Assembly (NCBI RefSeq): GCF_021390645.1
Contig: NZ_JAJEJT010000003.1
Span: forward strand, 1,426,001-1,490,000
Length of the DNA: 64,000 nt
Reading direction: 5' to 3'
From: Paraburkholderia flagellata
Lineage (GTDB): Bacteria > Pseudomonadota > Gammaproteobacteria > Burkholderiales > Burkholderiaceae
Below, one piece after another: positions 1 through 64,000 of the stretch. The notes beneath the pieces were generated by a model that saw only the letters and a program-made list of their open reading frames with translations, had not been told where the DNA came from and made no database searches. Made by a program: the position numbers and the translations under genes. Position 1 is the first letter of the stretch, and each line of letters starts with the position of its first letter.

Positions 1-1228
1 CGGCGAATACGTCGTTGGGCAGCGTGCCGCCCAGGTTCGGCAGCAGCACGGGCTCGGTTCCCGTGGTCTCGCGCAGCGAGCGCAGCGCCCATTGCACCCA
101 CGCGTTGTCGGGATCGACACGCGTGGCCGGCGCGCCGCGCTCCACGTCGAGTTCGATCATGTCGAAGCCGTGAGCGTCGAGGTGCGCGCGTACGATGTGT
201 TCTAGGTTCTGCCAGTCCGTGCCGACGACGAAACGAATCTGCATATAAGCGATAGCGTGCGGCGGAATCGCGTTCACGGGCTTTTCGGGGTTGCCTGTGC
301 GGAACGCGAGCACTTCCAGATTGTTCCAGCCGAACACGCGCTCGGTGGGCGTGAGGCCCGGCTCGCCGTAGTCGCGATCAACTTCGGGCTCGCCCGGATT
401 GCCGCCCACGCGAATATCGGCGAGCGCGCGGCGCACGGATTCCGGAATGGGCGGCGGGCGCAGGCCTTCTACGAGAATCTTGCCGTTTGCGTCGACCATC
501 GAGGCGATCGCGTTCGCGAGCACGACGCCCGGATTGCGCAAGAGGCCGCCCCAGTTGCCCGAATGATGGCCACCTTCGCGTAGCGTCAGTTCGAGCTTGA
601 AATTGACGAGGCCGCGCGAGCCGAGAAAGATCGTCGGGCGGTGCGCGCTCAGCCGCGGGCCGTCGGAGGCGATCAGCACATCGGCGGCGAGTTCGTCGCG
701 CAACTGCGTGCAGAGTTCGTGCAGGCCCGGTGAGCCGACTTCCTCGCCCGTTTCGAACAGCAGTTTGAGGTTGAAGCCGAGCTTGCCGCCGCGTGCGTCG
801 AGCACGGCCTTGAGCGCGGCAAGGTTGATGCTGTGCTGGCCTTTGTTGTCGGCGGTGCCGCGGCCGTACCAACGCTCGCCCTCGACGGTCACGTCCCACG
901 GCGTGAGGCCCGTGCGCCATTGCGCGTCGTAGCCGCGCACCACGTCGCCGTGGCCGTAACTGAGCACGGTGGGCAGCGCATCGTCTTCGTGGCGGTGGGC
1001 GATCAGGAACGGGCCCGCGCCTTTGGCGGGATTCTCGACGACACGGCAGGTGAAGCCCCATTCGATCAGGAGCGGTGTGAGTTCCTCGTCCAGATAACCG
1101 CGCAGGCGCTCGCCGCTGTCCGGCTCCTGGCTCTCGGTGCGATACGCCACGCGGCGGCGCAGATCGTTCAGGAAGTGGCCTGAATCGTATTGACCGGCTG
1201 CGGTTTGAATGGCGATGTCACGAGTCAA
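1..1228 (-). CDS. M20 family metallopeptidase, 3' end cut by window edge
   Basis: Family M20 (ArgE/DapE/carboxypeptidase G2-like) zinc amidohydrolases cleave N-acyl amino acids or small peptides in the cytoplasm. About 409 codons are visible and the frame is open to position 1, so the C-terminus is missing. Visible motifs: YGHGD with His93 and Asp95 (first metal ligand region), the TADNKG motif with Asp127, and ETGEE at 159-163 containing the catalytic Glu pair. The start is a TTG at 1228 (complement) preceded by AGGGAG at good spacing; no ATG fits the N-terminal conservation. It is divergent from the LysR gene at 1352, which is its likely regulator (inference). The exact substrate cannot be told from sequence. 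Confidence 0.85.
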   Translation of the reverse strand, partial: MTRDIAIQTAAGQYDSGHFLNDLRRRVAYRTESQEPDSGERLRGYLDEELTPLLIEWGFTCRVVENPAKGAGPFLIAHRHEDDALPTVLSYGHGDVVRGYDAQWRTGLTPWDVTVEGERWYGRGTADNKGQHSINLAALKAVLDARGGKLGFNLKLLFETGEEVGSPGLHELCTQLRDELAADVLIASDGPRLSAHRPTIFLGSRGLVNFKLELTLREGGHHSGNWGGLLRNPGVVLANAIASMVDANGKILVEGLRPPPIPESVRRALADIRVGGNPGEPEVDRDYGEPGLTPTERVFGWNNLEVLAFRTGNPEKPVNAIPPHAIAYMQIRFVVGTDWQNLEHIVRAHLDAHGFDMIELDVERGAPATRVDPDNAWVQWALRSLRETTGTEPVLLPNLGGTLPNDVFA

Positions 1229-1284
1229 CTCGCTTCTCCCTGTGTTAAGGCCGTCGAACGATCCTGCCGTCACCGATATTTCTG

Positions 1285-1328
1285 CACAATTACAATATTT
1301 GTGATCTATCTTTGCCGAAACGGCAAAG
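1285..1328. promoter_or_regulatory. divergent promoter region with two palindromes
   Basis: Between the M20 peptidase and the LysR gene sit two dyads: CACAA-N9-TTGTG (1285-1303), which fits the loose T-N11-A pattern of LysR sites, and a perfect CTTTGCCG-AAA-CGGCAAAG (1310-1328) ending 23 bases before the LysR start. The first is a plausible activator site; the second could be an operator or a leader hairpin. Confidence 0.4.
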
Positions 1329-1351
1329 CGGACGAGACCGCGATCATCGAC

Positions 1352-2260
1352 ATGGACAACACCGCACTGCGCTATTTTCTGGAAGTGGCCCGCAGCGGCT
1401 CGCTGAGCAAGGCGTCCGAACGGCTTTACGTGGCCGTTTCGGCGCTCAGCCGCCAGATCGCCCGGCTCGAAGAGGAACTCGGCACGCCGTTATTCGAGCG
1501 GCGCCCGCGTGGCATGGTGCTGAGCGAGGCGGGGCGCATGCTCGCGGAGCACGCGCGGCGCAGCCTCCTCGAAGCGGAGCGCGTGGTCGGCGAGATTCGC
1601 GGGCTGAGCGAGGGTGGCCGCGCGACCATACGCATTGCAAGCTCCGAAGGTCTGGCGCCCGACTTTCTGCCGCAGGTGTTCGCGCACTTCCTCAGGACGT
1701 ATCCGCAAACGCATTTTCAGCTAGACGTGTCGGCGCCTTCTGTTGCGACGCAGCGTGTGCGAGAGGGCACGGCCGATATCGCGCTGTGTTTCAGCCTCGC
1801 GCCGGAGAAAGAAATTGCCGTGCACTATTCGCAGCGCGCACCGATATTCGCGCTCATGCGGCGCGATCATCCGCTGGCGGCGCGAGAGTCGCTTTCGTTG
1901 CGCGATTTGATCCCGTGGCCGGTCGCCATGAACAACCAGGGCGTGACGATCCGCCAACTCCTCGACATCGCGTGCGGCCCCGAAGGGTTGATCTTCGAGC
2001 CGGTGTTCGTCAGCAACTATCATGTCGCACTGCAAAGATTCGTACGCCTGACCGATGCCGTGACGTTCACCGGCTATCTGACCGTGCGCGGCCGTCTAGA
2101 GGTGGAGGGGCTTGCCGCCGTGCCGCTCACGAACCCGGAGTTGCATCAGCGCACGCTGCAGATCCAGACGATGGCGGGCCGCACGCTGCCGCAGACCATG
2201 CAGGCTTTTCTCGACCTGCTCACGCGCGCGATCGACGACGAGGATCTCGCGCGCGGCTGA
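1352..2260 (+). CDS. LysR family transcriptional regulator
   Basis: 302-residue LysR-type regulator: N-terminal winged helix-turn-helix (residues about 3-62, with the family pattern FLEVARSGSLSKASERL then SRQIARLEEELG) and a C-terminal periplasmic-binding-like effector domain. The ATG at 1352 is chosen because the family begins a few residues before the HTH; an upstream in-frame extension to 1190 lacks any LysR similarity. It is divergently transcribed from the M20 peptidase at 1-1228, the usual LysR/target arrangement, so control of that gene is likely but inferred. The effector is unknown. Confidence 0.88.
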   Translation: MDNTALRYFLEVARSGSLSKASERLYVAVSALSRQIARLEEELGTPLFERRPRGMVLSEAGRMLAEHARRSLLEAERVVGEIRGLSEGGRATIRIASSEGLAPDFLPQVFAHFLRTYPQTHFQLDVSAPSVATQRVREGTADIALCFSLAPEKEIAVHYSQRAPIFALMRRDHPLAARESLSLRDLIPWPVAMNNQGVTIRQLLDIACGPEGLIFEPVFVSNYHVALQRFVRLTDAVTFTGYLTVRGRLEVEGLAAVPLTNPELHQRTLQIQTMAGRTLPQTMQAFLDLLTRAIDDEDLARG

Positions 2261-2266
2261 TGTCGC

Positions 2267-3610
2267 TTAAATCGCGAGCCCGGCGGTCAGCCTCGCGGCG
2301 AGCCTGCGCATGCCGGCGAAGACGGCGTCGGCTACGTCTTCGGGAAAACCGGCAGGGATCTGCGCCGAGACGGCTTCGATCACGCGCGGTGTTTGCGCCG
2401 CCACCTGCGAGAGCATCGCTTCGACTTCCGCCGCGGCGAATCCCACGCGCTGACCTTGCGCGATCCAGTGCCGGGGATAGATCTCCTCGACGCGATAGTG
2501 CCGGTTGCGCCCGCGCACGGACATCGCGAGGCTCACGCGCTGCGGCGCAATATGATTGCGGCCCCGGCCGACGACAGGATGCGCGCTGAGCACGTCGTAG
2601 AGCGGCGTGGCGGCGTATTCGCTGCCGGGCAGCAGCGCGATGCTGTAGTTCTTCGCATGGCCGTCCGTTGCGGCGAGCAGCCAGAAGACGATTTGTGTGA
2701 CGAAGAAATGGCGGCGGTCGGCCGCGGCCTGCGCGGAACCGTCCAGGACTTGCATGATCGCGTCGATGCCCGGGCCGCCGTCGGCTTCGTACTTCGCGAG
2801 CCCGGACGTGCCCGTGGCCTGGCACAGGTCCTCCTGCGGCAGGCGCAGGATCCATTTGCCGTCGCTGGCAAGGCGCCGGTCGAAACGCTCCACGACCAGT
2901 GCCTTCATATCTTCGAATTGCGCGATTTCGCAGGGCGCGACGGGCAAGCCGTAGGCCGCGATGATCCGCGTGCACAGCCACTCGTTTTCCACCGAGGTGC
3001 GCATGTCGGCGCGCATGTTGCCGACGAGGCCGAGCGGCAGTTTCAGGATGTGTGTGGTCGGCGTGCTGCCTTCAGGAAGCAGCCACTGCCCGCCATGCCG
3101 CAGCAGCGCGGTCTTTTCCTGCGCCCCGGCGATGGACAGCCGCAGGCTGCCCACGGAATCGTGCTCGCCCGCGTGCGGCGTGGCGGTGGTTTCTCGCAGC
3201 AGTTGCGCGATGTCGCCTTCGCTCAGGGCTCGCCCCTTGATGCTCCTCAGGCTGGCGGGCGCAACGCCTGCGGGCAGAATTTGCAGCGCGCCCACGCAAT
3301 CACGGCCGAGCGCGGCGAGCAACTCGAACGGCGAGGTGCCGCCCGTCTGGTAGCGCGCAGCGATGCGTCTGCGGATTCGGTCGCTGTCCGGTAGCAGGTT
3401 GTCGAAATAGTCCGCGACGATCTGGCCGCGCCAGGGCTGGTTGCCGGGCGTGAACGGCAGCGAGAGGGAGAGGGGGCGGCCTTGCTCGTCGTCGACCCAG
3501 CTGTCGAGGTACGCGAGGCGTTCGTTGCCGCGCACGCTCTCCCAGTAGCCCACGGGCAGGCCGTTCATCCACAGGTCGAGCCGGTTGGGTAGACGTGGAC
3601 GTGCGCTCAC
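2267..3610 (-). CDS. hipA: HipA-type serine/threonine kinase toxin
   Basis: 447-residue HipA-family kinase, the toxin of a type II toxin-antitoxin pair; E. coli HipA phosphorylates glutamyl-tRNA synthetase and causes dormancy. Visible: N-terminal HipA couple domain, the glycine-rich loop SIAGAQEKTALL, the ejectable P-loop region EGSTPTTHILK containing the autophosphorylation serine, catalytic ATDGHAKN with Asp316, and the metal-binding YDVLS. Length matches the family (about 440). The GTG start at 3610 overlaps the hipB stop (GTGA), so translation is coupled; the longer in-frame reading through hipB up to 4111 is not used. All kinase residues seem present, so the toxin is probably active. Confidence 0.9.
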   Translation of the reverse strand: MSARPRLPNRLDLWMNGLPVGYWESVRGNERLAYLDSWVDDEQGRPLSLSLPFTPGNQPWRGQIVADYFDNLLPDSDRIRRRIAARYQTGGTSPFELLAALGRDCVGALQILPAGVAPASLRSIKGRALSEGDIAQLLRETTATPHAGEHDSVGSLRLSIAGAQEKTALLRHGGQWLLPEGSTPTTHILKLPLGLVGNMRADMRTSVENEWLCTRIIAAYGLPVAPCEIAQFEDMKALVVERFDRRLASDGKWILRLPQEDLCQATGTSGLAKYEADGGPGIDAIMQVLDGSAQAAADRRHFFVTQIVFWLLAATDGHAKNYSIALLPGSEYAATPLYDVLSAHPVVGRGRNHIAPQRVSLAMSVRGRNRHYRVEEIYPRHWIAQGQRVGFAAAEVEAMLSQVAAQTPRVIEAVSAQIPAGFPEDVADAVFAGMRRLAARLTAGLAI

Positions 3611-4011
3611 CAGTTCTCCCTCGGCTTGCGGCGCGTGGCGGACTGGCGCGGCGGCACGTCGGCTGCCGGCGTGGTGCGGGTTTGTGTGCGTTTGCGGGCG
3701 GCCGGGGGCTTGGCCGCTCTCGACATCTTGGCTGCGGCCGCGGGGGCTTTGACCGCACGGGGCGTGGTTTTCTCCGCGACCGGCGATGCTTTGGCTTCGG
3801 GCGCGCCGAGCTTGATTTCGACGTCGACGAGCCGCAGAACCCGAACGAGCCGCTCGACGCTCGCCGCTTCGGGATTCGCCTCGAACGCGGCATAGCTTTG
3901 CTGCGAGATGCCGAGCCGCGCGGCCACGTCTTTCTGGGTGAGGCCGGCTTTCTTGCGGAAGCCGACGAGGATCGGGCGCAGTTGGCTCAGGGTCTTGAGA
4001 GGGTAGTCCAC
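3607..4011 (-). CDS. hipB: HipB-type antitoxin, XRE family with basic tail
   Basis: 134-residue antitoxin and autorepressor of the hipBA operon. Residues about 7-66 form an XRE/Cro helix-turn-helix (FRKKAGLTQKDVAARLGISQ). Unlike E. coli HipB (88 residues), it continues with a 60-residue low-complexity tail rich in Ala, Lys, Arg and Pro, resembling histone H1 tails. The stop overlaps the hipA start by 4 bases. Repression likely acts through the operator cluster at 4081-4144. DNA-binding role is firm from family; the function of the tail is unknown. Confidence 0.88.
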   Translation of the reverse strand: MDYPLKTLSQLRPILVGFRKKAGLTQKDVAARLGISQQSYAAFEANPEAASVERLVRVLRLVDVEIKLGAPEAKASPVAEKTTPRAVKAPAAAAKMSRAAKPPAARKRTQTRTTPAADVPPRQSATRRKPRENW

Positions 4012-4079
4012 GGCAACTCCGGGCGGCTAAATGCGGATGCAAGCGGCCGATGCAAACGGAAACGCGCGGCGCAGTCGAA

Positions 4080-4144
4080 TACAGTCTATACGTTGTAAAG
4101 TAAAAATACAAACCACAGACTGTAATTTGCGAATACAGCCTGTA
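4080..4144 (-). promoter_or_regulatory. hipBA promoter/operator cluster
   Basis: Upstream of hipB lie three copies of an ACAG-N-CTGT-like dyad: ACAGTCTAT (4081-4089), ACAGACTGT (4115-4123) and ACAGCCTGT (4135-4143; TACAGCCTGTA is a perfect dyad around one base). On the minus strand TTTGTA and TATAGA, 16 bases apart, can serve as -35/-10, with the first operator overlapping the -10. This fits autorepression by HipB; the assignment is inferred. The rest of 4012-4317 shows no gene. Confidence 0.55.
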
Positions 4145-4317
4145 GTATGTATCAGGTTCCCGGCGAGTGCGACCGCGGGCATGTGGCGCCGATCAAGCTG
4201 CAATTACAAAGCTGCAACTAACTGTCCGGCGTAGCCTAACCCCACCCAGCCGCTTCGCGGCCAGAGCGGGCTGCCTTCAGGCTATCGAGCCGGTCTCCCG
4301 CATCATCAGGAATCCGA

Positions 4318-5151
4318 TCAAAGGTCGGCGCCTTGCATCGGCTCGCCAAGCACGAACGGTCCACCCTGATACTGCTGTGCGGCGTCGGCAAGCTCGGCGT
4401 TCGGCGCAGCCGCCGGGAAGCGCCCGGCGTACGCCGCCGAGCTGTCGCGCGGCCGGTAGCCCAGGAAACCCGCCTTGCCGTTGTCCCACCAGCTTGCCGG
4501 GTTGTCCGACACGCCATACACGATCGTATGACCCACGCGATTGGTGAACAGCGAGCAGCGCACGAGTTCGATGAAGTCGCGATAGCTCAGGAACGTGACG
4601 AGCATGCGTGCGTTCTTCGGTTCTTCGAACGATGAACCAATGCGCAGACATACCGTTTCGATGCCGAAGCGATCGAAGTAATAGCGCGACAGCGATTCGC
4701 CGAAGCATTTCGTCACGCCGTACAAGCTGTCTGGCCGGTGCGCGGCATCGGTATCGAGCACGCTCGTGACCGGATGAAAGCCCGTGACGTGATTGGAACT
4801 CGCATAGACGATGCGCTTGATGCCGTGCTTGCGCGCGGCTTCATAGAGATTGTACGTGCCGCGAATGTTGGCTTCGAGCAGATCGTCGAACGGCGCGTCG
4901 ATGGAGATGCCGCCCAGGTGCACGATCGCATCCACGCCTTCCACGAGTTGCATGACCGCCTCGCGGTCCGAGAGGTCGACGCGGCGCGTTTCCTCGTGCG
5001 GCGCCGCCTCGCCCAGTTCCGTGATGTCGCTCACGCGAACAATGTCGGCCCAGTTCGCGAGCGCACCGCGCAACTGACGGCCCAGATTGCCGCCCGCGCC
5101 AGTAAGAAGAAGGCGGCCGAACGGTTTGGCGGAAAGTGAGTGTTGCGACAT
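4318..5151 (-). CDS. udh: uronate dehydrogenase, NAD-dependent
   Basis: 277-residue extended short-chain dehydrogenase of the uronate dehydrogenase type, which oxidises D-galacturonate or D-glucuronate with NAD+ to the aldarolactone in the cytosol, first step of the oxidative uronate pathway. Visible: Rossmann motif TGAGGNLG (17-24), conserved YASSNHVTGFH (116-126), and catalytic YGVTK with Tyr144 and Lys148; length matches Agrobacterium Udh (about 265). The ATG at 5151 has GGAG five bases upstream. It is divergent from a LacI regulator whose probable operator GGAAAACGTTTTCC lies 41 bases before the start. The nearby porin and TRAP transporter supply the substrate. Confidence 0.85.
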   Translation of the reverse strand: MSQHSLSAKPFGRLLLTGAGGNLGRQLRGALANWADIVRVSDITELGEAAPHEETRRVDLSDREAVMQLVEGVDAIVHLGGISIDAPFDDLLEANIRGTYNLYEAARKHGIKRIVYASSNHVTGFHPVTSVLDTDAAHRPDSLYGVTKCFGESLSRYYFDRFGIETVCLRIGSSFEEPKNARMLVTFLSYRDFIELVRCSLFTNRVGHTIVYGVSDNPASWWDNGKAGFLGYRPRDSSAAYAGRFPAAAPNAELADAAQQYQGGPFVLGEPMQGADL

Positions 5152-5191
5152 CAGGGCTCCCTGGGAATTATTTTGATATTGATAGAGACAA

Positions 5192-5205
5192 GGAAAACGT
5201 TTTCC
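5192..5205. promoter_or_regulatory. LacI-type operator before udh
   Basis: Perfect 14-base palindrome GGAAAACGTTTTCC with the central CG typical of LacI/GalR operators, located between udh and the divergent LacI gene. The 12-base core GAAAACGTTTTC recurs before the porin at 6474, so the same regulator probably controls both transcription units and itself. Confidence 0.75.
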
Positions 5206-5326
5206 GAATATAGCCACCGGCAGTCACAGCGTCAATGGAGGAATACCTGCTTCGAATACGGGGTTCACCCCAGGTCCGTTTCTGCGACAATGCTCGCCGT
5301 CGAACATCCCTGGGCGTTGCCAACCT

Positions 5327-6319
5327 ATGAAAAGTGGTTCCCCGACGATTCGCGATGTCGCCGCGATGGCCGGCGTCTCGGTCGCGACGGTATCGAAGTA
5401 CGTGAACGGCACGCAACGCTTTTCGCCGGCGGTGGAAGCGAAGGTCAAGGACGCCATCGAGTCGCTCGGCTACCGCTCGAATCCGCTTGCGCGCTCGATG
5501 ATCACGGGGCGCACGCGCACCATTGGCGTCGCCATTCTCGACATCGCGAACCCGCACTTCACGAACGTGGTCAAGGGCGCGAACCGCGTTGCGCTCCAGC
5601 ACGACTACACGCTGCTTCTCGTGGACGCCGAAGAAAATCTCGCGCGCGAGCGCTCGCTTATCGAAGCGCTTTCACCACGCGTGGACGGGCTCATCGTCAG
5701 CTCGCGCGCGTCCGAGGAAATCGCCAGGTGGACGATGAAACTAGGTAAGCCCATCGTCATGCTCAGGACCGTGCGCGGGCTCGACATTCCCACCGTCGGC
5801 TTCGACAACCGGCTCGCGACTTCCATGCTGGTGCGTCATTTGCTCAATCTCGGGCACCGGCACGTGGCCTATCTCGGGTTCGCAGCGGCGACCATCAATG
5901 ACGAGCGTATTGCTGGCGCAACCGAGGCGCTTGCAGAAGCCGGCCTCACGCTCGACGTGTACGAGACACACGCGCCGACCGCCCAGGCAGGCGAACAGGC
6001 CTGCTCGCGTGTGATGCTGGGCCCAAAGCGCCCGCAGGCCGTGATCTGCTACAACGACCTCATCGCGCTTGGCTTCATGAAGGAGGCGAGGTCGCTCGGC
6101 TTTCGCCTGCCGCAGGATGTCTCGGTCGCCGGGATCGACAACGTGCCCTACGGCGAATACGTGGAGCCGCGCCTGACCACCATCGACGGGCAGAGCGAGC
6201 GAATGGGCGAACTGGCCATGCAAAAGCTCATCGACGTCCTGGCTGGCCGCGCGGATGTCGAGCAGGTCGTGCTCGAACCCCGCCTCGTCGTGCGCGACTC
6301 GACCGCCGCCTGCCGCTGA
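5327..6319 (+). CDS. LacI family regulator of uronate genes
   Basis: 330-residue LacI/GalR repressor: N-terminal HTH (TIRDVAAMAGVSVATVSKYVN, residues 7-27) and hinge, then a periplasmic-binding-protein-like sensor domain (residues about 60-325). Divergent from udh and followed by the porin-TRAP operon, with matching palindromic operators before both. It most likely represses uronate uptake and oxidation until a uronate or its lactone binds; effector is inferred from neighbours, not from sequence. The ATG has no strong ribosome site but aligns with the family N-terminus. Confidence 0.88.
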   Translation: MKSGSPTIRDVAAMAGVSVATVSKYVNGTQRFSPAVEAKVKDAIESLGYRSNPLARSMITGRTRTIGVAILDIANPHFTNVVKGANRVALQHDYTLLLVDAEENLARERSLIEALSPRVDGLIVSSRASEEIARWTMKLGKPIVMLRTVRGLDIPTVGFDNRLATSMLVRHLLNLGHRHVAYLGFAAATINDERIAGATEALAEAGLTLDVYETHAPTAQAGEQACSRVMLGPKRPQAVICYNDLIALGFMKEARSLGFRLPQDVSVAGIDNVPYGEYVEPRLTTIDGQSERMGELAMQKLIDVLAGRADVEQVVLEPRLVVRDSTAACR

Positions 6320-6473
6320 TTCCCTGATCTCCGAACTTCACGCTCGCTGGCCGCCAGTCGACGGCCGGCGGCCTCGTCACGCCTGCTCTCGACGATCCAC
6401 ACGCGCGCACCATCGCTGCGCCGCTCCGCGTAACTACCTACTAGCCATTTCGAAAGGAACGCATTAAATTTGA

Positions 6474-6485
6474 GAAAACGTTTTC
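6474..6485. promoter_or_regulatory. LacI-type operator before porin-TRAP operon
   Basis: Perfect 12-base palindrome GAAAACGTTTTC, identical to the core of the operator at 5192-5205, placed 38 bases before the porin start. An A-rich stretch and GGAG ribosome site follow. The match links the porin and dctPQM genes to the udh-associated LacI regulator. Confidence 0.75.
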
Positions 6486-6522
6486 CAGAAGTGGCACACG
6501 AAAAACAAAAGGAGATCGGAGA

Positions 6523-8827
<2,305 letters not shown>

Positions 8828-8834
8828 AGCCCGG

Positions 8835-8862
8835 GGCTCCGCGCCGCAAGCGGCGCGGAGCC
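8835..8862 (+). other. strong hairpin between dctP and dctQ
   Basis: Perfect 12-base-pair stem GGCTCCGCGCCG / CGGCGCGGAGCC with loop CAAG, starting 8 bases after the dctP stop and not followed by a T run. Such hairpins usually protect the receptor mRNA from 3' decay, raising its level over the membrane subunits. Confidence 0.65.
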
Positions 8863-8890
8863 GAAAGAACGCAGTTGTGAAGTCTGTACC

Positions 8891-9385
8891 GTGCAAGGGT
8901 GGATGATGACCTTCCTGAAACTCCCCAACGATTTACTGTTTCGCCTGCTGACGATCCTCGCCTCGCTTGCGCTCGCCGTGCTGACGGTGCTCGTCTTTTA
9001 CGGCGTAATCATGCGCTACGTGTTCGAGAGCGCACCCGATTTCGTGGAGCCGATCGCGTTGCTGCTGGTGGTCACCATCGCCATGTTCGGGGCTGCGCTC
9101 AAGGTGCGCGAGCGCGGGCATATCGGTCTCGATTCGCTCGTCAAGAAGCTTTCCCCGCGGGGGCAACTGATCGCGGAGGCGTTTCAGCACCTCTGCCTGA
9201 TCGCGCTTGGCGTGGCGATTTTCTTCGGCTGCCTGCAAATGGCGGAAACAACCATGGACGACCGCATCGCGATTCTCGGCGTGCCGGAAGCGGTGCGCTA
9301 CGTCATTCCGATCGTGGCGGGCACCTGCATCGTGCTGTTTTCGCTCGAGCATTTATTTGCGCTGTTCGTACGCAAGGCTAAGTAG
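8891..9385 (+). CDS. dctQ: TRAP transporter small permease DctQ
   Basis: 164-residue small membrane subunit of the TRAP transporter with four predicted transmembrane helices (about residues 14-36, 49-67, 91-112, 131-157). It bridges receptor and large permease. The start is uncertain: GTG at 8891 or ATG at 8903/8906 (MMTFLKLP); no candidate has a strong ribosome site. Seven bases separate it from dctM. Confidence 0.87.
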   Translation: MQGWMMTFLKLPNDLLFRLLTILASLALAVLTVLVFYGVIMRYVFESAPDFVEPIALLLVVTIAMFGAALKVRERGHIGLDSLVKKLSPRGQLIAEAFQHLCLIALGVAIFFGCLQMAETTMDDRIAILGVPEAVRYVIPIVAGTCIVLFSLEHLFALFVRKAK

Positions 9386-9392
9386 GGCAAAC

Positions 9393-10745
9393 ATGGAACT
9401 CGCAATTCTTTCGCTCAGCTTTTTGGTGCTCCTCGCCGTTGGGGTGCCGGTTTCTTTCTCCCTGGGTCTCGCCTGCGTCAGCACGTACCTTTACGAAGGA
9501 CTGCCGGCCGCTACTGCCATGCAGTCGATGATCTCGGGCATGAACGCGTTTTCGTTTCTGGCCGTGCCGTTCTTCATCTTCTCCGGCGAGTTGATGCTGC
9601 ACGGCGGCATTGCCGACCGCATTCTGCGCTTCGCCCAGGCCGCCGTGGGTCACTTCCGCGGCGGCCTCGGCATGGCCAATGTTGTTGCGTGCACGCTCTT
9701 CGGCGGCGTTTCCGGTTCGCCTTCGGCGGATACCTCGGCCATGGGCGGCGTGGTGATTCCGCTCATGAAGCGCGAAGGCTATAGCGCCGCCTATGCGGTC
9801 AACGTGACGACGCACTCGTCGCTCGCCGGTGCGTTGATGCCGACCTCGACGAACATGATCATCTACGCGTTCGCCGCGCAAGGCATTACGGGCACGCTGA
9901 ATGGTCAGCAGATGAGCGGTGTTTCGATCGGCGACCTGCTTTTCTCGGGCCTGCTGCCGGTGCTGTGGGTCATGGGCTTCGTGCTGGTTGCCGCGTACTG
10001 GCAGGCACGCCGCTTTGGCTATCCGCTCAGCGCGGACGGCTCGACCAAGGTGCAGATGTTCCCCGGCTGGCTCGCCGTGGTGAGGGCTTTTCTCGGCGCG
10101 CTGCCTGGCTTGCTCGTGATCGCGATCATTCTCTTCTGCGTGGCGCGAGGCATTGCAACCGCGACGGAAGCGGCCGCGATTGCCGTCGTGTATTCGCTCG
10201 CGCTCACCGTGGTCGTCTATCGCTCGATGACGAAGGAGAAGCTGTTCTTCGCCCTCTCTCGCGCGGCCAAGACCACGGGTGTCGTGCTGCTGCTGATCGC
10301 GGTGTCGAACATGCTGCGCTACCAGATGGCGTATCTGGAGATTCCGGAGGCCATCGAGCGCGTGCTCGAACATGCCACGACCCTTCCCTGGCTGATGCTT
10401 CTCTACATCAACATCATCCAGGTGTTTCTGGGCACGTTCATCGACATGGCAGCGCACATCCTCATCACGACGCCGCTATTCCTGCCGCTCGCCATGCATA
10501 GCGGCGTGGGTCCGGTGCAGTTCGGCATCATGATCCTGCTGAACTGCGCGCTCGGCCTCGTGCACCCGCCAATCGGCTCGGTGCAGTTCATCGGCTGCGC
10601 AATCGGCGATGTGTCGATCGGGGAGACGACCAAGGTCGCGTGGCCATACTATCTCGCGATTTTCAGCGCGATCAATCTGGTCACCTACTTTCCGTTCTTC
10701 TCGACGTGGCTGCCTAGCGTGATCAACGGGCATCCGGTCTTCTAA
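9393..10745 (+). CDS. dctM: TRAP transporter large permease DctM
   Basis: 450-residue large subunit of the DctM/ion-transporter superfamily, forming the sodium-driven channel. About 12 hydrophobic segments; typical DctM motifs include FFIFSGELM, the GGVSGSPSADTSAMG loop and the terminal MTKE-AL-GLVHPPIG region. ATG at 9393 follows AGGG and begins a hydrophobic helix; the longer frame overlapping dctQ is not used. Last gene of the uronate import operon, followed by a strong terminator. Confidence 0.92.
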   Translation: MELAILSLSFLVLLAVGVPVSFSLGLACVSTYLYEGLPAATAMQSMISGMNAFSFLAVPFFIFSGELMLHGGIADRILRFAQAAVGHFRGGLGMANVVACTLFGGVSGSPSADTSAMGGVVIPLMKREGYSAAYAVNVTTHSSLAGALMPTSTNMIIYAFAAQGITGTLNGQQMSGVSIGDLLFSGLLPVLWVMGFVLVAAYWQARRFGYPLSADGSTKVQMFPGWLAVVRAFLGALPGLLVIAIILFCVARGIATATEAAAIAVVYSLALTVVVYRSMTKEKLFFALSRAAKTTGVVLLLIAVSNMLRYQMAYLEIPEAIERVLEHATTLPWLMLLYINIIQVFLGTFIDMAAHILITTPLFLPLAMHSGVGPVQFGIMILLNCALGLVHPPIGSVQFIGCAIGDVSIGETTKVAWPYYLAIFSAINLVTYFPFFSTWLPSVINGHPVF

Positions 10746-10765
10746 AGCGACACTCACACCCATGA

Positions 10766-10800
10766 CGAAGCGGGCACCTCGAGTGCCCGCTTCGCTTTTC
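10766..10800 (+). terminator. rho-independent terminator after dctM
   Basis: 12-base-pair stem CGAAGCGGGCAC / GTGCCCGCTTCG (loop CTCGA, 10778-10782) followed by CTTTTC, 20 bases after the dctM stop. It can also serve the convergent oxidoreductase gene ending at 10814. Confidence 0.85.
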
Positions 10801-10813
10801 TGCGCGCCTGTTA

Positions 10814-11830
10814 TTAGGCCACGCGTATCACCACCTTGCCGAAATGCTTGCCGGCTTCGAGCCACGCGTAAGCTTCGGGCGCTTCATCGAAACCGAACAC
10901 GCGATCCACCACGGGGCGAATCTGCTGCGCGGCGATGAAACGCGTGACGTCGTCGAGCATCGTGCGGCTGCCGACCATGAGGCCGTGCAGCCGCTTGAAG
11001 CCGCCGATCACCGGAAGCAGCGCGAGTTCGGGGCCCGCGAAACTCGTCACGCCGCCGATGATCGAAACGAGCCCGCCCATCTTCGCCGCGGCCACCGAGC
11101 GCGGCAGCGTATCGCGTCCGCCCACTTCCACGACGATATCCGCGCCTTCGCCGCGTGTGAGCTTCAGCACTTCGTTCTGCCATTCGGAGTGCGAACGATA
11201 ATTGATCGTCTCGTTCGCGCCAAGCGAGCGCGCGCGTTCGAGCTTCTCGTCGCTCGACGAGGTGACGATGGTCCGCAAGCCCGCCGCGTGGGCGAGTTGC
11301 AGCGCCCAGATCGATACGCCGCCGGTGCCGAGCAGCACCACGGTCGCGCCGGGCTGCGCCGCGCCATCGACGAAGATTGCATTCCAGGCCGTGATGCCGG
11401 CGCACGAAATTGTCGCGGCCTCCTCGTAGCTCAAGTGTGCGGGAATCGAAACGAGCGAGGTCTCCGTGGCGACGAAGCGCTCGGCCAGCACGCCGTCGAA
11501 TTGTGCGCCGGGCGTTTCGCGCACTTTCCAGGGTGCGGGCGCGCCATCCACCCAATGCGGGAAGTAGGTGTTGATCACGCGGTCGCCGGCTTTGAAGCGC
11601 GTGACGGCCGCGCCGACTTCGACCACTTCGCCCGCGCCGTCGGCGACCGGCACGAGCGGCGCGTCGCCGAGTCCAAGGTAATCGCCGCGCGCGAACATCA
11701 GGTCGCGATAGTTGAGCGACGCCGCGTGAATTTTCACGACCACGTCATGCGGGCCGCTCGCGCGCGGCGTGAAGTCGGTGCGCGCGAGTGCGCCATGGCC
11801 ACTGCCGGCCTTGAGTTTCCATGCGTTCAT
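10814..11830 (-). CDS. zinc-independent MDR oxidoreductase, quinone reductase-like
   Basis: 338-residue medium-chain dehydrogenase/reductase. N-terminal GroES-like catalytic domain (HAASLNYRDLMFARGDY is the quinone-oxidoreductase signature), then a Rossmann domain with GTGGVSIWALQLA. The structural-zinc cysteine cluster is absent, so it is probably an NADPH-dependent quinone or enone reductase rather than an alcohol dehydrogenase. ATG at 11830 is chosen; upstream extension has no similarity. Divergent from the LysR gene at 11941, its likely regulator. Confidence 0.85.
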   Translation of the reverse strand: MNAWKLKAGSGHGALARTDFTPRASGPHDVVVKIHAASLNYRDLMFARGDYLGLGDAPLVPVADGAGEVVEVGAAVTRFKAGDRVINTYFPHWVDGAPAPWKVRETPGAQFDGVLAERFVATETSLVSIPAHLSYEEAATISCAGITAWNAIFVDGAAQPGATVVLLGTGGVSIWALQLAHAAGLRTIVTSSSDEKLERARSLGANETINYRSHSEWQNEVLKLTRGEGADIVVEVGGRDTLPRSVAAAKMGGLVSIIGGVTSFAGPELALLPVIGGFKRLHGLMVGSRTMLDDVTRFIAAQQIRPVVDRVFGFDEAPEAYAWLEAGKHFGKVVIRVA

Positions 11831-11940
11831 GACTGCTCCAGTACGAGTGGGAGCACCTATGATAGTGTTGCTTGTGCGGCGACATTGGTGAGATTCTGGA
11901 CCTTCGTTGTCGCCGCAAGGGATACAAAAGGAGTCAAGCA

Positions 11941-12885
11941 ATGGACGATCGCCTGAGCGGCGTGGCCGAATTCGTGGACGTGGTGGACGCGGGCAGTTTC
12001 GCTGCCGCGGGCGAGCGTCTTGGCGTGACGCGCTCGGCGGTCGCGAAGATCGTCGCGCGGCTCGAGCAGCGCCTGGGCGTGCGTCTGCTGCAACGGACCA
12101 CGCGCAGTTTGAGCCTCACCGACGAAGGCCACGCCTACTACGAGCAGTGCCGCCGCGTGCTGGGCGAACTGAGCGCCGTGGAAGCCGCCTTCGATCACGG
12201 CCGGCGCGAGCCCTCGGGGCGTTTGCGGATCAGTGCGCCGGTGCTGTTCGGGCGCCAGTGCGTCGCGCCCGTGGTGCGGCGGCTCGTGGAGGAGTATCCG
12301 CGTCTGAATGTCGAACTCTCGTTCAGCGACCGCGTGGCCGATCTCGTCGAGGACGGCTTCGATCTGGCCGTGCGCATCGGCACGCTGCCCGATTACGGCA
12401 CGCTCGTCGCGCGCCGGCTCGGCGTGCAGCGGATGGGCATCTGCGCGTCGCCTGCGTATCTCGCGCAGCACGGCAAGCCCGCGGACGTCGCCGCGCTCGC
12501 CACGCATACCGGCATCGCGTATGGCCGCGCCGGGCAGACTCCGGCGTGGCGTGTGCGCGGCCCGGGCGGTGAAGTCGAGGAGTGCCGGCTCGCGTCGCGG
12601 CTGTGCTTCGACGACCTGCTGGCGATTGCCGATGCGGCCGCCGCCGGCGCCGGTCTCGCGTGGCTGCCGTGCTGGCTCATGGGCCCGTATTTGAGCGACG
12701 GACGGCTCGAACTCGTCATGGACAGCAAGAGCGTGATGGGCGACGAAGTCCACGTCGTGCGGCAGAAGGCGCGGCATATGCCGTCGAAGGTGCGCGTGGC
12801 GGTAGATGCGCTCGTCGCGGATATTTCGCGCATGCTCGGCGCTGAAGAGCAGCACGCGGAGCATGCCCACCTCGGCATAAATTGA
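11941..12885 (+). CDS. LysR family transcriptional regulator
   Basis: 314-residue LysR-type regulator with the HTH in residues 1-60 (FVDVVDAGSFAAAGERLGVTRSAVAK) and an effector domain typical of the AaeR/CrgA-like subgroup (QRTTRSLSLTDEG, DLAVRIGTLPDYG). AAGGAG precedes the ATG by 8 bases. It is separated by 110 bases from the divergent MDR oxidoreductase, the probable target (inferred). Confidence 0.88.
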   Translation: MDDRLSGVAEFVDVVDAGSFAAAGERLGVTRSAVAKIVARLEQRLGVRLLQRTTRSLSLTDEGHAYYEQCRRVLGELSAVEAAFDHGRREPSGRLRISAPVLFGRQCVAPVVRRLVEEYPRLNVELSFSDRVADLVEDGFDLAVRIGTLPDYGTLVARRLGVQRMGICASPAYLAQHGKPADVAALATHTGIAYGRAGQTPAWRVRGPGGEVEECRLASRLCFDDLLAIADAAAAGAGLAWLPCWLMGPYLSDGRLELVMDSKSVMGDEVHVVRQKARHMPSKVRVAVDALVADISRMLGAEEQHAEHAHLGIN

Positions 12886-13047
12886 CGAAATTTCATCAAG
12901 ATTTCCATTGAGCGCGACTGGCGCGCCGCTTATGTTTGATCCGACGAAGCAGCCAACCGGATCACGGAGACGCCAGCGCAGTTGCCAGATGCGCGGCAAA
13001 CCCCGAGGTCAAGCTCAAGAGCCTGCTTTGATACGAAAAACGGAGAC

Positions 13048-13914
13048 ATGATGGCGCAACGACTCCTGGTGTTCCAGTCGCTCTGGTCGATGGAACGCCG
13101 CCATACCGATGGCTACGAGCGCACGCTCGAAGAAAACGTGCGGATGATCGCCGAAGCGGGCTTCGACGGCGTGAGCGCGCATTGCACGAATCGCGAGGAC
13201 GTAAAGCGCCTCGCCGAACTACGCAAATCATACGGGCTGGCGGCCGAGGGCCAGTGCTTCCCCACGACCGTCGACGACTTGCAGCCGGTGCTTGAACTTG
13301 CCACTGAATTCGGCCTGCACCATGTCGATCTTCAACCCGACGTGCGCCCACGCACGCAGCGCGAGGCGCTCGCGTTACTGGACGGCTGGCAACGCCTGAC
13401 CGAGCAGGTCAGCATACCCGTCTACATCGAAACGCATCGCGACCGCCTGACGACAGACCTGTATTTCATGCTCGATCTGCTCGACGCGCGGCCCGACCTC
13501 AAGCTGCTCGGCGATATTTCGCACTACCTCGTGGGGCGCGAGTTCGCATGGCCGGTATCGGAGGAGAATCACGCGCTCATGCATCGCATACTCGATGCTT
13601 CCTGGGCTTTTCATGGCCGCGTGGCCAGCCGCGAACAGGTGCAGATCGAGCTATCCTTCGCGCCGCACCGCAAATGGGTGGATCTCTTTCTCGACTGGTG
13701 GCGCTATGGCTTTCACTCGTGGCGCAAGCGCGCGGGCGCGGACGATACGCTTGCGTTCACCTGCGAGCTCGGGCCGCAGCCTTACGCGATCATCGGTCCG
13801 GACGGCAACGACACGACCGACCGCTGGCGCGAATCGCTGCTCATGCGCGACTGGATACGCGAGCTGTGGCTAGAGGTCGTAAAGGAAGCTGCGCGCGAAA
13901 GTGCCGCCGCCTGA
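13048..13914 (+). CDS. sugar phosphate isomerase/epimerase, TIM barrel
   Basis: 288-residue AP-endonuclease-2-like TIM barrel (xylose isomerase-like) protein; members isomerise or epimerise keto-sugars using a divalent metal. Candidate metal ligands include the Glu of VYIETHRDR, Asp in LLGDISHY, the His in SFAPHRKW and the Glu of AFTCELGPQPY. ATG at 13048 (or the adjacent 13051) follows GGAG. Convergent with a LacI-type regulator 10 bases away, suggesting a sugar or cyclitol substrate. The specific substrate is not recognisable. Confidence 0.75.
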   Translation: MMAQRLLVFQSLWSMERRHTDGYERTLEENVRMIAEAGFDGVSAHCTNREDVKRLAELRKSYGLAAEGQCFPTTVDDLQPVLELATEFGLHHVDLQPDVRPRTQREALALLDGWQRLTEQVSIPVYIETHRDRLTTDLYFMLDLLDARPDLKLLGDISHYLVGREFAWPVSEENHALMHRILDASWAFHGRVASREQVQIELSFAPHRKWVDLFLDWWRYGFHSWRKRAGADDTLAFTCELGPQPYAIIGPDGNDTTDRWRESLLMRDWIRELWLEVVKEAARESAAA

Positions 13915-13924
13915 AACGGGAAAC

Positions 13925-14989
13925 TCAATTCCCAACGCCCAGATACGGATTGCGCCTCACATTCGCCGAGCAGAAAATCCGGAACTCCACCGGCCCCGGA
14001 GGCGCGGGCGTTTCGAGCACGCCGCATGCGTTGAGCACATGCTCCAGCGCTGAGATGACCTGCCCGTCCGGGTCCTGGTCGATGGCGATGTCCATCGTTC
14101 CCTGCTCGATGTACTGGCGGTGCAGGTCGAGCATTTCATGGCCGGCCCACACGATCTTTCCCGCCGCGCCCACCTTGCGCAACGCGGCCTCGATTCCCGC
14201 CGACGCATAGCCGCTGTTATAGATGCCGACCACGTCGCCGCGTTTGAGCGACTTGAGCACCGCGCGATGGCATTGGTCCACGTCATCGAGCGATTCCACG
14301 GCTTCCTCGTCGCAAACGAGGTGCGGAAACGATTCGGCCAATTGTTCGCGGCATCCGCTGATCCGCTCGATATGCGCGTGATAGTCCTTGCGCGAGCAGA
14401 TCAGCAGCACGCGGCCTGGCGCTTTCGCGAGGCGCCCGACGAAATAGCCCGCCGTGCGGCCCGCAAGCCGGTTGTCGATGCCCGCGTAATGCACACGCTC
14501 GACCGCATCGATATCGGTGACCATCGTCACCACGGCCTCGCCTTGGACGATCACGGTGCGCAGTGCGTCGCGCACCGCCGCCGTATCGTGCGTGGTGACG
14601 ATCAAGCCCGCGCGTTTGTAGTTCGGTTTCAGGATGGCGCGCGTGATGACGTCGTCGTCGGCTTCGGGCAGGAACTGCCGATGCAGCACGATGCGCCGGT
14701 CGAGCATTTGCATGGAGCGTTCGAGGCACAGTGTCAGCCGCTGGAAGAACGGCGCGCTGTTTTGCGGCAGCAAAACGTCGATATGTACGAGCCCGTGATA
14801 CGTTTCGGGCAACACACGCGGCACGCCGAGCTGGCGGGCGGCAGCTACGACACGCGCGCGCATCGCGGCGGACACGCTGCCGCGCTCGTTGAGCACGCGG
14901 TCGACGGTGGCGGGGCTCACGCCCGCGGCTTGCGCGATCTCCACGAAACGCGCCGTGCGCTTGCGGCGCGGCGAAGCGGTATCCGTCAT
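13925..14989 (-). CDS. LacI family transcriptional regulator
   Basis: 354-residue LacI-type regulator: basic N-terminus, HTH (FVEIAQAAGVSPATVDRVLNERG, about 15-37) and a ribose-binding-protein-like sensor domain. The VDRVLNERGSVS variant is typical of the LacI subgroup that controls sugar and inositol-like catabolism in Burkholderia. Convergent with the isomerase gene; a control link is plausible from position only. GGAGACGCCC precedes the ATG. Confidence 0.85.
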   Translation of the reverse strand: MTDTASPRRKRTARFVEIAQAAGVSPATVDRVLNERGSVSAAMRARVVAAARQLGVPRVLPETYHGLVHIDVLLPQNSAPFFQRLTLCLERSMQMLDRRIVLHRQFLPEADDDVITRAILKPNYKRAGLIVTTHDTAAVRDALRTVIVQGEAVVTMVTDIDAVERVHYAGIDNRLAGRTAGYFVGRLAKAPGRVLLICSRKDYHAHIERISGCREQLAESFPHLVCDEEAVESLDDVDQCHRAVLKSLKRGDVVGIYNSGYASAGIEAALRKVGAAGKIVWAGHEMLDLHRQYIEQGTMDIAIDQDPDGQVISALEHVLNACGVLETPAPPGPVEFRIFCSANVRRNPYLGVGN

Positions 14990-15170
14990 GGGGCGTCTCC
15001 ATCCATTTCGTTGACTAGCCAGCGCTTGAAAGCCCGCGCGGCGTTACTCGCGGATGACGCCTCCATCGAAGCATGAATGACGTCCTTTGATACACTGCTG
15101 CAACAGCGAGGCTCGGTGTTTGTGCCACGCAAACTCACGCAGACAGACGAAAATCATAATAAGGAAAGTC

Positions 15171-15488
15171 ATGACAAGGCATCTTCGATGGAGTTCCGCC
15201 CTGCGGACTTCGATTAGTCTGGTCGGCCTGCTCTGCGCGCACGCCGCGCTGGCAGATGGTCAGTCGTCCTATGATGATTGTATGCTGGCTGGATTGCGCG
15301 ACGCCCGCAATGAGGCCGCATCGAACTATATCCAGCGCTCGTGCTACGCGCTGTATCGCAATGGCGAAATGCTGTTGCCGCGCGAGAAGGCATATCACGA
15401 GTGCATCCTGCAGAATATGCCGGGCGCGAGAGAACCTTCCGCGATCGCGCGGATCGCTCAGATCTGCTCCCGGCGGGGGCAGTTGTAA
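15171..15488 (+). CDS. small secreted four-cysteine protein, VF_A0006-like
   Basis: 105-residue precursor with signal peptide (residues 1-29, cleaved after ALA). The mature part has exactly four cysteines in CMLAG, SCYAL, ECILQ and ICSRR contexts, able to form two disulfides in the periplasm; this matches the VF_A0006 family of four-cysteine proteins, of unknown function. AAGGAAAG precedes the ATG. Followed at once by a bidirectional terminator. Confidence 0.7.
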   Translation: MTRHLRWSSALRTSISLVGLLCAHAALADGQSSYDDCMLAGLRDARNEAASNYIQRSCYALYRNGEMLLPREKAYHECILQNMPGAREPSAIARIAQICSRRGQL

Positions 15489-15506
15489 GTCCGCGCCACC
15501 ATAGAA

Positions 15507-15533
15507 AAAGCCCACGATGAAGTGGGCTTTTTT
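15507..15533. terminator. bidirectional rho-independent terminator
   Basis: Stem AAAGCCCAC / GTGGGCTTT with loop GATGAA, flanked by A and T runs on the two sides (ends TTTTTT), so it can stop both the four-cysteine gene and the convergent mmsA. Confidence 0.88.
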
Positions 15534-15549
15534 CGTTCACCAACAGTCG

Positions 15550-17061
15550 TTACTTCGCCACCGGCATCGAAAACTCGGCACCCTTTTCGGTGCTTTCCGG
15601 CCAGCGCTGCATGATCGACTTCTGCTTTGTATAGAAGCGCACGCCTTCTTCGCCATAGGCGTGCATATCGCCGAAGAGGCTGCGCTTCCAGCCGCCAAAG
15701 CCGTGCCATGCCATCGGCACCGGAATCGGCACGTTGATGCCCACCATGCCCACTTCGATCTGGCGGCCGAACTCGCGCGCCACATTGCCGTCGCGCGTGA
15801 AGCAGGCCACGCCGTTGCCGAACTCGTGGTCGTTGATCAGTTGCACCGCTTCGGCAAAGTCCTTTGCGCGCACGCAGGCGAGCACCGGCCCGAAGATCTC
15901 TTCCTTGTAGATGCGCATTTCAGGCGTGACGTTGTCGAACAGCGTGCCGCCGGTGAAGAAGCCATTTTCATGGCCCGGCACCTTCAGGCCGCGCCCGTCG
16001 ACCACGAGCGTCGCGCCTTCTTCCACGCCGGTCGCGATATAGCCTTCGATGCGTTCGAGCGCCTGCTTCGTGACGATCGGGCCCATTTCCGCGTCGGCTT
16101 CCATGCCGTTCCTGATCTTCAGCGTGCGGGCGCGCTCGGCGAGGCGCGGCACGATCTTGTCGGCCACGTCGCCCACCAGCACCGCCACCGAAATCGCCAT
16201 ACAGCGCTCGCCGGCCGACCCGTAGCCCGCGCCGATCAGCGCATCCACGGTTTGTTCGATATCGGCGTCGGGCATCACGACCATGTGGTTCTTCGCGCCG
16301 CCCAGCGCCTGCACACGCTTGCCGTGCTTCGCACCGGTCTCGTAGATATAGTTCGCGATCGGCGTGGAGCCCACGAAGCTCACAGCCTTCACGTCGCGGT
16401 GCGCGAGGAGGGCGTCGACCACGACCTTGTCGCCCTGCACAACGTTGAATACGCCATCGGGCAGGCCGGCTTCCTTGAGCAGACGCGCCATGAAAAGCGA
16501 GGCCGAGGGATCGCGCTCACTAGGCTTGAGAATGAACGTGCAGCCCGCTGCGAGCGCCACCGGGAACATCCAGCACGGCACCATGCAGGGGAAGTTGAAC
16601 GGCGTGATGCCGGCTACCACGCCCAGCGGCTGGCGCACGGTCCAGTTGTCCATGCCCGTGGAAACCTGCTCGGTGTAGTCGCCCTTGAGCAGTTGCGGAA
16701 TGCCGCAGGCAAACTCGATCACGTCGATGCCGCGCGCGACTTCGCCCTGCGCGTCGGAGAACACCTTGCCATGCTCGGCCGTGATGATGGCCGCGAGTTC
16801 GTCCTTATGGCGGTTCATCAGTTCGAGAAAACGCAGCATGACGCGCGCGCGCCGAATGGGCGGCGTGTCGCGCCAGGCCGGGAACGCGGCTTTCGCGCTC
16901 GCCACGGCGGCGTCCACGTCGGCGACTTCACCCAGTACGAGACGGCGCGCGGCGGCGCCGGTCGCGGGGTTGAAGACCGCTTGCGTGCGGTCGCCCGCGC
17001 CGCGTTCGGTCTTGCCGCCGATAAAGTGGATCACGTCTGCGGAATCGGTGTAGGCCTGCAT
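15550..17061 (-). CDS. mmsA: methylmalonate-semialdehyde dehydrogenase, CoA-acylating
   Basis: 503-residue aldehyde dehydrogenase of the MmsA/IolA type, converting (methyl)malonate semialdehyde plus CoA and NAD+ to propionyl- or acetyl-CoA; used in valine, beta-alanine and myo-inositol breakdown. Distinguishing features: [27 protein letters not shown], the [17 protein letters not shown] segment and the catalytic cysteine in GSAGERCMA. Length matches (about 500). Divergent from the LysR gene at 17246 across a 184-base region with a palindrome at 17140, suggesting LysR control. No mmsB is adjacent. Confidence 0.93.
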
Positions 17062-17139
17062 GTCATCTCCTCGTCTGGTGATTGCGTGCCGCCAGTCTAC
17101 GGAGACCGCAGGGGCCGGGAAAGACTCTGTCGCTGAATT

Positions 17140-17163
17140 GATTGTTTTCAGTTGTGAACAATC
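17140..17163. promoter_or_regulatory. candidate LysR operator between mmsA and LysR gene
   Basis: Interrupted palindrome GATTGTT-N10-AACAATC, in the shape of a LysR-type recognition dyad (T-N11-A inside). It lies about midway between mmsA and the divergent regulator. Confidence 0.55.
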
Positions 17164-17245
17164 GCTCGCGGAGTCTGTGAAAGATGCGCAGTCGGCATGC
17201 TAGTATCGGCGCGGGGATCACGAGTTTTGACGCGGACTTTCATTC

Positions 17246-18187
17246 ATGGATACGCAGCGAGTCGAGGCACTCTGGACGCATTTGCACTGGCTCAATGTGC
17301 TCGCCACCCAGGGCAGCTATACCGCAGCGGCGGCGCGCCTGGGCGTGAGCAAGGCGGCAGTGAGCCAGCGCATTGCCGAACTGGAGCGAGTGGCGGGCGT
17401 GCCGCTTGTGCAGCGCACCACGCGTAGCGTGCGCTTCACGGAAGCAGGGCTGCGCCTCGTGGAAGACACGCGTGCGCAGTTCGACAGCATCGCCGCGAGT
17501 TTTGCAAGCGTGCGCGAGATGGCCGATGTGGCGCGCGGCACCGTGCGCGTCACCGCGCCCGTGGCCTTCGCGCGCCAGCAACTGGTGCCTCGGCTTGCGC
17601 AGTTTTCGCGCGCCCATTCCGAAGTGCGCGTGCAACTGGAGCTTTCCGACCGGCTTACCTCGATTGCGACCGAAGGGTTCGATCTCGCGATCCGCCATAG
17701 CGCGCAGGTGCCCGAAACGCACGTGGCCTGGAAGCTGTGCGACACGCGCTCGGTCATCGTCGCCACGCGCACTTACCTCAAGCAGCGCGGCACGCCGCAA
17801 ACGCCCGCCGATCTCGCGCAGCACGACTGTCTGTTCTATCCACGTGCGCTGGGTGCGGGCGTGTGGTCGTTCGAAAAAGCTGGCCGCCGCGCGGAAGGCG
17901 CACGCGAGACGGTAACGGTGAACGGCCCATTCTCGGCGAACAACAGCGAAGCACTGCGCGACGCGGCGCTCGAACATCTCGGCATTGCGCTGCTACCCGA
18001 CTTCAGCGCGCAGGCGGCGCTGCAGGCGGGCAAGCTTGTGGTGCTGTTGCCCAACTGGCGTCCGGTGGGCGCGTACGCTTCGCAACTGCACGTCGTGCGG
18101 CCGTATGGGGCGCAGGTGCCGCGTGCGGTCAAGCACTTTGCGGAATTCCTGCGGCAGACGTTCAAGGATGGGTTTCCGCTGGCGTGA
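17246..18187 (+). CDS. LysR family transcriptional regulator
   Basis: 313-residue LysR-type regulator. HTH at residues 14-60 (LATQGSYTAAAARLGVSKAAVSQRIAELE), then an AaeR/DsdC-like effector domain (QRTTRSVRFTEAG; GFDLAIRHS). Divergent from mmsA with a suitable palindrome between, so it probably controls methylmalonate-semialdehyde dehydrogenase; effector unknown. Confidence 0.88.
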   Translation: MDTQRVEALWTHLHWLNVLATQGSYTAAAARLGVSKAAVSQRIAELERVAGVPLVQRTTRSVRFTEAGLRLVEDTRAQFDSIAASFASVREMADVARGTVRVTAPVAFARQQLVPRLAQFSRAHSEVRVQLELSDRLTSIATEGFDLAIRHSAQVPETHVAWKLCDTRSVIVATRTYLKQRGTPQTPADLAQHDCLFYPRALGAGVWSFEKAGRRAEGARETVTVNGPFSANNSEALRDAALEHLGIALLPDFSAQAALQAGKLVVLLPNWRPVGAYASQLHVVRPYGAQVPRAVKHFAEFLRQTFKDGFPLA

Positions 18188-18296
18188 CGTGTGCGCGCAG
18201 CGACGCATTCGCCTGGCTGATGTGTTTTTGATAGATTTTTGGTATCCACGGCGCCGGCTGCCAACGTTATGCTTGAGTCCAACCGGAGGCACACGC

Positions 18297-19499
18297 ATGA
18301 ATCAGCACGAGACACCTGTGGCGGATTTGGGGCGGCAATGGTACGCCGAGCGAGAGTGTTCGCTAGACGCATTCGTGAACCGGCTGCGCGACGACGGACG
18401 CCCGTTGCGTTTCGCGAGCGATGTGCGGCAGCGCATTCCGGTGTACGACTGCCAGGCACTCCAGACCGTACTTGACGACGCGATGCAGCGCGCACAGTTG
18501 CAGGCCGAGTGGGCGTACGTGCTGCGCGACGGCGCTGGCGTGCTGGTGCTCGAACGCGCTTACGCAAACACGCAGCCAGTGGACGACGCGACCGCGGTGT
18601 TCGAATCCATCATTCGCGACGAGCGGGAGAAGGGCACGACTGGTGCGGACCATTTTGCGAAGGCAGGCGCGAACGACCGCATCTGGAATGCGCAACAGAA
18701 GCTTTGCCTCAGAGCGCCCTCCGTATTTGTGGATTACTTCGCGAACCTGCCGCTCATGGCCATGTGCGAGGCGTGGCTCGGTCCGTGCTATCAGATGACC
18801 TCGCAGGTCAACGTCGTGCGTCCTGGCGGCGCGGCGCAAGAAGCGCACCGCGATTATCACCTGGGATTCCAGACTATCGAGGAGGCGCAACGCTATCCGG
18901 CGCACGTGCATCACGTATCGCCTTTCCTCACGCTCCAGGGGGCTGTCGCTCACAGCGATATGCCGGTCGAGAGCGGACCGACGAAACTCTTGCCGTACTC
19001 GCAGCGCTATGCTGAGGGCTATCTTGCATGGCGGCGTGCTGATTTCCGCGAGTATTTCGAGGCGCATTGCGTGCAGTTGCCGCTCGCAAAGGGCGACGCC
19101 ATATTCTTCAATCCCGCGCTCTTTCATGCGGCGGGCGCGAACCGTACAGCCGACGTGCAGCGCATGGCGAACCTGCTGCAAGTTTCATCGGCTATGGGTC
19201 GCGCAATGGAGGCGCTCGACCGCACGAGCATGTGCGAAGCGATTTATCCCGTGCTGTACGAGCGCCAAAGGAAAGGACGCGCAGGCGCCGCAGTCGAACT
19301 CGCGACCGTTGCGGCCATCGCATCCTGCGCGGAGGGCTATCCGTTTCCCACCAATCTCGACCGCGACCCGCCTGTGGGCGGCCTCGCGCCAGAAAGCCAG
19401 CAGGCGCTCATGCAGCGCGCGCTGCGCGAGGACTGGGAACCGGGCAGATTCGCCGAGGTGTTGCGCGCGCATGACGCGCGACGCGACCCCGCAACCTGA
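18297..19499 (+). CDS. phytanoyl-CoA dioxygenase family protein
   Basis: 400-residue non-heme Fe(II)/2-oxoglutarate-dependent oxygenase of the PhyH superfamily. The iron facial triad is visible as His184-x-Asp186 (EAHRDYH) and distal His277 (NPALFHAAGANRT), with Arg283 placed to bind 2-oxoglutarate. ATG at 18297 follows GGAGG by 7 bases. It sits alone, convergent with the SDR gene by 3 bases; substrate cannot be deduced. Hydroxylation of an amino acid, fatty acid or small metabolite would fit the family. Confidence 0.8.
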   Translation: MNQHETPVADLGRQWYAERECSLDAFVNRLRDDGRPLRFASDVRQRIPVYDCQALQTVLDDAMQRAQLQAEWAYVLRDGAGVLVLERAYANTQPVDDATAVFESIIRDEREKGTTGADHFAKAGANDRIWNAQQKLCLRAPSVFVDYFANLPLMAMCEAWLGPCYQMTSQVNVVRPGGAAQEAHRDYHLGFQTIEEAQRYPAHVHHVSPFLTLQGAVAHSDMPVESGPTKLLPYSQRYAEGYLAWRRADFREYFEAHCVQLPLAKGDAIFFNPALFHAAGANRTADVQRMANLLQVSSAMGRAMEALDRTSMCEAIYPVLYERQRKGRAGAAVELATVAAIASCAEGYPFPTNLDRDPPVGGLAPESQQALMQRALREDWEPGRFAEVLRAHDARRDPAT

Positions 19500-19502
19500 A
19501 GC

Positions 19503-20396
19503 TCACACCTCGGAGAAGCGTGCTTCATTCAGATCGGCGATGAGCGTCGGGCCGGTCGGGCGCCAGCCGAGCCGCGCCTGGGTGAGCGCGCTCGAAGCGG
19601 GCATGTCCATGCCGACGAACATACCCATCCACCCGAAATGCGCGGCCGCGTCCTCCGGTGCGATCGAAACGGCTGGCAGGCCGAGCCCGCGGCCCAGCGC
19701 TTCGGCGATTTCGCGGCTGCTCACGCCTTCTTCGCCGACCGCGTGATAGCGCGCGCCGGGCTGCCCTTTTTCCACGGCGAGCCGGTACAGGCGCACGACG
19801 TCGGACAAATGGCCGGCCGGCCAGCGGTTCTCACCGTCGCCCACATAGGCGCAAACGCCTTTTTCACGCGCGATCGCGACGAGCGGCGTAATGAGCCCCT
19901 GGCGCAGCGGGTTGTGGACCTGCGGCAGCCGCACCGCGCCCACGTTGAGCCCTTGCTCCAGCAGCACTTGCCCGGCCAGTTCAGACGCAATGCGCGGATT
20001 GGGGTGGCTCGTATTGAGGACATCTTCGCTAGCCAGCGCGCCGTGCGGGCCGCTGCCGATGCCCGTGCCGGAGGTGATGAGCAACGGTCGATCGGAGCCG
20101 GCGAGCGCGGCGCCGAGCGCCGCGATGGCGCGCTTGTCTTTTTCGCAATTCTCGACGAAGCGCGAGAAGTCGTGATCAAAGGCGGTATGGATCACGGCGT
20201 CCGCCTGCTCGGCGCCGCTGCGCAGCGTCTGCGGGTCCTCCAGCGTGCCGCGATGCACACGGGCACCTGCGCTGGCGAGCGCCTGTGCGCCCGCCTCGGA
20301 GCGGGTCATGCCGATCACCTCGTGACCGGCTTCGATGAGTTCCGGCACGAGCGCCGAGCCAATGAAGCCGGTCGCGCCGGTCAGAAAAATACGCAT
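19503..20396 (-). CDS. NAD(P)-binding SDR family oxidoreductase
   Basis: 297-residue extended short-chain dehydrogenase (NAD-dependent epimerase/dehydratase fold). Rossmann motif GATGFIGSALVPEL at the N-terminus. The usual YxxxK is not obvious; a conserved HLSDVVRLY segment resembles atypical SDRs related to YeeZ/NmrA. The second ATG (20396) has better spacing from GGAG than the first (20402). Divergent from the MmyB-type regulator 80 bases away, the typical pairing for that regulator class. Confidence 0.82.
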   Translation of the reverse strand: MRIFLTGATGFIGSALVPELIEAGHEVIGMTRSEAGAQALASAGARVHRGTLEDPQTLRSGAEQADAVIHTAFDHDFSRFVENCEKDKRAIAALGAALAGSDRPLLITSGTGIGSGPHGALASEDVLNTSHPNPRIASELAGQVLLEQGLNVGAVRLPQVHNPLRQGLITPLVAIAREKGVCAYVGDGENRWPAGHLSDVVRLYRLAVEKGQPGARYHAVGEEGVSSREIAEALGRGLGLPAVSIAPEDAAAHFGWMGMFVGMDMPASSALTQARLGWRPTGPTLIADLNEARFSEV

Positions 20397-20476
20397 GGTC
20401 ATCTCTCCTGGGTCATGACTGGCGTACTATCTCCAAATTCTCTATACCGTTAAAGTAGTGAGTTCATCATATTAAG

Positions 20477-21322
20477 ATGACTAACAGGCTCTCCATGCCG
20501 ATCCATTCGGCGGGGTCGCTCGGCGACTTCCTGAGGCGTTGCCGCACGCGCCTCGACCCCGCGAGTTTCGGCTTCAGCGGCCGCCGGCGCACGCCGGGGC
20601 TGCGTCGCGAAGAAGTCGCGCAGCGCGCCAACATCAGTCCGACCTGGTACACGTGGCTCGAACAGGGGCGCGGCGGCGCGCCTTCGCCGGAGGTGCTCGA
20701 GCGCATCTGCAACGCGCTGCTGCTCACCGATCCGGAGCGCGAGCACCTCTTCATGCTGGGGCTCGGGCGGCCGCCCGAAGTGCGCTACAAGCCCGTGGAC
20801 GGCGTCAATCCGCGGCTGCAACGCCTGCTCGACTCGCTGCGCTTCAGCCCGGCCATCGTCAAGACGGCCACCTGGGAAGTCGTGGCCTGGAATCGCGCCG
20901 CCGCCATCGTGCTGACCGACTACGGCAAGCTGCCGCCCGGCCAGCGCAACATTCTGCGCTTCCTGTTCTGCAACCCGGACGTGCGCGCCAAGCAGCACGA
21001 CTGGGACAGCGTGGCCCGCTTCGTGGTGGGCGCCTTCCGGGCCGACGTTGCGCGCGCTGGCCTCGTTTCGGCAGTGGGTGAACTCGTCGAGGAACTGTGC
21101 AGCGTCAGCCCCGAGTTCGACGCCCTGTGGCGCGACAACGAAGTGCTCACGCACGCAGAAGCCGACAACGTCAAGCGCCTGCACCATCCCACGCTCGGGC
21201 TGATCGCGCTGGAGCAGTCGGCGTTTTCCGTCGATGGCCGGCCGGACCTCCACATGATCGTCTACAACCCGGTCGATGCCGGGCAGGCCGAGCGGATCAA
21301 GACGCTCATCGAGCAGTCGTGA
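20477..21322 (+). CDS. MmyB-type XRE transcriptional regulator
   Basis: 281-residue regulator: XRE HTH (residues 15-75, with RRRTPGLRREEVAQRANISP, hallmark of this family) followed by an MmyB-like PAS-related ligand domain thought to bind fatty acids. Such genes usually sit divergent to a short-chain dehydrogenase, as here, and repress it. Its 3' end overlaps the convergent CsbD-like gene by 17 bases. Confidence 0.88.
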   Translation: MTNRLSMPIHSAGSLGDFLRRCRTRLDPASFGFSGRRRTPGLRREEVAQRANISPTWYTWLEQGRGGAPSPEVLERICNALLLTDPEREHLFMLGLGRPPEVRYKPVDGVNPRLQRLLDSLRFSPAIVKTATWEVVAWNRAAAIVLTDYGKLPPGQRNILRFLFCNPDVRAKQHDWDSVARFVVGAFRADVARAGLVSAVGELVEELCSVSPEFDALWRDNEVLTHAEADNVKRLHHPTLGLIALEQSAFSVDGRPDLHMIVYNPVDAGQAERIKTLIEQS

Positions 21323-21617
21323 CGCCGCTGCGTGCGTCCTGATCTTCCTCGTCTTCAGTTCTGTTGCGGTTCAAGGCCCATGCCGCGCCGAGCGCAAAGC
21401 CAATGGCGACGGCGAGTCCGAGCGCCGTCATCGGCTTGTCGGCGACGTTGTCGCGCGTGGCGTCGGCGGCATTGTTCAACGCCTGTTGCGATTTGCCATA
21501 GAGGACCCTGGCCTTGCCGGCGAGTCTCATGGCGGGGTCGCCCAGCATGTTGCCGGTCAGATGCTGCGCTTCACCGGCGACCTTGTTCGCGATGGCGTGT
21601 GCGTGTCTCGTGTCCAT
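21306..21617 (-). CDS. CsbD-like stress protein with C-terminal membrane helix
   Basis: 103-residue protein. The N-terminal half (NKVAGEAQHLTGNML, MRLAGKARVLYGKSQQAL) carries two CsbD-like repeats; the C-terminal part (DKPMTALGLAVAIGFALGAAW) is a transmembrane segment like that of DUF883/ElaB proteins, which anchor to the inner membrane. CsbD-type proteins are general-stress induced; the role is unknown. ATG at 21617 with AGGAG upstream, giving a better start than 21644. Confidence 0.72.
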   Translation of the reverse strand: MDTRHAHAIANKVAGEAQHLTGNMLGDPAMRLAGKARVLYGKSQQALNNAADATRDNVADKPMTALGLAVAIGFALGAAWALNRNRTEDEEDQDARSGVTTAR

Positions 21618-21748
21618 GATTCGTTCTCCTGTGTGTTTATCCAAAAGCCTGGCGTGTCGCGCGATTGACGACGCGCGCGTTCGTGGTGCCGCAAAATCAG
21701 TGCCCCGACCAATATCTCAAGCGCGCCGACCGCAAATACGTCGTAACG

Positions 21749-21823
21749 TCAATGCCAAAAGAGCGCGATGAGAATGATGATCGGAATGGGAACGCCGAGC
21801 AGATAAAGAAGTATCGAGCGCAT
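21749..21823 (-). CDS. 24-residue hydrophobic membrane miniprotein
   Basis: A tiny gene encoding 24 residues (begins MRSILLYLLGVPIPIII, ends ALFWH), almost wholly one hydrophobic helix with a central PIP kink. It has a perfect AGGAGG ribosome site five bases before the ATG and a clean TGA stop, in a gap otherwise without a gene. Positive-inside Arg2 predicts a single-span inner-membrane peptide. It sits between the CsbD-like gene and a multi-span membrane protein, all on the minus strand. Function unknown. Confidence 0.7.
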   Translation of the reverse strand: MRSILLYLLGVPIPIIILIALFWH

Positions 21824-21879
21824 GTCAGCCTCCTGACGGTTCGGAAATTGGCGTCATTGCCGTGTGGATAAAAATCGCC

Positions 21880-22845
21880 TCAAAACTCGCGCATCCTGCC
21901 GCCGATCGTCGCCATAAGACTCGCGGCAAATGCACCCATCAGCAGGGAGATGAAGAGCCACAGCGTGACGTGGACGCTCGCCTTGCGGGCCGTTTCCACC
22001 GCGGCGCGCGCGGCGTTTTCCTCGGCTTGCGCCTTCTCCTGCAAGCGCGACCAGGTGGTGGTGACGCGGGCGCGGGCATCTGCCGGCGCGAGCCCCGTTT
22101 TTTGCGCCACGATGCGCGCCACGTAGTCGCTGTCGTCGGGCGAAAGCGCCCCGCCGGCAGGCAGGCTGTTGAGGAAGATTCGCGCAATCTCCTGCTTCTG
22201 TTGCGCGGTCGCGAAGACCTGGTCCGCGCCCGAGGTGTCCGAAGCGCCTGAAGCTCCGGCAGCGGCGGGTGCCGCAGCGCCTGCGGCCGGGCGCAGCATG
22301 CCATCGATCAGATAGCCCATGGGCCAGGTGCTGTAGGCGGCAAGGGCGTTTCCACGGTTGAGCGCGCCGGTGCCGCTCGCCATGCGTTCGGCGCTTTGCG
22401 CGCCCACGCTCACGCCCTCGCGCGCCAGCCCCGAAATGGCCGACGTGAGGATAGCGGCGGTGAGGAGCGTGGCGAGTGCCCAGGCAAGAAAGCCGTGCGC
22501 GGTGTCGCGAAAGTGCGTCTCGTCGGTGCCGACGCCGGGCCAGTGCCGACGCAGCCGCCCGGCGAGATACCCGCCGAGCCCGGCGGACATCACTTGCGTC
22601 ACGCAAATCCAGATAATGGCCGCCACGCCGAAGGTTTTGGCGTGCGCGCCGCTGCCGGGCCATGGCGAGAGGGACGAAAGGCCGAGGCCTGTGCCGAGCG
22701 TGAGCAGAATGAGGGAAAAGGCGGCCATGCCCACCGCGCCGGCCACGACCGCGCTCCAGGAAACGGCGGCGCGTGCACGTCCATATGGCGGCTCCCCGGC
22801 GCGTGCCGTGCCGTATTCAGCCGCAAGTCGATCGATATCTGCCAT
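21880..22845 (-). CDS. multi-span inner membrane protein, function unknown
   Basis: 321 residues. Hydrophobic helices at about 32-54, 72-96, 118-140 and 293-313, separated by a long Ala-rich, Q-rich periplasmic or cytoplasmic region (190-285) containing a heptad-like ARVTTTWSRLQEKAQAEENAA stretch that may coil. The N-terminal triple helix with GLGLSSLSPWPG and GGYLAGRLR is seen in PhnA-like or YrzE-type membrane proteins of Burkholderia, but I do not recognise a firm family. Likely co-transcribed with the miniprotein downstream. Confidence 0.7.
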   Translation of the reverse strand: MADIDRLAAEYGTARAGEPPYGRARAAVSWSAVVAGAVGMAAFSLILLTLGTGLGLSSLSPWPGSGAHAKTFGVAAIIWICVTQVMSAGLGGYLAGRLRRHWPGVGTDETHFRDTAHGFLAWALATLLTAAILTSAISGLAREGVSVGAQSAERMASGTGALNRGNALAAYSTWPMGYLIDGMLRPAAGAAAPAAAGASGASDTSGADQVFATAQQKQEIARIFLNSLPAGGALSPDDSDYVARIVAQKTGLAPADARARVTTTWSRLQEKAQAEENAARAAVETARKASVHVTLWLFISLLMGAFAASLMATIGGRMREF

Positions 22846-22985
22846 GGCGCGTCCCCTCGTCGGTCGTGGGCCTGCGCAGCGTAGTGAGCCGGCAGCAGGC
22901 GGGTCGAGAGTCGTAGCGCAGGAAGCGTGCCGCGCGCCTGGCGTGCTGGGCGCTGGCGTGGTTGTCAGCGATTTATCAGCGGCTT

Positions 22986-24719
22986 TTAGGCGCGTGCGGA
23001 TGCCAGGACGGCGGTAAGCTGGTCAAGGCCGACGGGTTTCGCGAGGTGCCGGTCGAAGCCGGCCTGCGCGCTGCGCAGCGTGTCCTTGTCCTGGGCCCAG
23101 CCGGTGAGCGCGACCAGGTACAAGCCGTGCAAGTCCGCCCGCGCGCGCACCCGCCGCGCGAACTGGCAGCCGTCCAGACCCGGCATGTCGAGATCGATGA
23201 ACGCGATCGCGGGCGCGGTCCGTTCCAGCGAATCGAGCGCCGTTTTTCCATCGTAAAATACGGCACATTCGCAACCGAGTACTTCAAGCAGTTCGCCGAG
23301 GCTGTCGGCGGCGTCGCGGTTGTCGTCGACGATCAGCACCTTCTTGCCGTCGAGGTTGGCGGCGGCAGCCGCCGCGCCATTAGGCGCGGCTTGCTCGAAA
23401 GCCCGGTCGACAGGCAGTGAAACGACGAAGCGGCTTCCCAGGTTCCTCCCATCGCTCTCTGCCGAGATCGTGCCGCCGTGCAGTTCGACGAGCTTCTTCG
23501 ACAACGCGAGCCCCACGCCGAGTCCGTCCGTGTGCCGCTCCGGATGCAGACGTCCGAACAACGTGAAGAGCAGGGGCGATTCCTCCTGCGTGAAGCCCAT
23601 GCCGTTGTCCGCGACCGTCACGACGACGCGTTCCAGGCCGCGTTCCACGGCAATGTCGATGCGGCCGCCTTCAGGCGTGTATTTCGCCGCGTTGTTGAGC
23701 AGATTGGCAAAGACCTGGGCGAGCCGCACGTCGTCGCCATGCAGATGCAAAGGCTCAGCCGCCTCGCTCACAGTGAGCGTATGCCGCGCATTCTCGATGG
23801 CTGGCCGGCTCAGGTCGAGCGCGGTTTCCAGCACGGTGTGGATATCGATGCGCCGCCTGCGCAGTGCAATGGTGCCGTTGTTGATGCGCGCCACTTCCAT
23901 CAGGTCGTCGACGAGCCGCACGAGATGGCCGAGCTGGCGGTCGAGCATGTCGAGCACGTGTTTCCCGTCGCGCGGGTCGGGGCTCGCGCGCAGGATCTGC
24001 AAGCCGTTGCGGATGGGCGCGAGCGGATTGCGCAGTTCGTGCGCGAGCGTCGCGAGAAAGTGATCCTTCATGCGGTCGACATGTGCGAGCTTCGCTTCGC
24101 GCTCGCGCAGCAGCGCCTCGGCTTTCGTGCGCTCGATGAGGCTGGCCGCCTGGCTCGCCAGAATGTCGAAGAGCTGAAGCTGCCGTGCGCCTGGCGCATA
24201 AGGCAACGTCCAATGCGTGGAGAGCATGCCGATCAGCTTGCCGTCGCGGGCGCGCAGCGGCGTGGTCTGCATGCTCCGGATGCCGGTCTCGCGGAATACG
24301 TCGAGGTCGACCGTGCCGGCGAACTCAGGCCAGGCTTCCGCGTCGGGGACGATCACGCGCTCGCCGCGCGCCCAGGCGGCTCCGCAACTCGTTGTCGAGT
24401 CGATATGGACGACGCGCCAGTGTTCGGCCGCGGCCGGCGTAAAGCCGCAATACGCAATGAGGTCGAGCCGCTCGCGCCCGTGCTCGGCACCGGACAACAT
24501 TTGCAGGCTTGCGAAGTCGGAGCCGAGGAGTTGCCGGGCTGCTTCGACGATACGGCTATACAGTGCTTCCGGCTGATGCTCCACCAGCAGATGCAGCGAG
24601 AGTTCGTGCAACGATCGGCTCGCGCACAGATCCTCGTTGAGCAAGGCGATCAGCGTAGCGGGGTCGGTGCTGACCGCCGGGGCCGGGTTCATTAGCGGAT
24701 CTGCGTCTCGCGTCGTCAT
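22986..24719 (-). CDS. GAF hybrid histidine kinase with C-terminal receiver
   Basis: 577-residue cytoplasmic sensor: GAF domain (about 45-196), short coiled linker (197-215), HisKA dimerisation domain with phospho-acceptor His227 in LAHELRNP, HATPase_c with N box LLNNAAKYTP (340s), DNGMGF and GLGVGLAL, and a C-terminal receiver (458-575) with phospho-Asp509 in FIDLDMPG, conserved DD at 465-466 and Lys in LAKPVG. No transmembrane helix, so it senses an internal cue. No DNA-binding output or partner phosphotransfer protein is adjacent; signal unknown. Confidence 0.9.
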   Translation of the reverse strand: MTTRDADPLMNPAPAVSTDPATLIALLNEDLCASRSLHELSLHLLVEHQPEALYSRIVEAARQLLGSDFASLQMLSGAEHGRERLDLIAYCGFTPAAAEHWRVVHIDSTTSCGAAWARGERVIVPDAEAWPEFAGTVDLDVFRETGIRSMQTTPLRARDGKLIGMLSTHWTLPYAPGARQLQLFDILASQAASLIERTKAEALLREREAKLAHVDRMKDHFLATLAHELRNPLAPIRNGLQILRASPDPRDGKHVLDMLDRQLGHLVRLVDDLMEVARINNGTIALRRRRIDIHTVLETALDLSRPAIENARHTLTVSEAAEPLHLHGDDVRLAQVFANLLNNAAKYTPEGGRIDIAVERGLERVVVTVADNGMGFTQEESPLLFTLFGRLHPERHTDGLGVGLALSKKLVELHGGTISAESDGRNLGSRFVVSLPVDRAFEQAAPNGAAAAAANLDGKKVLIVDDNRDAADSLGELLEVLGCECAVFYDGKTALDSLERTAPAIAFIDLDMPGLDGCQFARRVRARADLHGLYLVALTGWAQDKDTLRSAQAGFDRHLAKPVGLDQLTAVLASARA

Positions 24720-24843
24720 CGTGGTTCCGTACGGGGGTGCCCAGTACCGGCAATCGGGCTATTCTATGCGGCTTTGTCGTGTCCGTGTATTGCCGGCCCG
24801 TGAATGCAAGCCGCGGCGGCATACCCCTGCGGCGGCCGCGCCG

Positions 24844-25335
24844 TCACGGGCCGAGCGGGCCCCCGGCCGGCAGCGACAGCTTGCCGTGGTCGACGAAGCG
24901 AGTGCCACCGCCTATGCCGCTTGCCAGGCGCCCGCGTACTTCGTAGGGAAAGCTGCCGGCCTGTGCACTGCCCGCAAAGGCGAAAGCCTGGCGCACGGCG
25001 GCGAATGCCGGGACGGTCAACGGCACGACGATCACCGCTTCACCGAAGCGCGGCACGACCCCGCTTTGATCGCTTACGCCGCTGGCGAACGATTGACCGT
25101 TGAGATCCAGTTGCAGCGACACGCCGCTAAATTCGACCGGCGCGTCGTTGGGATTCTGGACGCGCAGCTTCACATTGAAGCGCATCTCCATGCCTTCGCC
25201 CTGTAGCGGCTCGATCCCCGCCACGCTGACGCGCAGCGGGTCTTGACTCAGCCCCGCGCAGCCGCCTAGCCAGAAAACCATCCAAAGCAAGGCGCAGAAG
25301 AGTCGAAGTGAGCGGCGGGTGTCAGGTGCTGGCAT
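24844..25335 (-). CDS. LEA type 2 (WHy domain) lipoprotein
   Basis: 163-residue lipoprotein. Signal peptide with lipobox LGGC (lipid on the Cys near residue 26), then a late-embryogenesis-abundant type 2/WHy domain: LRVQNPNDAPVEFSGVSLQLDLNG is the signature NPN motif. Such proteins protect membranes or proteins in desiccation or hyperosmotic stress. Alone on the minus strand, possibly transcribed with the kinase downstream but 124 bases separate them. Confidence 0.82.
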   Translation of the reverse strand: MPAPDTRRSLRLFCALLWMVFWLGGCAGLSQDPLRVSVAGIEPLQGEGMEMRFNVKLRVQNPNDAPVEFSGVSLQLDLNGQSFASGVSDQSGVVPRFGEAVIVVPLTVPAFAAVRQAFAFAGSAQAGSFPYEVRGRLASGIGGGTRFVDHGKLSLPAGGPLGP

Positions 25336-25578
25336 GGAAGATACCTCGTCCGTAGAGTCCGCAGGGGCCGTTTAGTGTAGCGTCGATCCGTCGAGGGTTC
25401 CGTGCAGATGCATGATCCAGGCGAATCCTGCGATACGATATGTCCCGACGCTTATGCGCCATGCGTGACTCGCGAGACCTGCGCGACGCGCGGCTGAAAA
25501 TATTTTCAATTTGCTTTCACTAATCGAGCGCCGCCCCGCGCGTCCTGACGCTCTTCCTTCGTTGCCCAGCCCGTTCTC

Positions 25579-26757
25579 ATGCTCAGCGCCTTCGCACTAT
25601 TCGGGATCTTGATCGTATCCTGCCTGATGAGCGTCGCCATCCTGGGTTCGCTGATTCGAACCGCCCTGCCGGGCGTGGGCCGATGGTGTCTGGGCTATGC
25701 GCTGCTGGCCGCGGCTTCCACCTGGGTCGTGGTCTCGGGGCCGCGCGCTGGCGGCATCACGATCGTCGGCGCTTCGATCGCGACCTTGAGCGCCGTGGTG
25801 CTGCTCGTGCAGGGCACGCGTCAGTTCTTCGGCGAGCGTGCCGTGTGGGTCGCGGAATCCGCGGCGCTTGTCGCGATATGTGCCGCGATCGTGTATTTCA
25901 CGTGGGTGTCGCCCAATGTCGACGCGAGGGGCGTGCTCATGTCGCTGGGCCTGATCTATGGGCGGCTCGCGGTGGGGACATTGGCGCTTCGGCACGCCTC
26001 GCGGGACGGCACGCGCTACGCATGCTGGCTCATCGCCGTGGCCGCCGGGACCGGTGCGCTCGTTTATGTCGCGCGAATTGGCGCGATTGTCTTCGGCGCC
26101 GCGCCGTCACTTTCGTTTGTGCAGCCGTCGCCCTGGAACGTGGCGCTGCTCGGGCTCGCGATCCTCACGTCGCCCTGCGTGGCGATCGGCATGGTGATGC
26201 TCGCTCACGACCGGCTCCTTGGAAGAATGGAAAAGCTCGCGACGATCGACGAACTGACGGGCGCACTCACGCGCCGTGCGTTCATCGCCCGCGCGCAAGT
26301 CCTGCTTTCGCAGGCGCGGGAGAAGGGCGATCCCTTGTCGATCGCGATTCTCGACATCGACAACTTCAAGGCCATCAACGATGGCTTTGGCCACGCGGTG
26401 GGCGATCGCATCCTCACGCACGTCGCCTCGGTCGTCGCCGGCCAGTTGAGGTCGTGCGATCTGTTCGGACGGCTGGGCGGCGAAGAGTTCGCGATCCTGT
26501 TCGCCTACGCCCAAAAGCACGACGCAGCGACGTTGACGAATACGCTGAGGCTTGCCGTCGAGCGTTCGTCCGCTGAAGGCGTGCGCTGCACGCTCAGCGC
26601 AGGCGTTGGCAAGTTCGTGCCGGCCGATACGCTGGAGAGCGCGATGGTGCGGGCCGACGCTGCGCTCTATGTGGCGAAGGCGGCGGGACGCAATCGCGTC
26701 ATCATGACCTCGGATGCTGAAGAAGGCGAAGCGCGCTACCTTGCCGAATCCCGTTGA
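25579..26757 (+). CDS. membrane-bound diguanylate cyclase
   Basis: 392 residues: six or so transmembrane helices (residues 1-215, MASE-like sensor) followed by a GGDEF domain (about 222-380) with active site GGEEF at 300-304, DxxNFKxxN in LDIDNFKAIND, and an intact inhibitory I-site RSCD at 291-294. It should make cyclic di-GMP from two GTP and be product-inhibited. ATG at 25579 begins the first helix. Followed by a long non-coding gap and a second GGDEF protein. Confidence 0.88.
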   Translation: MLSAFALFGILIVSCLMSVAILGSLIRTALPGVGRWCLGYALLAAASTWVVVSGPRAGGITIVGASIATLSAVVLLVQGTRQFFGERAVWVAESAALVAICAAIVYFTWVSPNVDARGVLMSLGLIYGRLAVGTLALRHASRDGTRYACWLIAVAAGTGALVYVARIGAIVFGAAPSLSFVQPSPWNVALLGLAILTSPCVAIGMVMLAHDRLLGRMEKLATIDELTGALTRRAFIARAQVLLSQAREKGDPLSIAILDIDNFKAINDGFGHAVGDRILTHVASVVAGQLRSCDLFGRLGGEEFAILFAYAQKHDAATLTNTLRLAVERSSAEGVRCTLSAGVGKFVPADTLESAMVRADAALYVAKAAGRNRVIMTSDAEEGEARYLAESR

Positions 26758-27315
26758 TTCACGCTGAATAAATGCTTGCCCGTTAAATTTATTCCAGGGA
26801 AAATCCGCGCTGACGAAACCCGCATCGACGCTGGCTTCGTGCGACCCGGCGCGTCGTACCGGGCAGGTCAATCATTTCACGGGCAATGGCGTCCGCAACG
26901 GTGGTCATGCCGGATAACTGCCCATGTTCAAGCGCATTCTTTTCGAACTCGCCCGTGTGTTCGTTCCCGCCGGGCAAAACCCCGATTCGCCCGCGCTGAT
27001 CGACCTCTCATGCAGCGCTTTCGATGCGCCGGCCATCGAGCCGGAAAGCGTTTTGTCCCGATTGCGCGACTGTGCGGGCATGCGTGCGGCCCGCTCGCGC
27101 CGCCGCGTATGGAGGCTTCGCGCAGTTCGCCGCGGAGTTCGCCCCATCGTTCGTCCAGTGCCGCGCCTCTAATGCGCCAATGCGCTCGCCCGTAATCAGG
27201 GATAAAGCGGCGTGGATTCGTCATAAAAAACCTGCTACTGTAATTCGCACAAAATCCGGCTGGAAGGACCGGTTGCCAAAACAGGGTTTCAATTGATTTA
27301 CGGTGAATCGCCAAT
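26758..27315. other. intergenic gap between two GGDEF genes
   Basis: 558 bases with no convincing gene. An 82-codon frame at 26924-27172 begins plausibly (MFKRILFELARVFVPAG) but turns Arg-rich after about residue 50, lacks a ribosome site and shows no family; it could be a decayed gene. The last 60 bases are AT-rich and probably hold the promoter of the gene at 27316. Confidence 0.5.
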
Positions 27316-28347
27316 ATGGATGAATTGCTTGAGCGCCTTTCCCAGAAGGTTGTCGCGGCCGAGAATCTGGAAGGTCTCGTGCGGCCGCTTCTCGAGATGC
27401 TTGGAATATTGACCGGACTTGAGTCGACCTACCTGACATCGGTCGACTTCAGTCGCGAGGTGCAGACCGTCCTCTATTCGCGCAACGACGGCAACATGCA
27501 GATCATCGAGGGCCTGCAGGTTCAGTGGTTCGACACCTTGTGCAAGCGCAGTCTGGAAAGCGGGCGGCGCGTGGTCAGCAACGTCAGGGATATTTGGGGC
27601 GATTCGCGCGCGGCCTCCGAACTCGGGATCTGCACCTATGCCAGCGCGCCGGTCTGCGCGGAAGGTGGCGCCGTCATCGGTACGCTATGCGGCATTAGCC
27701 GTGAGAGCCGCGAAGTTAGCGCGCGGGCGCGCGGCGCGCTGAACGTCTTTGCAAAACTGATCTCGGCGCATATCGAGCGCGAGCGGCTCATCGAACAACT
27801 CACGCTCGCCAACGAGCATCTCGCAGAACGCGCACTGATCGACGACATGACGGAACTGGCGAACCGTCGCGCGCTGTATGAGGAACTCGGCCGCTTGATG
27901 GCGCACGCCGCGTCGGACGGGTCCTATGTCGTGGTCTGCATGATCGACCTGGACGGCTTCAAGGAACTCAACGATCAACGCGGCCACGTGGTGGGCGACC
28001 AATTTCTGCAAGCGTGCGCCGGGCGCCTGCTGGCAGCAACTTCCGATCGAGGTCTGCTTGCGCGCATTGGCGGCGACGAGTTTGCGTTCGTTGCAGCGGG
28101 GCCGGCCGATTACGAACAGGCGGCGAGCCTCGCCGAAAGCATCGCGAGCCATGTTTCCGCAGTGACGGCGGGGGAATACACCTTGCCGAACATGCGTCTG
28201 CGTTACGAGGGGGCGACAGCCGGATGCGTCGCGGTTCGCTTCGTCGGCGCCCAGCAGGCGCTCGACCAGGCGGACCATGAGATGTACCGCGTCAAGCGCT
28301 TGCGGCGCGCGGCTCGCGCAGGCAAGAGCAACTGGACGTTCAGATAA
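27316..28347 (+). CDS. GAF-GGDEF diguanylate cyclase, soluble
   Basis: 343 residues: N-terminal GAF sensor (about 15-160) joined by a helical linker to a GGDEF domain (175-335). The active site GGDEF at 252-256 is intact, with IDLDGFKELND before it. The inhibitory RxxD site is missing: the position nine residues before GGDEF reads SDRG. So the enzyme should be active but without standard product inhibition. No membrane helix; cytoplasmic signal. The start ATG is preceded by an AT-rich leader with GGTGAATCG. Confidence 0.87.
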   Translation: MDELLERLSQKVVAAENLEGLVRPLLEMLGILTGLESTYLTSVDFSREVQTVLYSRNDGNMQIIEGLQVQWFDTLCKRSLESGRRVVSNVRDIWGDSRAASELGICTYASAPVCAEGGAVIGTLCGISRESREVSARARGALNVFAKLISAHIERERLIEQLTLANEHLAERALIDDMTELANRRALYEELGRLMAHAASDGSYVVVCMIDLDGFKELNDQRGHVVGDQFLQACAGRLLAATSDRGLLARIGGDEFAFVAAGPADYEQAASLAESIASHVSAVTAGEYTLPNMRLRYEGATAGCVAVRFVGAQQALDQADHEMYRVKRLRRAARAGKSNWTFR

Positions 28348-28630
28348 ACCGCCTTCATTCCTCTTTCACGAGTTTAGGGGTCTTCCCTGCCATGACAGCG
28401 CTCTGGCCCGGCTCGTCCTGAGTCTCTCCCAGGGTTCTCCCGCGCCATAGGTGTTTTCGCCTGTTTTTGACGACTCGACGCGAGTATTCTGGACTGCTAC
28501 CTTGCCCGGCGCAGGTGAACCCGCAGCGTCGACCGCGCTTGCGGCGCGCGCCGCTGGGGAACGTCCCGCAACCATGCGGGCGGAGCCCATGTCTTGACCA
28601 CCCTGTCTATCCAGAACCGAGGGAGATCCC

Positions 28631-29410
28631 ATGAAAAAGTTGTTTGCAGCCGTGTCAATTGCCTTGATCTCCGCGACGGCCAGCGCCGGAGCCTATGCGG
28701 CGGACACCATTCGCTTTGGCGTCGATGCGAGCTATCCGCCGTTTGAATCGAAAGCACCGGACGGCAAACTGGTCGGTTTCGACATCGATCTCGGCAACGA
28801 GATCTGCCACCGTCTGAATGCGCAATGCGTCTGGATCGAAAACGACTTCGACGGCATGATCCCGGCGCTCAAGGCGCGCAAGTTCGACGGCGTGCTCTCG
28901 TCGATGTCGATGACGCCCGCGCGTAAAGAGCAGATCGCGTTCTCGGACAAACTGTTCAACACGCCGACGCGCCTCGTCGCCAAGACCGGCTCGGGCATCA
29001 AGCCGACCGCGGAATCGCTCAAGGGTAAGCGCGTGGGTGTGGAGCAGGGCACGATTCAGGAGGCCTACGCAAAGGCGCATTGGGCAACGGCTGGCGTCGA
29101 GGTCGTGCCTTACCAGAACCAGGACCAGGTCTACCAGGATCTGCTGGCCGGCCGCGTGGACGCGGCGCTGCAAGACGCCGTGCAGGCGGACGTGGGCTTC
29201 CTGAAGACGCCGCGCGGCCAGGGCTACAGCTTCGCGGGCGGCGACCTGGATGATCCGGCCACGCTCGGCAACGGCGCCGGCATCGGCCTGCGCAAGGAAG
29301 ACACCGCGCTCAAGACGAAGATCGACGGCGCGATTGCCGGCATCATCAAGGACGGCACGTACAAGAAGATCGAGAAGAAGTACTTCGACTTCGACGTGTA
29401 TGGCAAGTGA
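28631..29410 (+). CDS. polar amino acid ABC substrate-binding protein
   Basis: 259-residue periplasmic binding protein of family 3 (HisJ/ArgT-like). Signal peptide 1-23 (AYAAD), then SBP_bac_3 with ASYPPFESKAPDGKLVGFDIDL, the amino-acid carboxylate Arg in SMSMTPARKEQI and the closing KKIEKKYFDFDVYGK, as in lysine/arginine/histidine receptors. GGGAG precedes the ATG. No permease or ATPase is adjacent, so it is an orphan receptor that may serve a transporter elsewhere. Probable ligand: a basic amino acid. Confidence 0.88.
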   Translation: MKKLFAAVSIALISATASAGAYAADTIRFGVDASYPPFESKAPDGKLVGFDIDLGNEICHRLNAQCVWIENDFDGMIPALKARKFDGVLSSMSMTPARKEQIAFSDKLFNTPTRLVAKTGSGIKPTAESLKGKRVGVEQGTIQEAYAKAHWATAGVEVVPYQNQDQVYQDLLAGRVDAALQDAVQADVGFLKTPRGQGYSFAGGDLDDPATLGNGAGIGLRKEDTALKTKIDGAIAGIIKDGTYKKIEKKYFDFDVYGK

Positions 29411-29433
29411 CGTTTAATCAATGACGCGCGCAC

Positions 29434-29464
29434 GGCGCGAAAGCGGACGCATCGCTTTCGCGCC
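29434..29464. terminator. hairpin between convergent genes
   Basis: Perfect 12-base-pair stem GGCGCGAAAGCG / CGCTTTCGCGCC with a 7-base loop, in the 63-base gap between the convergent binding protein and AraC genes. No T run follows, so it may be a weak terminator or an mRNA-stabilising end. Confidence 0.5.
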
Positions 29465-29473
29465 GCGTGCAAC

Positions 29474-30370
29474 CTATGCGGCCTCGCGCATTGCCTTCGC
29501 CTGGGTCGAGTCTTTTTTCGGTGGAGCGCCAAACATCCGCGTGTATTCCCGGCTGAACTGCGAGGCGCTTTCGTATCCCACTTCGAATGCGGCGGCCTGT
29601 ACGCTCATCGACAATGAGAGCAGCAGCCTGCGGGCTTCCAGCAGCCGCAGTTGTTTCTGGTATTGAAGGGGCGGCAGCCCCGTCAGCGCCTTGAACTGGC
29701 GATGGAACGCCGACGCGCTGAGCTGGGCGAGCGCCGCCAGGTCTTCCACCCGCACGGGCTCGGCAAACCGCTCCCGCAAATTTTCTACCGCGCGCAGCAG
29801 ACTGTGAGAAGGGCTTTCGGTCGACGCGAGCCGCGCGATTTCAGATCCATTCGGACCCCTTAGCAGCCAGTAGCATATCTCGCGCATGAGCATGGGGTAC
29901 AGCATGCCGATCGCGTCGGGCGTATCCAGCAGGCGCACGGCGCGCAGCGCGCAATCGGCAAGCGGGCCATCAAAGTTTGCGACGAACACGCCACGGCTTG
30001 CGTCTGCCGCCGGCACGGGCGTAGGCGACATCTCTTTCGCTACGGCGCGCAGCGTGGCCAGGTCCAATTCGAGAATCAGAACCAGGCAAGGTTTGTCCGG
30101 GCTCGCTTCGAACACGCGGCCCCGCGACGGCGTTTCCACGCCGACCACGAGCGCTTGACCGGCCCGGTATTCCAGTTGCGCCCCACCAAAACTGGCCCAT
30201 TTGGCGCCTTGAGCGACGATGCACAAAGCTGGGCGCGCCGAACGAAACGTGGGCGGTGCGGGGTGGTCGGAGCGCAGAACGAGCAGTCCGTCGGCAGCGG
30301 TGCTGTATGGGCTCGTGCCTGGCTGCGTTTGCGTATAGCGCAGCAGGGCGGCGGCCAGTTCGTTCGTCAT
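29474..30370 (-). CDS. AraC family transcriptional regulator
   Basis: 298 residues: AraC_N/YqhC-like cupin domain (about 20-170) and C-terminal double HTH (190-290; VEDLAALAQLSASAFHRQFKALTG then FEVGYESASQFSREYTRMFG). Regulators of this type usually control a neighbouring aldehyde/keto reductase or SDR; here the divergent SDR at 30525 fits. The gap of 154 bases holds the promoters. Confidence 0.88.
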   Translation of the reverse strand: MTNELAAALLRYTQTQPGTSPYSTAADGLLVLRSDHPAPPTFRSARPALCIVAQGAKWASFGGAQLEYRAGQALVVGVETPSRGRVFEASPDKPCLVLILELDLATLRAVAKEMSPTPVPAADASRGVFVANFDGPLADCALRAVRLLDTPDAIGMLYPMLMREICYWLLRGPNGSEIARLASTESPSHSLLRAVENLRERFAEPVRVEDLAALAQLSASAFHRQFKALTGLPPLQYQKQLRLLEARRLLLSLSMSVQAAAFEVGYESASQFSREYTRMFGAPPKKDSTQAKAMREAA

Positions 30371-30524
30371 GGCGAGTCGATCAGGAACGCGCGATGGAAA
30401 GTGCGCGTCGGCCCATCTTAGTCAGCGAAGCAGGATTAGGCAAGAATCGGGCAGGTTCGGGTATTCACTCGGCGGCGGCGACAGGCGGAGAATCGAGGCC
30501 ATCCAAACTAGCGAGAGGTGCCAG

Positions 30525-31304
30525 ATGGCAACGAACAACGGCGGTCAGCCGGGCCCGAAAATCGCGGTGATCACCGGAGGCAGTCGCGGCATTGGCCGCG
30601 ACACCGTCCTGCGGCTGGCAAGCCGCGGCGTCCACACGGTTTTCACTTACAACACCAATCGAACCGAGGCAGATAAGGTCTGTGCGCAGGTCGCTGAAGC
30701 GGGCGGCCGGGCGATTGCCCTGCAATTGAACATGGCGACTTCGGGCGCGTTCGACGACTTCGTCGCGCGCCTGCGAGAAGCACTCGAAACGCTGAACGCC
30801 GAGGGCTTCGATTATCTGGTGAACAACGCCGGTACCTCTTCGACAGCCACGCTTGCGGCCGGCACCGAAGCGGAACTCGATGCGCAGTTCGCAGTGCACT
30901 TCAAGGGCCCGTTTCTGCTGACCCAAAAGCTGCTGCCGCTCATTCATGACGGCGGCCGGATTGTGAACATCTCCTCGGGCCTTGCGCGCTTCGCGTTTCC
31001 GGGCCGCGCGATTTATGGCCCGATGAAGGCGGCCGTCGAAGCGCTCACTCGCTATATGGCGCTCGAACTCGCGCCGCGCCGGATCGCGGTCAACGTCGTG
31101 GCGCCAGGCGCCATTGCGACCGACTTTAGCGGCGGCATCGTGCGGGACAATCCGGAGGTCAACAAAGCCGTGGCGGAACATACCGCGCTCGGCCGCGCGG
31201 GGTTGCCGACTGACGTGGGGCCCGTTATCGCGGGTTTATTGTCGGATGACTTTGGCTGGGTGAACGCGCAGCGCATCGAGGTGGCTGGCGGCATTCATAT
31301 TTGA
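30525..31304 (+). CDS. short-chain dehydrogenase/reductase
   Basis: 259-residue classical SDR: GGSRGIGRD cofactor motif, NNAG at about 101-104, catalytic Ser in NISSGLARF and YGPMK (Tyr/Lys). The Arg/Asn after the second strand (TYNTNRTEAD) suggests NADPH. ATG at 30525 with GAGAGG upstream; the longer in-frame extension to 30369 overlaps the AraC gene. Divergent from that AraC regulator, its likely controller. Substrate unknown. Confidence 0.88.
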   Translation: MATNNGGQPGPKIAVITGGSRGIGRDTVLRLASRGVHTVFTYNTNRTEADKVCAQVAEAGGRAIALQLNMATSGAFDDFVARLREALETLNAEGFDYLVNNAGTSSTATLAAGTEAELDAQFAVHFKGPFLLTQKLLPLIHDGGRIVNISSGLARFAFPGRAIYGPMKAAVEALTRYMALELAPRRIAVNVVAPGAIATDFSGGIVRDNPEVNKAVAEHTALGRAGLPTDVGPVIAGLLSDDFGWVNAQRIEVAGGIHI

Positions 31305-31313
31305 TCTCTCCGG

Positions 31314-31517
31314 TCACGGCGTGACGCTTTTGCCGGACGCGTCGACTTCGATGCCCCAGTCGCCCTGTTCGAGCCAGTCGTCGCCGAGCAGTTCGGCCGG
31401 ATGCTGCGTGCGGCTCTGGCCGTTGCCGCATCGCATGTCGTCGGCTGGGCAGTAGTGGTCGCATCCCCAGCACAGGCGTTCGGGGTGCTGTGGGTGAATC
31501 GGAAACTTCTTTGCCAT
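31314..31517 (-). CDS. DUF3079 family protein
   Basis: 67-residue cytoplasmic protein with the conserved CWGCDHYCPADDMRCGNG cluster of DUF3079; four or five cysteines in CxxC-like spacing suggest zinc or iron binding. ATG at 31517 (MAKKFPIHPQ) with AGGGG upstream. Function unknown; common in Burkholderia. Convergent with the SDR gene 9 bases away. Confidence 0.85.
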   Translation of the reverse strand: MAKKFPIHPQHPERLCWGCDHYCPADDMRCGNGQSRTQHPAELLGDDWLEQGDWGIEVDASGKSVTP

Positions 31518-31766
31518 GATGTCGCCCCTGTGCGATTTCGGACGCAACGCAATGGCAAGATTGTCGTCCTTCCGCGACACGGTGGCAGATGGCAGAGTGT
31601 CGCGCCCACGAAGCACGGGAGGCGATGATGCGAACGAAAGGTGCAGCGCTGTTCGCGCGCGCAGTTGCCGAAGGTTGCCACAGCATCATGCTATGGTCGT
31701 ACGGCGTCCGGCCCATCCGGTCGCAGCGCCAGGAAGCGCTAGACAAAACGACCCGCATGCTCCGCC

Positions 31767-34268
31767 ATGACCCGTTCGAGCCTTTCCCCGCCAAAGCGGC
31801 GCCGCGCGTGGCCGCTCATTGTGTTGTGTGCCGTCGTCATCGTCGCGGCTGCGGTGGTGCTCGCGGGCTGGCTGACGTTACGCGGCAGCTTGCCGCAACT
31901 GGACGGCACGCGTGCCGCGCCGGTCGCGGCACCGGTGACGATCGGGCGCGACGCGCTTGGCGTGCCGACGGTACAGGGCAGCACGCGTGGCGACGTCGCG
32001 TATGCGAGCGGCTTCCTTCACGCGCAAGACCGTTTCTTCCAGATGGATTTGCTGCGGCGGGTCGCCGCTGGCGAGATGGCGGCGCTCATCGGACCAGCGG
32101 CGTTGCCGCTGGACCGCCGCGACCGGCCCTTGCGCTTTCGCGAGCACGCACAAATTGCGCTCGCCGCGCTCTCCGCCGACCAGCGGCAACTGATCGAACG
32201 CTATACGGCGGGCGTCAACGACGGCCTGCGCTCGCTTCGCGCGCGGCCGTTCGAATACTGGTTGTTGCGCACGCAACCGGCGCCGTGGCGTCCCGAGGAC
32301 ACAGTGCTCGCCGTCTATGCGATGTACTTCGATCTTCAGTACGACCAGGTGAGGCGCGTGCTCTCGCGCGCGGCGCTGCGCGAGCGCGTCCCGGACGATC
32401 TGCTTGCGTTTCTGCTGCCCGAGACGAGCCACTGGGACGCCCCGCTCGACGGGCAGCGCGCATTGCCGCGGCCGCCGGCGGCGCTGCCCGCCGCGCCGCC
32501 ATCATGGCTCCCGGCAACGCAATCCGCCGCTGATGTCGAACCGGACGCCACAGCGCTTCCCGGCAGCCTGCCCGGTTTCGTGGGCGGCGAGAGCGCGCTC
32601 GATTCGATGGTCGGCAGCAACGGTTTCGCGGTCGACGGCGCGCATAGCGCACACGGCGGCGCGCTGCTCGCAAGTGACATGCATCTCGGCCTGTCGCTGC
32701 CGAACGTCTGGTACCGCATCTCGCTCGTCTATCCCGCGCCCGATGGCGGCGAGCGGCGTATCACGGGCGTCAGCTTGCCGGGTACGCCGTCGGTGGTGGC
32801 CGGCAGCAATGGCCATATCGCGTGGGGCTTTACGAACAGCTATGGGCGCTTCGTCGATCTGGTCGAACTTCAACGCGATCCGGCCGATCCATTGCGCTAC
32901 CGGGTGCCGGGCGGTGGCTGGGAGAAGGCGCGGCTGATCCACGAGCGCCTGGACGTGAACGGCGGCGCGAGCGTCGATCTGCCGGTCGTGCAAACGCGCT
33001 GGGGGCCGCAACTCGTTGCCGGAGAGCACGCGTATGCGGTGCACTGGGTCGCGCAAGATCCCCAGGCGACCAACATGAACTTCATGCGGCTCGAAGGCGC
33101 CACGAACGTCACCGACGCGTTGCGCGCCGCGCAGACCTTCGGCTTGCCGACGCAGAACTTCATGGTGGCCGACGCGCAAGGCCATATTGGCTGGACGCTC
33201 GCCGGGCCGCTGCCACGCTTCGCGGATGCCGGCGGCGATGCGGCAGCGCTCGCGAGCCTGCCGTACCGCTCCGAAACGTATGCCGGTTGGCAAGGGTACC
33301 TCCCGCCCGACGCGTATCCGGTACGCATCGATCCGCCGGGTGGCCGCATCTGGACCGCGAACAACCGTACCCTGCCGCTCGCGGACGTGGCGCGCATCGG
33401 CGACGCCGGCACGGATCTCGGCGCGCGCGCAACGCAGATCCGCGACGACCTGCTCGCGCTGCCGCATGCGAGCGAGCGCGACCTGCTCGCGGTGCAGACC
33501 GACGACCGCGCGTTCTGGATCGCGTACTGGCGACGCGTCGCGCTGGACGCGCTCGATGCGCGCGCACTCGACGGCCATCCCAAACGCGCCGAATTCCAGC
33601 GCCTGGTTCAAGCGTGGGATGGGCGCGCCGATGTGGATGCAGTCGGCTACCGGCTGGTGCGCGCGTTCTATGACTCGCTCTACGATACATGGTTCGGTGT
33701 ACTGGACAAGCAGATGGCCGCGATTGCGCCGGACCTTGGCTATCGCGCGGCGAACTCGCGTTACGAAGCGACAATGGAGACACTCGCCGACCATCACGCC
33801 TGGATACCGGGCGGTTTCGCGGACTGGCGCGCGTTCATGCTGGAGCGCATCGACCACACGATCGCTCGTGTGCCTATGGGCACAACAGGCACGAAGCTCG
33901 AAGACTGGCGCTGGGGCGAGCGCAACCGATCGGCAATTGCGCATCCGTTCGCGCGCATGGTCCCCGCGTGGCTGCCTTGGGTTCGCGACTGGCTCAGCGC
34001 GCCGCATGACCCGCTGCCGGGCGACATTAATATGCCGCGCGTGCAGACGCCGGTGTTTGGCGCGTCCGAGCGTTTTGCGGTGTCGCCCGGGCGCGAGCAG
34101 GACGGCATCTTCGAGATGCCGGGCGGGCAGTCTGGCAACCCCATGTCGCCGTATTTTCTTGCGGGACATGAAACATGGGTGCATGGCGTCGCGGCACCGT
34201 TCGTGCCGGGCGCAGCCGTGCACACGCTCAGGCTCATACCGGCTGGCGCGCAGCAGGCTGGCAACTGA
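31767..34268 (+). CDS. penicillin acylase family Ntn-hydrolase
   Basis: 833-residue family S45 N-terminal-nucleophile hydrolase (penicillin G acylase, acyl-homoserine lactone acylase). An uncleaved-looking signal anchor (residues 15-37) directs it to the periplasm. Alpha domain 50-280; autoprocessing should expose Ser284 in MVGSNGFAVDG as the nucleophile, and the beta chain carries NGHIAWGFTNSYGR and the oxyanion Asn in later conserved segments (PSYFLAGH-like SPYFLAGHETW near the end). Substrate could be N-acyl homoserine lactones or other amides. Alone in its transcription unit. Confidence 0.88.
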   Translation: MTRSSLSPPKRRRAWPLIVLCAVVIVAAAVVLAGWLTLRGSLPQLDGTRAAPVAAPVTIGRDALGVPTVQGSTRGDVAYASGFLHAQDRFFQMDLLRRVAAGEMAALIGPAALPLDRRDRPLRFREHAQIALAALSADQRQLIERYTAGVNDGLRSLRARPFEYWLLRTQPAPWRPEDTVLAVYAMYFDLQYDQVRRVLSRAALRERVPDDLLAFLLPETSHWDAPLDGQRALPRPPAALPAAPPSWLPATQSAADVEPDATALPGSLPGFVGGESALDSMVGSNGFAVDGAHSAHGGALLASDMHLGLSLPNVWYRISLVYPAPDGGERRITGVSLPGTPSVVAGSNGHIAWGFTNSYGRFVDLVELQRDPADPLRYRVPGGGWEKARLIHERLDVNGGASVDLPVVQTRWGPQLVAGEHAYAVHWVAQDPQATNMNFMRLEGATNVTDALRAAQTFGLPTQNFMVADAQGHIGWTLAGPLPRFADAGGDAAALASLPYRSETYAGWQGYLPPDAYPVRIDPPGGRIWTANNRTLPLADVARIGDAGTDLGARATQIRDDLLALPHASERDLLAVQTDDRAFWIAYWRRVALDALDARALDGHPKRAEFQRLVQAWDGRADVDAVGYRLVRAFYDSLYDTWFGVLDKQMAAIAPDLGYRAANSRYEATMETLADHHAWIPGGFADWRAFMLERIDHTIARVPMGTTGTKLEDWRWGERNRSAIAHPFARMVPAWLPWVRDWLSAPHDPLPGDINMPRVQTPVFGASERFAVSPGREQDGIFEMPGGQSGNPMSPYFLAGHETWVHGVAAPFVPGAAVHTLRLIPAGAQQAGN

Positions 34269-34466
34269 GGCCCACAGGTGAAATATCTGTCTCTGCCCGC
34301 TGGCTAGCAGAAGTCCGTTCACGACGCCAGAAGCGCTGGCTGATTCTCCCTATATCCGTTCCCGGCCTACCCTTGGTGGGGGTGATTGAGTCAAGCTTGC
34401 CGCGCTCGCGTCGAGACATGCTCTCGCCGTAAGCGACATAACAAGGAATCGAATAAGGGGACAGCC

Positions 34467-36023
34467 ATGAAGTGGCTCGATCGCATGACGGTGTTCAACA
34501 AGTTGCTGACAGCGTTCGCCGTTGTGATCACATTTGCGGTGGCCGTCGGTGTTGCCGGCGTTTCGTCGCTGGCGTCGATGCACGATATCGCCGATGAAAT
34601 CTGCAACCGGCACATGAGCGGCCAGTTCTGGCTGGAGGAAGCGGCCCGCAGCAAGCTGAGCACGGATCTCGACGCCGCGAATCTGGGCTACGCCGATGAA
34701 GCGGGACGCAATCGTTTGAAGGAAGACATCGTCGCGCAACTCAAGCGCATGCATGAATCGCTGGAGCGCTACGCTGGTGCAGGCGTGTCGGCTGGCGACC
34801 GCTCCCGCTATGACGACGTGCTCAGGAAAACCTCCGCATGGGAGGCGATCGTGCATCAGCAGATCGGTTTCGAGCCCGTGCCCGCAGGCGTGGACAACGC
34901 CGAACTCGTGCGCCGCGCGATTGCGGCGAGCGTGGCGTTGGGCGACAGCGTGGCCGCGCTGATCGATTCGCTGCAACGCGAGGCGAAAAACGCGCAGACC
35001 GAAGCCACGGTGCAGTTCCAGCACATGCGCACCCTCATCATGGCGATTCTGCTCGGGGCGGTCGTGACCGGCGCGCTGCTAGCGTGGTTGATTGCGCAAC
35101 GGCTTTCACGCCAGCTGGGCTGCGAGCCGGCTCGCGCCATGGAAATTGCAGGCCGTATCGCGGCCGGCGATCTTTCGGTATCCATACAAATGCGTGCCGG
35201 CGATTCGAGCAGCCTGCTACATGCGCTCTTCAAGATGCGTGAGCAGCTCTCGGGCATCGTCGCCAACATTCATGAATCAAGCGGCTCCATCCTTCTCGCT
35301 GCCCGCGAAATCTCGCAAGGCAACACGGACCTCTCGCAACGCACCGAAGAGCAGGCGGCATCGCTCGGCGAAACCGCGACGAGCATGGAGCAACTGACCT
35401 CGACTGTGCGGCAGAACGCCGGGAGCGCGCGACAAGTGGGCGGCCTCGCCCGCGGTGCTTCGGAAGTTGCGGCGCGCGGCAGCGAACTGGTGAGCGAAGT
35501 GGCGCGGACGATGGGCGCGGTGGCGCAGGACGCGAAGCGCATGACCGATATCATCGCGACGATTGAAAAAATCGCGTTCCAGACCAACATTCTTGCGCTC
35601 AACGCCGCCGTCGAATCGGCGCGCGCCGGCGAGCAAGGGCGTGGCTTCGCGGTCGTGGCGGGCGAGGTGCGCGCACTCGCGCAGCGCAGCGCGGCTTCGG
35701 CGCGGGAGATCAAGGAGCTGATCGAAGCGTCGACGGCGGGCGTCGCAAACGGCGCAACGTTGGCGCAGCGCGCAGGCTCGACGATGGTCGAAGTGACGGC
35801 GGCGGTGCAGCGCGTCACGGACATCATGGCCGAGATCGTCGCTGCCTCGGGCGAGCAGAGCACGGGTATCGAGCAGGTCAATCGCGCCGTTGCGCAAATG
35901 GACCAGGTCACGCAGCAAAACGCGGCCCTCGTCGAGCAAGCAGCCGCCGCTGCAAGCTCGATGGCCGATCAGGCGGCGCAGTTGCAGCAGGCCGTTTCGG
36001 TATTCAGGTTCGCGGGCGCGTGA
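34467..36023 (+). CDS. methyl-accepting chemotaxis protein
   Basis: 518-residue chemoreceptor: TM1 about 11-34, periplasmic four-helix-bundle ligand domain (35-190), TM2 about 191-212, HAMP (213-265) and the signalling domain with the invariant hairpin tip [20 protein letters not shown]. It relays a chemical cue to CheA/CheW. No C-terminal NWETF-type pentapeptide for CheR tethering is present. ATG at 34467 after AAGGGG. Ligand unknown; no che genes nearby. Confidence 0.93.
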
Positions 36024-36065
36024 AGTGAGAGCCGATGCCGTAGCCGTGCCTGCGGCATTGGAACA

Positions 36066-37211
36066 TCATCGGGAAAGACCGCGCGCGTCGATCGGCCAGA
36101 TCGCTTCCACGCGATCGCCCCTGAAGCAGACGTACTGATCGTAGAGATTCACGGTCGGGTCGCAGTGCCCCGGCGTCACGAGGATGCGCTGCCCGAGGAG
36201 GTGTGAAGTACCGGCATCCGGCGAGCCGATTATCTGCAGTTTGCCATGCTCGTCATTGGCCGCGATGTAGGCGAGCGGCGGACCTTCGGACGCAGCCCAT
36301 GTCACCGCCCGCGGAAGCCCGGCGTCGACGGCCAGCCCCTTCAGGCCAACATCGCAGACCACCATGCCAGGGCGGGTCGCGCTCATGATCGTGGATAGCA
36401 CGAACAGGCTGTTGCGCGGCCGTACGGCGCCATGCCAGGCGATGCCGCCATATTCGCCGTCCATGATCGCATAGGAGCCTGGCTGCACCTCAGTGTAAAC
36501 GCCGCTGGCAACGTCGAATTCAAACGTGCCAGTGCCGCCGCCGGTCACGCGCGTGCAACGCACGCCACGCGCCTGAAGCGCGCGTACGAACGCGCCAGCG
36601 CGCTCTGCCGCGCGACTGGCCGTCTCCTTGCGCGCCACCCAATCGGCAATATGCTGCGCCCCGCCGTGGTAGCCCTGCAGTCCTGCGAAGCGCAGGCTCG
36701 CGTGCATGGCGATGGCGTCGACGAGTTCGAACAGGGCATCGTGCGATGTGACGCCGCAGCGGTTCTGACCGACATCGATCTCGGGCAGCACGTCAATCGT
36801 GACTCCCGCCGACGTCGCCGCCTGGCCGAGTGCGTTCACCTGCGCTACGGCGTCCACACAAACGCTCAGTTGTACGTACGAGGCGAGTTCTGTGGCCATC
36901 AAGAGCTTGTCCTCGCCGACAAACTCATTGGTGACGTGGATGTCACGCACGCCGGCAGCGGCAAACGGATACGCTTCGCTCAGCTTCTGGCAGCAGATAC
37001 CCGCGGCGCCGGCTTCGACTTGCTGAAGGGCGATGGCGCTGCTCTTGTGAGCCTTGGCGTGCGGCCGCAAGGCGACGCCATGGTCGGCGACGAATGCCGC
37101 TGTGTCGCGCAAGTTTGCTTCAAATGCGTCGAGATCGATCAGGAGCGAAGGGGTGCCGACCGTCGCAAGCCGGTCGCCGACGAGGGCGGGGGCAGGGGGA
37201 GTGAGAGTCAT
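36066..37211 (-). CDS. DSD1 family PLP enzyme, D-threonine/hydroxy-D-aspartate aldolase-like
   Basis: 381-residue fold-type III PLP enzyme. RPHAKAHK carries the PLP lysine (Lys53), and the metal site of D-threonine aldolases appears as His349 and Asp351 in PGHCDP. Family members cleave D-threonine or D-3-hydroxyaspartate to glycine/glyoxylate plus aldehyde, or dehydrate D-serine. ATG at 37211 with GGAG five bases upstream. It lies downstream of an amino-acid ABC importer on the same strand, so the imported ligand is probably a D- or hydroxy-amino acid (inference). Confidence 0.85.
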   Translation of the reverse strand: MTLTPPAPALVGDRLATVGTPSLLIDLDAFEANLRDTAAFVADHGVALRPHAKAHKSSAIALQQVEAGAAGICCQKLSEAYPFAAAGVRDIHVTNEFVGEDKLLMATELASYVQLSVCVDAVAQVNALGQAATSAGVTIDVLPEIDVGQNRCGVTSHDALFELVDAIAMHASLRFAGLQGYHGGAQHIADWVARKETASRAAERAGAFVRALQARGVRCTRVTGGGTGTFEFDVASGVYTEVQPGSYAIMDGEYGGIAWHGAVRPRNSLFVLSTIMSATRPGMVVCDVGLKGLAVDAGLPRAVTWAASEGPPLAYIAANDEHGKLQIIGSPDAGTSHLLGQRILVTPGHCDPTVNLYDQYVCFRGDRVEAIWPIDARGLSR

Positions 37212-37395
37212 CAAGGCTCCGTTCAGGATATGCAGCCACGCCGTGCTTGCGCAAATGCAGGTGCGGGTATCGGAAGGCGCGCGACGCCACTACGGTGCGC
37301 GCTCGCCAATGCTGCGCCAGTATTGCACACTGCGTGGCCGGCCCCGGCGGCGCGTCCTGTTTTCTGACTGCGAGGAGGGCGTCGCGAGAATGCGA

Positions 37396-38124
37396 TCAAT
37401 GAGGCAGCACGCGCATGAGAAAGTCCTTCGCGCGCTCCGACTGCGGATTGTCGAAAAACGCCTCTTTGCCGGCATCCTCGACGATGAACCCCTTGTCCAT
37501 GAACAGCACCCGATGGGCGACTTTCTTTGCGAAGCCCATTTCGTGCGTCACGCACATCATCGTCATGCCTTCCTGGGCGAGTTCGATCATCACGTCGAGC
37601 ACCTCGTTGATCATCTCGGGGTCCAGTGCCGAGGTGGGCTCGTCGAACAGCATGGCGATGGGGTCCATCGAAAGCGCCCGTGCAATCGCCACGCGCTGCT
37701 GCTGTCCGCCCGACAATTGACCCGGAAACTTGTCGGCATGCGCGCGCAGGCCCACACGGTCGAGCAGCTTCAGTCCCTTTTGCGTCGCCTCGTCCTTGCC
37801 GCGCTTGAGCACCTTGGTCTGCGCGAGCGTCAGGTTTTGCGTGATCGACAGATGGGGAAACAGCTCGAAATGCTGGAACACCATGCCAACCCTCGCGCGC
37901 AGCTTTGGGAGATTCGTGCGCTGGTCGCCAACCGACTCGCCGCCGACGATGATCTCGCCTTGCTGGAACGGCTCCAGGCCGTTCACGGTCTTGATCAAGG
38001 TCGATTTGCCGGATCCGGATGGGCCGCACACGACGACGACCTCACCCTTGCTCACTTCGGTCGAGCAGCCGCTCAGAACCTGGAACGGCCCATACCACTT
38101 CGACACGTCTTTCAGTGTAATCAT
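37396..38124 (-). CDS. amino acid ABC transporter ATP-binding protein
   Basis: 242-residue ATPase of the GlnQ/HisP type. Walker [11 protein letters not shown]-loop in [11 protein letters not shown], signature LSGGQQQR, Walker [13 protein letters not shown] and switch His in VTHEM. Powers the permease encoded 35 bases upstream, with the receptor at 38913. ATG at 38124 after AAGGAATC. The gap of 184 bases to the aldolase gene may hold a weak promoter but the order suggests one operon. Confidence 0.92.
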
Positions 38125-38159
38125 CGAGATTCCTTGTGATGCGCGCCTGACCTGCTTGC

Positions 38160-38819
38160 TCAACGCACGTGCGCCAGGGCGAGCCGCCGTTCGACATGCC
38201 GCTGGACCCACGACATCGCGGTACTCAGCAGCCAGTAGATTGCCGCCGCGCTCAAATACAGCGGCAACGGCTGGAACGTGGAAGCGATGACTTCCTGCGC
38301 GGCGCGAAGCATCTCGGTCACGGTGATCACGGAGACGAGCGAGGTATCCTTGATCAGGCTGATCAAGGTATTGCCAAGGCTCGGCACGGCGATCCTCAAG
38401 GCCTGCGGGCAGATGACGTACCGCAGCGTCTGCAGATGGTTGAGGCCGAGACTATGCGCCGCGCCCCATTGGCCCTGGCTGATGCCGAGAATCGCACCAC
38501 GCATGCTTTCGGAGAGATAGGCCCCGGCATTGGCCGTCAAGGCGAGAATGCCGGCGCTGGTCGGATCGAGCGAGATGCCGAGATCCGGCAGGCCGTAGTA
38601 CACGACAAAAATTTGCACCAGCAGCGGCGTACCTCGCATGAGGCTGACATAGCCGCGGGCGACGCCTGCGATGAGCGGCTGGCCGCTGATGCCCATGATC
38701 GCCACGACGATTCCGACCAGCAAGCCGAGGACCGAAGAGGCGAGCGCGAACTTCAGGGTAACGATGGCTCCCATGAGAAGAACGGGCAGCGCTTGAATGA
38801 CGAGGTCGATGGGTGTCAT
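38160..38819 (-). CDS. amino acid ABC transporter permease
   Basis: 219-residue HisM/GlnP-type permease with about five membrane helices and the EAA loop ([24 protein letters not shown]) that docks on the ATPase; [13 protein letters not shown] is the family start motif. Only one permease gene is present, so it should form a homodimer. Lies between receptor and ATPase genes. Confidence 0.91.
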
Positions 38820-38842
38820 GCGATGAAGTGCCGTGCGGGTGT

Positions 38843-38868
38843 GCCGCCCGGGCCGGAACCCGGGCGGC
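38843..38868 (-). other. strong hairpin between receptor and permease genes
   Basis: Perfect 10-base-pair stem GCCGCCCGGG / CCCGGGCGGC with a 6-base loop, without a T run, directly after the receptor gene as read on the minus strand. It resembles the dctP-dctQ hairpin at 8835 and probably stabilises the receptor mRNA. Confidence 0.6.
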
Positions 38869-38912
38869 TCGACAGGTGATGAGGAGACAGGGTGACTGCC
38901 GCTTATTGCAGA

Positions 38913-39722
38913 CTACTGCGAAACGGGTTGCGTGACATCCGTGCCGAACCAGTGCATAGAGATCTTTTTCAGCGTGCCGTCCTGCTTCATCGCACTCAGG
39001 GCGCCGTTGACCGCCTTCTCGAACTCGGGATTGCCTTTCTTGAACGGAATGCCCATTTCCTGCTCGCCGCCCTTGAGGACCGAACCGGCCCGCAAGGGAA
39101 GGCTCGAGGTCTTGATGATGTACGGCAGCATGAGGCGGTCGTCGAGCGTCGCGTCGATCCGGCCTGCCGCGAGGTCGCGCAGCTTCTCGGGGGCGCCTGG
39201 ATAGGTCTGCACATTGATCCCCGAAACGGCGCGAGCCATCTGGTCGTAGTTCGTGCCGAGTGTCACGCCGATCTTCTTGTCGCCGCCGAATTCCTTGAGC
39301 GAGTTGAAATCGCGTTTGTCGTTGGCCCGCTGAATCAACTGTGCTGCCGAGAAGGTGTAGGGCTGGCTGAAATCGAGTGCCTGCTGGCGCTGCGGAGTGA
39401 TGGTGACCTGGTTGACGATGACGTCGAACTTGCCGGCTTGCAGGCCGGCGAGAATGCCGCTCCACTCCGTGGGGACAAATTCCGGCTTGACGCCCAGTCT
39501 GGTTGCGAGCGCTTTGGCGACATCCACATCGAAGCCTTCGAGTTCCCCGGCCGCGTTGCGGTAGTCGAACGGCGGATAGGTTCCCTCCAGACCGACGCGC
39601 AGCACACCGTTCGTTTTGACCGTGTCGAGCAGGTCCTGAGCGTGGGCGGCCGCGCCCACGAAGCTGAATGCAGCCGCAATGACCGCGCTGCGCAAAAACG
39701 GGCTGACCGAGCGTTTGAACAT
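38913..39722 (-). CDS. amino acid ABC substrate-binding protein
   Basis: 269-residue family 3 binding protein, close to cystine/polar amino-acid receptors (FliY-like). Signal peptide 1-28 (AAHAQ), then EGTYPPFDYRNAAGELEGFDVDVAK. GGAGGAG precedes the ATG. First gene of the receptor-permease-ATPase-aldolase cluster; the aldolase suggests a hydroxy- or D-amino acid ligand. Upstream region has several palindromes. Confidence 0.9.
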   Translation of the reverse strand: MFKRSVSPFLRSAVIAAAFSFVGAAAHAQDLLDTVKTNGVLRVGLEGTYPPFDYRNAAGELEGFDVDVAKALATRLGVKPEFVPTEWSGILAGLQAGKFDVIVNQVTITPQRQQALDFSQPYTFSAAQLIQRANDKRDFNSLKEFGGDKKIGVTLGTNYDQMARAVSGINVQTYPGAPEKLRDLAAGRIDATLDDRLMLPYIIKTSSLPLRAGSVLKGGEQEMGIPFKKGNPEFEKAVNGALSAMKQDGTLKKISMHWFGTDVTQPVSQ

Positions 39723-40061
39723 CGTCGTCTCCTCCATGGGGTTGTGGTGTTCGTTCAACTGTATGTGATTGGTCAACTATTAGACGAATGTGGGCGCATT
39801 CCATGAATTGCCAGAATTCGTCATGGTGAGATGCGCGTTGGATTCGGCGTTAACCCAGCATAGCCGTGCGTGATATGCGTGGGAGTTGGTGTTTGAGAAT
39901 CCTACGAGGGCGCAGAGAGAATTTTTTTCCAAAAATGCGCCGGTGTATCCCCTGGCATCGAGAATAAAATTCTCTCGCAGCCGCGAAGGATGCATACATC
40001 AATATAGTTGAGATGTCAACTGAAGTGAATCGAAGAGGAGGTCGATGCGTGAGCGCGTGGC
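39723..40061. promoter_or_regulatory. regulatory region before the amino acid ABC operon
   Basis: 339 AT-richer bases without a gene. It holds two TCAACT copies (near 39755 and 39773), a perfect dyad GAGAAT-AAA-ATTCTC (39960-39974) and AGTTGA-GATG-TCAACT (40006-40021). The recurring AGTTGA half-site suggests one regulator binds at several places; none is encoded next to it. Confidence 0.45.
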
Positions 40062-41654
40062 TTAAATCGCCGGCATGCTGTTCGCCTCGCGCGGCGCGCG
40101 ATGCTTGCCAAGCCATTTCGCGAGATCGCTGGCGGACATCGCCTTCGCGAAGTACCAGCCCTGGCCATACTGCACGCCTTTATTACGCAGCCACGTCACC
40201 TGCGCTCCCGACTCCACACCCTCGGCGACGATTTGCAGGCCCAGTTCATGGGCCATCGAAATGATGTGCGGCGCGACGATGCTCGATGCGGTATCCTGGA
40301 CAATCGTATCGACAAACGACTTGTCGATCTTCAGGACGTCGATCTCGAAGGTCTGCAAATACGAGAGACTCGAGTAGCCGGTGCCGAAATCGTCGATATA
40401 GATGGGATGACCGGCGGCCCGGAATGCCGCAATGACACTGCGCGTGGCTTCCGCATTCATGAAGCTGCGCTCCGTCGCCTCGATACGGATTTGCGCGGGC
40501 GCGATGCCTGTGCCATTGAGCGACGCGGTAAGAAGGTTCAGAAAGCGCAAGCTCTGCAGATCCTCACTGCTCACGTTGATCGAAACATAAAACGAGGGAT
40601 TGGCGGTGAGCAATTTGCCGAGTTGCGCGATGGTCTTTTCGAGGACGAGATCGGTCAACGGCTGAATGAGGTGGTTGTCTTCGGCCACGCGCACGAAAAC
40701 CTCGGGCGAAACGGCGTGCCCGTTCAGCGTCCATCGCACCAGCGCTTCGACGCCGGCACACTGGTTGTCTGCGAGACTCACGATGGGCTGGAAAACCACG
40801 TCGATCCTGCGCCGGGAAATGGCCCAGTTCAGCGTTGCGGGAAACGAGAGTTGCCGCGAAACGCGCTTGTAGGCGAGCCAGCCCAGCGCGGCGCCCGCGA
40901 ACACGCCGATGGTCAGCCACGAGGCGAGCAGCTTGGGCCAGTCGCCCGCGACGCTGCTGCGCGGTGACTTCACCACGATGCCAAGCGAGCGCGTAGACGA
41001 GCGAGCGACTGCGTAATTCCAGTCATCGCTCTTTACGTTACCGCCATGCTTCCACGCATCGAGCATGTCGTCCGGATCCGCGCCGGTCGAGACGGCGAGC
41101 AGCCGCCCCGTCGAAATCAGGACCACGGCGATGGGGCGTCTCGCCGGATCGATGAGATCGACGTACGAGCCCGGGTCGATGGAGACGTAGTGGCCATTGC
41201 GGCCAATCTGAATGTCCTTGCGGACGTCGCTTAGCGGGCTCTTCTGCTCGAACCACACCAGGTAGCCGTCGTTGCTGCGATAGTCGGGCGGCGGCAGCGT
41301 GAGATCCTTGCTGCGCACGTCGCCAAGCAGCGGAGAGCAGAGATAGTGCCCGTCGGCGTAGGTGCCGGCATCCTGGACATACCGGTAGTTGTAGATGACG
41401 CGCGCGGCCTGTTCGAGGTTGGACGGCGAACAAGGCGCGCCCGGTTCCCGGTCGAGGTCCGAAAGGGCGGCGAGGGCCTGGTACGTGACGAGGTCCGTGC
41501 GCATGACCGCCTTCTCGGCGAACTCACTCAGCTCGGCACGGTCGCGCCGCTGGACGTCCTTGTTCGCGACGTAAAGACTCGTGAAAACGGGGCCGAGGGT
41601 GGCGACGCACCCAAGGGCGACCGAAGCCGCAATCAGCGTGATGCGCTTGATCAT
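40062..41654 (-). CDS. CSS-motif EAL cyclic di-GMP phosphodiesterase
   Basis: 530 residues: N-terminal TM helix (about 6-28), periplasmic CSS-motif sensor (29-235) with Cys in GAPCSPSNL and a second Cys in YLCSPLLG that can form a redox-sensitive disulfide, second TM (about 243-262), and EAL domain (275-520). Catalytic motifs are intact: GVEALVRW, NVS, IEATERS, DDFGTGYSS and EGVE. CSS-EAL proteins of E. coli (Pdc family) respond to periplasmic disulfide state. ATG at 41654 is preferred to the frame extension. Degrades cyclic di-GMP, opposite to the cyclases at 25579 and 27316. Confidence 0.9.
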   Translation of the reverse strand: MIKRITLIAASVALGCVATLGPVFTSLYVANKDVQRRDRAELSEFAEKAVMRTDLVTYQALAALSDLDREPGAPCSPSNLEQAARVIYNYRYVQDAGTYADGHYLCSPLLGDVRSKDLTLPPPDYRSNDGYLVWFEQKSPLSDVRKDIQIGRNGHYVSIDPGSYVDLIDPARRPIAVVLISTGRLLAVSTGADPDDMLDAWKHGGNVKSDDWNYAVARSSTRSLGIVVKSPRSSVAGDWPKLLASWLTIGVFAGAALGWLAYKRVSRQLSFPATLNWAISRRRIDVVFQPIVSLADNQCAGVEALVRWTLNGHAVSPEVFVRVAEDNHLIQPLTDLVLEKTIAQLGKLLTANPSFYVSINVSSEDLQSLRFLNLLTASLNGTGIAPAQIRIEATERSFMNAEATRSVIAAFRAAGHPIYIDDFGTGYSSLSYLQTFEIDVLKIDKSFVDTIVQDTASSIVAPHIISMAHELGLQIVAEGVESGAQVTWLRNKGVQYGQGWYFAKAMSASDLAKWLGKHRAPREANSMPAI

Positions 41655-41921
41655 TCCGCACCCCGGCGTATGAAACGTTAGGGAACGAATCACAGACTGG
41701 ACGCGCGCGTGCGGCCGCGCCTCCGATATTCTGGAGCCCGAACATCAGTCCAAAGCATACACTCCGACGCTTCGTTTTCAACGGGAAACGCGTGGGCAGC
41801 GCTTCTGCGCCGCCACCACAGATGGCTTGCCGGTAGGACCATGGTCCGATTGTCCGCATCCGCCACGCCCGGCATGATCAGCACGTGTTGCTCGCCAGAT
41901 TCGCTGCTCAGGGGGGCGTGA

Positions 41922-42434
41922 ATGCGGACGCTGTCCAACATCGTGAAGCGCGCGTGGCTTGCCGCCGCGGTGGCGCTCGTGGCTGGCTGCGCCCAGCCGT
42001 GGCAAAGCGTTCAGCCAGGCGCTGACCCGTCCGTGTTGATCGCGCGTCTTGGGCCGCCGCGCGAAACCTATAACCTGCCGGACGGCGGCAAACGGCTCAT
42101 GTGGCCGACCCAGCCGATGGGGTCGACGAACACCGTTGCCGACATCGACGCGAGCGGCAAGATTGTGAGCGTGCGCCAGGTCATGCAGGAGAGCGAGTTC
42201 TATCGCGCGAGAGTCAACGAGTGGACACGTGACGATGTGCTGATCAATTTCGGCCGGCCCGCGGAGACTGCCTACTTTTCGCGCATGCAGCGGGAAGTCT
42301 GGTCCTACCGCTACATCGAGAACAACATCGACTATATGATGTTCCACTTCTACTTCGACGATCAGGGCATCTTGCGGCTCACGCAAAAGACGCCTGATCC
42401 GATGCGCGACCGGAACCTGAGGCGCGGGTTCTAG
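41922..42434 (+). CDS. SmpA/BamE-like outer membrane lipoprotein
   Basis: 170-residue lipoprotein: signal peptide with lipobox VAGC (Cys23), followed by two SmpA/OmlA-like folds; LIARLGPPRETYNLPDGGKRLMWP and DDVLINFGRPAETAYFSRMQREVWSYRY each have the GxP-then-W pattern of BamE domains. A role in envelope integrity is likely but it is not the canonical bamE (single domain). GGGGGG lies upstream of the ATG. Confidence 0.8.
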   Translation: MRTLSNIVKRAWLAAAVALVAGCAQPWQSVQPGADPSVLIARLGPPRETYNLPDGGKRLMWPTQPMGSTNTVADIDASGKIVSVRQVMQESEFYRARVNEWTRDDVLINFGRPAETAYFSRMQREVWSYRYIENNIDYMMFHFYFDDQGILRLTQKTPDPMRDRNLRRGF

Positions 42435-42487
42435 GGCGCGCTCAATTCCAGTTTCGCTCCACAGGCGTGCGCCGCACGGAGGCGTGA

Positions 42488-43384
42488 ATGCGTAGCGCCC
42501 GGGCTTCAACGACCCTGCAAAGCCTCGCGCGCGTGTGGCTATTTGCTGCGCTGCTCATGCTCCCCGCCGTATCGCGGGCAATGGAGTTCAAGATCTACTA
42601 CCAACCCGATCTCAAACTGAAAGTGATCGTCGGGAAGGGAAGAATTCAGAGCGGCGACGCCCAAAAATTTCGGGCGGCCGCCAAACTTGCCGACCGTGAT
42701 GGCGAAGGACTCGTTCCCCTGGTCCTGGATAGCCCGGGCGGAAATGTCGAAGCGGCTTTCAGGGTTGTGGATGCAATGGATCAGGTCAGGGTGTATACGG
42801 CCGTTCCGGATGGGGCGAAATGCGCGTCCGCATGCGCCTCGATTCTGTTCGCCTCAGGCGAGCGTAGAAGTGTCATGGGTACGGGACAACTCGGCTTTCA
42901 CAGTTGTTATCGACGTGCCGGGAGCACGTACGCCGCGGATTCGCTCTGCAACGAAATCATCGCCGCGAACGCCATGCAACGGGGCGTGAGCCACGCCGGC
43001 ATCAATCGCTTCGTCGAGCAATACGGCGCGACGGACATGGCGTGGGTCGGGCGCAGTATCGCGTGCACCTTGCTTCAAGGGCTTTGCAGGCCGGGTTTGC
43101 TGGAAACGCAACCCGCAACGAAGGCGGCGCTGACGCATAGCTTCGATTGCAGCGAACTCATATCTGCTCAGGCACAGCTTATTTGCGGAGATGCCGAGCT
43201 TGCCCGCATCGATAAAACCATGGCCGAAGTCTTTAACCAAAAGCTAGTGGTGTCGAATAACAAAGCCCGGCTAAGAGCGGAGCAACGGACATGGCTTCGA
43301 GATTCGCGCAATGCGTGCCGTGACAAAGCGTGTCTGCTGAAAAGCTATCAGGTTCGCCTGGCTGAGTTGAAGCGGCCCGGCTAG
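42488..43384 (+). CDS. periplasmic ClpP-fold protein fused to LprI-like domain
   Basis: 298 residues: signal peptide (1-31), a ClpP/crotonase-fold domain like COG3904 predicted periplasmic proteases (about 33-205) with LDSPGGNVEAA and a candidate nucleophile Ser114 flanked by Cys112 and Cys116 (KCASACAS), then a C-terminal DUF1311/LprI-type domain (about 218-295) with the four-cysteine pattern (DCSE, ICGD, ACRD, ACLLK). LprI domains inhibit lysozyme. GGAGG precedes the ATG by 5 bases. Overlaps the convergent gene at 43381 by 4 bases. Confidence 0.8.
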   Translation: MRSARASTTLQSLARVWLFAALLMLPAVSRAMEFKIYYQPDLKLKVIVGKGRIQSGDAQKFRAAAKLADRDGEGLVPLVLDSPGGNVEAAFRVVDAMDQVRVYTAVPDGAKCASACASILFASGERRSVMGTGQLGFHSCYRRAGSTYAADSLCNEIIAANAMQRGVSHAGINRFVEQYGATDMAWVGRSIACTLLQGLCRPGLLETQPATKAALTHSFDCSELISAQAQLICGDAELARIDKTMAEVFNQKLVVSNNKARLRAEQRTWLRDSRNACRDKACLLKSYQVRLAELKRPG

Positions 43385-44271
43385 TGGCAATACAAATCGT
43401 TTTCCGCGTTGAACATGTCGAACGCAAGGCTGATCGCCTGATCCTTGCGCGCGGTCGCGAGCCACCGGCTACGCTGCCATTGCGTCACCGTGTTGCCGAC
43501 AAAGACGGCGCTCGCCGCATCGCCCGCGCGCGTCGCGATGAACGCCGCCTGCGCAGCGATCGTGCCGGGCAGCGGGCGATAGTAGGACCAGTCCGCCTGC
43601 TTGAGCAGCGCTTCGATGACGAACTCGTCGTCGACCAGTGCGGCGCATTCGCCCGCCTGGAACGCCAGCAGGGCATCGAGCGGCCGGTCGAAACTGTGCA
43701 CACTGGCGTGGAACTCGCGCGCCGCGCGCCCGGCAAACGGGTTGCCTTGCGACGCGCAAATCGCGCGGCCGCGCAGGTCGCGCCATGCGCGCACGTTGCC
43801 GTGGTTCAGAACGAGCGCCATGCCACGGCCGCTCGTGTACGAAGCCGGTGCGAACGCGACCCGCGCATCGGGCGAGAAGCTCAGGCCGGCGATGGCCGCA
43901 TCGGCCTTCCCCGACTGCAGGGCGGCGCGTGCGGCGGCCGGTTCGGCCAGCAGGAACTGCACCGGCAGCCCGGCGCGGCGAGCGAGGTCGGAAGCGAGCG
44001 CAGCCGCGAACGGATCGGGCGCACGTACCGTGCGGTCGACCTTGCCGACGTAAAGCGCAGGCGCGGGGCGTGGCGGCACCGCTACGATCAGCTCGCCGCG
44101 CGCTGCCGCAGCGGCGAAAGGGCGCTCGTTATCGAGAAGGTCGCGCGGAAAGTCGCTCTTGAGCGCCCACGCGAGCAGCGCGAAACATGTGAGCGCGGCC
44201 GCCAGCGCGGTGGCCGGCCGGCGCAAGCGCCGCGGAACTGGTGAGGCGGCGAGCTGGGCGTTCCTAGTCAT
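43381..44271 (-). CDS. family 3 substrate-binding-like protein, membrane-anchored
   Basis: 296 residues. N-terminal hydrophobic segment (about 19-38) with basic flank, then an SBP_bac_3 fold (VPPRPAPALYVGKVDRTV, DAAIAGLSFSPDARVAFAPASYTS). The start overlaps the permease stop by 8 bases, so it is translationally coupled to a sulfonate-type ABC system even though the fold belongs to the amino-acid receptor class. It could be a second receptor or an auxiliary sensor. Confidence 0.75.
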   Translation of the reverse strand: MTRNAQLAASPVPRRLRRPATALAAALTCFALLAWALKSDFPRDLLDNERPFAAAAARGELIVAVPPRPAPALYVGKVDRTVRAPDPFAAALASDLARRAGLPVQFLLAEPAAARAALQSGKADAAIAGLSFSPDARVAFAPASYTSGRGMALVLNHGNVRAWRDLRGRAICASQGNPFAGRAAREFHASVHSFDRPLDALLAFQAGECAALVDDEFVIEALLKQADWSYYRPLPGTIAAQAAFIATRAGDAASAVFVGNTVTQWQRSRWLATARKDQAISLAFDMFNAENDLYCH

Positions 44272-45124
44272 TCTGCGCGAGTCCGACGCGCCAGCGCAGC
44301 AGTTGCCGCTCCAATATCGACAGGCTCTGATTGATCAGCAGTCCGAAGATAGCGAGCAGGACGATGCCCGCGTACATGTCGGGAATCTGAAACGTCTCTT
44401 GCGAATTGAGCGTATAGAAGCCGAGCCCCGAACGCGCGCCGATCATCTCTGCCGCCACCAGCGCGGTAATGCTGTAAGCGCCCGCGAGGCGCACGCCCGT
44501 GAGGATCTGTGGCAGCGCTGCGGGCAGCACCACCTTCGTCGCGATGAAGCGCTGCGAAGCGCCCATCGAGCGCGCGCAGTCGATCAGCACGCGCTCGACC
44601 TGCTTCACGCCCGCAATGGTATTGAGCAAGACCGGCCAGAACGCGGCCCACACGACAATGGCGATCTTCGACGATTCGCCAATGCCGAGAAACAGCATGA
44701 ACACGGGAAAGAGCGCGAAGGCCGACACCTGCCGCAGCAGTTGAAAGACCGGGTCGACAATGCGCTCGACGCGCCGGAACCATCCCAGCAGGAAGCCGCA
44801 CACCATGCCGCCGGCCACGGCGAGCAACAAGCCGCTCATGGAGCGCACGGCGCTCGCGCCGATATGCGTCCACGCGTCACCGTTGTCGAAGAGCCGCGCG
44901 ATGGCGAGAGCGACCTGCGAAGGCGGGCTCAAATAGGCCGCGTTGACGACGCCGAGCCGGGGCAGCAGTTCCCACAACAACAGGAAGGCGACGAGCGCAA
45001 TGGAGCGCTCGACACCCACGCAAACACGCGCGAGGGACGCGCGAACGCGCACGCGCCGCGCGCCGCGAGGCAGATGAACGGGCGATTCGCGGACCGTGCC
45101 TGGGTCGGACATCGAATCAGACAT
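44264..45124 (-). CDS. sulfonate/taurine-type ABC permease
   Basis: 286-residue SsuC/TauC-like permease with about six helices; EAA loop in DCARSMGASQRFIATKVVLPAALPQI. Overlaps both flanking genes (8 bases each), so the operon is tightly coupled. Exports nothing; it imports alkanesulfonates, taurine, nitrate or thiamine precursors in related systems. Specific ligand unknown. Confidence 0.9.
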   Translation of the reverse strand: MSDSMSDPGTVRESPVHLPRGARRVRVRASLARVCVGVERSIALVAFLLLWELLPRLGVVNAAYLSPPSQVALAIARLFDNGDAWTHIGASAVRSMSGLLLAVAGGMVCGFLLGWFRRVERIVDPVFQLLRQVSAFALFPVFMLFLGIGESSKIAIVVWAAFWPVLLNTIAGVKQVERVLIDCARSMGASQRFIATKVVLPAALPQILTGVRLAGAYSITALVAAEMIGARSGLGFYTLNSQETFQIPDMYAGIVLLAIFGLLINQSLSILERQLLRWRVGLAQND

Positions 45125-45959
45125 GATGGGCTCCAGTCAATGCGTGCGCTTCGGGTTCTGCTGTACGCCGCGCGTCGAGTTCCGTGCTGAGGCTTTCCCA
45201 CGCGCGCTGCCGCAACGCGATGAACGCCGCTGAGTGACGCAGCGCGGCGTCGCGCGGGCGCGGCAGATCGACGTCGACGATCTCTTTCACGCGGCCGGGG
45301 CCACGGCCGAGTATGGCGATGCGATCGGAGAGAAAGATCGCCTCGTCGATGCTGTGCGTGACGAACACGACGGTCGTCGCGCTTTGCTCCCAGATCGCCA
45401 GCAATTCCTGCTGAAGCAATTCGCGCGTCTGCGCGTCGAGCGCGCCGAACGGTTCGTCCATCAGCAAGATCTCGGGGCCATACGCGAGCGCACGCGCGAT
45501 GGCCACGCGCTGCCGCATGCCGCCGGAAAGCTGATGCGGATAGTGATCGGCGAACTCCAGCAGGCCCACGAGGCGCAGAAAGCGCTCTGCCTCGCTGCGT
45601 CGTTCGGCGCGCTTCATGCCGCGAATTTCGAGCCCCGCCTCCACGTTCCTGCGCACGGTGCGCCACGGAAAGAGCGCATAGCCCTGAAACACGAAGCCGA
45701 GTTTTTGCCGCACGGCGCTCACGGGATCGCCGTCCACGCGAATATCGCCCGAGGTTGGCAGCGTGAGCCCGGCGAGCACGTTCAGGAACGTCGACTTGCC
45801 GCAGCCGCTTGGGCCCAGCAGTGAAAGGAACTCGCCTTCGCGCACGGCGAGATCGAAACGCTTGAGCACCGTGTGGCGCGTTTCCGTTTGCGCGTTGGTA
45901 TAAGTGAGCGAGAGATCGCGCGCGACGATCTTTTCGCGTGGCGCAGTTGACGTGCTCAC
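45117..45959 (-). CDS. sulfonate/taurine-type ABC ATPase
   Basis: 280-residue SsuB/TauB-like ATPase. Walker A GPSGCGKST, Q-loop FVFQGYALFPWRTV, signature LSGGMRQR, Walker B LLMDEPFGALDA, switch His in VTHSIDEA. Starts within ATGA of the receptor stop and ends inside the permease start. Confidence 0.92.
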   Translation of the reverse strand: MSTSTAPREKIVARDLSLTYTNAQTETRHTVLKRFDLAVREGEFLSLLGPSGCGKSTFLNVLAGLTLPTSGDIRVDGDPVSAVRQKLGFVFQGYALFPWRTVRRNVEAGLEIRGMKRAERRSEAERFLRLVGLLEFADHYPHQLSGGMRQRVAIARALAYGPEILLMDEPFGALDAQTRELLQQELLAIWEQSATTVVFVTHSIDEAIFLSDRIAILGRGPGRVKEIVDVDLPRPRDAALRHSAAFIALRQRAWESLSTELDARRTAEPEAHALTGAHHV

Positions 45960-47041
45960 GAGCGTGTTCCGTTCGGCGATGCCGTCACGCTGGCCTGGGC
46001 CTCGTGCTTCGCAAACGGGTTGAAGTCGTTCGTGTAGACATCCTTGACGTTGACCTTGCCCTTCGGAATCTTGCCGGCCTGTTCGAGGATGTCGATGTAG
46101 TACTGGATGGGCGGCTCCGTGACCACGAGATCCTTCACGTAGGCATAGCGCTCCACGAGCCGAACGTCGATGCCAAGCCGCTCGGCCGTGAGCTTGCGCG
46201 CTTCGTCGGGATGCGCATTGACCCAGTTGCCCGCCTTCGCGATGGCCGTGACGAAGTCGCGTACCGCCTGCGGGTGGGCGCGCGCGAACGCGCCGTTCAC
46301 GCTATAGGGTGCCATGCCGCCGAGACCGTGATCTTCGTCCCAGTCGCTCCACAGCTTGCGCAGTTGCGGGTCGGCTTCGGCCGAGCCGGAAAAGGGCGGG
46401 TGAATGATCGCGACGTCCACGTTCTTCGTGACGAGCGCCTGCTCGGACTGATTGTCGGGCACGACGAGCCAGTTGACCTTCGAGACATTCACGCCGTGCT
46501 GCGCCAGATACTTTTTGGTGACGAATTCCGCGCACGCGCCGAAGCTGTTGAACGCCACCGTTTTACCTTCAAAGTCCTTCGGCCCGAGAATTCCCGAATC
46601 CTTGCGCACGAAATACTTCATGTGCGGCGCGTCGGGCAGCGTTTCGCCGCCTGCGGAAATGACCTTGATATCTGCGCCGCTGGCAATCGCGGAGATGACA
46701 AGCGGCACCATGCGCGTGCCGAAATCGATATCGCCGGTGCCCACGAGCGGAATGATCTGCGGCGCGGAAATCTTGCCGACATATTTGGGGCGCGTGCTCG
46801 TGTTGTCGAAGTAGCCCAGCTTGTCGGCGAGATAGACCAGGTCGAACGCGGGATTGTCGGGATACTTGAAATACGTGATTTCCTGCTGCGCCGACGCTTG
46901 TCTTGTCGATGCGGCCGCGCTCTGCGCCTGATCTTCATGCGGCTTGCAGCCGCTTTGGAGCATCAGGGCGGCGGCAGCGCACGCGGCAAGCAGGAGGGTT
47001 CCGGCGGAGTGCCGATGGATATTCGAGGGGAACGCCTTCAT
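45956..47041 (-). CDS. sulfonate/nitrate-type ABC substrate-binding lipoprotein
   Basis: 361-residue receptor of the SsuA/THI5-like class. Lipoprotein signal with lipobox LQSGC (Cys near residue 32), then the NMT1-like fold (KYPDNPAFDLVYLADKLGYF; VGTGDIDFGTRMVPLV). First gene of a four-gene operon with overlapping stops. The ATG at 47041 has only a weak ribosome site. Ligand could be an alkanesulfonate, taurine or pyrimidine precursor; no monooxygenase (ssuD/tauD) is near to decide. Confidence 0.87.
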   Translation of the reverse strand: MKAFPSNIHRHSAGTLLLAACAAAALMLQSGCKPHEDQAQSAAASTRQASAQQEITYFKYPDNPAFDLVYLADKLGYFDNTSTRPKYVGKISAPQIIPLVGTGDIDFGTRMVPLVISAIASGADIKVISAGGETLPDAPHMKYFVRKDSGILGPKDFEGKTVAFNSFGACAEFVTKKYLAQHGVNVSKVNWLVVPDNQSEQALVTKNVDVAIIHPPFSGSAEADPQLRKLWSDWDEDHGLGGMAPYSVNGAFARAHPQAVRDFVTAIAKAGNWVNAHPDEARKLTAERLGIDVRLVERYAYVKDLVVTEPPIQYYIDILEQAGKIPKGKVNVKDVYTNDFNPFAKHEAQASVTASPNGTRS

Positions 47042-47226
47042 GAGTTCAGACTCGGCAACGAGCAGGGTAGGTGAGTGAATTGACGATGCTCGATGATTGT
47101 CGATCTGCAACGATTTCAGGCAAACCAACGAATTATGATTTGCTTAGTTGTTCATATCGACAAGTGCGCCAATTCGACTGTTTCTGCTGTTGCGTCGAAA
47201 TATCCGCTGCCGCTGTCACACTGCGC

Positions 47227-48708
47227 TCAACGAGTCTGTTCGTTTGCCGTGCACCGGGAGCGTCCCGTTGCGTTGCGAATCGTCGCCATCAGATCGTCGG
47301 GATGCACCATCAATTCACGCACGAGGCGCAGCGTCGCGTATTGGTGAAGCACGGCATGCCAGCGTGGCGATTGCGTGAGTTGCTCCCAGACGGCATTCAG
47401 CTTTTCCGGATCTGCACGTTGCCCGTCCCACTGGGCACTGGCGAATTCGAGGCTCGCCTGCGCGGATAGAAGCTGCATGCGGCTCGCGGCATTGAGCATT
47501 CGCGGGGCGCTTTCGGCAGCCGAATCGCAACAGTAGAGAACGGCTTTCATCAAGCCAGACTCTTCGGTGCCTTGTGCGCGTAACGATGCGCCATTCAATT
47601 GGACAGGGCCCTGCTGCGTCTCGAACGTATACACGACGTTTTCTTCGGCGTGCGCTAGCAGTCGCAAACCGCGCATGAGCCGCTGGAGGTCGGTCGTTGC
47701 GGACTCGACGGATGCCTTCGCTTCGACGAGCAGGCGCACGTTCCAGACCGGCGCGGTATCGAGGGACTTCGCGTGCTGCCGCTCCAGGAGGACCACGTCC
47801 CATTCCGTTTTTGCGCGCTCGTGCTTGCCCGGTATCGCTGCCGGAACGCGCATCGAACTCACGACGCGGTACGCCTGCAGGTTTTCCTGCGCTGCGTTCA
47901 GCGTTTGAGCCAGGGCTTCGAGCGCCTGTACGGCCATTGCTTCGACAGCAGCGCCGCGCCGTTGCGACGCCCGGCCTTGCGCCACGGCCGCCGGCGTACC
48001 CGGCCGTGGACCATACGCGTCCAGCAATGATGTGTACTGCTGTACGAGTGGTTCGGACGCCAGGGTTTCGAGCCGACACAAGCGCGCGAGTGCCGGACTG
48101 TCCAGCAGATCAGCCAGTGCGCGCTCGATATCCGCGTCCTTTGCCGCAAGATCCGGCACGCTGAGAAGGGTTCGCAACGTATTGTGAAGCCCTGCGTAGT
48201 GCGACTCGTGGTGCGCGCGAGACGCGGACGAATGCAGCTGTTCGAGTGCTTCGCGCTGCCAGGCTTGCGGGGCACGCTGCTGCCTGGCCGGATGCGCGAT
48301 CGCATTCACTGCGGCGTGGATCTGCCGCCGGTCCTGGTCGGCCTGCGCTGAAAGCGACGCAAACTCGCGCACCTGGGCAGCGCGGTGCCGCAGAACCATC
48401 GCCTGGAATGCGCGGTCCCCGGAATCGGCGCGTACGGCGTCGGCGATCATGGCGGCGAGCGCATCGATAAAGAGCGGCTTGAGCGCCGGGTCGGGTGTTG
48501 CGCCGTGCGCCGTGGCTTCCCGTACTTGTTCAATGACAAGCGCCAGCGCGGTGGCCGGACTGGATTGTCGAAGCTGCATTCCTGATGCCGCAACATCTTG
48601 CGGCAAGCGATAACGACGGGGGACGTCGCGCAGGATGCTTTCGAGCAGCAGGGCGGAAGATGACATCGGCGGAGTTGCAGCATGCATGAGCGGAGCGATG
48701 AGGCACAT
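47227..48708 (-). CDS. uncharacterised protein with PD-(D/E)XK-like motif
   Basis: 493 residues, no signal peptide or membrane helix, mostly helical and Ala-rich. A region at about 320-375 reads KTEWDVVLLER ... VWNVRLLVEAKAS, the spaced D-(x)n-ExK arrangement of PD-(D/E)XK nucleases with hydrophobic strands around it. The rest is not recognised. ATG at 48708 (MCLIAPLMHA) or 48666 (MSSSALLL); none has a strong ribosome site. No modification or restriction partner is adjacent. Function unknown; nuclease is a hypothesis only. Confidence 0.6.
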   Translation of the reverse strand: MCLIAPLMHAATPPMSSSALLLESILRDVPRRYRLPQDVAASGMQLRQSSPATALALVIEQVREATAHGATPDPALKPLFIDALAAMIADAVRADSGDRAFQAMVLRHRAAQVREFASLSAQADQDRRQIHAAVNAIAHPARQQRAPQAWQREALEQLHSSASRAHHESHYAGLHNTLRTLLSVPDLAAKDADIERALADLLDSPALARLCRLETLASEPLVQQYTSLLDAYGPRPGTPAAVAQGRASQRRGAAVEAMAVQALEALAQTLNAAQENLQAYRVVSSMRVPAAIPGKHERAKTEWDVVLLERQHAKSLDTAPVWNVRLLVEAKASVESATTDLQRLMRGLRLLAHAEENVVYTFETQQGPVQLNGASLRAQGTEESGLMKAVLYCCDSAAESAPRMLNAASRMQLLSAQASLEFASAQWDGQRADPEKLNAVWEQLTQSPRWHAVLHQYATLRLVRELMVHPDDLMATIRNATGRSRCTANEQTR

Positions 48709-48783
48709 AGTCTCATAACCCCGCGCGCAAGCTTGGCCGGGCGGCAAGGCTCGCCTTGCCGCCTGAGCCGCGCCCGCGTTGCG

Positions 48784-49311
48784 CTAGTGGCGTGTGTGCT
48801 GCGCGCGTGCGGCGCGTGTCTTCGCCGCCTTTTTTGCCGCGGCGGAACGGCCCGCCGCGCCCTTGGTCTGCGCAGCCTTTTTCGCGGCCGCCGAACGGCT
48901 TGCGGCAGGGCGGCGCGCCGCCGCGGTCTTCGCCTGCTTCGACACGGCTTGCGGGGATGCCCCTGTCTTGCCCTCGCGCTTGAGCACTTGCGTCGTCGTG
49001 CGCGAACGTTTGGCCTTCGATTCCGTGCCCGCGCGGCCTTTCTTCTCGCCTTGGCCTGCCGCGAGATCCTTTGCGGCCTTCTTGCGCGTCGCTTCGCTGG
49101 TCGTGCTCTGCGGCGGCGGTTTCAGATCGACACCGGCGCGCCGCGCCTTCGCCAGGCCGATCGCCACGGCCTGCTTCGCGGAGCGCACGCCATGCTTGCC
49201 CGCGCGCACGCGATCGAATTCCTCCTTCACGAATTCGCCGGCCTGGGTGCTTGCGGATTTGCCCGCGCGCTTGTCGGCGCGCGCACGCTCGATCGTTTTC
49301 TTCTCCGGCAT
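48784..49311 (-). CDS. DUF6496 protein with histone H1-like tail
   Basis: 175 residues. N-terminal DUF6496 domain (1-65: EKKTIERARADKRAGKSAST, GEFVKEEF, HGVRSAKQAVAIGLAKARRAG), followed by a 105-residue low-complexity tail rich in Ala, Lys, Arg with two SAAAKKAA repeats near the C-terminus, like bacterial histone H1-type proteins. Probably binds nucleic acid through the tail. AGGAGAG precedes the ATG at 49311. Confidence 0.82.
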   Translation of the reverse strand: MPEKKTIERARADKRAGKSASTQAGEFVKEEFDRVRAGKHGVRSAKQAVAIGLAKARRAGVDLKPPPQSTTSEATRKKAAKDLAAGQGEKKGRAGTESKAKRSRTTTQVLKREGKTGASPQAVSKQAKTAAARRPAASRSAAAKKAAQTKGAAGRSAAAKKAAKTRAARAQHTRH

Positions 49312-49379
49312 TTTGGCTCTCCTGAATGAGTGACCCACTCGTTCCAGCAAGCGCCGTTCCACGCATGCGCGGCAAGACA

Positions 49380-50291
49380 TCAGACCGGAACAAATGCCGG
49401 GCGCGGATCAGCCGCGAGGATTTCGGCGACGAAGTCGAGAAACACGCGCGTCTTGTTCGGCAGCCGCCTGCCTGAGGGATGCACGCCGTGGACGGGCAAC
49501 GGCGGCGGCGCGAAATTCTCCAGCACGCTGACGACCGAGCCGCTTGCAATCTCCGCTGCGAAGAGCCAACCCGGCGCCTGCACCAACCCCATATGGGCGA
49601 GGACTGCGGCACGGATCTGTTCCGCGTCGCCGGTGCGGAAATTGCCGGACGGAACATACACGCCCCGTCCTTCGACGTTCCCGAAGCGCCAGGCTCTCGG
49701 CTCGTGCATGGGCGCGAAAACGACACAGGTATGGCGCTCGATATCTTGTGGCGACTCGGGGCGCCCATGTTTTTCGAGGTATTCCGGCGTCGCGACGACA
49801 ACGACCGGACTCGAGGCCAGATGCCTCGAAATCATCGAGGAGTCGGCAAGCGGTCCGCTTTTGATCGAAAGGTCGAAGCCTTCCTCGACGAGATTGATGT
49901 TTCGCTCCGTTGCGGAAAGGTCCACGCACACCTGCGGATATCGGGAGAAAAACACTGGCAGGTGCGGCACGATATACAGCCGGCCAAAAACCGGCGGCAC
50001 GGTGACGCGAATCAGCCCGCTCGGGGACATCTGACCATGCCCGACGGAAGCCTCTAGCTCGGTAAAGTCGCCGATGATGCGCAAGCCCGCTTCATAGACC
50101 GACTGACCGGTCTCGGTGAGCGTCATGCTGCGCGACGTGCGCCTGACCAGTTGAGCGCCAAGATGGCGTTCGAGCGAGGCGATCTGCTTGCTGACCGCAG
50201 GCTGGCCCACGCCGATGTCGCGCGCCGCCGCAGCGAAACTCCCGCTTTCGACGATGCGAATGAAAAGTTTGAGCGCGTCGAGCCGGTCCAT
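49380..50291 (-). CDS. LysR family transcriptional regulator
   Basis: 303-residue LysR-type regulator: HTH 3-60 (FIRIVESGSFAAAARDIGVGQPAVSKQ) and CrgA-like effector domain. Divergent from the alpha/beta hydrolase at 50416; the gap contains a dyad and direct repeat (50313-50365) that look like its binding sites. Confidence 0.88.
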   Translation of the reverse strand: MDRLDALKLFIRIVESGSFAAAARDIGVGQPAVSKQIASLERHLGAQLVRRTSRSMTLTETGQSVYEAGLRIIGDFTELEASVGHGQMSPSGLIRVTVPPVFGRLYIVPHLPVFFSRYPQVCVDLSATERNINLVEEGFDLSIKSGPLADSSMISRHLASSPVVVVATPEYLEKHGRPESPQDIERHTCVVFAPMHEPRAWRFGNVEGRGVYVPSGNFRTGDAEQIRAAVLAHMGLVQAPGWLFAAEIASGSVVSVLENFAPPPLPVHGVHPSGRRLPNKTRVFLDFVAEILAADPRPAFVPV

Positions 50292-50312
50292 CGTTTCTTC
50301 CTCAAAACTTCC

Positions 50313-50365
50313 TGATTGGAATGGATTCTATTCCATCAGGCCTTCTTCCATGCGGTGATTGGAAT
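50313..50365. promoter_or_regulatory. LysR-type operator repeats before the esterase
   Basis: Dyad TGGAAT-N7-ATTCCA (50317-50335), whose left side TGATTGGAAT recurs as a direct repeat at 50356-50365, 43 bases (about four helical turns) on. This fits a LysR recognition plus activation site. Confidence 0.55.
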
Positions 50366-50415
50366 CGATATCGTCATGCCCATCGACGACGCACTCACGC
50401 AACGAAGGAGCCATG

Positions 50416-51351
50416 ATGAGCATCGGACAACGCGCAAACCTGATCGAAATGCGGCACAGCCTGAGCGATAGCGACCGTGACGCAGCGAGGGCCGCGATCG
50501 CGCGCATGCAACGGCATTTCAGCGATTTCAATGGAACGATGCGCGAGGCGTACGACGCCATGACCGTGCAGACGCCGGTGGCGGAGGGCGTGGGTCTCGA
50601 AAGCGTCGGAAATGCGGACGTAGAGGGATGGTGGATCCGGCCACGATCCGCGCCGGCCCATCGCGCGATCCTGTTCCTGCACGGCGGCGCCTTTGTGCTC
50701 GGGTCTGCGAGCGGGTATCGCGGCTTTGCGAGTCAGATCGCGGTGCGCGCGGGCGTTGACACTTTTGTTCTCGACTATCCGCTTGCGCCTGAGCATCCGT
50801 TTCCCGCGGCGCACGATGCCGTGTTAGCCGCGCTGCGGTGGCTGGCGAACTGCGGCATACGCGAAGTCGCCCTCATTGGCGATTCAGCAGGCGGCGGCCT
50901 GGCGCTTGCGGTTCCGGGCGTGGAGGAGCGCCGGGCGTTGAACATCGCGAGCGTAGCCGCTTTTTCGCCGTGGGTTGATCTTGCGTTCACGGGGCCGTCG
51001 TTCCATAGCGAAGCGACCCACGATCCGGTCTTGACGCGGCCCGTGCTCGCCAATGCCGCCGCGGCGTACCTTGGCGCTGCCGATCCCACGGATGGACGCG
51101 CGTCGCCGCTGCATGCCATTCCCGCGCGCCTGCCGCCCATCGCGCTCCAGGTGGGCACGGACGAACTCCTGTTCGACGACGCGCGGCGTTATGCGGCGGC
51201 TGCGGCAGAGCAGGGCAACACGGTGCAGCTGGAAGTCTACGAAGGACTGCACCACGTGTTCCAGCGATCCACCCATGAACTGGCGAGCGCCGGGTACGCG
51301 TTGGATCAGGTGGCGAGATTCATCTCGCGAAACTGGACGCTTGACGCTTAA
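50416..51351 (+). CDS. alpha/beta hydrolase, HSL-type esterase
   Basis: 311-residue hormone-sensitive-lipase-like (family IV) carboxylesterase. Oxyanion motif HGGAF, nucleophile elbow GDSAGGG (Ser), acid in the VGTDELLFDDA segment and His in GLHHVF form the triad. ATG at 50416 has GGAG at five bases; 50413 is the alternative. No signal peptide. Controlled probably by the divergent LysR regulator. Substrate: short-chain acyl esters by family. Confidence 0.9.
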   Translation: MSIGQRANLIEMRHSLSDSDRDAARAAIARMQRHFSDFNGTMREAYDAMTVQTPVAEGVGLESVGNADVEGWWIRPRSAPAHRAILFLHGGAFVLGSASGYRGFASQIAVRAGVDTFVLDYPLAPEHPFPAAHDAVLAALRWLANCGIREVALIGDSAGGGLALAVPGVEERRALNIASVAAFSPWVDLAFTGPSFHSEATHDPVLTRPVLANAAAAYLGAADPTDGRASPLHAIPARLPPIALQVGTDELLFDDARRYAAAAAEQGNTVQLEVYEGLHHVFQRSTHELASAGYALDQVARFISRNWTLDA

Positions 51352-51359
51352 GGCGTGCC

Positions 51360-52898
51360 TCAGCCCCGCTTGCGCACCTGCCCGACGGCGCGCTCGCGCG
51401 CCGCCTGCGCCTGCTGGACGAGCCGGTAGGCGGTGTAGTACTTGTAGATATTGCGCACGTAAGTGGTCGTCTCCAGCCCGATCTTCTCGCCAGCCACGAT
51501 CTCGACGTTATTGAACCATTTGTCGGGCGAGAGCCCTTGGTCGGCTGCTTCGGTGCGCAGCTTCGCGATCCTCGCCGGACCCGCGTTGTAGCTCGCGAAC
51601 GCGAAGAGGGCGCGATCCGAGTCGGAAAAATGCGCATCCGGGAAGTAGCGGGACATCAGGAGGTCCAGGTATTTCGCGCCGGCATGGATGTTCGATTCCG
51701 TCACGCGGATGTCGCCGACGTCCAGTTCCTTCCCGGTCGCCGGCATGAGCTGCATGATGCCGATCGCACCTACGTGGCTGCGTGCATTCTGGTTGAGCTG
51801 CGATTCCTGGAACCCCTGCGCGGCAAGCATCAATGGATCGAAGCGATATTGCGCACCGTACTTGTCGAACAGACCGATCATTTGCTTGAAGCGCTTAAGT
51901 TCCGCTTCCTCGGTATTGCTGGTGATCTGCTTGACGCGCTGCAGTTCCTGCTTCAGGCGCACTTCCGCCACGCTGTGCTTTTTCACGTAGCCAACGTAGA
52001 AGTCGGTGATGGCCTGCTGGAGTTTGGGACTCTGCTTGCGAATCGCCCAGCCTATGTAGCCAGCGTCGCGCACGGCCATGTCGTCGTGCACCACGATGCT
52101 GGGCAGCACCTGCGCCCAGAAATCTGCCTTCCAGTCGTCGACGACGAGGATCTGGACGAGCCCGACATTGAGCATCTCCATGGCGTCCTCGTCCTCGAGC
52201 GCGTCGGGCAGCATCACCAGCTTCATCGGCGGCTTGCCGTCTTTTTTGAAGCGTGCGTTCAGAGCGTTGAGGCTCTCGAAGTAGCTGCTGCTCGCGCGGA
52301 CGTGCACTGTCTTGCCGCTCAGGTCGTCGAGCTTCGCGAGCGCGGGTGACTTCGGGCCGGTGACGATCAATTCGCGAACTGGCGGTCGGTCTCGCGGCGC
52401 GACGAAGTCGACTAGCTTCAGCCGCGTTTCCGTGGCGGTCAGATTGCCGGCGGCAATGTCGCCCTTGCCGGCCAGGAGACCCGGAATAAGCTGGTCGCGC
52501 GTCGTCGGGATGATCAGGAGCGTCAATGGACGTTTGCCGAGACGGCTCCGGTACTTCTTGTTCAGGTAGCGCTCGAAGTCGCGCATGAGCCCGGCGGTCA
52601 GCCCGCGCTCATGGCCGAGTTCGTTGAAATAGAGTGTCCTGCTGTACGGCACCAGGACGCGGATCAGCCGACGGTCGATCATGGCGTCGAAATCGCCAAA
52701 GCTCGGCTGGTTCGTGATGTCGATCCGGCGGGCTGCCGCTGCAGGCCGCCGCGGTGGCGCACCGACTGGCGCTTTCGTCGCGGCCTGTGACGCAGCGGCT
52801 TGCGCAGGCGTTCCCTGGGCCGCGAGGCAACCTGCCTGCCGGCCGGCAATGCTCATCCCGAAAGCCAGGATGAACAGCAACGTATGAACAATACGCAT
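51360..52898 (-). CDS. MltF-like membrane-bound lytic transglycosylase
   Basis: 512 residues: signal peptide (1-27), family 3 SBP-like regulatory domain (about 70-305) and C-terminal SLT lytic transglycosylase domain (340-500) with catalytic Glu in GFQESQLNQNARS, GIMQLMPATG and SYNAGPARI. It cleaves peptidoglycan with formation of 1,6-anhydro-muropeptides. The domain order is that of MltF, but with a Pro/Ala-rich linker (about 28-58). ATG at 52898 begins a good signal peptide. Convergent with the esterase (8 bases). Confidence 0.9.
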   Translation of the reverse strand: MRIVHTLLFILAFGMSIAGRQAGCLAAQGTPAQAAASQAATKAPVGAPPRRPAAAARRIDITNQPSFGDFDAMIDRRLIRVLVPYSRTLYFNELGHERGLTAGLMRDFERYLNKKYRSRLGKRPLTLLIIPTTRDQLIPGLLAGKGDIAAGNLTATETRLKLVDFVAPRDRPPVRELIVTGPKSPALAKLDDLSGKTVHVRASSSYFESLNALNARFKKDGKPPMKLVMLPDALEDEDAMEMLNVGLVQILVVDDWKADFWAQVLPSIVVHDDMAVRDAGYIGWAIRKQSPKLQQAITDFYVGYVKKHSVAEVRLKQELQRVKQITSNTEEAELKRFKQMIGLFDKYGAQYRFDPLMLAAQGFQESQLNQNARSHVGAIGIMQLMPATGKELDVGDIRVTESNIHAGAKYLDLLMSRYFPDAHFSDSDRALFAFASYNAGPARIAKLRTEAADQGLSPDKWFNNVEIVAGEKIGLETTTYVRNIYKYYTAYRLVQQAQAARERAVGQVRKRG

Positions 52899-53030
52899 GG
52901 CGCCAGGGACGCGTGTTCCGCCCATTCCCATCATGTCACAACGGCATGGGCTGGATATGGGCCGATGGTCCTATAGCGCAAGTTTTTCGGCGGCGCTCGA
53001 CCGCCCGGTGGCGGCGAGCGGGAATCGTTG

Positions 53031-53411
53031 CTACTTCGCCGACGTCATGACGTCGCAGCCGCCGTGGGTGCCGGTGTTCTTCAGGGTAAGCGTGAGCCGG
53101 CTGCCCCTGTTCGCCGTGATGATCTGCCCGTAGCTCACCGTGGGAATGAACTGGATATCCGGCGCCACGGCCACAGGGGGATTCCTTGCCCCGTCAACGG
53201 TCAGGTCGAGCTCCACGGTGACCGAGTCGATGGCGACGCCCATATCCTGCTTCCGGTCGGCTTGTTCTTTCCGGAAATTGCACAGGCCTGAGAGAACCTG
53301 CTCGAGGGCGGTCGGGATATCAACCGGCTTGCCCGGCGGGATCGGCGGCGTGTTGCAGCCAACGATCAAGAATGGCAAAGCGCAAAGGACCACATATCGG
53401 CAGGCGCGCAT
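53031..53411 (-). CDS. small lipoprotein, trypco2-like
   Basis: 126-residue lipoprotein with lipobox IVGC. The remaining domain (IPTALEQVL ... VTVELDLTV ... FIPTVSYGQII ... GSRLTLTLKN) resembles the trypsin-co-occurring domain 2 (trypco2) beta fold, which occurs with trypsin-like protease defence modules; none is found here. Function unknown. Confidence 0.65.
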   Translation of the reverse strand: MRACRYVVLCALPFLIVGCNTPPIPPGKPVDIPTALEQVLSGLCNFRKEQADRKQDMGVAIDSVTVELDLTVDGARNPPVAVAPDIQFIPTVSYGQIITANRGSRLTLTLKNTGTHGGCDVMTSAK

Positions 53412-53542
53412 CGGGTTCCCCTGTTGTGAGCCGAAGAATGGCTTTGTCGAAGGGTGCCACGTGCGGACGCCCGGTCAATCGGACCTAGGTCCTAGGGACG
53501 GCGCAATGGCCAGAAGCGACTTCGCCCGCGTTGCCCGGCGAG

Positions 53543-53944
53543 CTAGCCCGTCAAGCGCGCCCACAGCGTTCGTATGCGGCGCGCATCGTCCTCGAACAGA
53601 TACGCGGCAGCGAGCGCAAACACGCCGGACACGACTCCTGTCGCGACGTGTTCGAGAACATGAATGCGATACTGACTCGTATGAGCGTAGGCGTCGCCGA
53701 TCACGGTCAGGCAGCCAACCAGCAGTGCGTTGCCATAGCGATTCGCGTACCACTTCGTCGCTGGCGTGAAGGTGAGCAGCACGGCCAGCGCGCCGGTGAA
53801 GAGCCCGGTCTTCAAGGCGATGGACCAGTGGGCCAGGCTCATGACGTTGGTCCAGCTCCCCGGCATGCAGGTCATGCACGCGCTGGTTGGCTGCCAGAAG
53901 CGCTGGATGAAGAGTTTCATGCGGCGTTGCCATTCGCTTCCCAT
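53543..53944 (-). CDS. small inner membrane protein, function unknown
   Basis: 133 residues with about three hydrophobic helices (46-65, 74-90, 102-119). N-terminus carries CMTCMPGSW, a CxxC motif. GGGAG precedes the ATG at 53944. It sits downstream of the Met-rich mrpX gene on the same strand, after a large hairpin, so it may be a weakly co-expressed extra gene of that island. Not recognised. Confidence 0.6.
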   Translation of the reverse strand: MGSEWQRRMKLFIQRFWQPTSACMTCMPGSWTNVMSLAHWSIALKTGLFTGALAVLLTFTPATKWYANRYGNALLVGCLTVIGDAYAHTSQYRIHVLEHVATGVVSGVFALAAAYLFEDDARRIRTLWARLTG

Positions 53945-54061
53945 GACGTGCTCCCGGTGCGGGGTGGGCGGCCCCGCCGAAATCGTGCATCGCGAGCGCA
54001 CAGTGGCGAGGCGCGCGCGGTGCGCTCCCGGCGCAAGCTACGCCAAGAGCACACTGCCAGC

Positions 54062-54090
54062 ATTGAACCCGGATTCAACCCGGGTTCAAT
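54062..54090 (-). other. inverted repeat after mrpX
   Basis: Perfect 11-base-pair inverted repeat ATTGAACCCGG / CCGGGTTCAAT with a 7-base loop, beginning inside the mrpX stop codon. No T run follows; it may act as an RNA end or attenuator between mrpX and the membrane protein. Confidence 0.55.
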
Positions 54091-54352
54091 GCGCCATGGC
54101 GCCCGACGCCGGATGATCCATGCCCATCGCGTCTTTCTTCATGGGCTTGTCCATTTTATCGTGGCTCATCGCACCGTCCTTGCTCATCGTGTCGTGCGAC
54201 ATGCCGCCTTTGCCCATGGTGTCCTTGTGCATCGAGTCTTGCGACATGCCGTCATTCGACATCGCGCCGCTTGCCTGCGCGAATGCGCCGCTCGCGCTTA
54301 CGCTCAACAGGGCGGCTGAGATGGCGATTGCTGCGAATCGGATCGTGTTCAT
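54086..54352 (-). CDS. mrpX: Met-rich periplasmic MxKDx-repeat protein (MrpX-like)
   Basis: 88-residue precursor with signal peptide (cleaved after AFA). The mature 63 residues are built of degenerate MxxDx pentapeptide units (GMSQD, SMHKD, TMGKG, GMSHD, TMSKD) and contain 12 Met (19%), plus His and Asp. This is the MxKDx pentapeptide family. In Azospira suillum, MrpX of this kind is a sacrificial scavenger of hypochlorite: its Met is oxidised and then reduced by YedY1. Adjacent yedY1, yedZ1, sigF and nrsF here make the same role likely. Confidence 0.85.
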   Translation of the reverse strand: MNTIRFAAIAISAALLSVSASGAFAQASGAMSNDGMSQDSMHKDTMGKGGMSHDTMSKDGAMSHDKMDKPMKKDAMGMDHPASGAMAH

Positions 54353-54443
54353 TTGCGTTGCTCCTTGCTGGGTGGGAAAAGCCGTTGCCTTTTTCGGGCG
54401 GAAGTGAAACGGAGCCGTCGCGCGAAGCGGCGGCGGGAAGATG

Positions 54444-55220
54444 TCACGAACCGCCGAACCAGTTGTAGCCCTGGTCGACCCAGTAGCCGCCTGGATACGT
54501 ATTCGTGACGAAAATCTCGACGATGTGCTTGGGGTTCTTGTAGCCGAGCTTCGTCGGCATGCGCAGCTTCATCGGGTAGCCGTATTTCGCGGGCAGGCGC
54601 TCGCCGTCGTAGTCGAAAGCAAGCAAGGTCTGCGGATGCAGCGCCGTAGGCATGTCGATGCTTTCGTAGTAGTTGTCGGCGCAACGAAAGCCCACGTATT
54701 TCGCGGTGAGATCGGCGTCGACACGCCGCAGGAAATGCGCGAACGGCGTGCCGCCCCAACGGCCTATCGCGCTCCAGCCTTCCACGCAGATATGCCGCGT
54801 GATTTGCTCGGCGTGCGGCAGCGCGTACAACTCGGGCAGCGTCCAGACGCGCTGGCCCTTGACGAGTCCGCTGATCTTCAGCCGATAGTCGCCGCCATCG
54901 ACGACAGGCGCCTCGCTTTCGCTATAGAACGCGTTGAAGGGAAAGGGGCGCGTGAGCTGGGCTTCGGTGTACGTTGGCGCGAGCCGGGTGGGGTCGAACA
55001 GCCACCCCTGCACGCGATCGTTGAGCCGGGAAACGGCAGTGAGGAAGGTGTTGACCGAGGCGTCGTCGGTGATCGTGCAGCCAGTGAGCAGCGAAAGACC
55101 GCCGAGCGTGAGCATGCGCTTGCCGAACAGGCGCCGTGACGGCATGTCGAGTTCGCGCCGTGCATCGGCAAGAATCGCCGCGCGGTCGAGTTCGATGATC
55201 TTGCGGTCTGGCGTTTTCAT
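54444..55220 (-). CDS. yedY1: molybdopterin methionine-sulfoxide reductase YedY1
   Basis: 258-residue sulfite-oxidase-fold protein of the YedY/MsrP group. Tat-type twin-arginine signal (SRRLFGK, 28-34) leading to a lipobox-like LLTGC; molybdenum ligand Cys145 in HICVEGWSAIGRWGG. Periplasmic reductase of methionine sulfoxide, receiving electrons from the neighbouring heme b protein. Substrate is probably the oxidised MrpX, as shown in Azospira. AAGGATTCC precedes the ATG. Confidence 0.88.
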   Translation of the reverse strand: MKTPDRKIIELDRAAILADARRELDMPSRRLFGKRMLTLGGLSLLTGCTITDDASVNTFLTAVSRLNDRVQGWLFDPTRLAPTYTEAQLTRPFPFNAFYSESEAPVVDGGDYRLKISGLVKGQRVWTLPELYALPHAEQITRHICVEGWSAIGRWGGTPFAHFLRRVDADLTAKYVGFRCADNYYESIDMPTALHPQTLLAFDYDGERLPAKYGYPMKLRMPTKLGYKNPKHIVEIFVTNTYPGGYWVDQGYNWFGGS

Positions 55221-55276
55221 CTGGAATCCTTATCAACAGATGTGGATGACGTCTCTCGTTGCATCGGGCCGCGTGT

Positions 55277-55915
55277 TCAGCGGCCGCGAAGCATGGTGAG
55301 CAACGAGCGCGGCACGAGCGCGACCATCGTCACGTGAACGAGCACGAATGCCGCAAGCAACGTCATTGCGCAAAAGTGCACCACACGCGCGCGGTCGTAT
55401 CCGCCCATCAATTCGCGCAGCAGCGGAAACTGCACCGACTTCCAGATCGCAAGGCCCGAAAGCACGAGCACGACGAGATCGGCGATCGCGACGAGATAGG
55501 CGAGTTTCTGCACGGCGTTGTACTGGCTCAGGTCAGCGTGAGAAAGCCGGCCTGTCAACGCGGCGCGCAGATCATGCAATACGGCGCGCGCGCTCAGCGG
55601 GAAGAACTTCGTGCGCCAGCGGCCTGTCGCGAGATTCATGCCGAGATAGAAGAGTCCGTTGAAAAACAGCAGCCACATTGCCGCGAAATGCCATTGCAGC
55701 GCGCCGCCGAGCCAGCCGCCGAGCGTGATCGATGTGGGTATGACGAATTGCGCAAACACGGGCGACGCATCGTAGATGCGCCAGCCGGAAAGCATCATGA
55801 CGAGCGCCGCGAGCGCGTTGAGCCAATGCGTGATGCGTAGCCAGAGCGGCTGGATTGCGCGCGGGTGGCGAATGCGTGCTTCAAGTGCGGGCGTTTCACC
55901 GATCGACGTTTGCAT
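55277..55915 (-). CDS. yedZ1: cytochrome b membrane subunit YedZ1-like
   Basis: 212-residue heme b membrane protein of the cytochrome b561/b6-like type. Four or more helices with candidate heme His in ITHWLNA, LQWHFAAMW, VVHFCAM and FVLVHVTM. First gene of the yedZ1-yedY1-mrpX unit; carries electrons from the quinone pool to YedY1. The promoter at 55949-55975 lies 33 bases upstream. Confidence 0.82.
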   Translation of the reverse strand: MQTSIGETPALEARIRHPRAIQPLWLRITHWLNALAALVMMLSGWRIYDASPVFAQFVIPTSITLGGWLGGALQWHFAAMWLLFFNGLFYLGMNLATGRWRTKFFPLSARAVLHDLRAALTGRLSHADLSQYNAVQKLAYLVAIADLVVLVLSGLAIWKSVQFPLLRELMGGYDRARVVHFCAMTLLAAFVLVHVTMVALVPRSLLTMLRGR

Positions 55916-55948
55916 GGCGATTCCTCGTTGGCGCAGCGTTGACAGTGA

Positions 55949-55975
55949 ATTCGCTGTGGCGCGCGCGGCGGTTAC
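55949..55975 (-). promoter_or_regulatory. SigF-type promoter for yedZ1-yedY1-mrpX
   Basis: On the minus strand: GTAACC (55975-55970), 16-base spacer, CGAAT (55953-55949), then 33 bases to the yedZ1 ATG. The same GTAACC-N16-CGAA pattern, on the opposite strand, precedes sigF, and matches the group of ECF promoters with a GTAACC -35. Confidence 0.8.
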
Positions 55976-56033
55976 AGCGCGTCGGGAAAAAAATCGCGGG
56001 ACCGGGGGCGGCCAAAAATATATCGCTGCGCCT

Positions 56034-56059
56034 GTAACCCGGCTGGCGCGGCGAACGAA
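56034..56059 (+). promoter_or_regulatory. SigF-type promoter for sigF-nrsF
   Basis: GTAACC (56034-56039), 16-base spacer, CGAA (56056-56059), the mirror of the yedZ1 promoter. Transcripts should start near 56066, implying sigF autoregulation. Confidence 0.75.
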
Positions 56060-56286
56060 CTACCCACAACGGGCGTACGTGCTCGCGCCACGGGGAGAAG
56101 CAAAAGGTGGGCTTGACTAGCACATGGCCGACGATGACGGAAGGGGCGGCGCCCGTCGCGCCCGCCCTCGGCCCGCATGGCGTTGCGGCGCGCGAAGCGT
56201 TCGGCTACGCTCACGCGAGCGGGCGCGAGTGCGGCGGCGTTCGTAATAATTTTGAAAGCTCACCATCGCAAGACCTGGCGAGCGCC

Positions 56287-56880
56287 ATGCCCGCAAGCCC
56301 GCCAACGTATCGTCGCGACAATCCAGGACGACCTTTGCACTCAGCGGAAACCCGTCTCAAAGCGCTTTTTGTCAGGGGCCTCGAAGGAGACGCGCAAGCG
56401 TATCGCGACTTCCTCGAGGAACTCACGCGTCATTTGCGTGGCTACCTGCGCCGACGCATTCCGCAATTGCGCGACGACGTCGAGGACCTCGTGCAGGAGA
56501 TCCTGCTAGCGGTCCACAACGCGCGTCACACATGGCGCCCCGACGAACCGCTCACGGCCTGGGTGCACGCGATCGCCCGCTACAAGCTAATGGACTTTTT
56601 CCGCTCGCGCGCACGCCGCGACGTGCTCAACGATCCGCTCGACGATCACACCGATCTCTTCGCCGAGCCCGACGACGAACCCGCGCAGGCGCGCCGTGAT
56701 ATCGGCAAACTGCTCGACCAGTTGCCCGACAAGCAGCGCCTGCCTATCGTCCACGTAAAGCTCGAAGGGCTTTCGGTCGTGGAAACGGCGAAGCTCACGG
56801 GACTGTCCGAATCGGCGGTCAAGGTAGGGATTCATCGCGGTCTGAAAGCGCTTGCCGCGCGCATCAGGGGAGCGCAATGA
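56287..56880 (+). CDS. sigF: ECF sigma factor SigF
   Basis: 197-residue ECF sigma factor. Region 2 (about 45-110) with [20 protein letters not shown] and [15 protein letters not shown]; region 4 (about 135-190) with [28 protein letters not shown]. It directs RNA polymerase to GTAACC-N16-CGAA promoters and is held by NrsF, with the overlapping stop/start (4 bases). The ATG at 56287 matches family N-termini but lacks a ribosome site; an in-frame GTG at 56107 with GGGGAG upstream is the alternative, 60 residues longer. Confidence 0.87.
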
Positions 56881-57518
56881 AAACCGACGATCTGATCAAC
56901 CTGCTTGCCACGGGCGATGCGCGCGTGGACCGCAAGGCTGCGCTGCGCCGCTTCGCGCGGGCGCTGCTGCTCGGCTTCGCGGGCTCGGTCGTGCTGATGA
57001 GCGTGGTGTTCGGCGTGCGGCGCGATCTCATGAGTGTCATGCACACGTCGATATTCTGGGTGAAGCTCGCGTTCCCGTTGTGTGTTGCGGCCGCTGCCGC
57101 GCTCGTGGTCAGCCGCATAGGGCGGCCGGGCCAGCGTGGCGGCTATGCGTGGGCACTGGTGGCGCTGCCGTTCGTCGCCGTACTGGCGCTCGCGTGGCTC
57201 GCGCTGGGCGACGCGGCGCCCGCGCAGCGCGTGCCGCTCGTGCTCGGCCACACATGGCGCACATGCCCGTTCAATATCGTGCTGCTGTCGGTGCCCACGT
57301 TCGTGGCCGTGTTCTGGGCTGTGCGCGGTCTCGCGCCCACCCGCCTGCGCACGGCGGGGGCGGCGGCCGGGCTCTTTGCGAGCGCGCTCGCAACCATCGC
57401 GTATTGCCTCCATTGCCCGGAGATGAGCCCGGCGTTCTGGAGCGTCTGGTATGTGATCGGCATGTTGCTGCCCGCCTGCATCGGCGCGTGGCTCGGGCCG
57501 CGGCTGCTGCGCTGGTAA
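56877..57518 (+). CDS. nrsF: NrsF family membrane anti-sigma factor (DUF1109)
   Basis: 213-residue DUF1109 protein with six predicted helices. N-terminal cytoplasmic segment (1-25, [19 protein letters not shown]) is the sigma-binding portion in this family. Cys130 and Cys180 (with 177 in YCLHC) fit the conserved cysteines of Caulobacter NrsF that sense oxidants or heavy metals. Oxidation should release SigF. Overlaps sigF by 4 bases. Confidence 0.9.
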
Positions 57519-57551
57519 CGGCGTGCGCCGCTCAACGCGAATTGGCGCGCG

Positions 57552-58859
57552 TCATTCCTTCAGGAAGCGCTGCGCCAGTGCTTCGTAAAGCGGCGGCGCG
57601 AATAGCCTGGAAACCTGGCTCGACACGAGCGCCGTTGCCATCAACGAGATCACGAGCGCGTGGCCGTCGATCATTTCGATGACGATGACGAATGCCGTGA
57701 TCGGGCTTTGTGTGACGGCGGCAAGATAGCCGACCATGCCGAGCGCGATCAGCATCGGCAACTGCATTTGCCCGAACACCATGTGCAGCACATTGCCGAT
57801 GCCCGCGCCGATCGCCAGCGAAGGCGCAAAGAGGCCGCCCGGCGTGCCCGGCAGATACGAGCCCACCATCGAGGCCATTTTCAGAACGGGATAGGCCACG
57901 CTGAGCTGCGAATGGCCTTCGAGCATGCCGCGCGCTTCCGCATAGCCGCTGCCGAACAGATTGCCGCCGCTCGCCACACCGATCGCGGCGATGAACAAAC
58001 CGCACAGCGCGCCGAACGCCACGGGCCGCTCCTTTCGGAGAACGAACAAGCGGGCCGGCATCCATCGTTCGGTGTTGAGCAGCAGCCAGCAGAACACGCC
58101 GCCCGCGACGCCGGTAATCACGCCAACGAGAATGACGGCGACAGCGAGCAGTTCGGGCAAATGGCTGCCGATGGCGATCGTGCCGAAATACACATAGTTG
58201 CCTTGCAGCGCGAGTGAGACGACGCCTGCGAAGATGATCGCCGTGATGATCACGCCGCTCGTTCGCGCCTCGAAGCTGCGTGTGAGTTCCTCGATAGCGA
58301 AGACCACGCCCGCGAGAGGCGCGTTGAACGCAGCAGAAAGGCCCGCAGCCGCGCCCGCGAGCGCGAGCTTGTATTCGAGGCCGACGCCGTACATGCTGCG
58401 CAGGCGCGCCGGGTAGAAACGCCGGAGGCTGTACATCAGCGCGGCGCCCACATGGATGGTCGGCCCTTCACGCCCAATCGTGAAGCCGCCGAGAATCGCG
58501 AGAAACGACAGAGCGATCTTGCCGATCAGGATGCGCAGCGTGAGCAGACGCGGGCCGAATTTGCGCACGTCGTGCAGCGTCGCGATGACCTGCGGGATGC
58601 CGCTGCCCTCCGAACCCGGAAACCAGCGCCGCGTGGCCCAGACGCAGAACCCGCTGATGGCCGGTGTGATGAGAATCGGCAGCCACCGGTGATGGGTGGT
58701 CATCTGCAAGAACAGCGCGTAGCCGAAGTCGACGAGCCGCGCATACATGACCGCCACGAGCCCCGTCGCGATGGCGCCAAGCCAGAACACGCCGAAATAC
58801 AGCCAGCGCCGCCGGCTGCGCAGGATCGTACGACTGTCTATGAGATCGGAAACTCGCAT
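57552..58859 (-). CDS. clcB: ClC-type chloride channel/antiporter
   Basis: 435-residue ClC protein. Selectivity motifs: GSGIP, GREGP (gating Glu) and GGLFAPSL; the FNAPLAGVVFAIEE segment carries the inner proton Glu, so it may act as a Cl-/H+ antiporter. About 10-12 helices. Convergent with nrsF (33 bases). Chloride handling next to a reactive-chlorine response may be coincidence. Confidence 0.9.
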   Translation of the reverse strand: MRVSDLIDSRTILRSRRRWLYFGVFWLGAIATGLVAVMYARLVDFGYALFLQMTTHHRWLPILITPAISGFCVWATRRWFPGSEGSGIPQVIATLHDVRKFGPRLLTLRILIGKIALSFLAILGGFTIGREGPTIHVGAALMYSLRRFYPARLRSMYGVGLEYKLALAGAAAGLSAAFNAPLAGVVFAIEELTRSFEARTSGVIITAIIFAGVVSLALQGNYVYFGTIAIGSHLPELLAVAVILVGVITGVAGGVFCWLLLNTERWMPARLFVLRKERPVAFGALCGLFIAAIGVASGGNLFGSGYAEARGMLEGHSQLSVAYPVLKMASMVGSYLPGTPGGLFAPSLAIGAGIGNVLHMVFGQMQLPMLIALGMVGYLAAVTQSPITAFVIVIEMIDGHALVISLMATALVSSQVSRLFAPPLYEALAQRFLKE

Positions 58860-58986
58860 GAAACGGCTGGGCCAAACTCCCTTATCTGAAGCATTGCCGG
58901 CCGTGCCGCCACAAGGGCGGCACGGCCGATCTTCGGGAGATTACCACGCACGCTATTTTCGCCGCCAGCCAGTTCCCCAAAGCGAC

Positions 58987-59733
58987 TTAGCGCATGCCGC
59001 CGCTGGCGACGATATGTTCGCCCGTCAACCATTTGGCATCGTCAGATGCGAGGAACACCACGGCCGAGGCGATATCGTCAGGCTGCCCCACGCGTCCGAG
59101 CGGCGTCTGGCTGACCGAAAGGCTTTCGAAATCCGATCCGATGACGCCTGCCGTGTGTGTGCCCTCGGTCTCGACCACGCCGGGATTGATCGCATTCACG
59201 CGGATTTTTCGCGGGCCCAGTTCGCGGGCGAGCACGCCGGTGATTGCATCCACGGCGCCCTTCGTGCCGCTGTAGACAGCCGTGTTCGGCGGCGTGAGCG
59301 TCGTCGCGACCGAACTCACGTTGATGATGCTCGCGCCTTCGCCGAGATGCTTCACCGCCGCCTGCGTGGTGAGCAGCACGCCGAGCACGTTCGTGTCGAA
59401 CTGCTTGCGGTATTGCGCCTCCGTGAACTCTTCGATCGGCGCGAACTCGTAGACGCCTGAGTTGTTGACGAGGATGTCGAGCCGACCGTAAGTTTCGACG
59501 GCCGCGCTGATGATCCCTTGCGCCTCCGACGCCTTCGAGACGTCGCCGCCAACGGAAACCGCCTTGCCCCCGGCCGCCGTAATCGCGCTCACCACTGCAT
59601 CCGCGCCCGCCTTGCTGCTCGCGTAATTCACGACCACCGAAGCGCCTTCGGCCGCGAGGGCCCGCGCGATAGCGGCGCCGATGCCTTTCGACGCGCCCGT
59701 GACAACCGCTACCTTTCCTGCAAGTTTGCTCAT
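58987..59733 (-). CDS. SDR oxidoreductase, 3-oxoacyl-ACP reductase-like
   Basis: 248-residue classical SDR: GASKGIGAA, NNSGV, catalytic Ser in NVSSVA and YSGTKGA, closing GGMR. ATG at 59733 or 59736 after GGAG. Other members are cyclic-alcohol or acyl reductases; substrate unknown. Followed in the same direction at some distance by the aldo/keto reductase gene upstream. Confidence 0.88.
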   Translation of the reverse strand: MSKLAGKVAVVTGASKGIGAAIARALAAEGASVVVNYASSKAGADAVVSAITAAGGKAVSVGGDVSKASEAQGIISAAVETYGRLDILVNNSGVYEFAPIEEFTEAQYRKQFDTNVLGVLLTTQAAVKHLGEGASIINVSSVATTLTPPNTAVYSGTKGAVDAITGVLARELGPRKIRVNAINPGVVETEGTHTAGVIGSDFESLSVSQTPLGRVGQPDDIASAVVFLASDDAKWLTGEHIVASGGMR

Positions 59734-59954
59734 CATGTTCTCCGCACCGTAAGTCGCACCATCGAGAGGAACCGGCGTCTTGACTTGCACGAATCAATCG
59801 GCCGGCGACGAGCACCAATGTAAAGATCCGCGCCGCCGCGATAAAGCGGCCGGGCGCGAACAGACTGGCGGGATCAGCCGAACAATCTGGGCGGAGTTGG
59901 GCAAATTGGAGTCAGCGGGCACAGAAACTCCAGTGGCATCGATTGCAAGCGTCT

Positions 59955-60950
59955 TTACCAGCGCTGATGGACGTGCGGCGCGATAAGTCGTTCATAAACG
60001 TCCCGCGCGCGTTGCATGGCTGCTTCGGACAGCGGCGCGAGGCTTGCCGCCGAGGCATTCGATGCCGCCTGGGCCGCGTTCTTGCTGCCCGGAATGATGA
60101 CCGAGACGGCATCCTCCATGAGTATCCAGCGCAGGGCGAGCTGGGCCATGGAGGCGCCCACCGGGACGAGGCCGCGCAGTTCATCGACCGCCTTCAAGGC
60201 GACGTCATACGGCACGCCCGAGAACGTTTCGCCAACGTCGAACGCCTCGCCATGACGATTGAACGCACGGTGATCGTCTGGCGCGAAAACCGAGTCCGCG
60301 GCCAACTTGCCGGTGAGCATGCCACTCGCCAGCGGCACGCGCGCGATGACCGCAACGTCCTTCTTTTGCGCCTGCCTGAAAAACAGGTCGGCGGGACGTT
60401 GGCGGAACATGTTGTAAATGATCTGGACCGAAACCACATTGGGATATTCGATCGCCTTCAGCGCTTCTTCCACCTTTTCGACCGAAACGCCGTAAAAGCG
60501 GATTTTGCCGGCGGCGACAAAGTCGTCCATCGCGTCGAACACTTCGGGGCGGTAATAGACTTCGGTCGGCGGGCAGTGCAGTTGCACCAGGTCGAGCGTG
60601 TCGACGCCCAGGTTCGAGAGGCTCCGGTCGATGAAGCCTTCGAGTTCGCGCTTGTTCAGATAGCCGCTGGTCACGTGCGGATCGAGTCGGCGCCCGAGCT
60701 TGGTGGCCACGATGGGACGCTCGCCCCCGCGTTCCCGCAGCACGTCCCGGATAATGCGCTCCGAGCGGCCGTCGCCGTAGACGTCTGCGGTGTCGATGAA
60801 AGTGACGCCGTTATCGAGCGCGGCGTTCAGCGCGGCTCTCGCGTCGTCTTCGGCAACGCTGCCCCACGAACCGCCGATTGCCCATGCCCCAAACCCGATT
60901 TCGGACACATTCCAGCCGGTACGGCCGAATTTTCTCTTCGAAAGCGTCAT
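59955..60950 (-). CDS. aldo/keto reductase
   Basis: 331-residue AKR of the YajO/AKR12-14-like group. Catalytic tetrad: Asp and Tyr in FIDTADVYGDG, Lys in VATKLG, His in VQLHCPP; NADPH binding in VIIPGSKNAAQ. TIM barrel length normal. GGAGGAG precedes the ATG. Divergent from the graspetide cluster, 277 bases apart. Confidence 0.9.
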   Translation of the reverse strand: MTLSKRKFGRTGWNVSEIGFGAWAIGGSWGSVAEDDARAALNAALDNGVTFIDTADVYGDGRSERIIRDVLRERGGERPIVATKLGRRLDPHVTSGYLNKRELEGFIDRSLSNLGVDTLDLVQLHCPPTEVYYRPEVFDAMDDFVAAGKIRFYGVSVEKVEEALKAIEYPNVVSVQIIYNMFRQRPADLFFRQAQKKDVAVIARVPLASGMLTGKLAADSVFAPDDHRAFNRHGEAFDVGETFSGVPYDVALKAVDELRGLVPVGASMAQLALRWILMEDAVSVIIPGSKNAAQAASNASAASLAPLSEAAMQRARDVYERLIAPHVHQRW

Positions 60951-61029
60951 TTACGTGCTCCTCCTGTGGATGGCGAAATTACCTCGCCGCCGTTTCAATG
61001 GCCTCTGCGCCCGTAGTTTAGCGGGCTGT

Positions 61030-61077
61030 TGGCGCATTGCCACCTTTTGACCCCATCGCGTTGGCTTCGAGCCAACG
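61030..61077. promoter_or_regulatory. paired palindromes, candidate enhancer-binding sites
   Basis: A perfect dyad CGTTGGCT-TCG-AGCCAACG (61059-61077) and a partial one TGGC-GCATT-GCCA (61030-61042) share TTGGC half-sites, centred 32 bases apart (three helical turns), 75-120 bases before the sigma-54 promoter. Placement fits upstream activator sites. Confidence 0.5.
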
Positions 61078-61151
61078 ATTCCGGCTTCGTTTGCCCGTGG
61101 ATTCTCCACCTCGACGGGCCGTTACGCGCTGCCGCGAGGCGCGGACATCAC

Positions 61152-61167
61152 TGGCACGGTGGTTGCA
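61152..61167 (+). promoter_or_regulatory. sigma-54 (-24/-12) promoter of the graspetide cluster
   Basis: TGGCACG-GTGG-TTGCA matches the RpoN consensus TGGCACG-N4-TTGCW at every position. Transcription should start about 12 bases on, leaving a leader of roughly 50 bases before the precursor ATG at 61228. Confidence 0.82.
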
Positions 61168-61227
61168 GGAAGTGGCAGCCGCCTATGCGGTTGTCAATGG
61201 CCCCACACTCTCAGCGAGGCAAAAATC

Positions 61228-61518
61228 ATGTCTAACATCAAAATTGAAACTCAGGAGCCCGTACCGTTTTTCTCACATTTTCTGGAAGGGCAGTTTTCCA
61301 GAGACCTCTCGGCGGCTGAGATGCAGGCCATACGCGGCGGCGCGGTCGTGACGATGGCGGCGCCGTCCGACCAGGAAGGCGTGCCGGTCGGCGAATTGCC
61401 CGACCTGCTGGGCATGTTGCGGCACATGGGGTGGCCTATGGGACCGATGCCCGGCATTCCGTCCTCGCCAGTGACGACCATGGCGTATCCCTCGGACGGC
61501 GAAAATGCTCCTCTTTAG
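61228..61518 (+). CDS. graspetide (marinostatin/microviridin-like) precursor, two cores
   Basis: 96-residue precursor of an omega-ester peptide. Leader 1-38: PFFSHFLE (13-20) is the maturase-binding motif of microviridin-type leaders (PFFARFLE), and LSAAEMQAIRGG (27-38) a double-glycine cleavage site. Two cores follow: T42-M-A-A-P-S47-D48-Q-E50 and T84-M-A-Y-P-S89-D90-G-E92, with the 1-7 and 6-9 Thr-Asp/Ser-Glu spacing of marinostatin and microviridin ester rings. The lysine of microviridins is absent. A Pro/Met-rich spacer (51-82) separates them. Possible serine-protease inhibitor with Met at P1. Class is well supported; bioactivity inferred. Confidence 0.85.
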   Translation: MSNIKIETQEPVPFFSHFLEGQFSRDLSAAEMQAIRGGAVVTMAAPSDQEGVPVGELPDLLGMLRHMGWPMGPMPGIPSSPVTTMAYPSDGENAPL

Positions 61519-61562
61519 TATTCCTGTGCATCGTCAGGCGGCGACGCCTGGACCGGAGTCGA

Positions 61563-61593
61563 GCGCGCGGCGAGGGGTTATCGCGCCGCGCGC
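61563..61593 (+). other. hairpin between precursor and maturase genes
   Basis: 10-base-pair stem GCGCGCGGCG / CGCCGCGCGC with an 11-base loop, preceded by a smaller stem CAGGCG-GCGA-CGCCTG (61535-61550). No T run; probably stabilises precursor mRNA and lowers read-through to the enzyme gene, common in RiPP operons. Confidence 0.55.
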
Positions 61594-61614
61594 CTTCAGT
61601 CAAGGAGCTCAACC

Positions 61615-62616
61615 ATGTCCGAGCGGCACCCACGGCCCGTGGTACTGATCATCACCCACAGCAACGACAACGAGAGTATTCCTCTCGTCATCAATGCTAT
61701 CGCCGCACAAGGCGGCGTGCCTTACCGGTTCGATACCGACCGCTTTCCGACCGACATTCGGCATTGCGGCCAGTACAGCGGCGAAGAAGAACGGCAAGTT
61801 ATTGCGTGTGAGGAATATGAGTTGGACCTGGGCACGGTATCTGCCGTGTGGTATCGGCGGATCGCCATCGGGCGGTGCATTCCTGAAACGATGGACTTGC
61901 AGCTCAGGCGGGCGGCGATCGAGCAATCGCGCGCCACGCTGCACGGCATGATCGCCAGCCTCGATGCGTTTCATCTCGATCCGGTGCACCGTCTGCGCCG
62001 CGCGGAAAACAAGCAGCTTCAGCTCAAGATTGCGAGAGAAGTCGGGCTCACGATGCCACGCACGTTGATCACCAATGCGCCAGAAGCCGTGCGCGGGTTC
62101 GCACGCGAATGCAGGCAGGGGATGATCATGAAGACGCTGTCATCGTTTGCCATTTACGAGCAGGGCGACCAGAAAGTGGTCTTTACCAACACGCTTCATG
62201 ACAAAGACCTCGAGCGTCTCGATGATCTTCGTTATTGCCCGGCCATCTTCCAGGAGCAAGTGCCCAAGGCGCTGGAACTGAGGGCAACGATTGTGGGAAA
62301 GCGGGTGTTCACGGCCTCGATCGATTCCCAACGGTCCGAAAAATCGAGCGTCGACTGGCGTCGCGATGGCATTGGACTGCTCGAAGCGTGGGAACCGTAC
62401 CCGTTGCCGCTCGAAGTCGAGAATGGACTGCTGAAACTGATGCATGCGCTGGGCCTCAACTACGGCGCAGCAGATTTCATCCTCACCCCCGACGGCCGTC
62501 ACTGCTTTCTGGAGGTCAACCCGGTCGGCGAGTTCTTCTGGCTGGAAAAGCACCCGGGATTACCGCTCTCGGGTGCGATTGCCGACCTGCTCGTTTCGAG
62601 CAAGGGCGCTGCTTGA
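61615..62616 (+). CDS. MvdD-type ATP-grasp graspetide ligase
   Basis: 333-residue ATP-grasp ligase of the MvdD/MvdC-like RiPP maturase family, which activates core Asp/Glu side chains as acyl phosphates and joins them to Thr/Ser. N-terminal pre-ATP-grasp domain (1-115) with DTDRFP (40-45), central ATP-binding lobe with IMKTLSS, and C-terminal metal motif CFLEVNPVGE with Glu300 and Asn302. AGGAG precedes the ATG. Only this one ligase is present, matching a core without lysine. No exporter or acetyltransferase follows in the window. Confidence 0.88.
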   Translation: MSERHPRPVVLIITHSNDNESIPLVINAIAAQGGVPYRFDTDRFPTDIRHCGQYSGEEERQVIACEEYELDLGTVSAVWYRRIAIGRCIPETMDLQLRRAAIEQSRATLHGMIASLDAFHLDPVHRLRRAENKQLQLKIAREVGLTMPRTLITNAPEAVRGFARECRQGMIMKTLSSFAIYEQGDQKVVFTNTLHDKDLERLDDLRYCPAIFQEQVPKALELRATIVGKRVFTASIDSQRSEKSSVDWRRDGIGLLEAWEPYPLPLEVENGLLKLMHALGLNYGAADFILTPDGRHCFLEVNPVGEFFWLEKHPGLPLSGAIADLLVSSKGAA

Positions 62617-62658
62617 CACAAGGGCGGCGCGGCCACGCGCGCCGTGACGGTCTTCGCC

Positions 62659-63483
62659 TCAAATCGGCTTTTCGATCGCCGCCTGGCCGTGGGGCGTGAC
62701 CGTCTGCAGACCGTCCTTGTCGAAGCCGCTATACGACCAGTCCAGTTTTCCGGCGGTCGTTGCGACTGAGCGGGTCAGGCCGATACCGTATTCGGTCAGA
62801 TACGTTCGACGTGTCTTGTTCTGGACGATGCCATCTTTCGTCTGCTCGCACTCCAGGTCGATCGCTTTGCCAGTCAGCGCAGCGTTGAACTGGGAGGCCG
62901 GATAGTAGCGGCTCGAATGACAGGTCCACGTGAGCGCCCGGAAGTTGACGATCTGGACTGTCGTGCCGAACCTGAACGTCGTCGTATAAGTTTCATCCTC
63001 CTGCGGCGCGTTGAAAGCAAACTCGCCGTTGTCGGCGTCATGCGCGACGAAAGGGATGAACGCCGCCGTTTGCGCGTAGTTCGCCGTTTCTTCTTTCAGG
63101 CTGTAAATGTTGAGGTAAGAGAGACTGAACGTTGCGGCTGCGGGAACACCATTCGCCGAGCTTTCATACACCTGCTGGACCATGCCCGTGTCTTGCGCGT
63201 TGATTAGCACGGTTTTGAAGTCGCTCTCGATTCCCGCTGTGCCAACGTGGCCCGTTACCTTGCCAAGCACCGTCAAGACCTTGAAGGGCAGCTTGTGCGT
63301 ACCCGCTGCGGGCATTTTGTCGCGAATGCTCGTGGGTAATGAGTCCACGCCAAAGTGCGCCGCGAGATAGCCGGGCTTGTCGTTGGCCATCTCCTTGACC
63401 GGCACGAACTGGACGCATCCGGACAAAAGCGCAGCGGATGTGATGGAAGTGCCGACGAGCAGGCGGGCTATTCTGTTTCGCAT
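62659..63483 (-). CDS. lipoprotein, function unknown
   Basis: 274-residue lipoprotein with lipobox LLSGC (Cys near 23). No family recognised; contains conserved-looking ETYTTTFRFGTTVQIVNFRALTW and two cysteines (TCHSS, LECEQ) that could form a disulfide. Beta-rich, probably anchored in the outer membrane. Convergent with the ATP-grasp gene (42 bases). An N-terminal frame extension to 63681 lacks a signal and is not used. Confidence 0.65.
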   Translation of the reverse strand: MRNRIARLLVGTSITSAALLSGCVQFVPVKEMANDKPGYLAAHFGVDSLPTSIRDKMPAAGTHKLPFKVLTVLGKVTGHVGTAGIESDFKTVLINAQDTGMVQQVYESSANGVPAAATFSLSYLNIYSLKEETANYAQTAAFIPFVAHDADNGEFAFNAPQEDETYTTTFRFGTTVQIVNFRALTWTCHSSRYYPASQFNAALTGKAIDLECEQTKDGIVQNKTRRTYLTEYGIGLTRSVATTAGKLDWSYSGFDKDGLQTVTPHGQAAIEKPI

Positions 63484-63619
63484 CTTTTTCTTCGATTCTC
63501 TGTCAACGGTTGGGGCGCCGGCCAAACGAGCACGGCCTGGCTTGCATATCGGCGCCGCGTGAGAGTTCTTTAATCGAAGACTGAAGCGAGGCGGTTGGCT
63601 GCGCATTCGAGGGCGGAAG

Positions 63620-63919
63620 CTAGCGGTCCTCGCCGCGCCCGAACTGCTCGAGGTACGTCCAGGGATAGATGCCGCTTGCATGGCCGTCGCTGAACGCGAG
63701 TTGTACGCCGTAACCCATTGGCTCGATGCCGATCAGCGTTACGTCCGGTGCGGCCGCGGCCGCGGGCGCAGCGCCGCCGAGCCGCACGCGGCGGCAGGCT
63801 GCGCACGGGCAGGCCGCGCGCAGCCGGGCGTGGTCCAAGCGTTGTGTTTCGCCCGCTGGCCAGCACAGCGTGAGCGCTCGCGTGAGCGCGTCGTTGCGGA
63901 CTTCGAGCGGCGTTTTCAT
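63620..63919 (-). CDS. DUF971 (GBBH-like N-terminal) domain protein
   Basis: 99-residue DUF971 protein, the N-terminal domain fold of gamma-butyrobetaine hydroxylase. CPCAACRR gives a zinc-binding cluster and GYGVQLAFSDGHASGIYPWTYL is the family signature. Members bind Zn and often sit in metal/cofactor insertion operons. Overlaps the upstream HEAT-repeat gene by 4 bases (ATGA). Confidence 0.85.
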   Translation of the reverse strand: MKTPLEVRNDALTRALTLCWPAGETQRLDHARLRAACPCAACRRVRLGGAAPAAAAAPDVTLIGIEPMGYGVQLAFSDGHASGIYPWTYLEQFGRGEDR

Positions 63920-64000
63920 GGCGCTGCGCCTTCGATCTGCCCGATAGCGATGCGCACGGCCTTGCGCACTTCGGGATCGCGGTCCTGCAGCGCGCTTTGC
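63916..64000 (-). CDS. HEAT-repeat protein, 5' end cut by window edge
   Basis: Only the last 27 codons are visible (ends ALQDRDPEVRKAVRIAIGQI then EGAAP). The DRDPEVRKAV pattern is a HEAT/PBS-lyase-like repeat. Stop overlaps the DUF971 start (ATGA), so the two are probably one operon. Full function cannot be seen. Confidence 0.6.
   Translation of the reverse strand, partial: QSALQDRDPEVRKAVRIAIGQIEGAAP

Follow-up and report, generated by a model that had tools for sequence, protein, structure and literature searches.

RESULTS

A graspetide precursor with two Lys-free cores

We analyzed a window of 64,000 nt from the 9.0-Mb genome of Paraburkholderia flagellata (contig NZ_JAJEJT010000003.1, positions 1,426,001 to 1,490,000); the named relatives found at the locus are also Paraburkholderia. 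Two genes follow each other on the + strand, a graspetide precursor ORF (61228..61518, ATG start, 96 amino acids) and, after a gap of 96 nt, an ATP-grasp ligase gene (61615..62616). The precursor reads MSNIKIETQEPVPFFSHFLEGQFSRDLSAAEMQAIRGGAVV, then TMAAPSDQE, 33 residues, TMAYPSDGE, and NAPL, and thus consists of a leader and two cores. The leader (61228..61341, + strand) contains the stretch PVPFFSHFLEGQ with the PFFSHFLE motif and, further on, an AIRGG motif; the GG cleavage motif occupies residues 37-38. Core 1 (61351..61377, + strand; residues 42-50) has predicted esters between Thr42 and Asp48 and between Ser47 and Glu50, and core 2 (61477..61503, + strand; residues 84-92) between Thr84 and Asp90 and between Ser89 and Glu92. 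Thr1, Ser6, Asp7, and Glu9 are present in each core and Lys in neither, as the original prediction of two nine-residue cores after one leader had described. The second acid is Asp in marinostatin and Glu in the window cores. The spacer (61378..61476, + strand) comprises a P[DE]xxxx[LI]R stretch followed by a Pro-rich part.

The precursor scored above the curated cut-offs of NF033738 (47.4 bits, cut-off 26) and PF12559 (39.6 bits, cut-off 21), and each model matched two stretches. Its PFFxxFL-type leader lies beside an MdnC/MvdD-type ligase, the arrangement that marks microviridin/marinostatin precursors. Canonical microviridins have Lys in a TxKYPSD core together with an MdnB/MvdC ligase, whereas the window operon has Lys-free cores and lacks this combination. 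The Lys-free marinostatin motif, TMxYPSDx[DE], is matched by core 2; in core 1 it is broken by Ala in place of Tyr, with the ring residues intact. The precursor also has the class II microviridin-type layout, in which one GG-containing leader serves more than one core.

A homology search with the precursor gave 49 homologues at E <= 0.001. In the 50-row alignment, the leader residues P, F, F, L, and E, both G of the GG motif, and Thr, Pro, Ser, and Asp of core 2 are invariant, and Thr, Pro, Ser, Asp, Gln, and Glu of core 1 are at least 90% conserved. Across seven Paraburkholderia loci, pN/pS was lowest in the cores (core 1, 0.10; core 2, 0.00), intermediate in the leader (0.26), and highest in the spacer (0.66), the core values being rough because each core has nine codons. 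The cores are under far stronger purifying selection than the spacer in these loci. An AlphaFold2 model of the precursor (mean pLDDT 57, pTM 0.18) was too weak to be used for fold searches; it contains three short helices, at 13-16 and 28-34 in the leader and at 59-65 in the spacer (numbering without Met1), and its low confidence fits a mostly disordered precursor peptide.

The predicted P1-P1′ residues are Met-Ala in both heads, in agreement with the earlier description of a marinostatin-like inhibitor with this site. According to Table 3 of PMC9623506, marinostatin itself has Met4 at P1, Arg at P1′, and Tyr at P2′, with a subtilisin Ki of 1.5 nM, and Tyr at P2′ is also listed there for OMTKY3, CI-2, and SSI. 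The window precursor resembles marinostatin, as far as the latter is described, in Met at P1, the lack of a lactam, rings that are lactones only (predicted for the window), and the leader, which is of the PFFARFL type in marinostatin. It differs in having two cores per precursor and Ala at P1′, marinostatin being described as a 12-residue product with Arg at P1′.

A single MvdD-type ligase and its leader contacts

The 333-residue ligase is of the MvdD/MdnC type (TIGR04184, E 6.6e-140; PF21068). The model of the ester-forming MvdD, TIGR04184, gave 465.8 bits, just below its equivalog cut-off of 475, and the fit to the MvdC model, TIGR04185, was far poorer (285.8 bits, cut-off 425). The best solved relative was 5ig9 (358 bits, E 3.3e-106), which is MdnC as given in PMC7823629. 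When the own genome was searched with TIGR04185 for a second ATP-grasp ligase, solely the window ligase was matched, below cut-off. A lactam-forming second ligase was rejected on this result, which bears out the earlier claim of a single ATP-grasp ligase.

The ligase was placed in a midpoint-rooted tree, made by a quick method, of 130 rows, comprising the best 120 of 2377 matches and ten sequences from the loci; 33 residues are invariant across these rows. One clade of 57 rows (SH-aLRT 100) includes every Paraburkholderia row. Within this sample, which draws on the best 120 of 2377, the named rows of the clade belong to Paraburkholderia, Burkholderia, and Methylococcales, and the named rows outside it are cyanobacterial.

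As reviewed in PMC7823629, Arg17 of MdnA contacts Glu191, Asp192, and Asn195 of MdnC. By the alignment with 5ig9, the window equivalents are His17 of the leader and Lys197, Asp198, and Arg201 of the ligase. We compared 20 precursor-ligase pairs, four taken from the loci and 16 paired by eye, inferentially, on the equal length of their contigs, with related rows among them. Ligase position 197 is Lys in 9 of 10 pairs with a His leader (Gln in one, Glu in none), whereas with an Arg leader it is Glu in 7 of 10 (Gln, Arg, and Lys in one each). The other hairpin positions, corresponding to MdnC Asp192 and Asn195, showed no clear covariation in these pairs, and position 201 no clear trend. At the level of sequence, the residue pairing supports the same docking mode as in MdnA/MdnC.

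A plasmid search with the ligase returned 10 records at E <= 1e-40, one with 62% identity (Nostoc) and nine below 60%; the precursor query returned one Nostoc record. In a 3.2-Mb plasmid record of Burkholderia stagnalis, NZ_CP156686.1, an ATP-grasp relative with 36% identity to the window ligase lies at 634352-635293, where the plasmid table lists no gene.

A conserved sigma-54-type element upstream of the operon

Upstream of the precursor gene lies a sigma-54 type promoter element, CTGGCACG-N4-TTGC (61151..61167, + strand), which would drive the operon. TGGCACG-N4-TTGC matches the sigma-54 -24/-12 consensus. The element is present in all seven Paraburkholderia loci of the operon, with TGGCACG starting 76 nt before the ATG in the window and 85 nt before it in the six other loci. 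Its specified positions are invariant in 11 of 11 cases across the seven loci, compared with 56 of 152 other ungapped upstream columns and 14 of 22 in the RBS region from 61209. The exact pattern occurs once in the window, with 0.07 expected and at least one occurrence in 7 of 100 shuffles. Genome-wide it occurs 8 times and the reversed control 11 times; a promoter call by count alone was rejected on this comparison, and without genome-wide enrichment the case for the promoter rests on conservation and position. Of the features expected of a sigma-54 promoter, the upstream -24/-12 element was found at 7 of 7 loci, and the own genome encodes two RpoN (sigma-54) proteins. A literature search linking microviridin with sigma 54 found no paper. 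Further upstream, at 61059-61077, is an inverted repeat, cgttggct-tcg-agccaacg, which is identical in Paraburkholderia nodosa and partially retained in G002 and CNPSo 3274 and could be an activator site.

In the gap between the two genes, a GC-rich RNA stem-loop is predicted (61563..61593, + strand). A hairpin is predicted there in all seven loci with a sequence that differs between two groups of loci; its z-scores, -0.6 to -3.5, are suggestive only. It is possibly a partial terminator or a transcript stabilizer.

A subfamily of two-core precursors with a long spacer

The search for homologous two-core precursors that the original prediction had proposed was carried out with the best 120 of 531 profile matches and the homology search, 121 precursors including that of the window. 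By sequence, 53 were set aside as cyanobacterial type (P0044-P0049, P0189, P0194, and P0196-P0240). Among the 68 left (from the best 120 of 531), both cores fit [TS]xxxPSDx[DE] in 53, hereafter the two-core precursors, and neither core contains Lys in 51 of these. The motif misses one or both cores in the other 15, where some cores are lost or altered and some precursors are perhaps frameshifted; two heads are thus not essential.

In the 53 two-core precursors (from the best 120 of 531), the distance from leader to core 1 is 29-30 residues without exception, GG always lies at most 8 residues ahead of core 1, and the spacer is 30-47 residues long. The P[DE]xxxx[LI]R stretch recurs in the spacers at a variable distance from core 2. 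The spacer had been called Met/Pro-rich in the original prediction. Its Pro content holds for the two-core precursors from the best 120 of 531, window included (average 18% Pro, 3% Met), whereas Met-richness is found mainly in the window strain and close relatives. As in the window, P2′ is Ala at core 1 in 36 and Tyr at core 2 in 49 of the 53 (from the best 120 of 531). The two heads of the window precursor look differently tuned.

Among the 53 precursors of cyanobacterial type (from the best 120 of 531), 34 have three to five cores with Lys in all, and in 12 the first core lacks Lys and the following ones contain it; the gaps between cores measure at most 18 residues in 119 of 123 cases. The Lys-free first core, e.g., T[ML]AYPSDQE, resembles core 1 of the window, which at sequence level suggests a common source. 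The window precursor falls into a subfamily whose named members are Pseudomonadota. It is set apart by two cores that mostly lack Lys, a spacer of 30-47 residues, a ligase clade of its own, and, at all seven Paraburkholderia loci, the sigma-54-type element.

Two other layouts were seen in the loci searched. Three-core precursors in a Calothrix MAG (L008, 8429-8743) and in Calothrix sp. NIES-3974 (L010, 9974-10288) are exceptions among these loci in that their fetched flanks gave no ATP-grasp match. The genome G603, from the same class, encodes two precursors, each with a single TMKAPSDDDE core, ahead of two ATP-grasp ligases (L034, 8530-13353), a layout that suggests lactam-bearing products.

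Distribution and gene neighborhood

The precursor (E <= 0.001) and the ligase (E <= 1e-50) were found in the identical 7 of 144 genomes of the genus. The NF033738 model matched 4 of 398 family genomes, all Paraburkholderia, and 3 of 398 phylum genomes, counts that are lower bounds, as the three second-group genomes with the operon were not among the matches. The seven loci form two groups, the window, G002, CNPSo 3274, and P. nodosa on the one side and P. panacisoli, P. lacunae, and G120 on the other. Among ORFs of at least 80 residues in the fetched flanks, of which the left one of CNPSo 3274 covers 3 kb only, the precursor and the ligase are the only ones in place common to both groups; the one other cross-group match was a 28% ABC-domain match at unrelated positions.

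No C39 peptidase and no sigma-54 activator domain were found in a scan of ten flanking proteins, and no exporter or protease in the fetched flanks was common to both groups of loci. A linked C39 transporter, often but not always present in class II systems, is thus missing here. Of the two C39 genes in the own genome, one is on the same contig at a distance of ~0.7 Mb and the second is on a different contig. Because 140 of 141 genus genomes contain C39 domains, a linked C39 exporter was rejected as a marker. Beyond the window, ~2.3 kb downstream of the ligase, the own genome carries an ABC-transporter ATPase gene on the other strand; it could be part of an exporter, and it has no counterpart at that place in the relatives. 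In two of three second-group loci (L007, 11657-13906; L032, 11418-13667), a penicillin-binding protein gene follows the operon on the other strand, as called by Pfam on L007, to which L032 is 98% identical.

DISCUSSION

To judge from the sequences compared here, the product of the two-gene operon is likely an ester-only serine-protease inhibitor with two cores, related to class II microviridins and to marinostatin. RpoN would start transcription ~50 nt before the precursor gene, and the PFFSHFLE stretch would dock on the ligase hairpin. The ligase would then close the Thr-Asp and afterwards the Ser-Glu lactone on each core, with loss of at most four waters in total. In the two-core precursors (from the best 120 of 531 matches), the distance from leader to core 1 is fixed and the spacer has 30-47 residues, which makes it probable that the ligase reaches core 2 while the spacer, as a flexible arm, is looped out. 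Cleavage after GG would fall to a C39-type peptidase or exporter whose gene lies elsewhere. The expected targets are serine proteases of the subtilisin, chymotrypsin, or elastase kind. Both heads would present Met at P1, and core 2, which has the usual Tyr at P2′, is expected to be the stronger one.

Tandem cores and ester-only rings are each already known. AMdnA of Anabaena PCC 7120 is described as having three cores after one leader, on each of which AMdnC closes up to two lactones. The enzyme is distributive, makes the larger lactone first, and loosely prefers to proceed from the N to the C terminus; in the main product the three cores carry one, two, and two rings, and AMdnA was blocked by an N-terminal tag (PMC5934393). 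By analogy with this account, the window ligase would be expected to close at most two lactones per core, and core 1 may be monocyclic. The two systems share one leader, several cores, and an MdnC/MvdD-type ligase; AMdnA, compared here by its description, has three cores and a "quasi core," whereas the window has two Lys-free cores and a long spacer. Class II microviridins are defined in PMC7823629 by up to five tandem cores, which double-glycine sites may separate, and the same review describes a lack of MdnB as normal and as leading to marinostatin.

The arrangement of two cores and one ligase is also found outside Paraburkholderia. Dulcicalothrix desertica and Calothrix sp. PCC 7716 (L011 and L012) have one MvdD-type ligase gene directly after a two-core precursor gene, and their fetched flanks contained no second ATP-grasp. 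As in the window, the first core is Lys-free (TMAYPSDQEG), and the ligase is 59-61% identical; unlike the window, the second core contains Lys (TKKYPSDQED), the spacer is short, a C-terminal tail is present, and the ligase falls outside the window's clade in the 130-row tree (best 120 of 2377). Chryseoviridin (CdnA3/CdnC) is reportedly a multicore product whose omega-ester rings are made by one dual-function ligase, and the CdnC structure 7mgv aligned with the window ligase at 237 bits. It shares with the window several cores in one product and differs in its motif, TxxxxDxxxTxKxPSDxD[DE], its several precursor genes, and a second ligase, CdnB, as described in PMC8939145. Gra-4 of Burkholderia seminalis is likewise a Burkholderiaceae graspetide with two repeats and is described as losing four waters; its repeats are TxxKxxDD with lactams and lactones, and it belongs to a different graspetide group (PMC9576775). 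A second core had originally been thought new to graspetides, a view that does not hold given AMdnA (PMC5934393), class II microviridins, and Gra-4 (PMC9576775), as far as these sources describe them. The observation is real and its novelty was overstated; the chemistry and inhibition proposed with it are predictions, plausibly read from the sequence. Microviridin clusters in Paraburkholderia are listed by a 2026 survey (PMC13178297), and public Paraburkholderia records label such precursors "microviridin/marinostatin family." In literature on microviridins and graspetides in Burkholderia and Paraburkholderia and on double-headed graspetides, the combination was not found; Ahmed 2017, Lee 2020, Zhao 2021, and Ramesh 2021 may list the group.

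Several alternatives bear on the fate of the precursor. One concerns the last step only: cutting between the cores would release two separate marinostatin-like peptides, which we regard as a substantial possibility, somewhat short of probable. Class II cores may have double-glycine sites between them (PMC7823629), and GG occurs somewhere in the spacer of 15 of the 53 two-core precursors (from the best 120 of 531). However, it is absent from the window spacer and from 38 of the 53 overall, window included, and where present it is not at a fixed place ahead of core 2. With no GG in the window spacer, the two predicted bicyclic heads are possibly kept as one two-headed peptide of 58 residues. Its linear form has a calculated monoisotopic mass of 5970.85, which four rings would lower by 72.04, to about 5.9 kDa. 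It is improbable that the product stays in the cell and inhibits an endogenous protease without export: no C39 gene lies near the operon in the own genome and neither exporter nor protease is common to both groups of loci, but GG is invariant in the 50-row alignment, C39 genes are near-universal in the genus (140 of 141 genomes), and the own genome has the ABC ATPase gene 2.3 kb downstream.

The proposal that one core alone is modified or active, the other decaying or serving as leader, is quite improbable in our judgment. Core 1 has Ala rather than Tyr before PSD, some relatives (from the best 120 of 531) have a single intact core, either the first or the second, and core 1 of AMdnA is described with one ring in the main product (PMC5934393). 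Against this stand the pN/pS values of 0.10 and 0.00 for cores 1 and 2, with 0.66 for the spacer, and the fit of both cores to [TS]xxxPSDx[DE] in 53 of 68 precursors (from the best 120 of 531). The spacer might also act as another leader, inside the precursor, and bring the ligase to core 2, given the recurrent P[DE]xxxx[LI]R stretch and the short helix modeled there by AlphaFold2 at low confidence (pLDDT about 59). This is very improbable: a profile comparison of leader and spacer blocks from 42 sequences gave no match (probability 0.1%), a result on which the idea was rejected, and the distance of the stretch to core 2 varies, whereas that from leader to core 1 is fixed (from the best 120 of 531).

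The ester-only, two-core product can be taken one step further, to a picture that we hold to be doubtful, in which a single uncut 58-residue two-headed inhibitor is made. A Pseudomonadota lineage related to the cyanobacterial multicore microviridins would have dropped the lactam chemistry, spaced two heads with different P2′ residues along a flexible Pro-rich arm, and acquired sigma-54 control. The result would be a bivalent graspetide made in response to one particular cue from the environment. The operon opens no new natural-product class. If confirmed, it would unite tandem-core microviridins and lactam-free marinostatin in one two-gene system, which should express easily and would test whether tandem heads stay one bivalent inhibitor. 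The conserved sigma-54-type element would offer a handle on the timing of peptide production.
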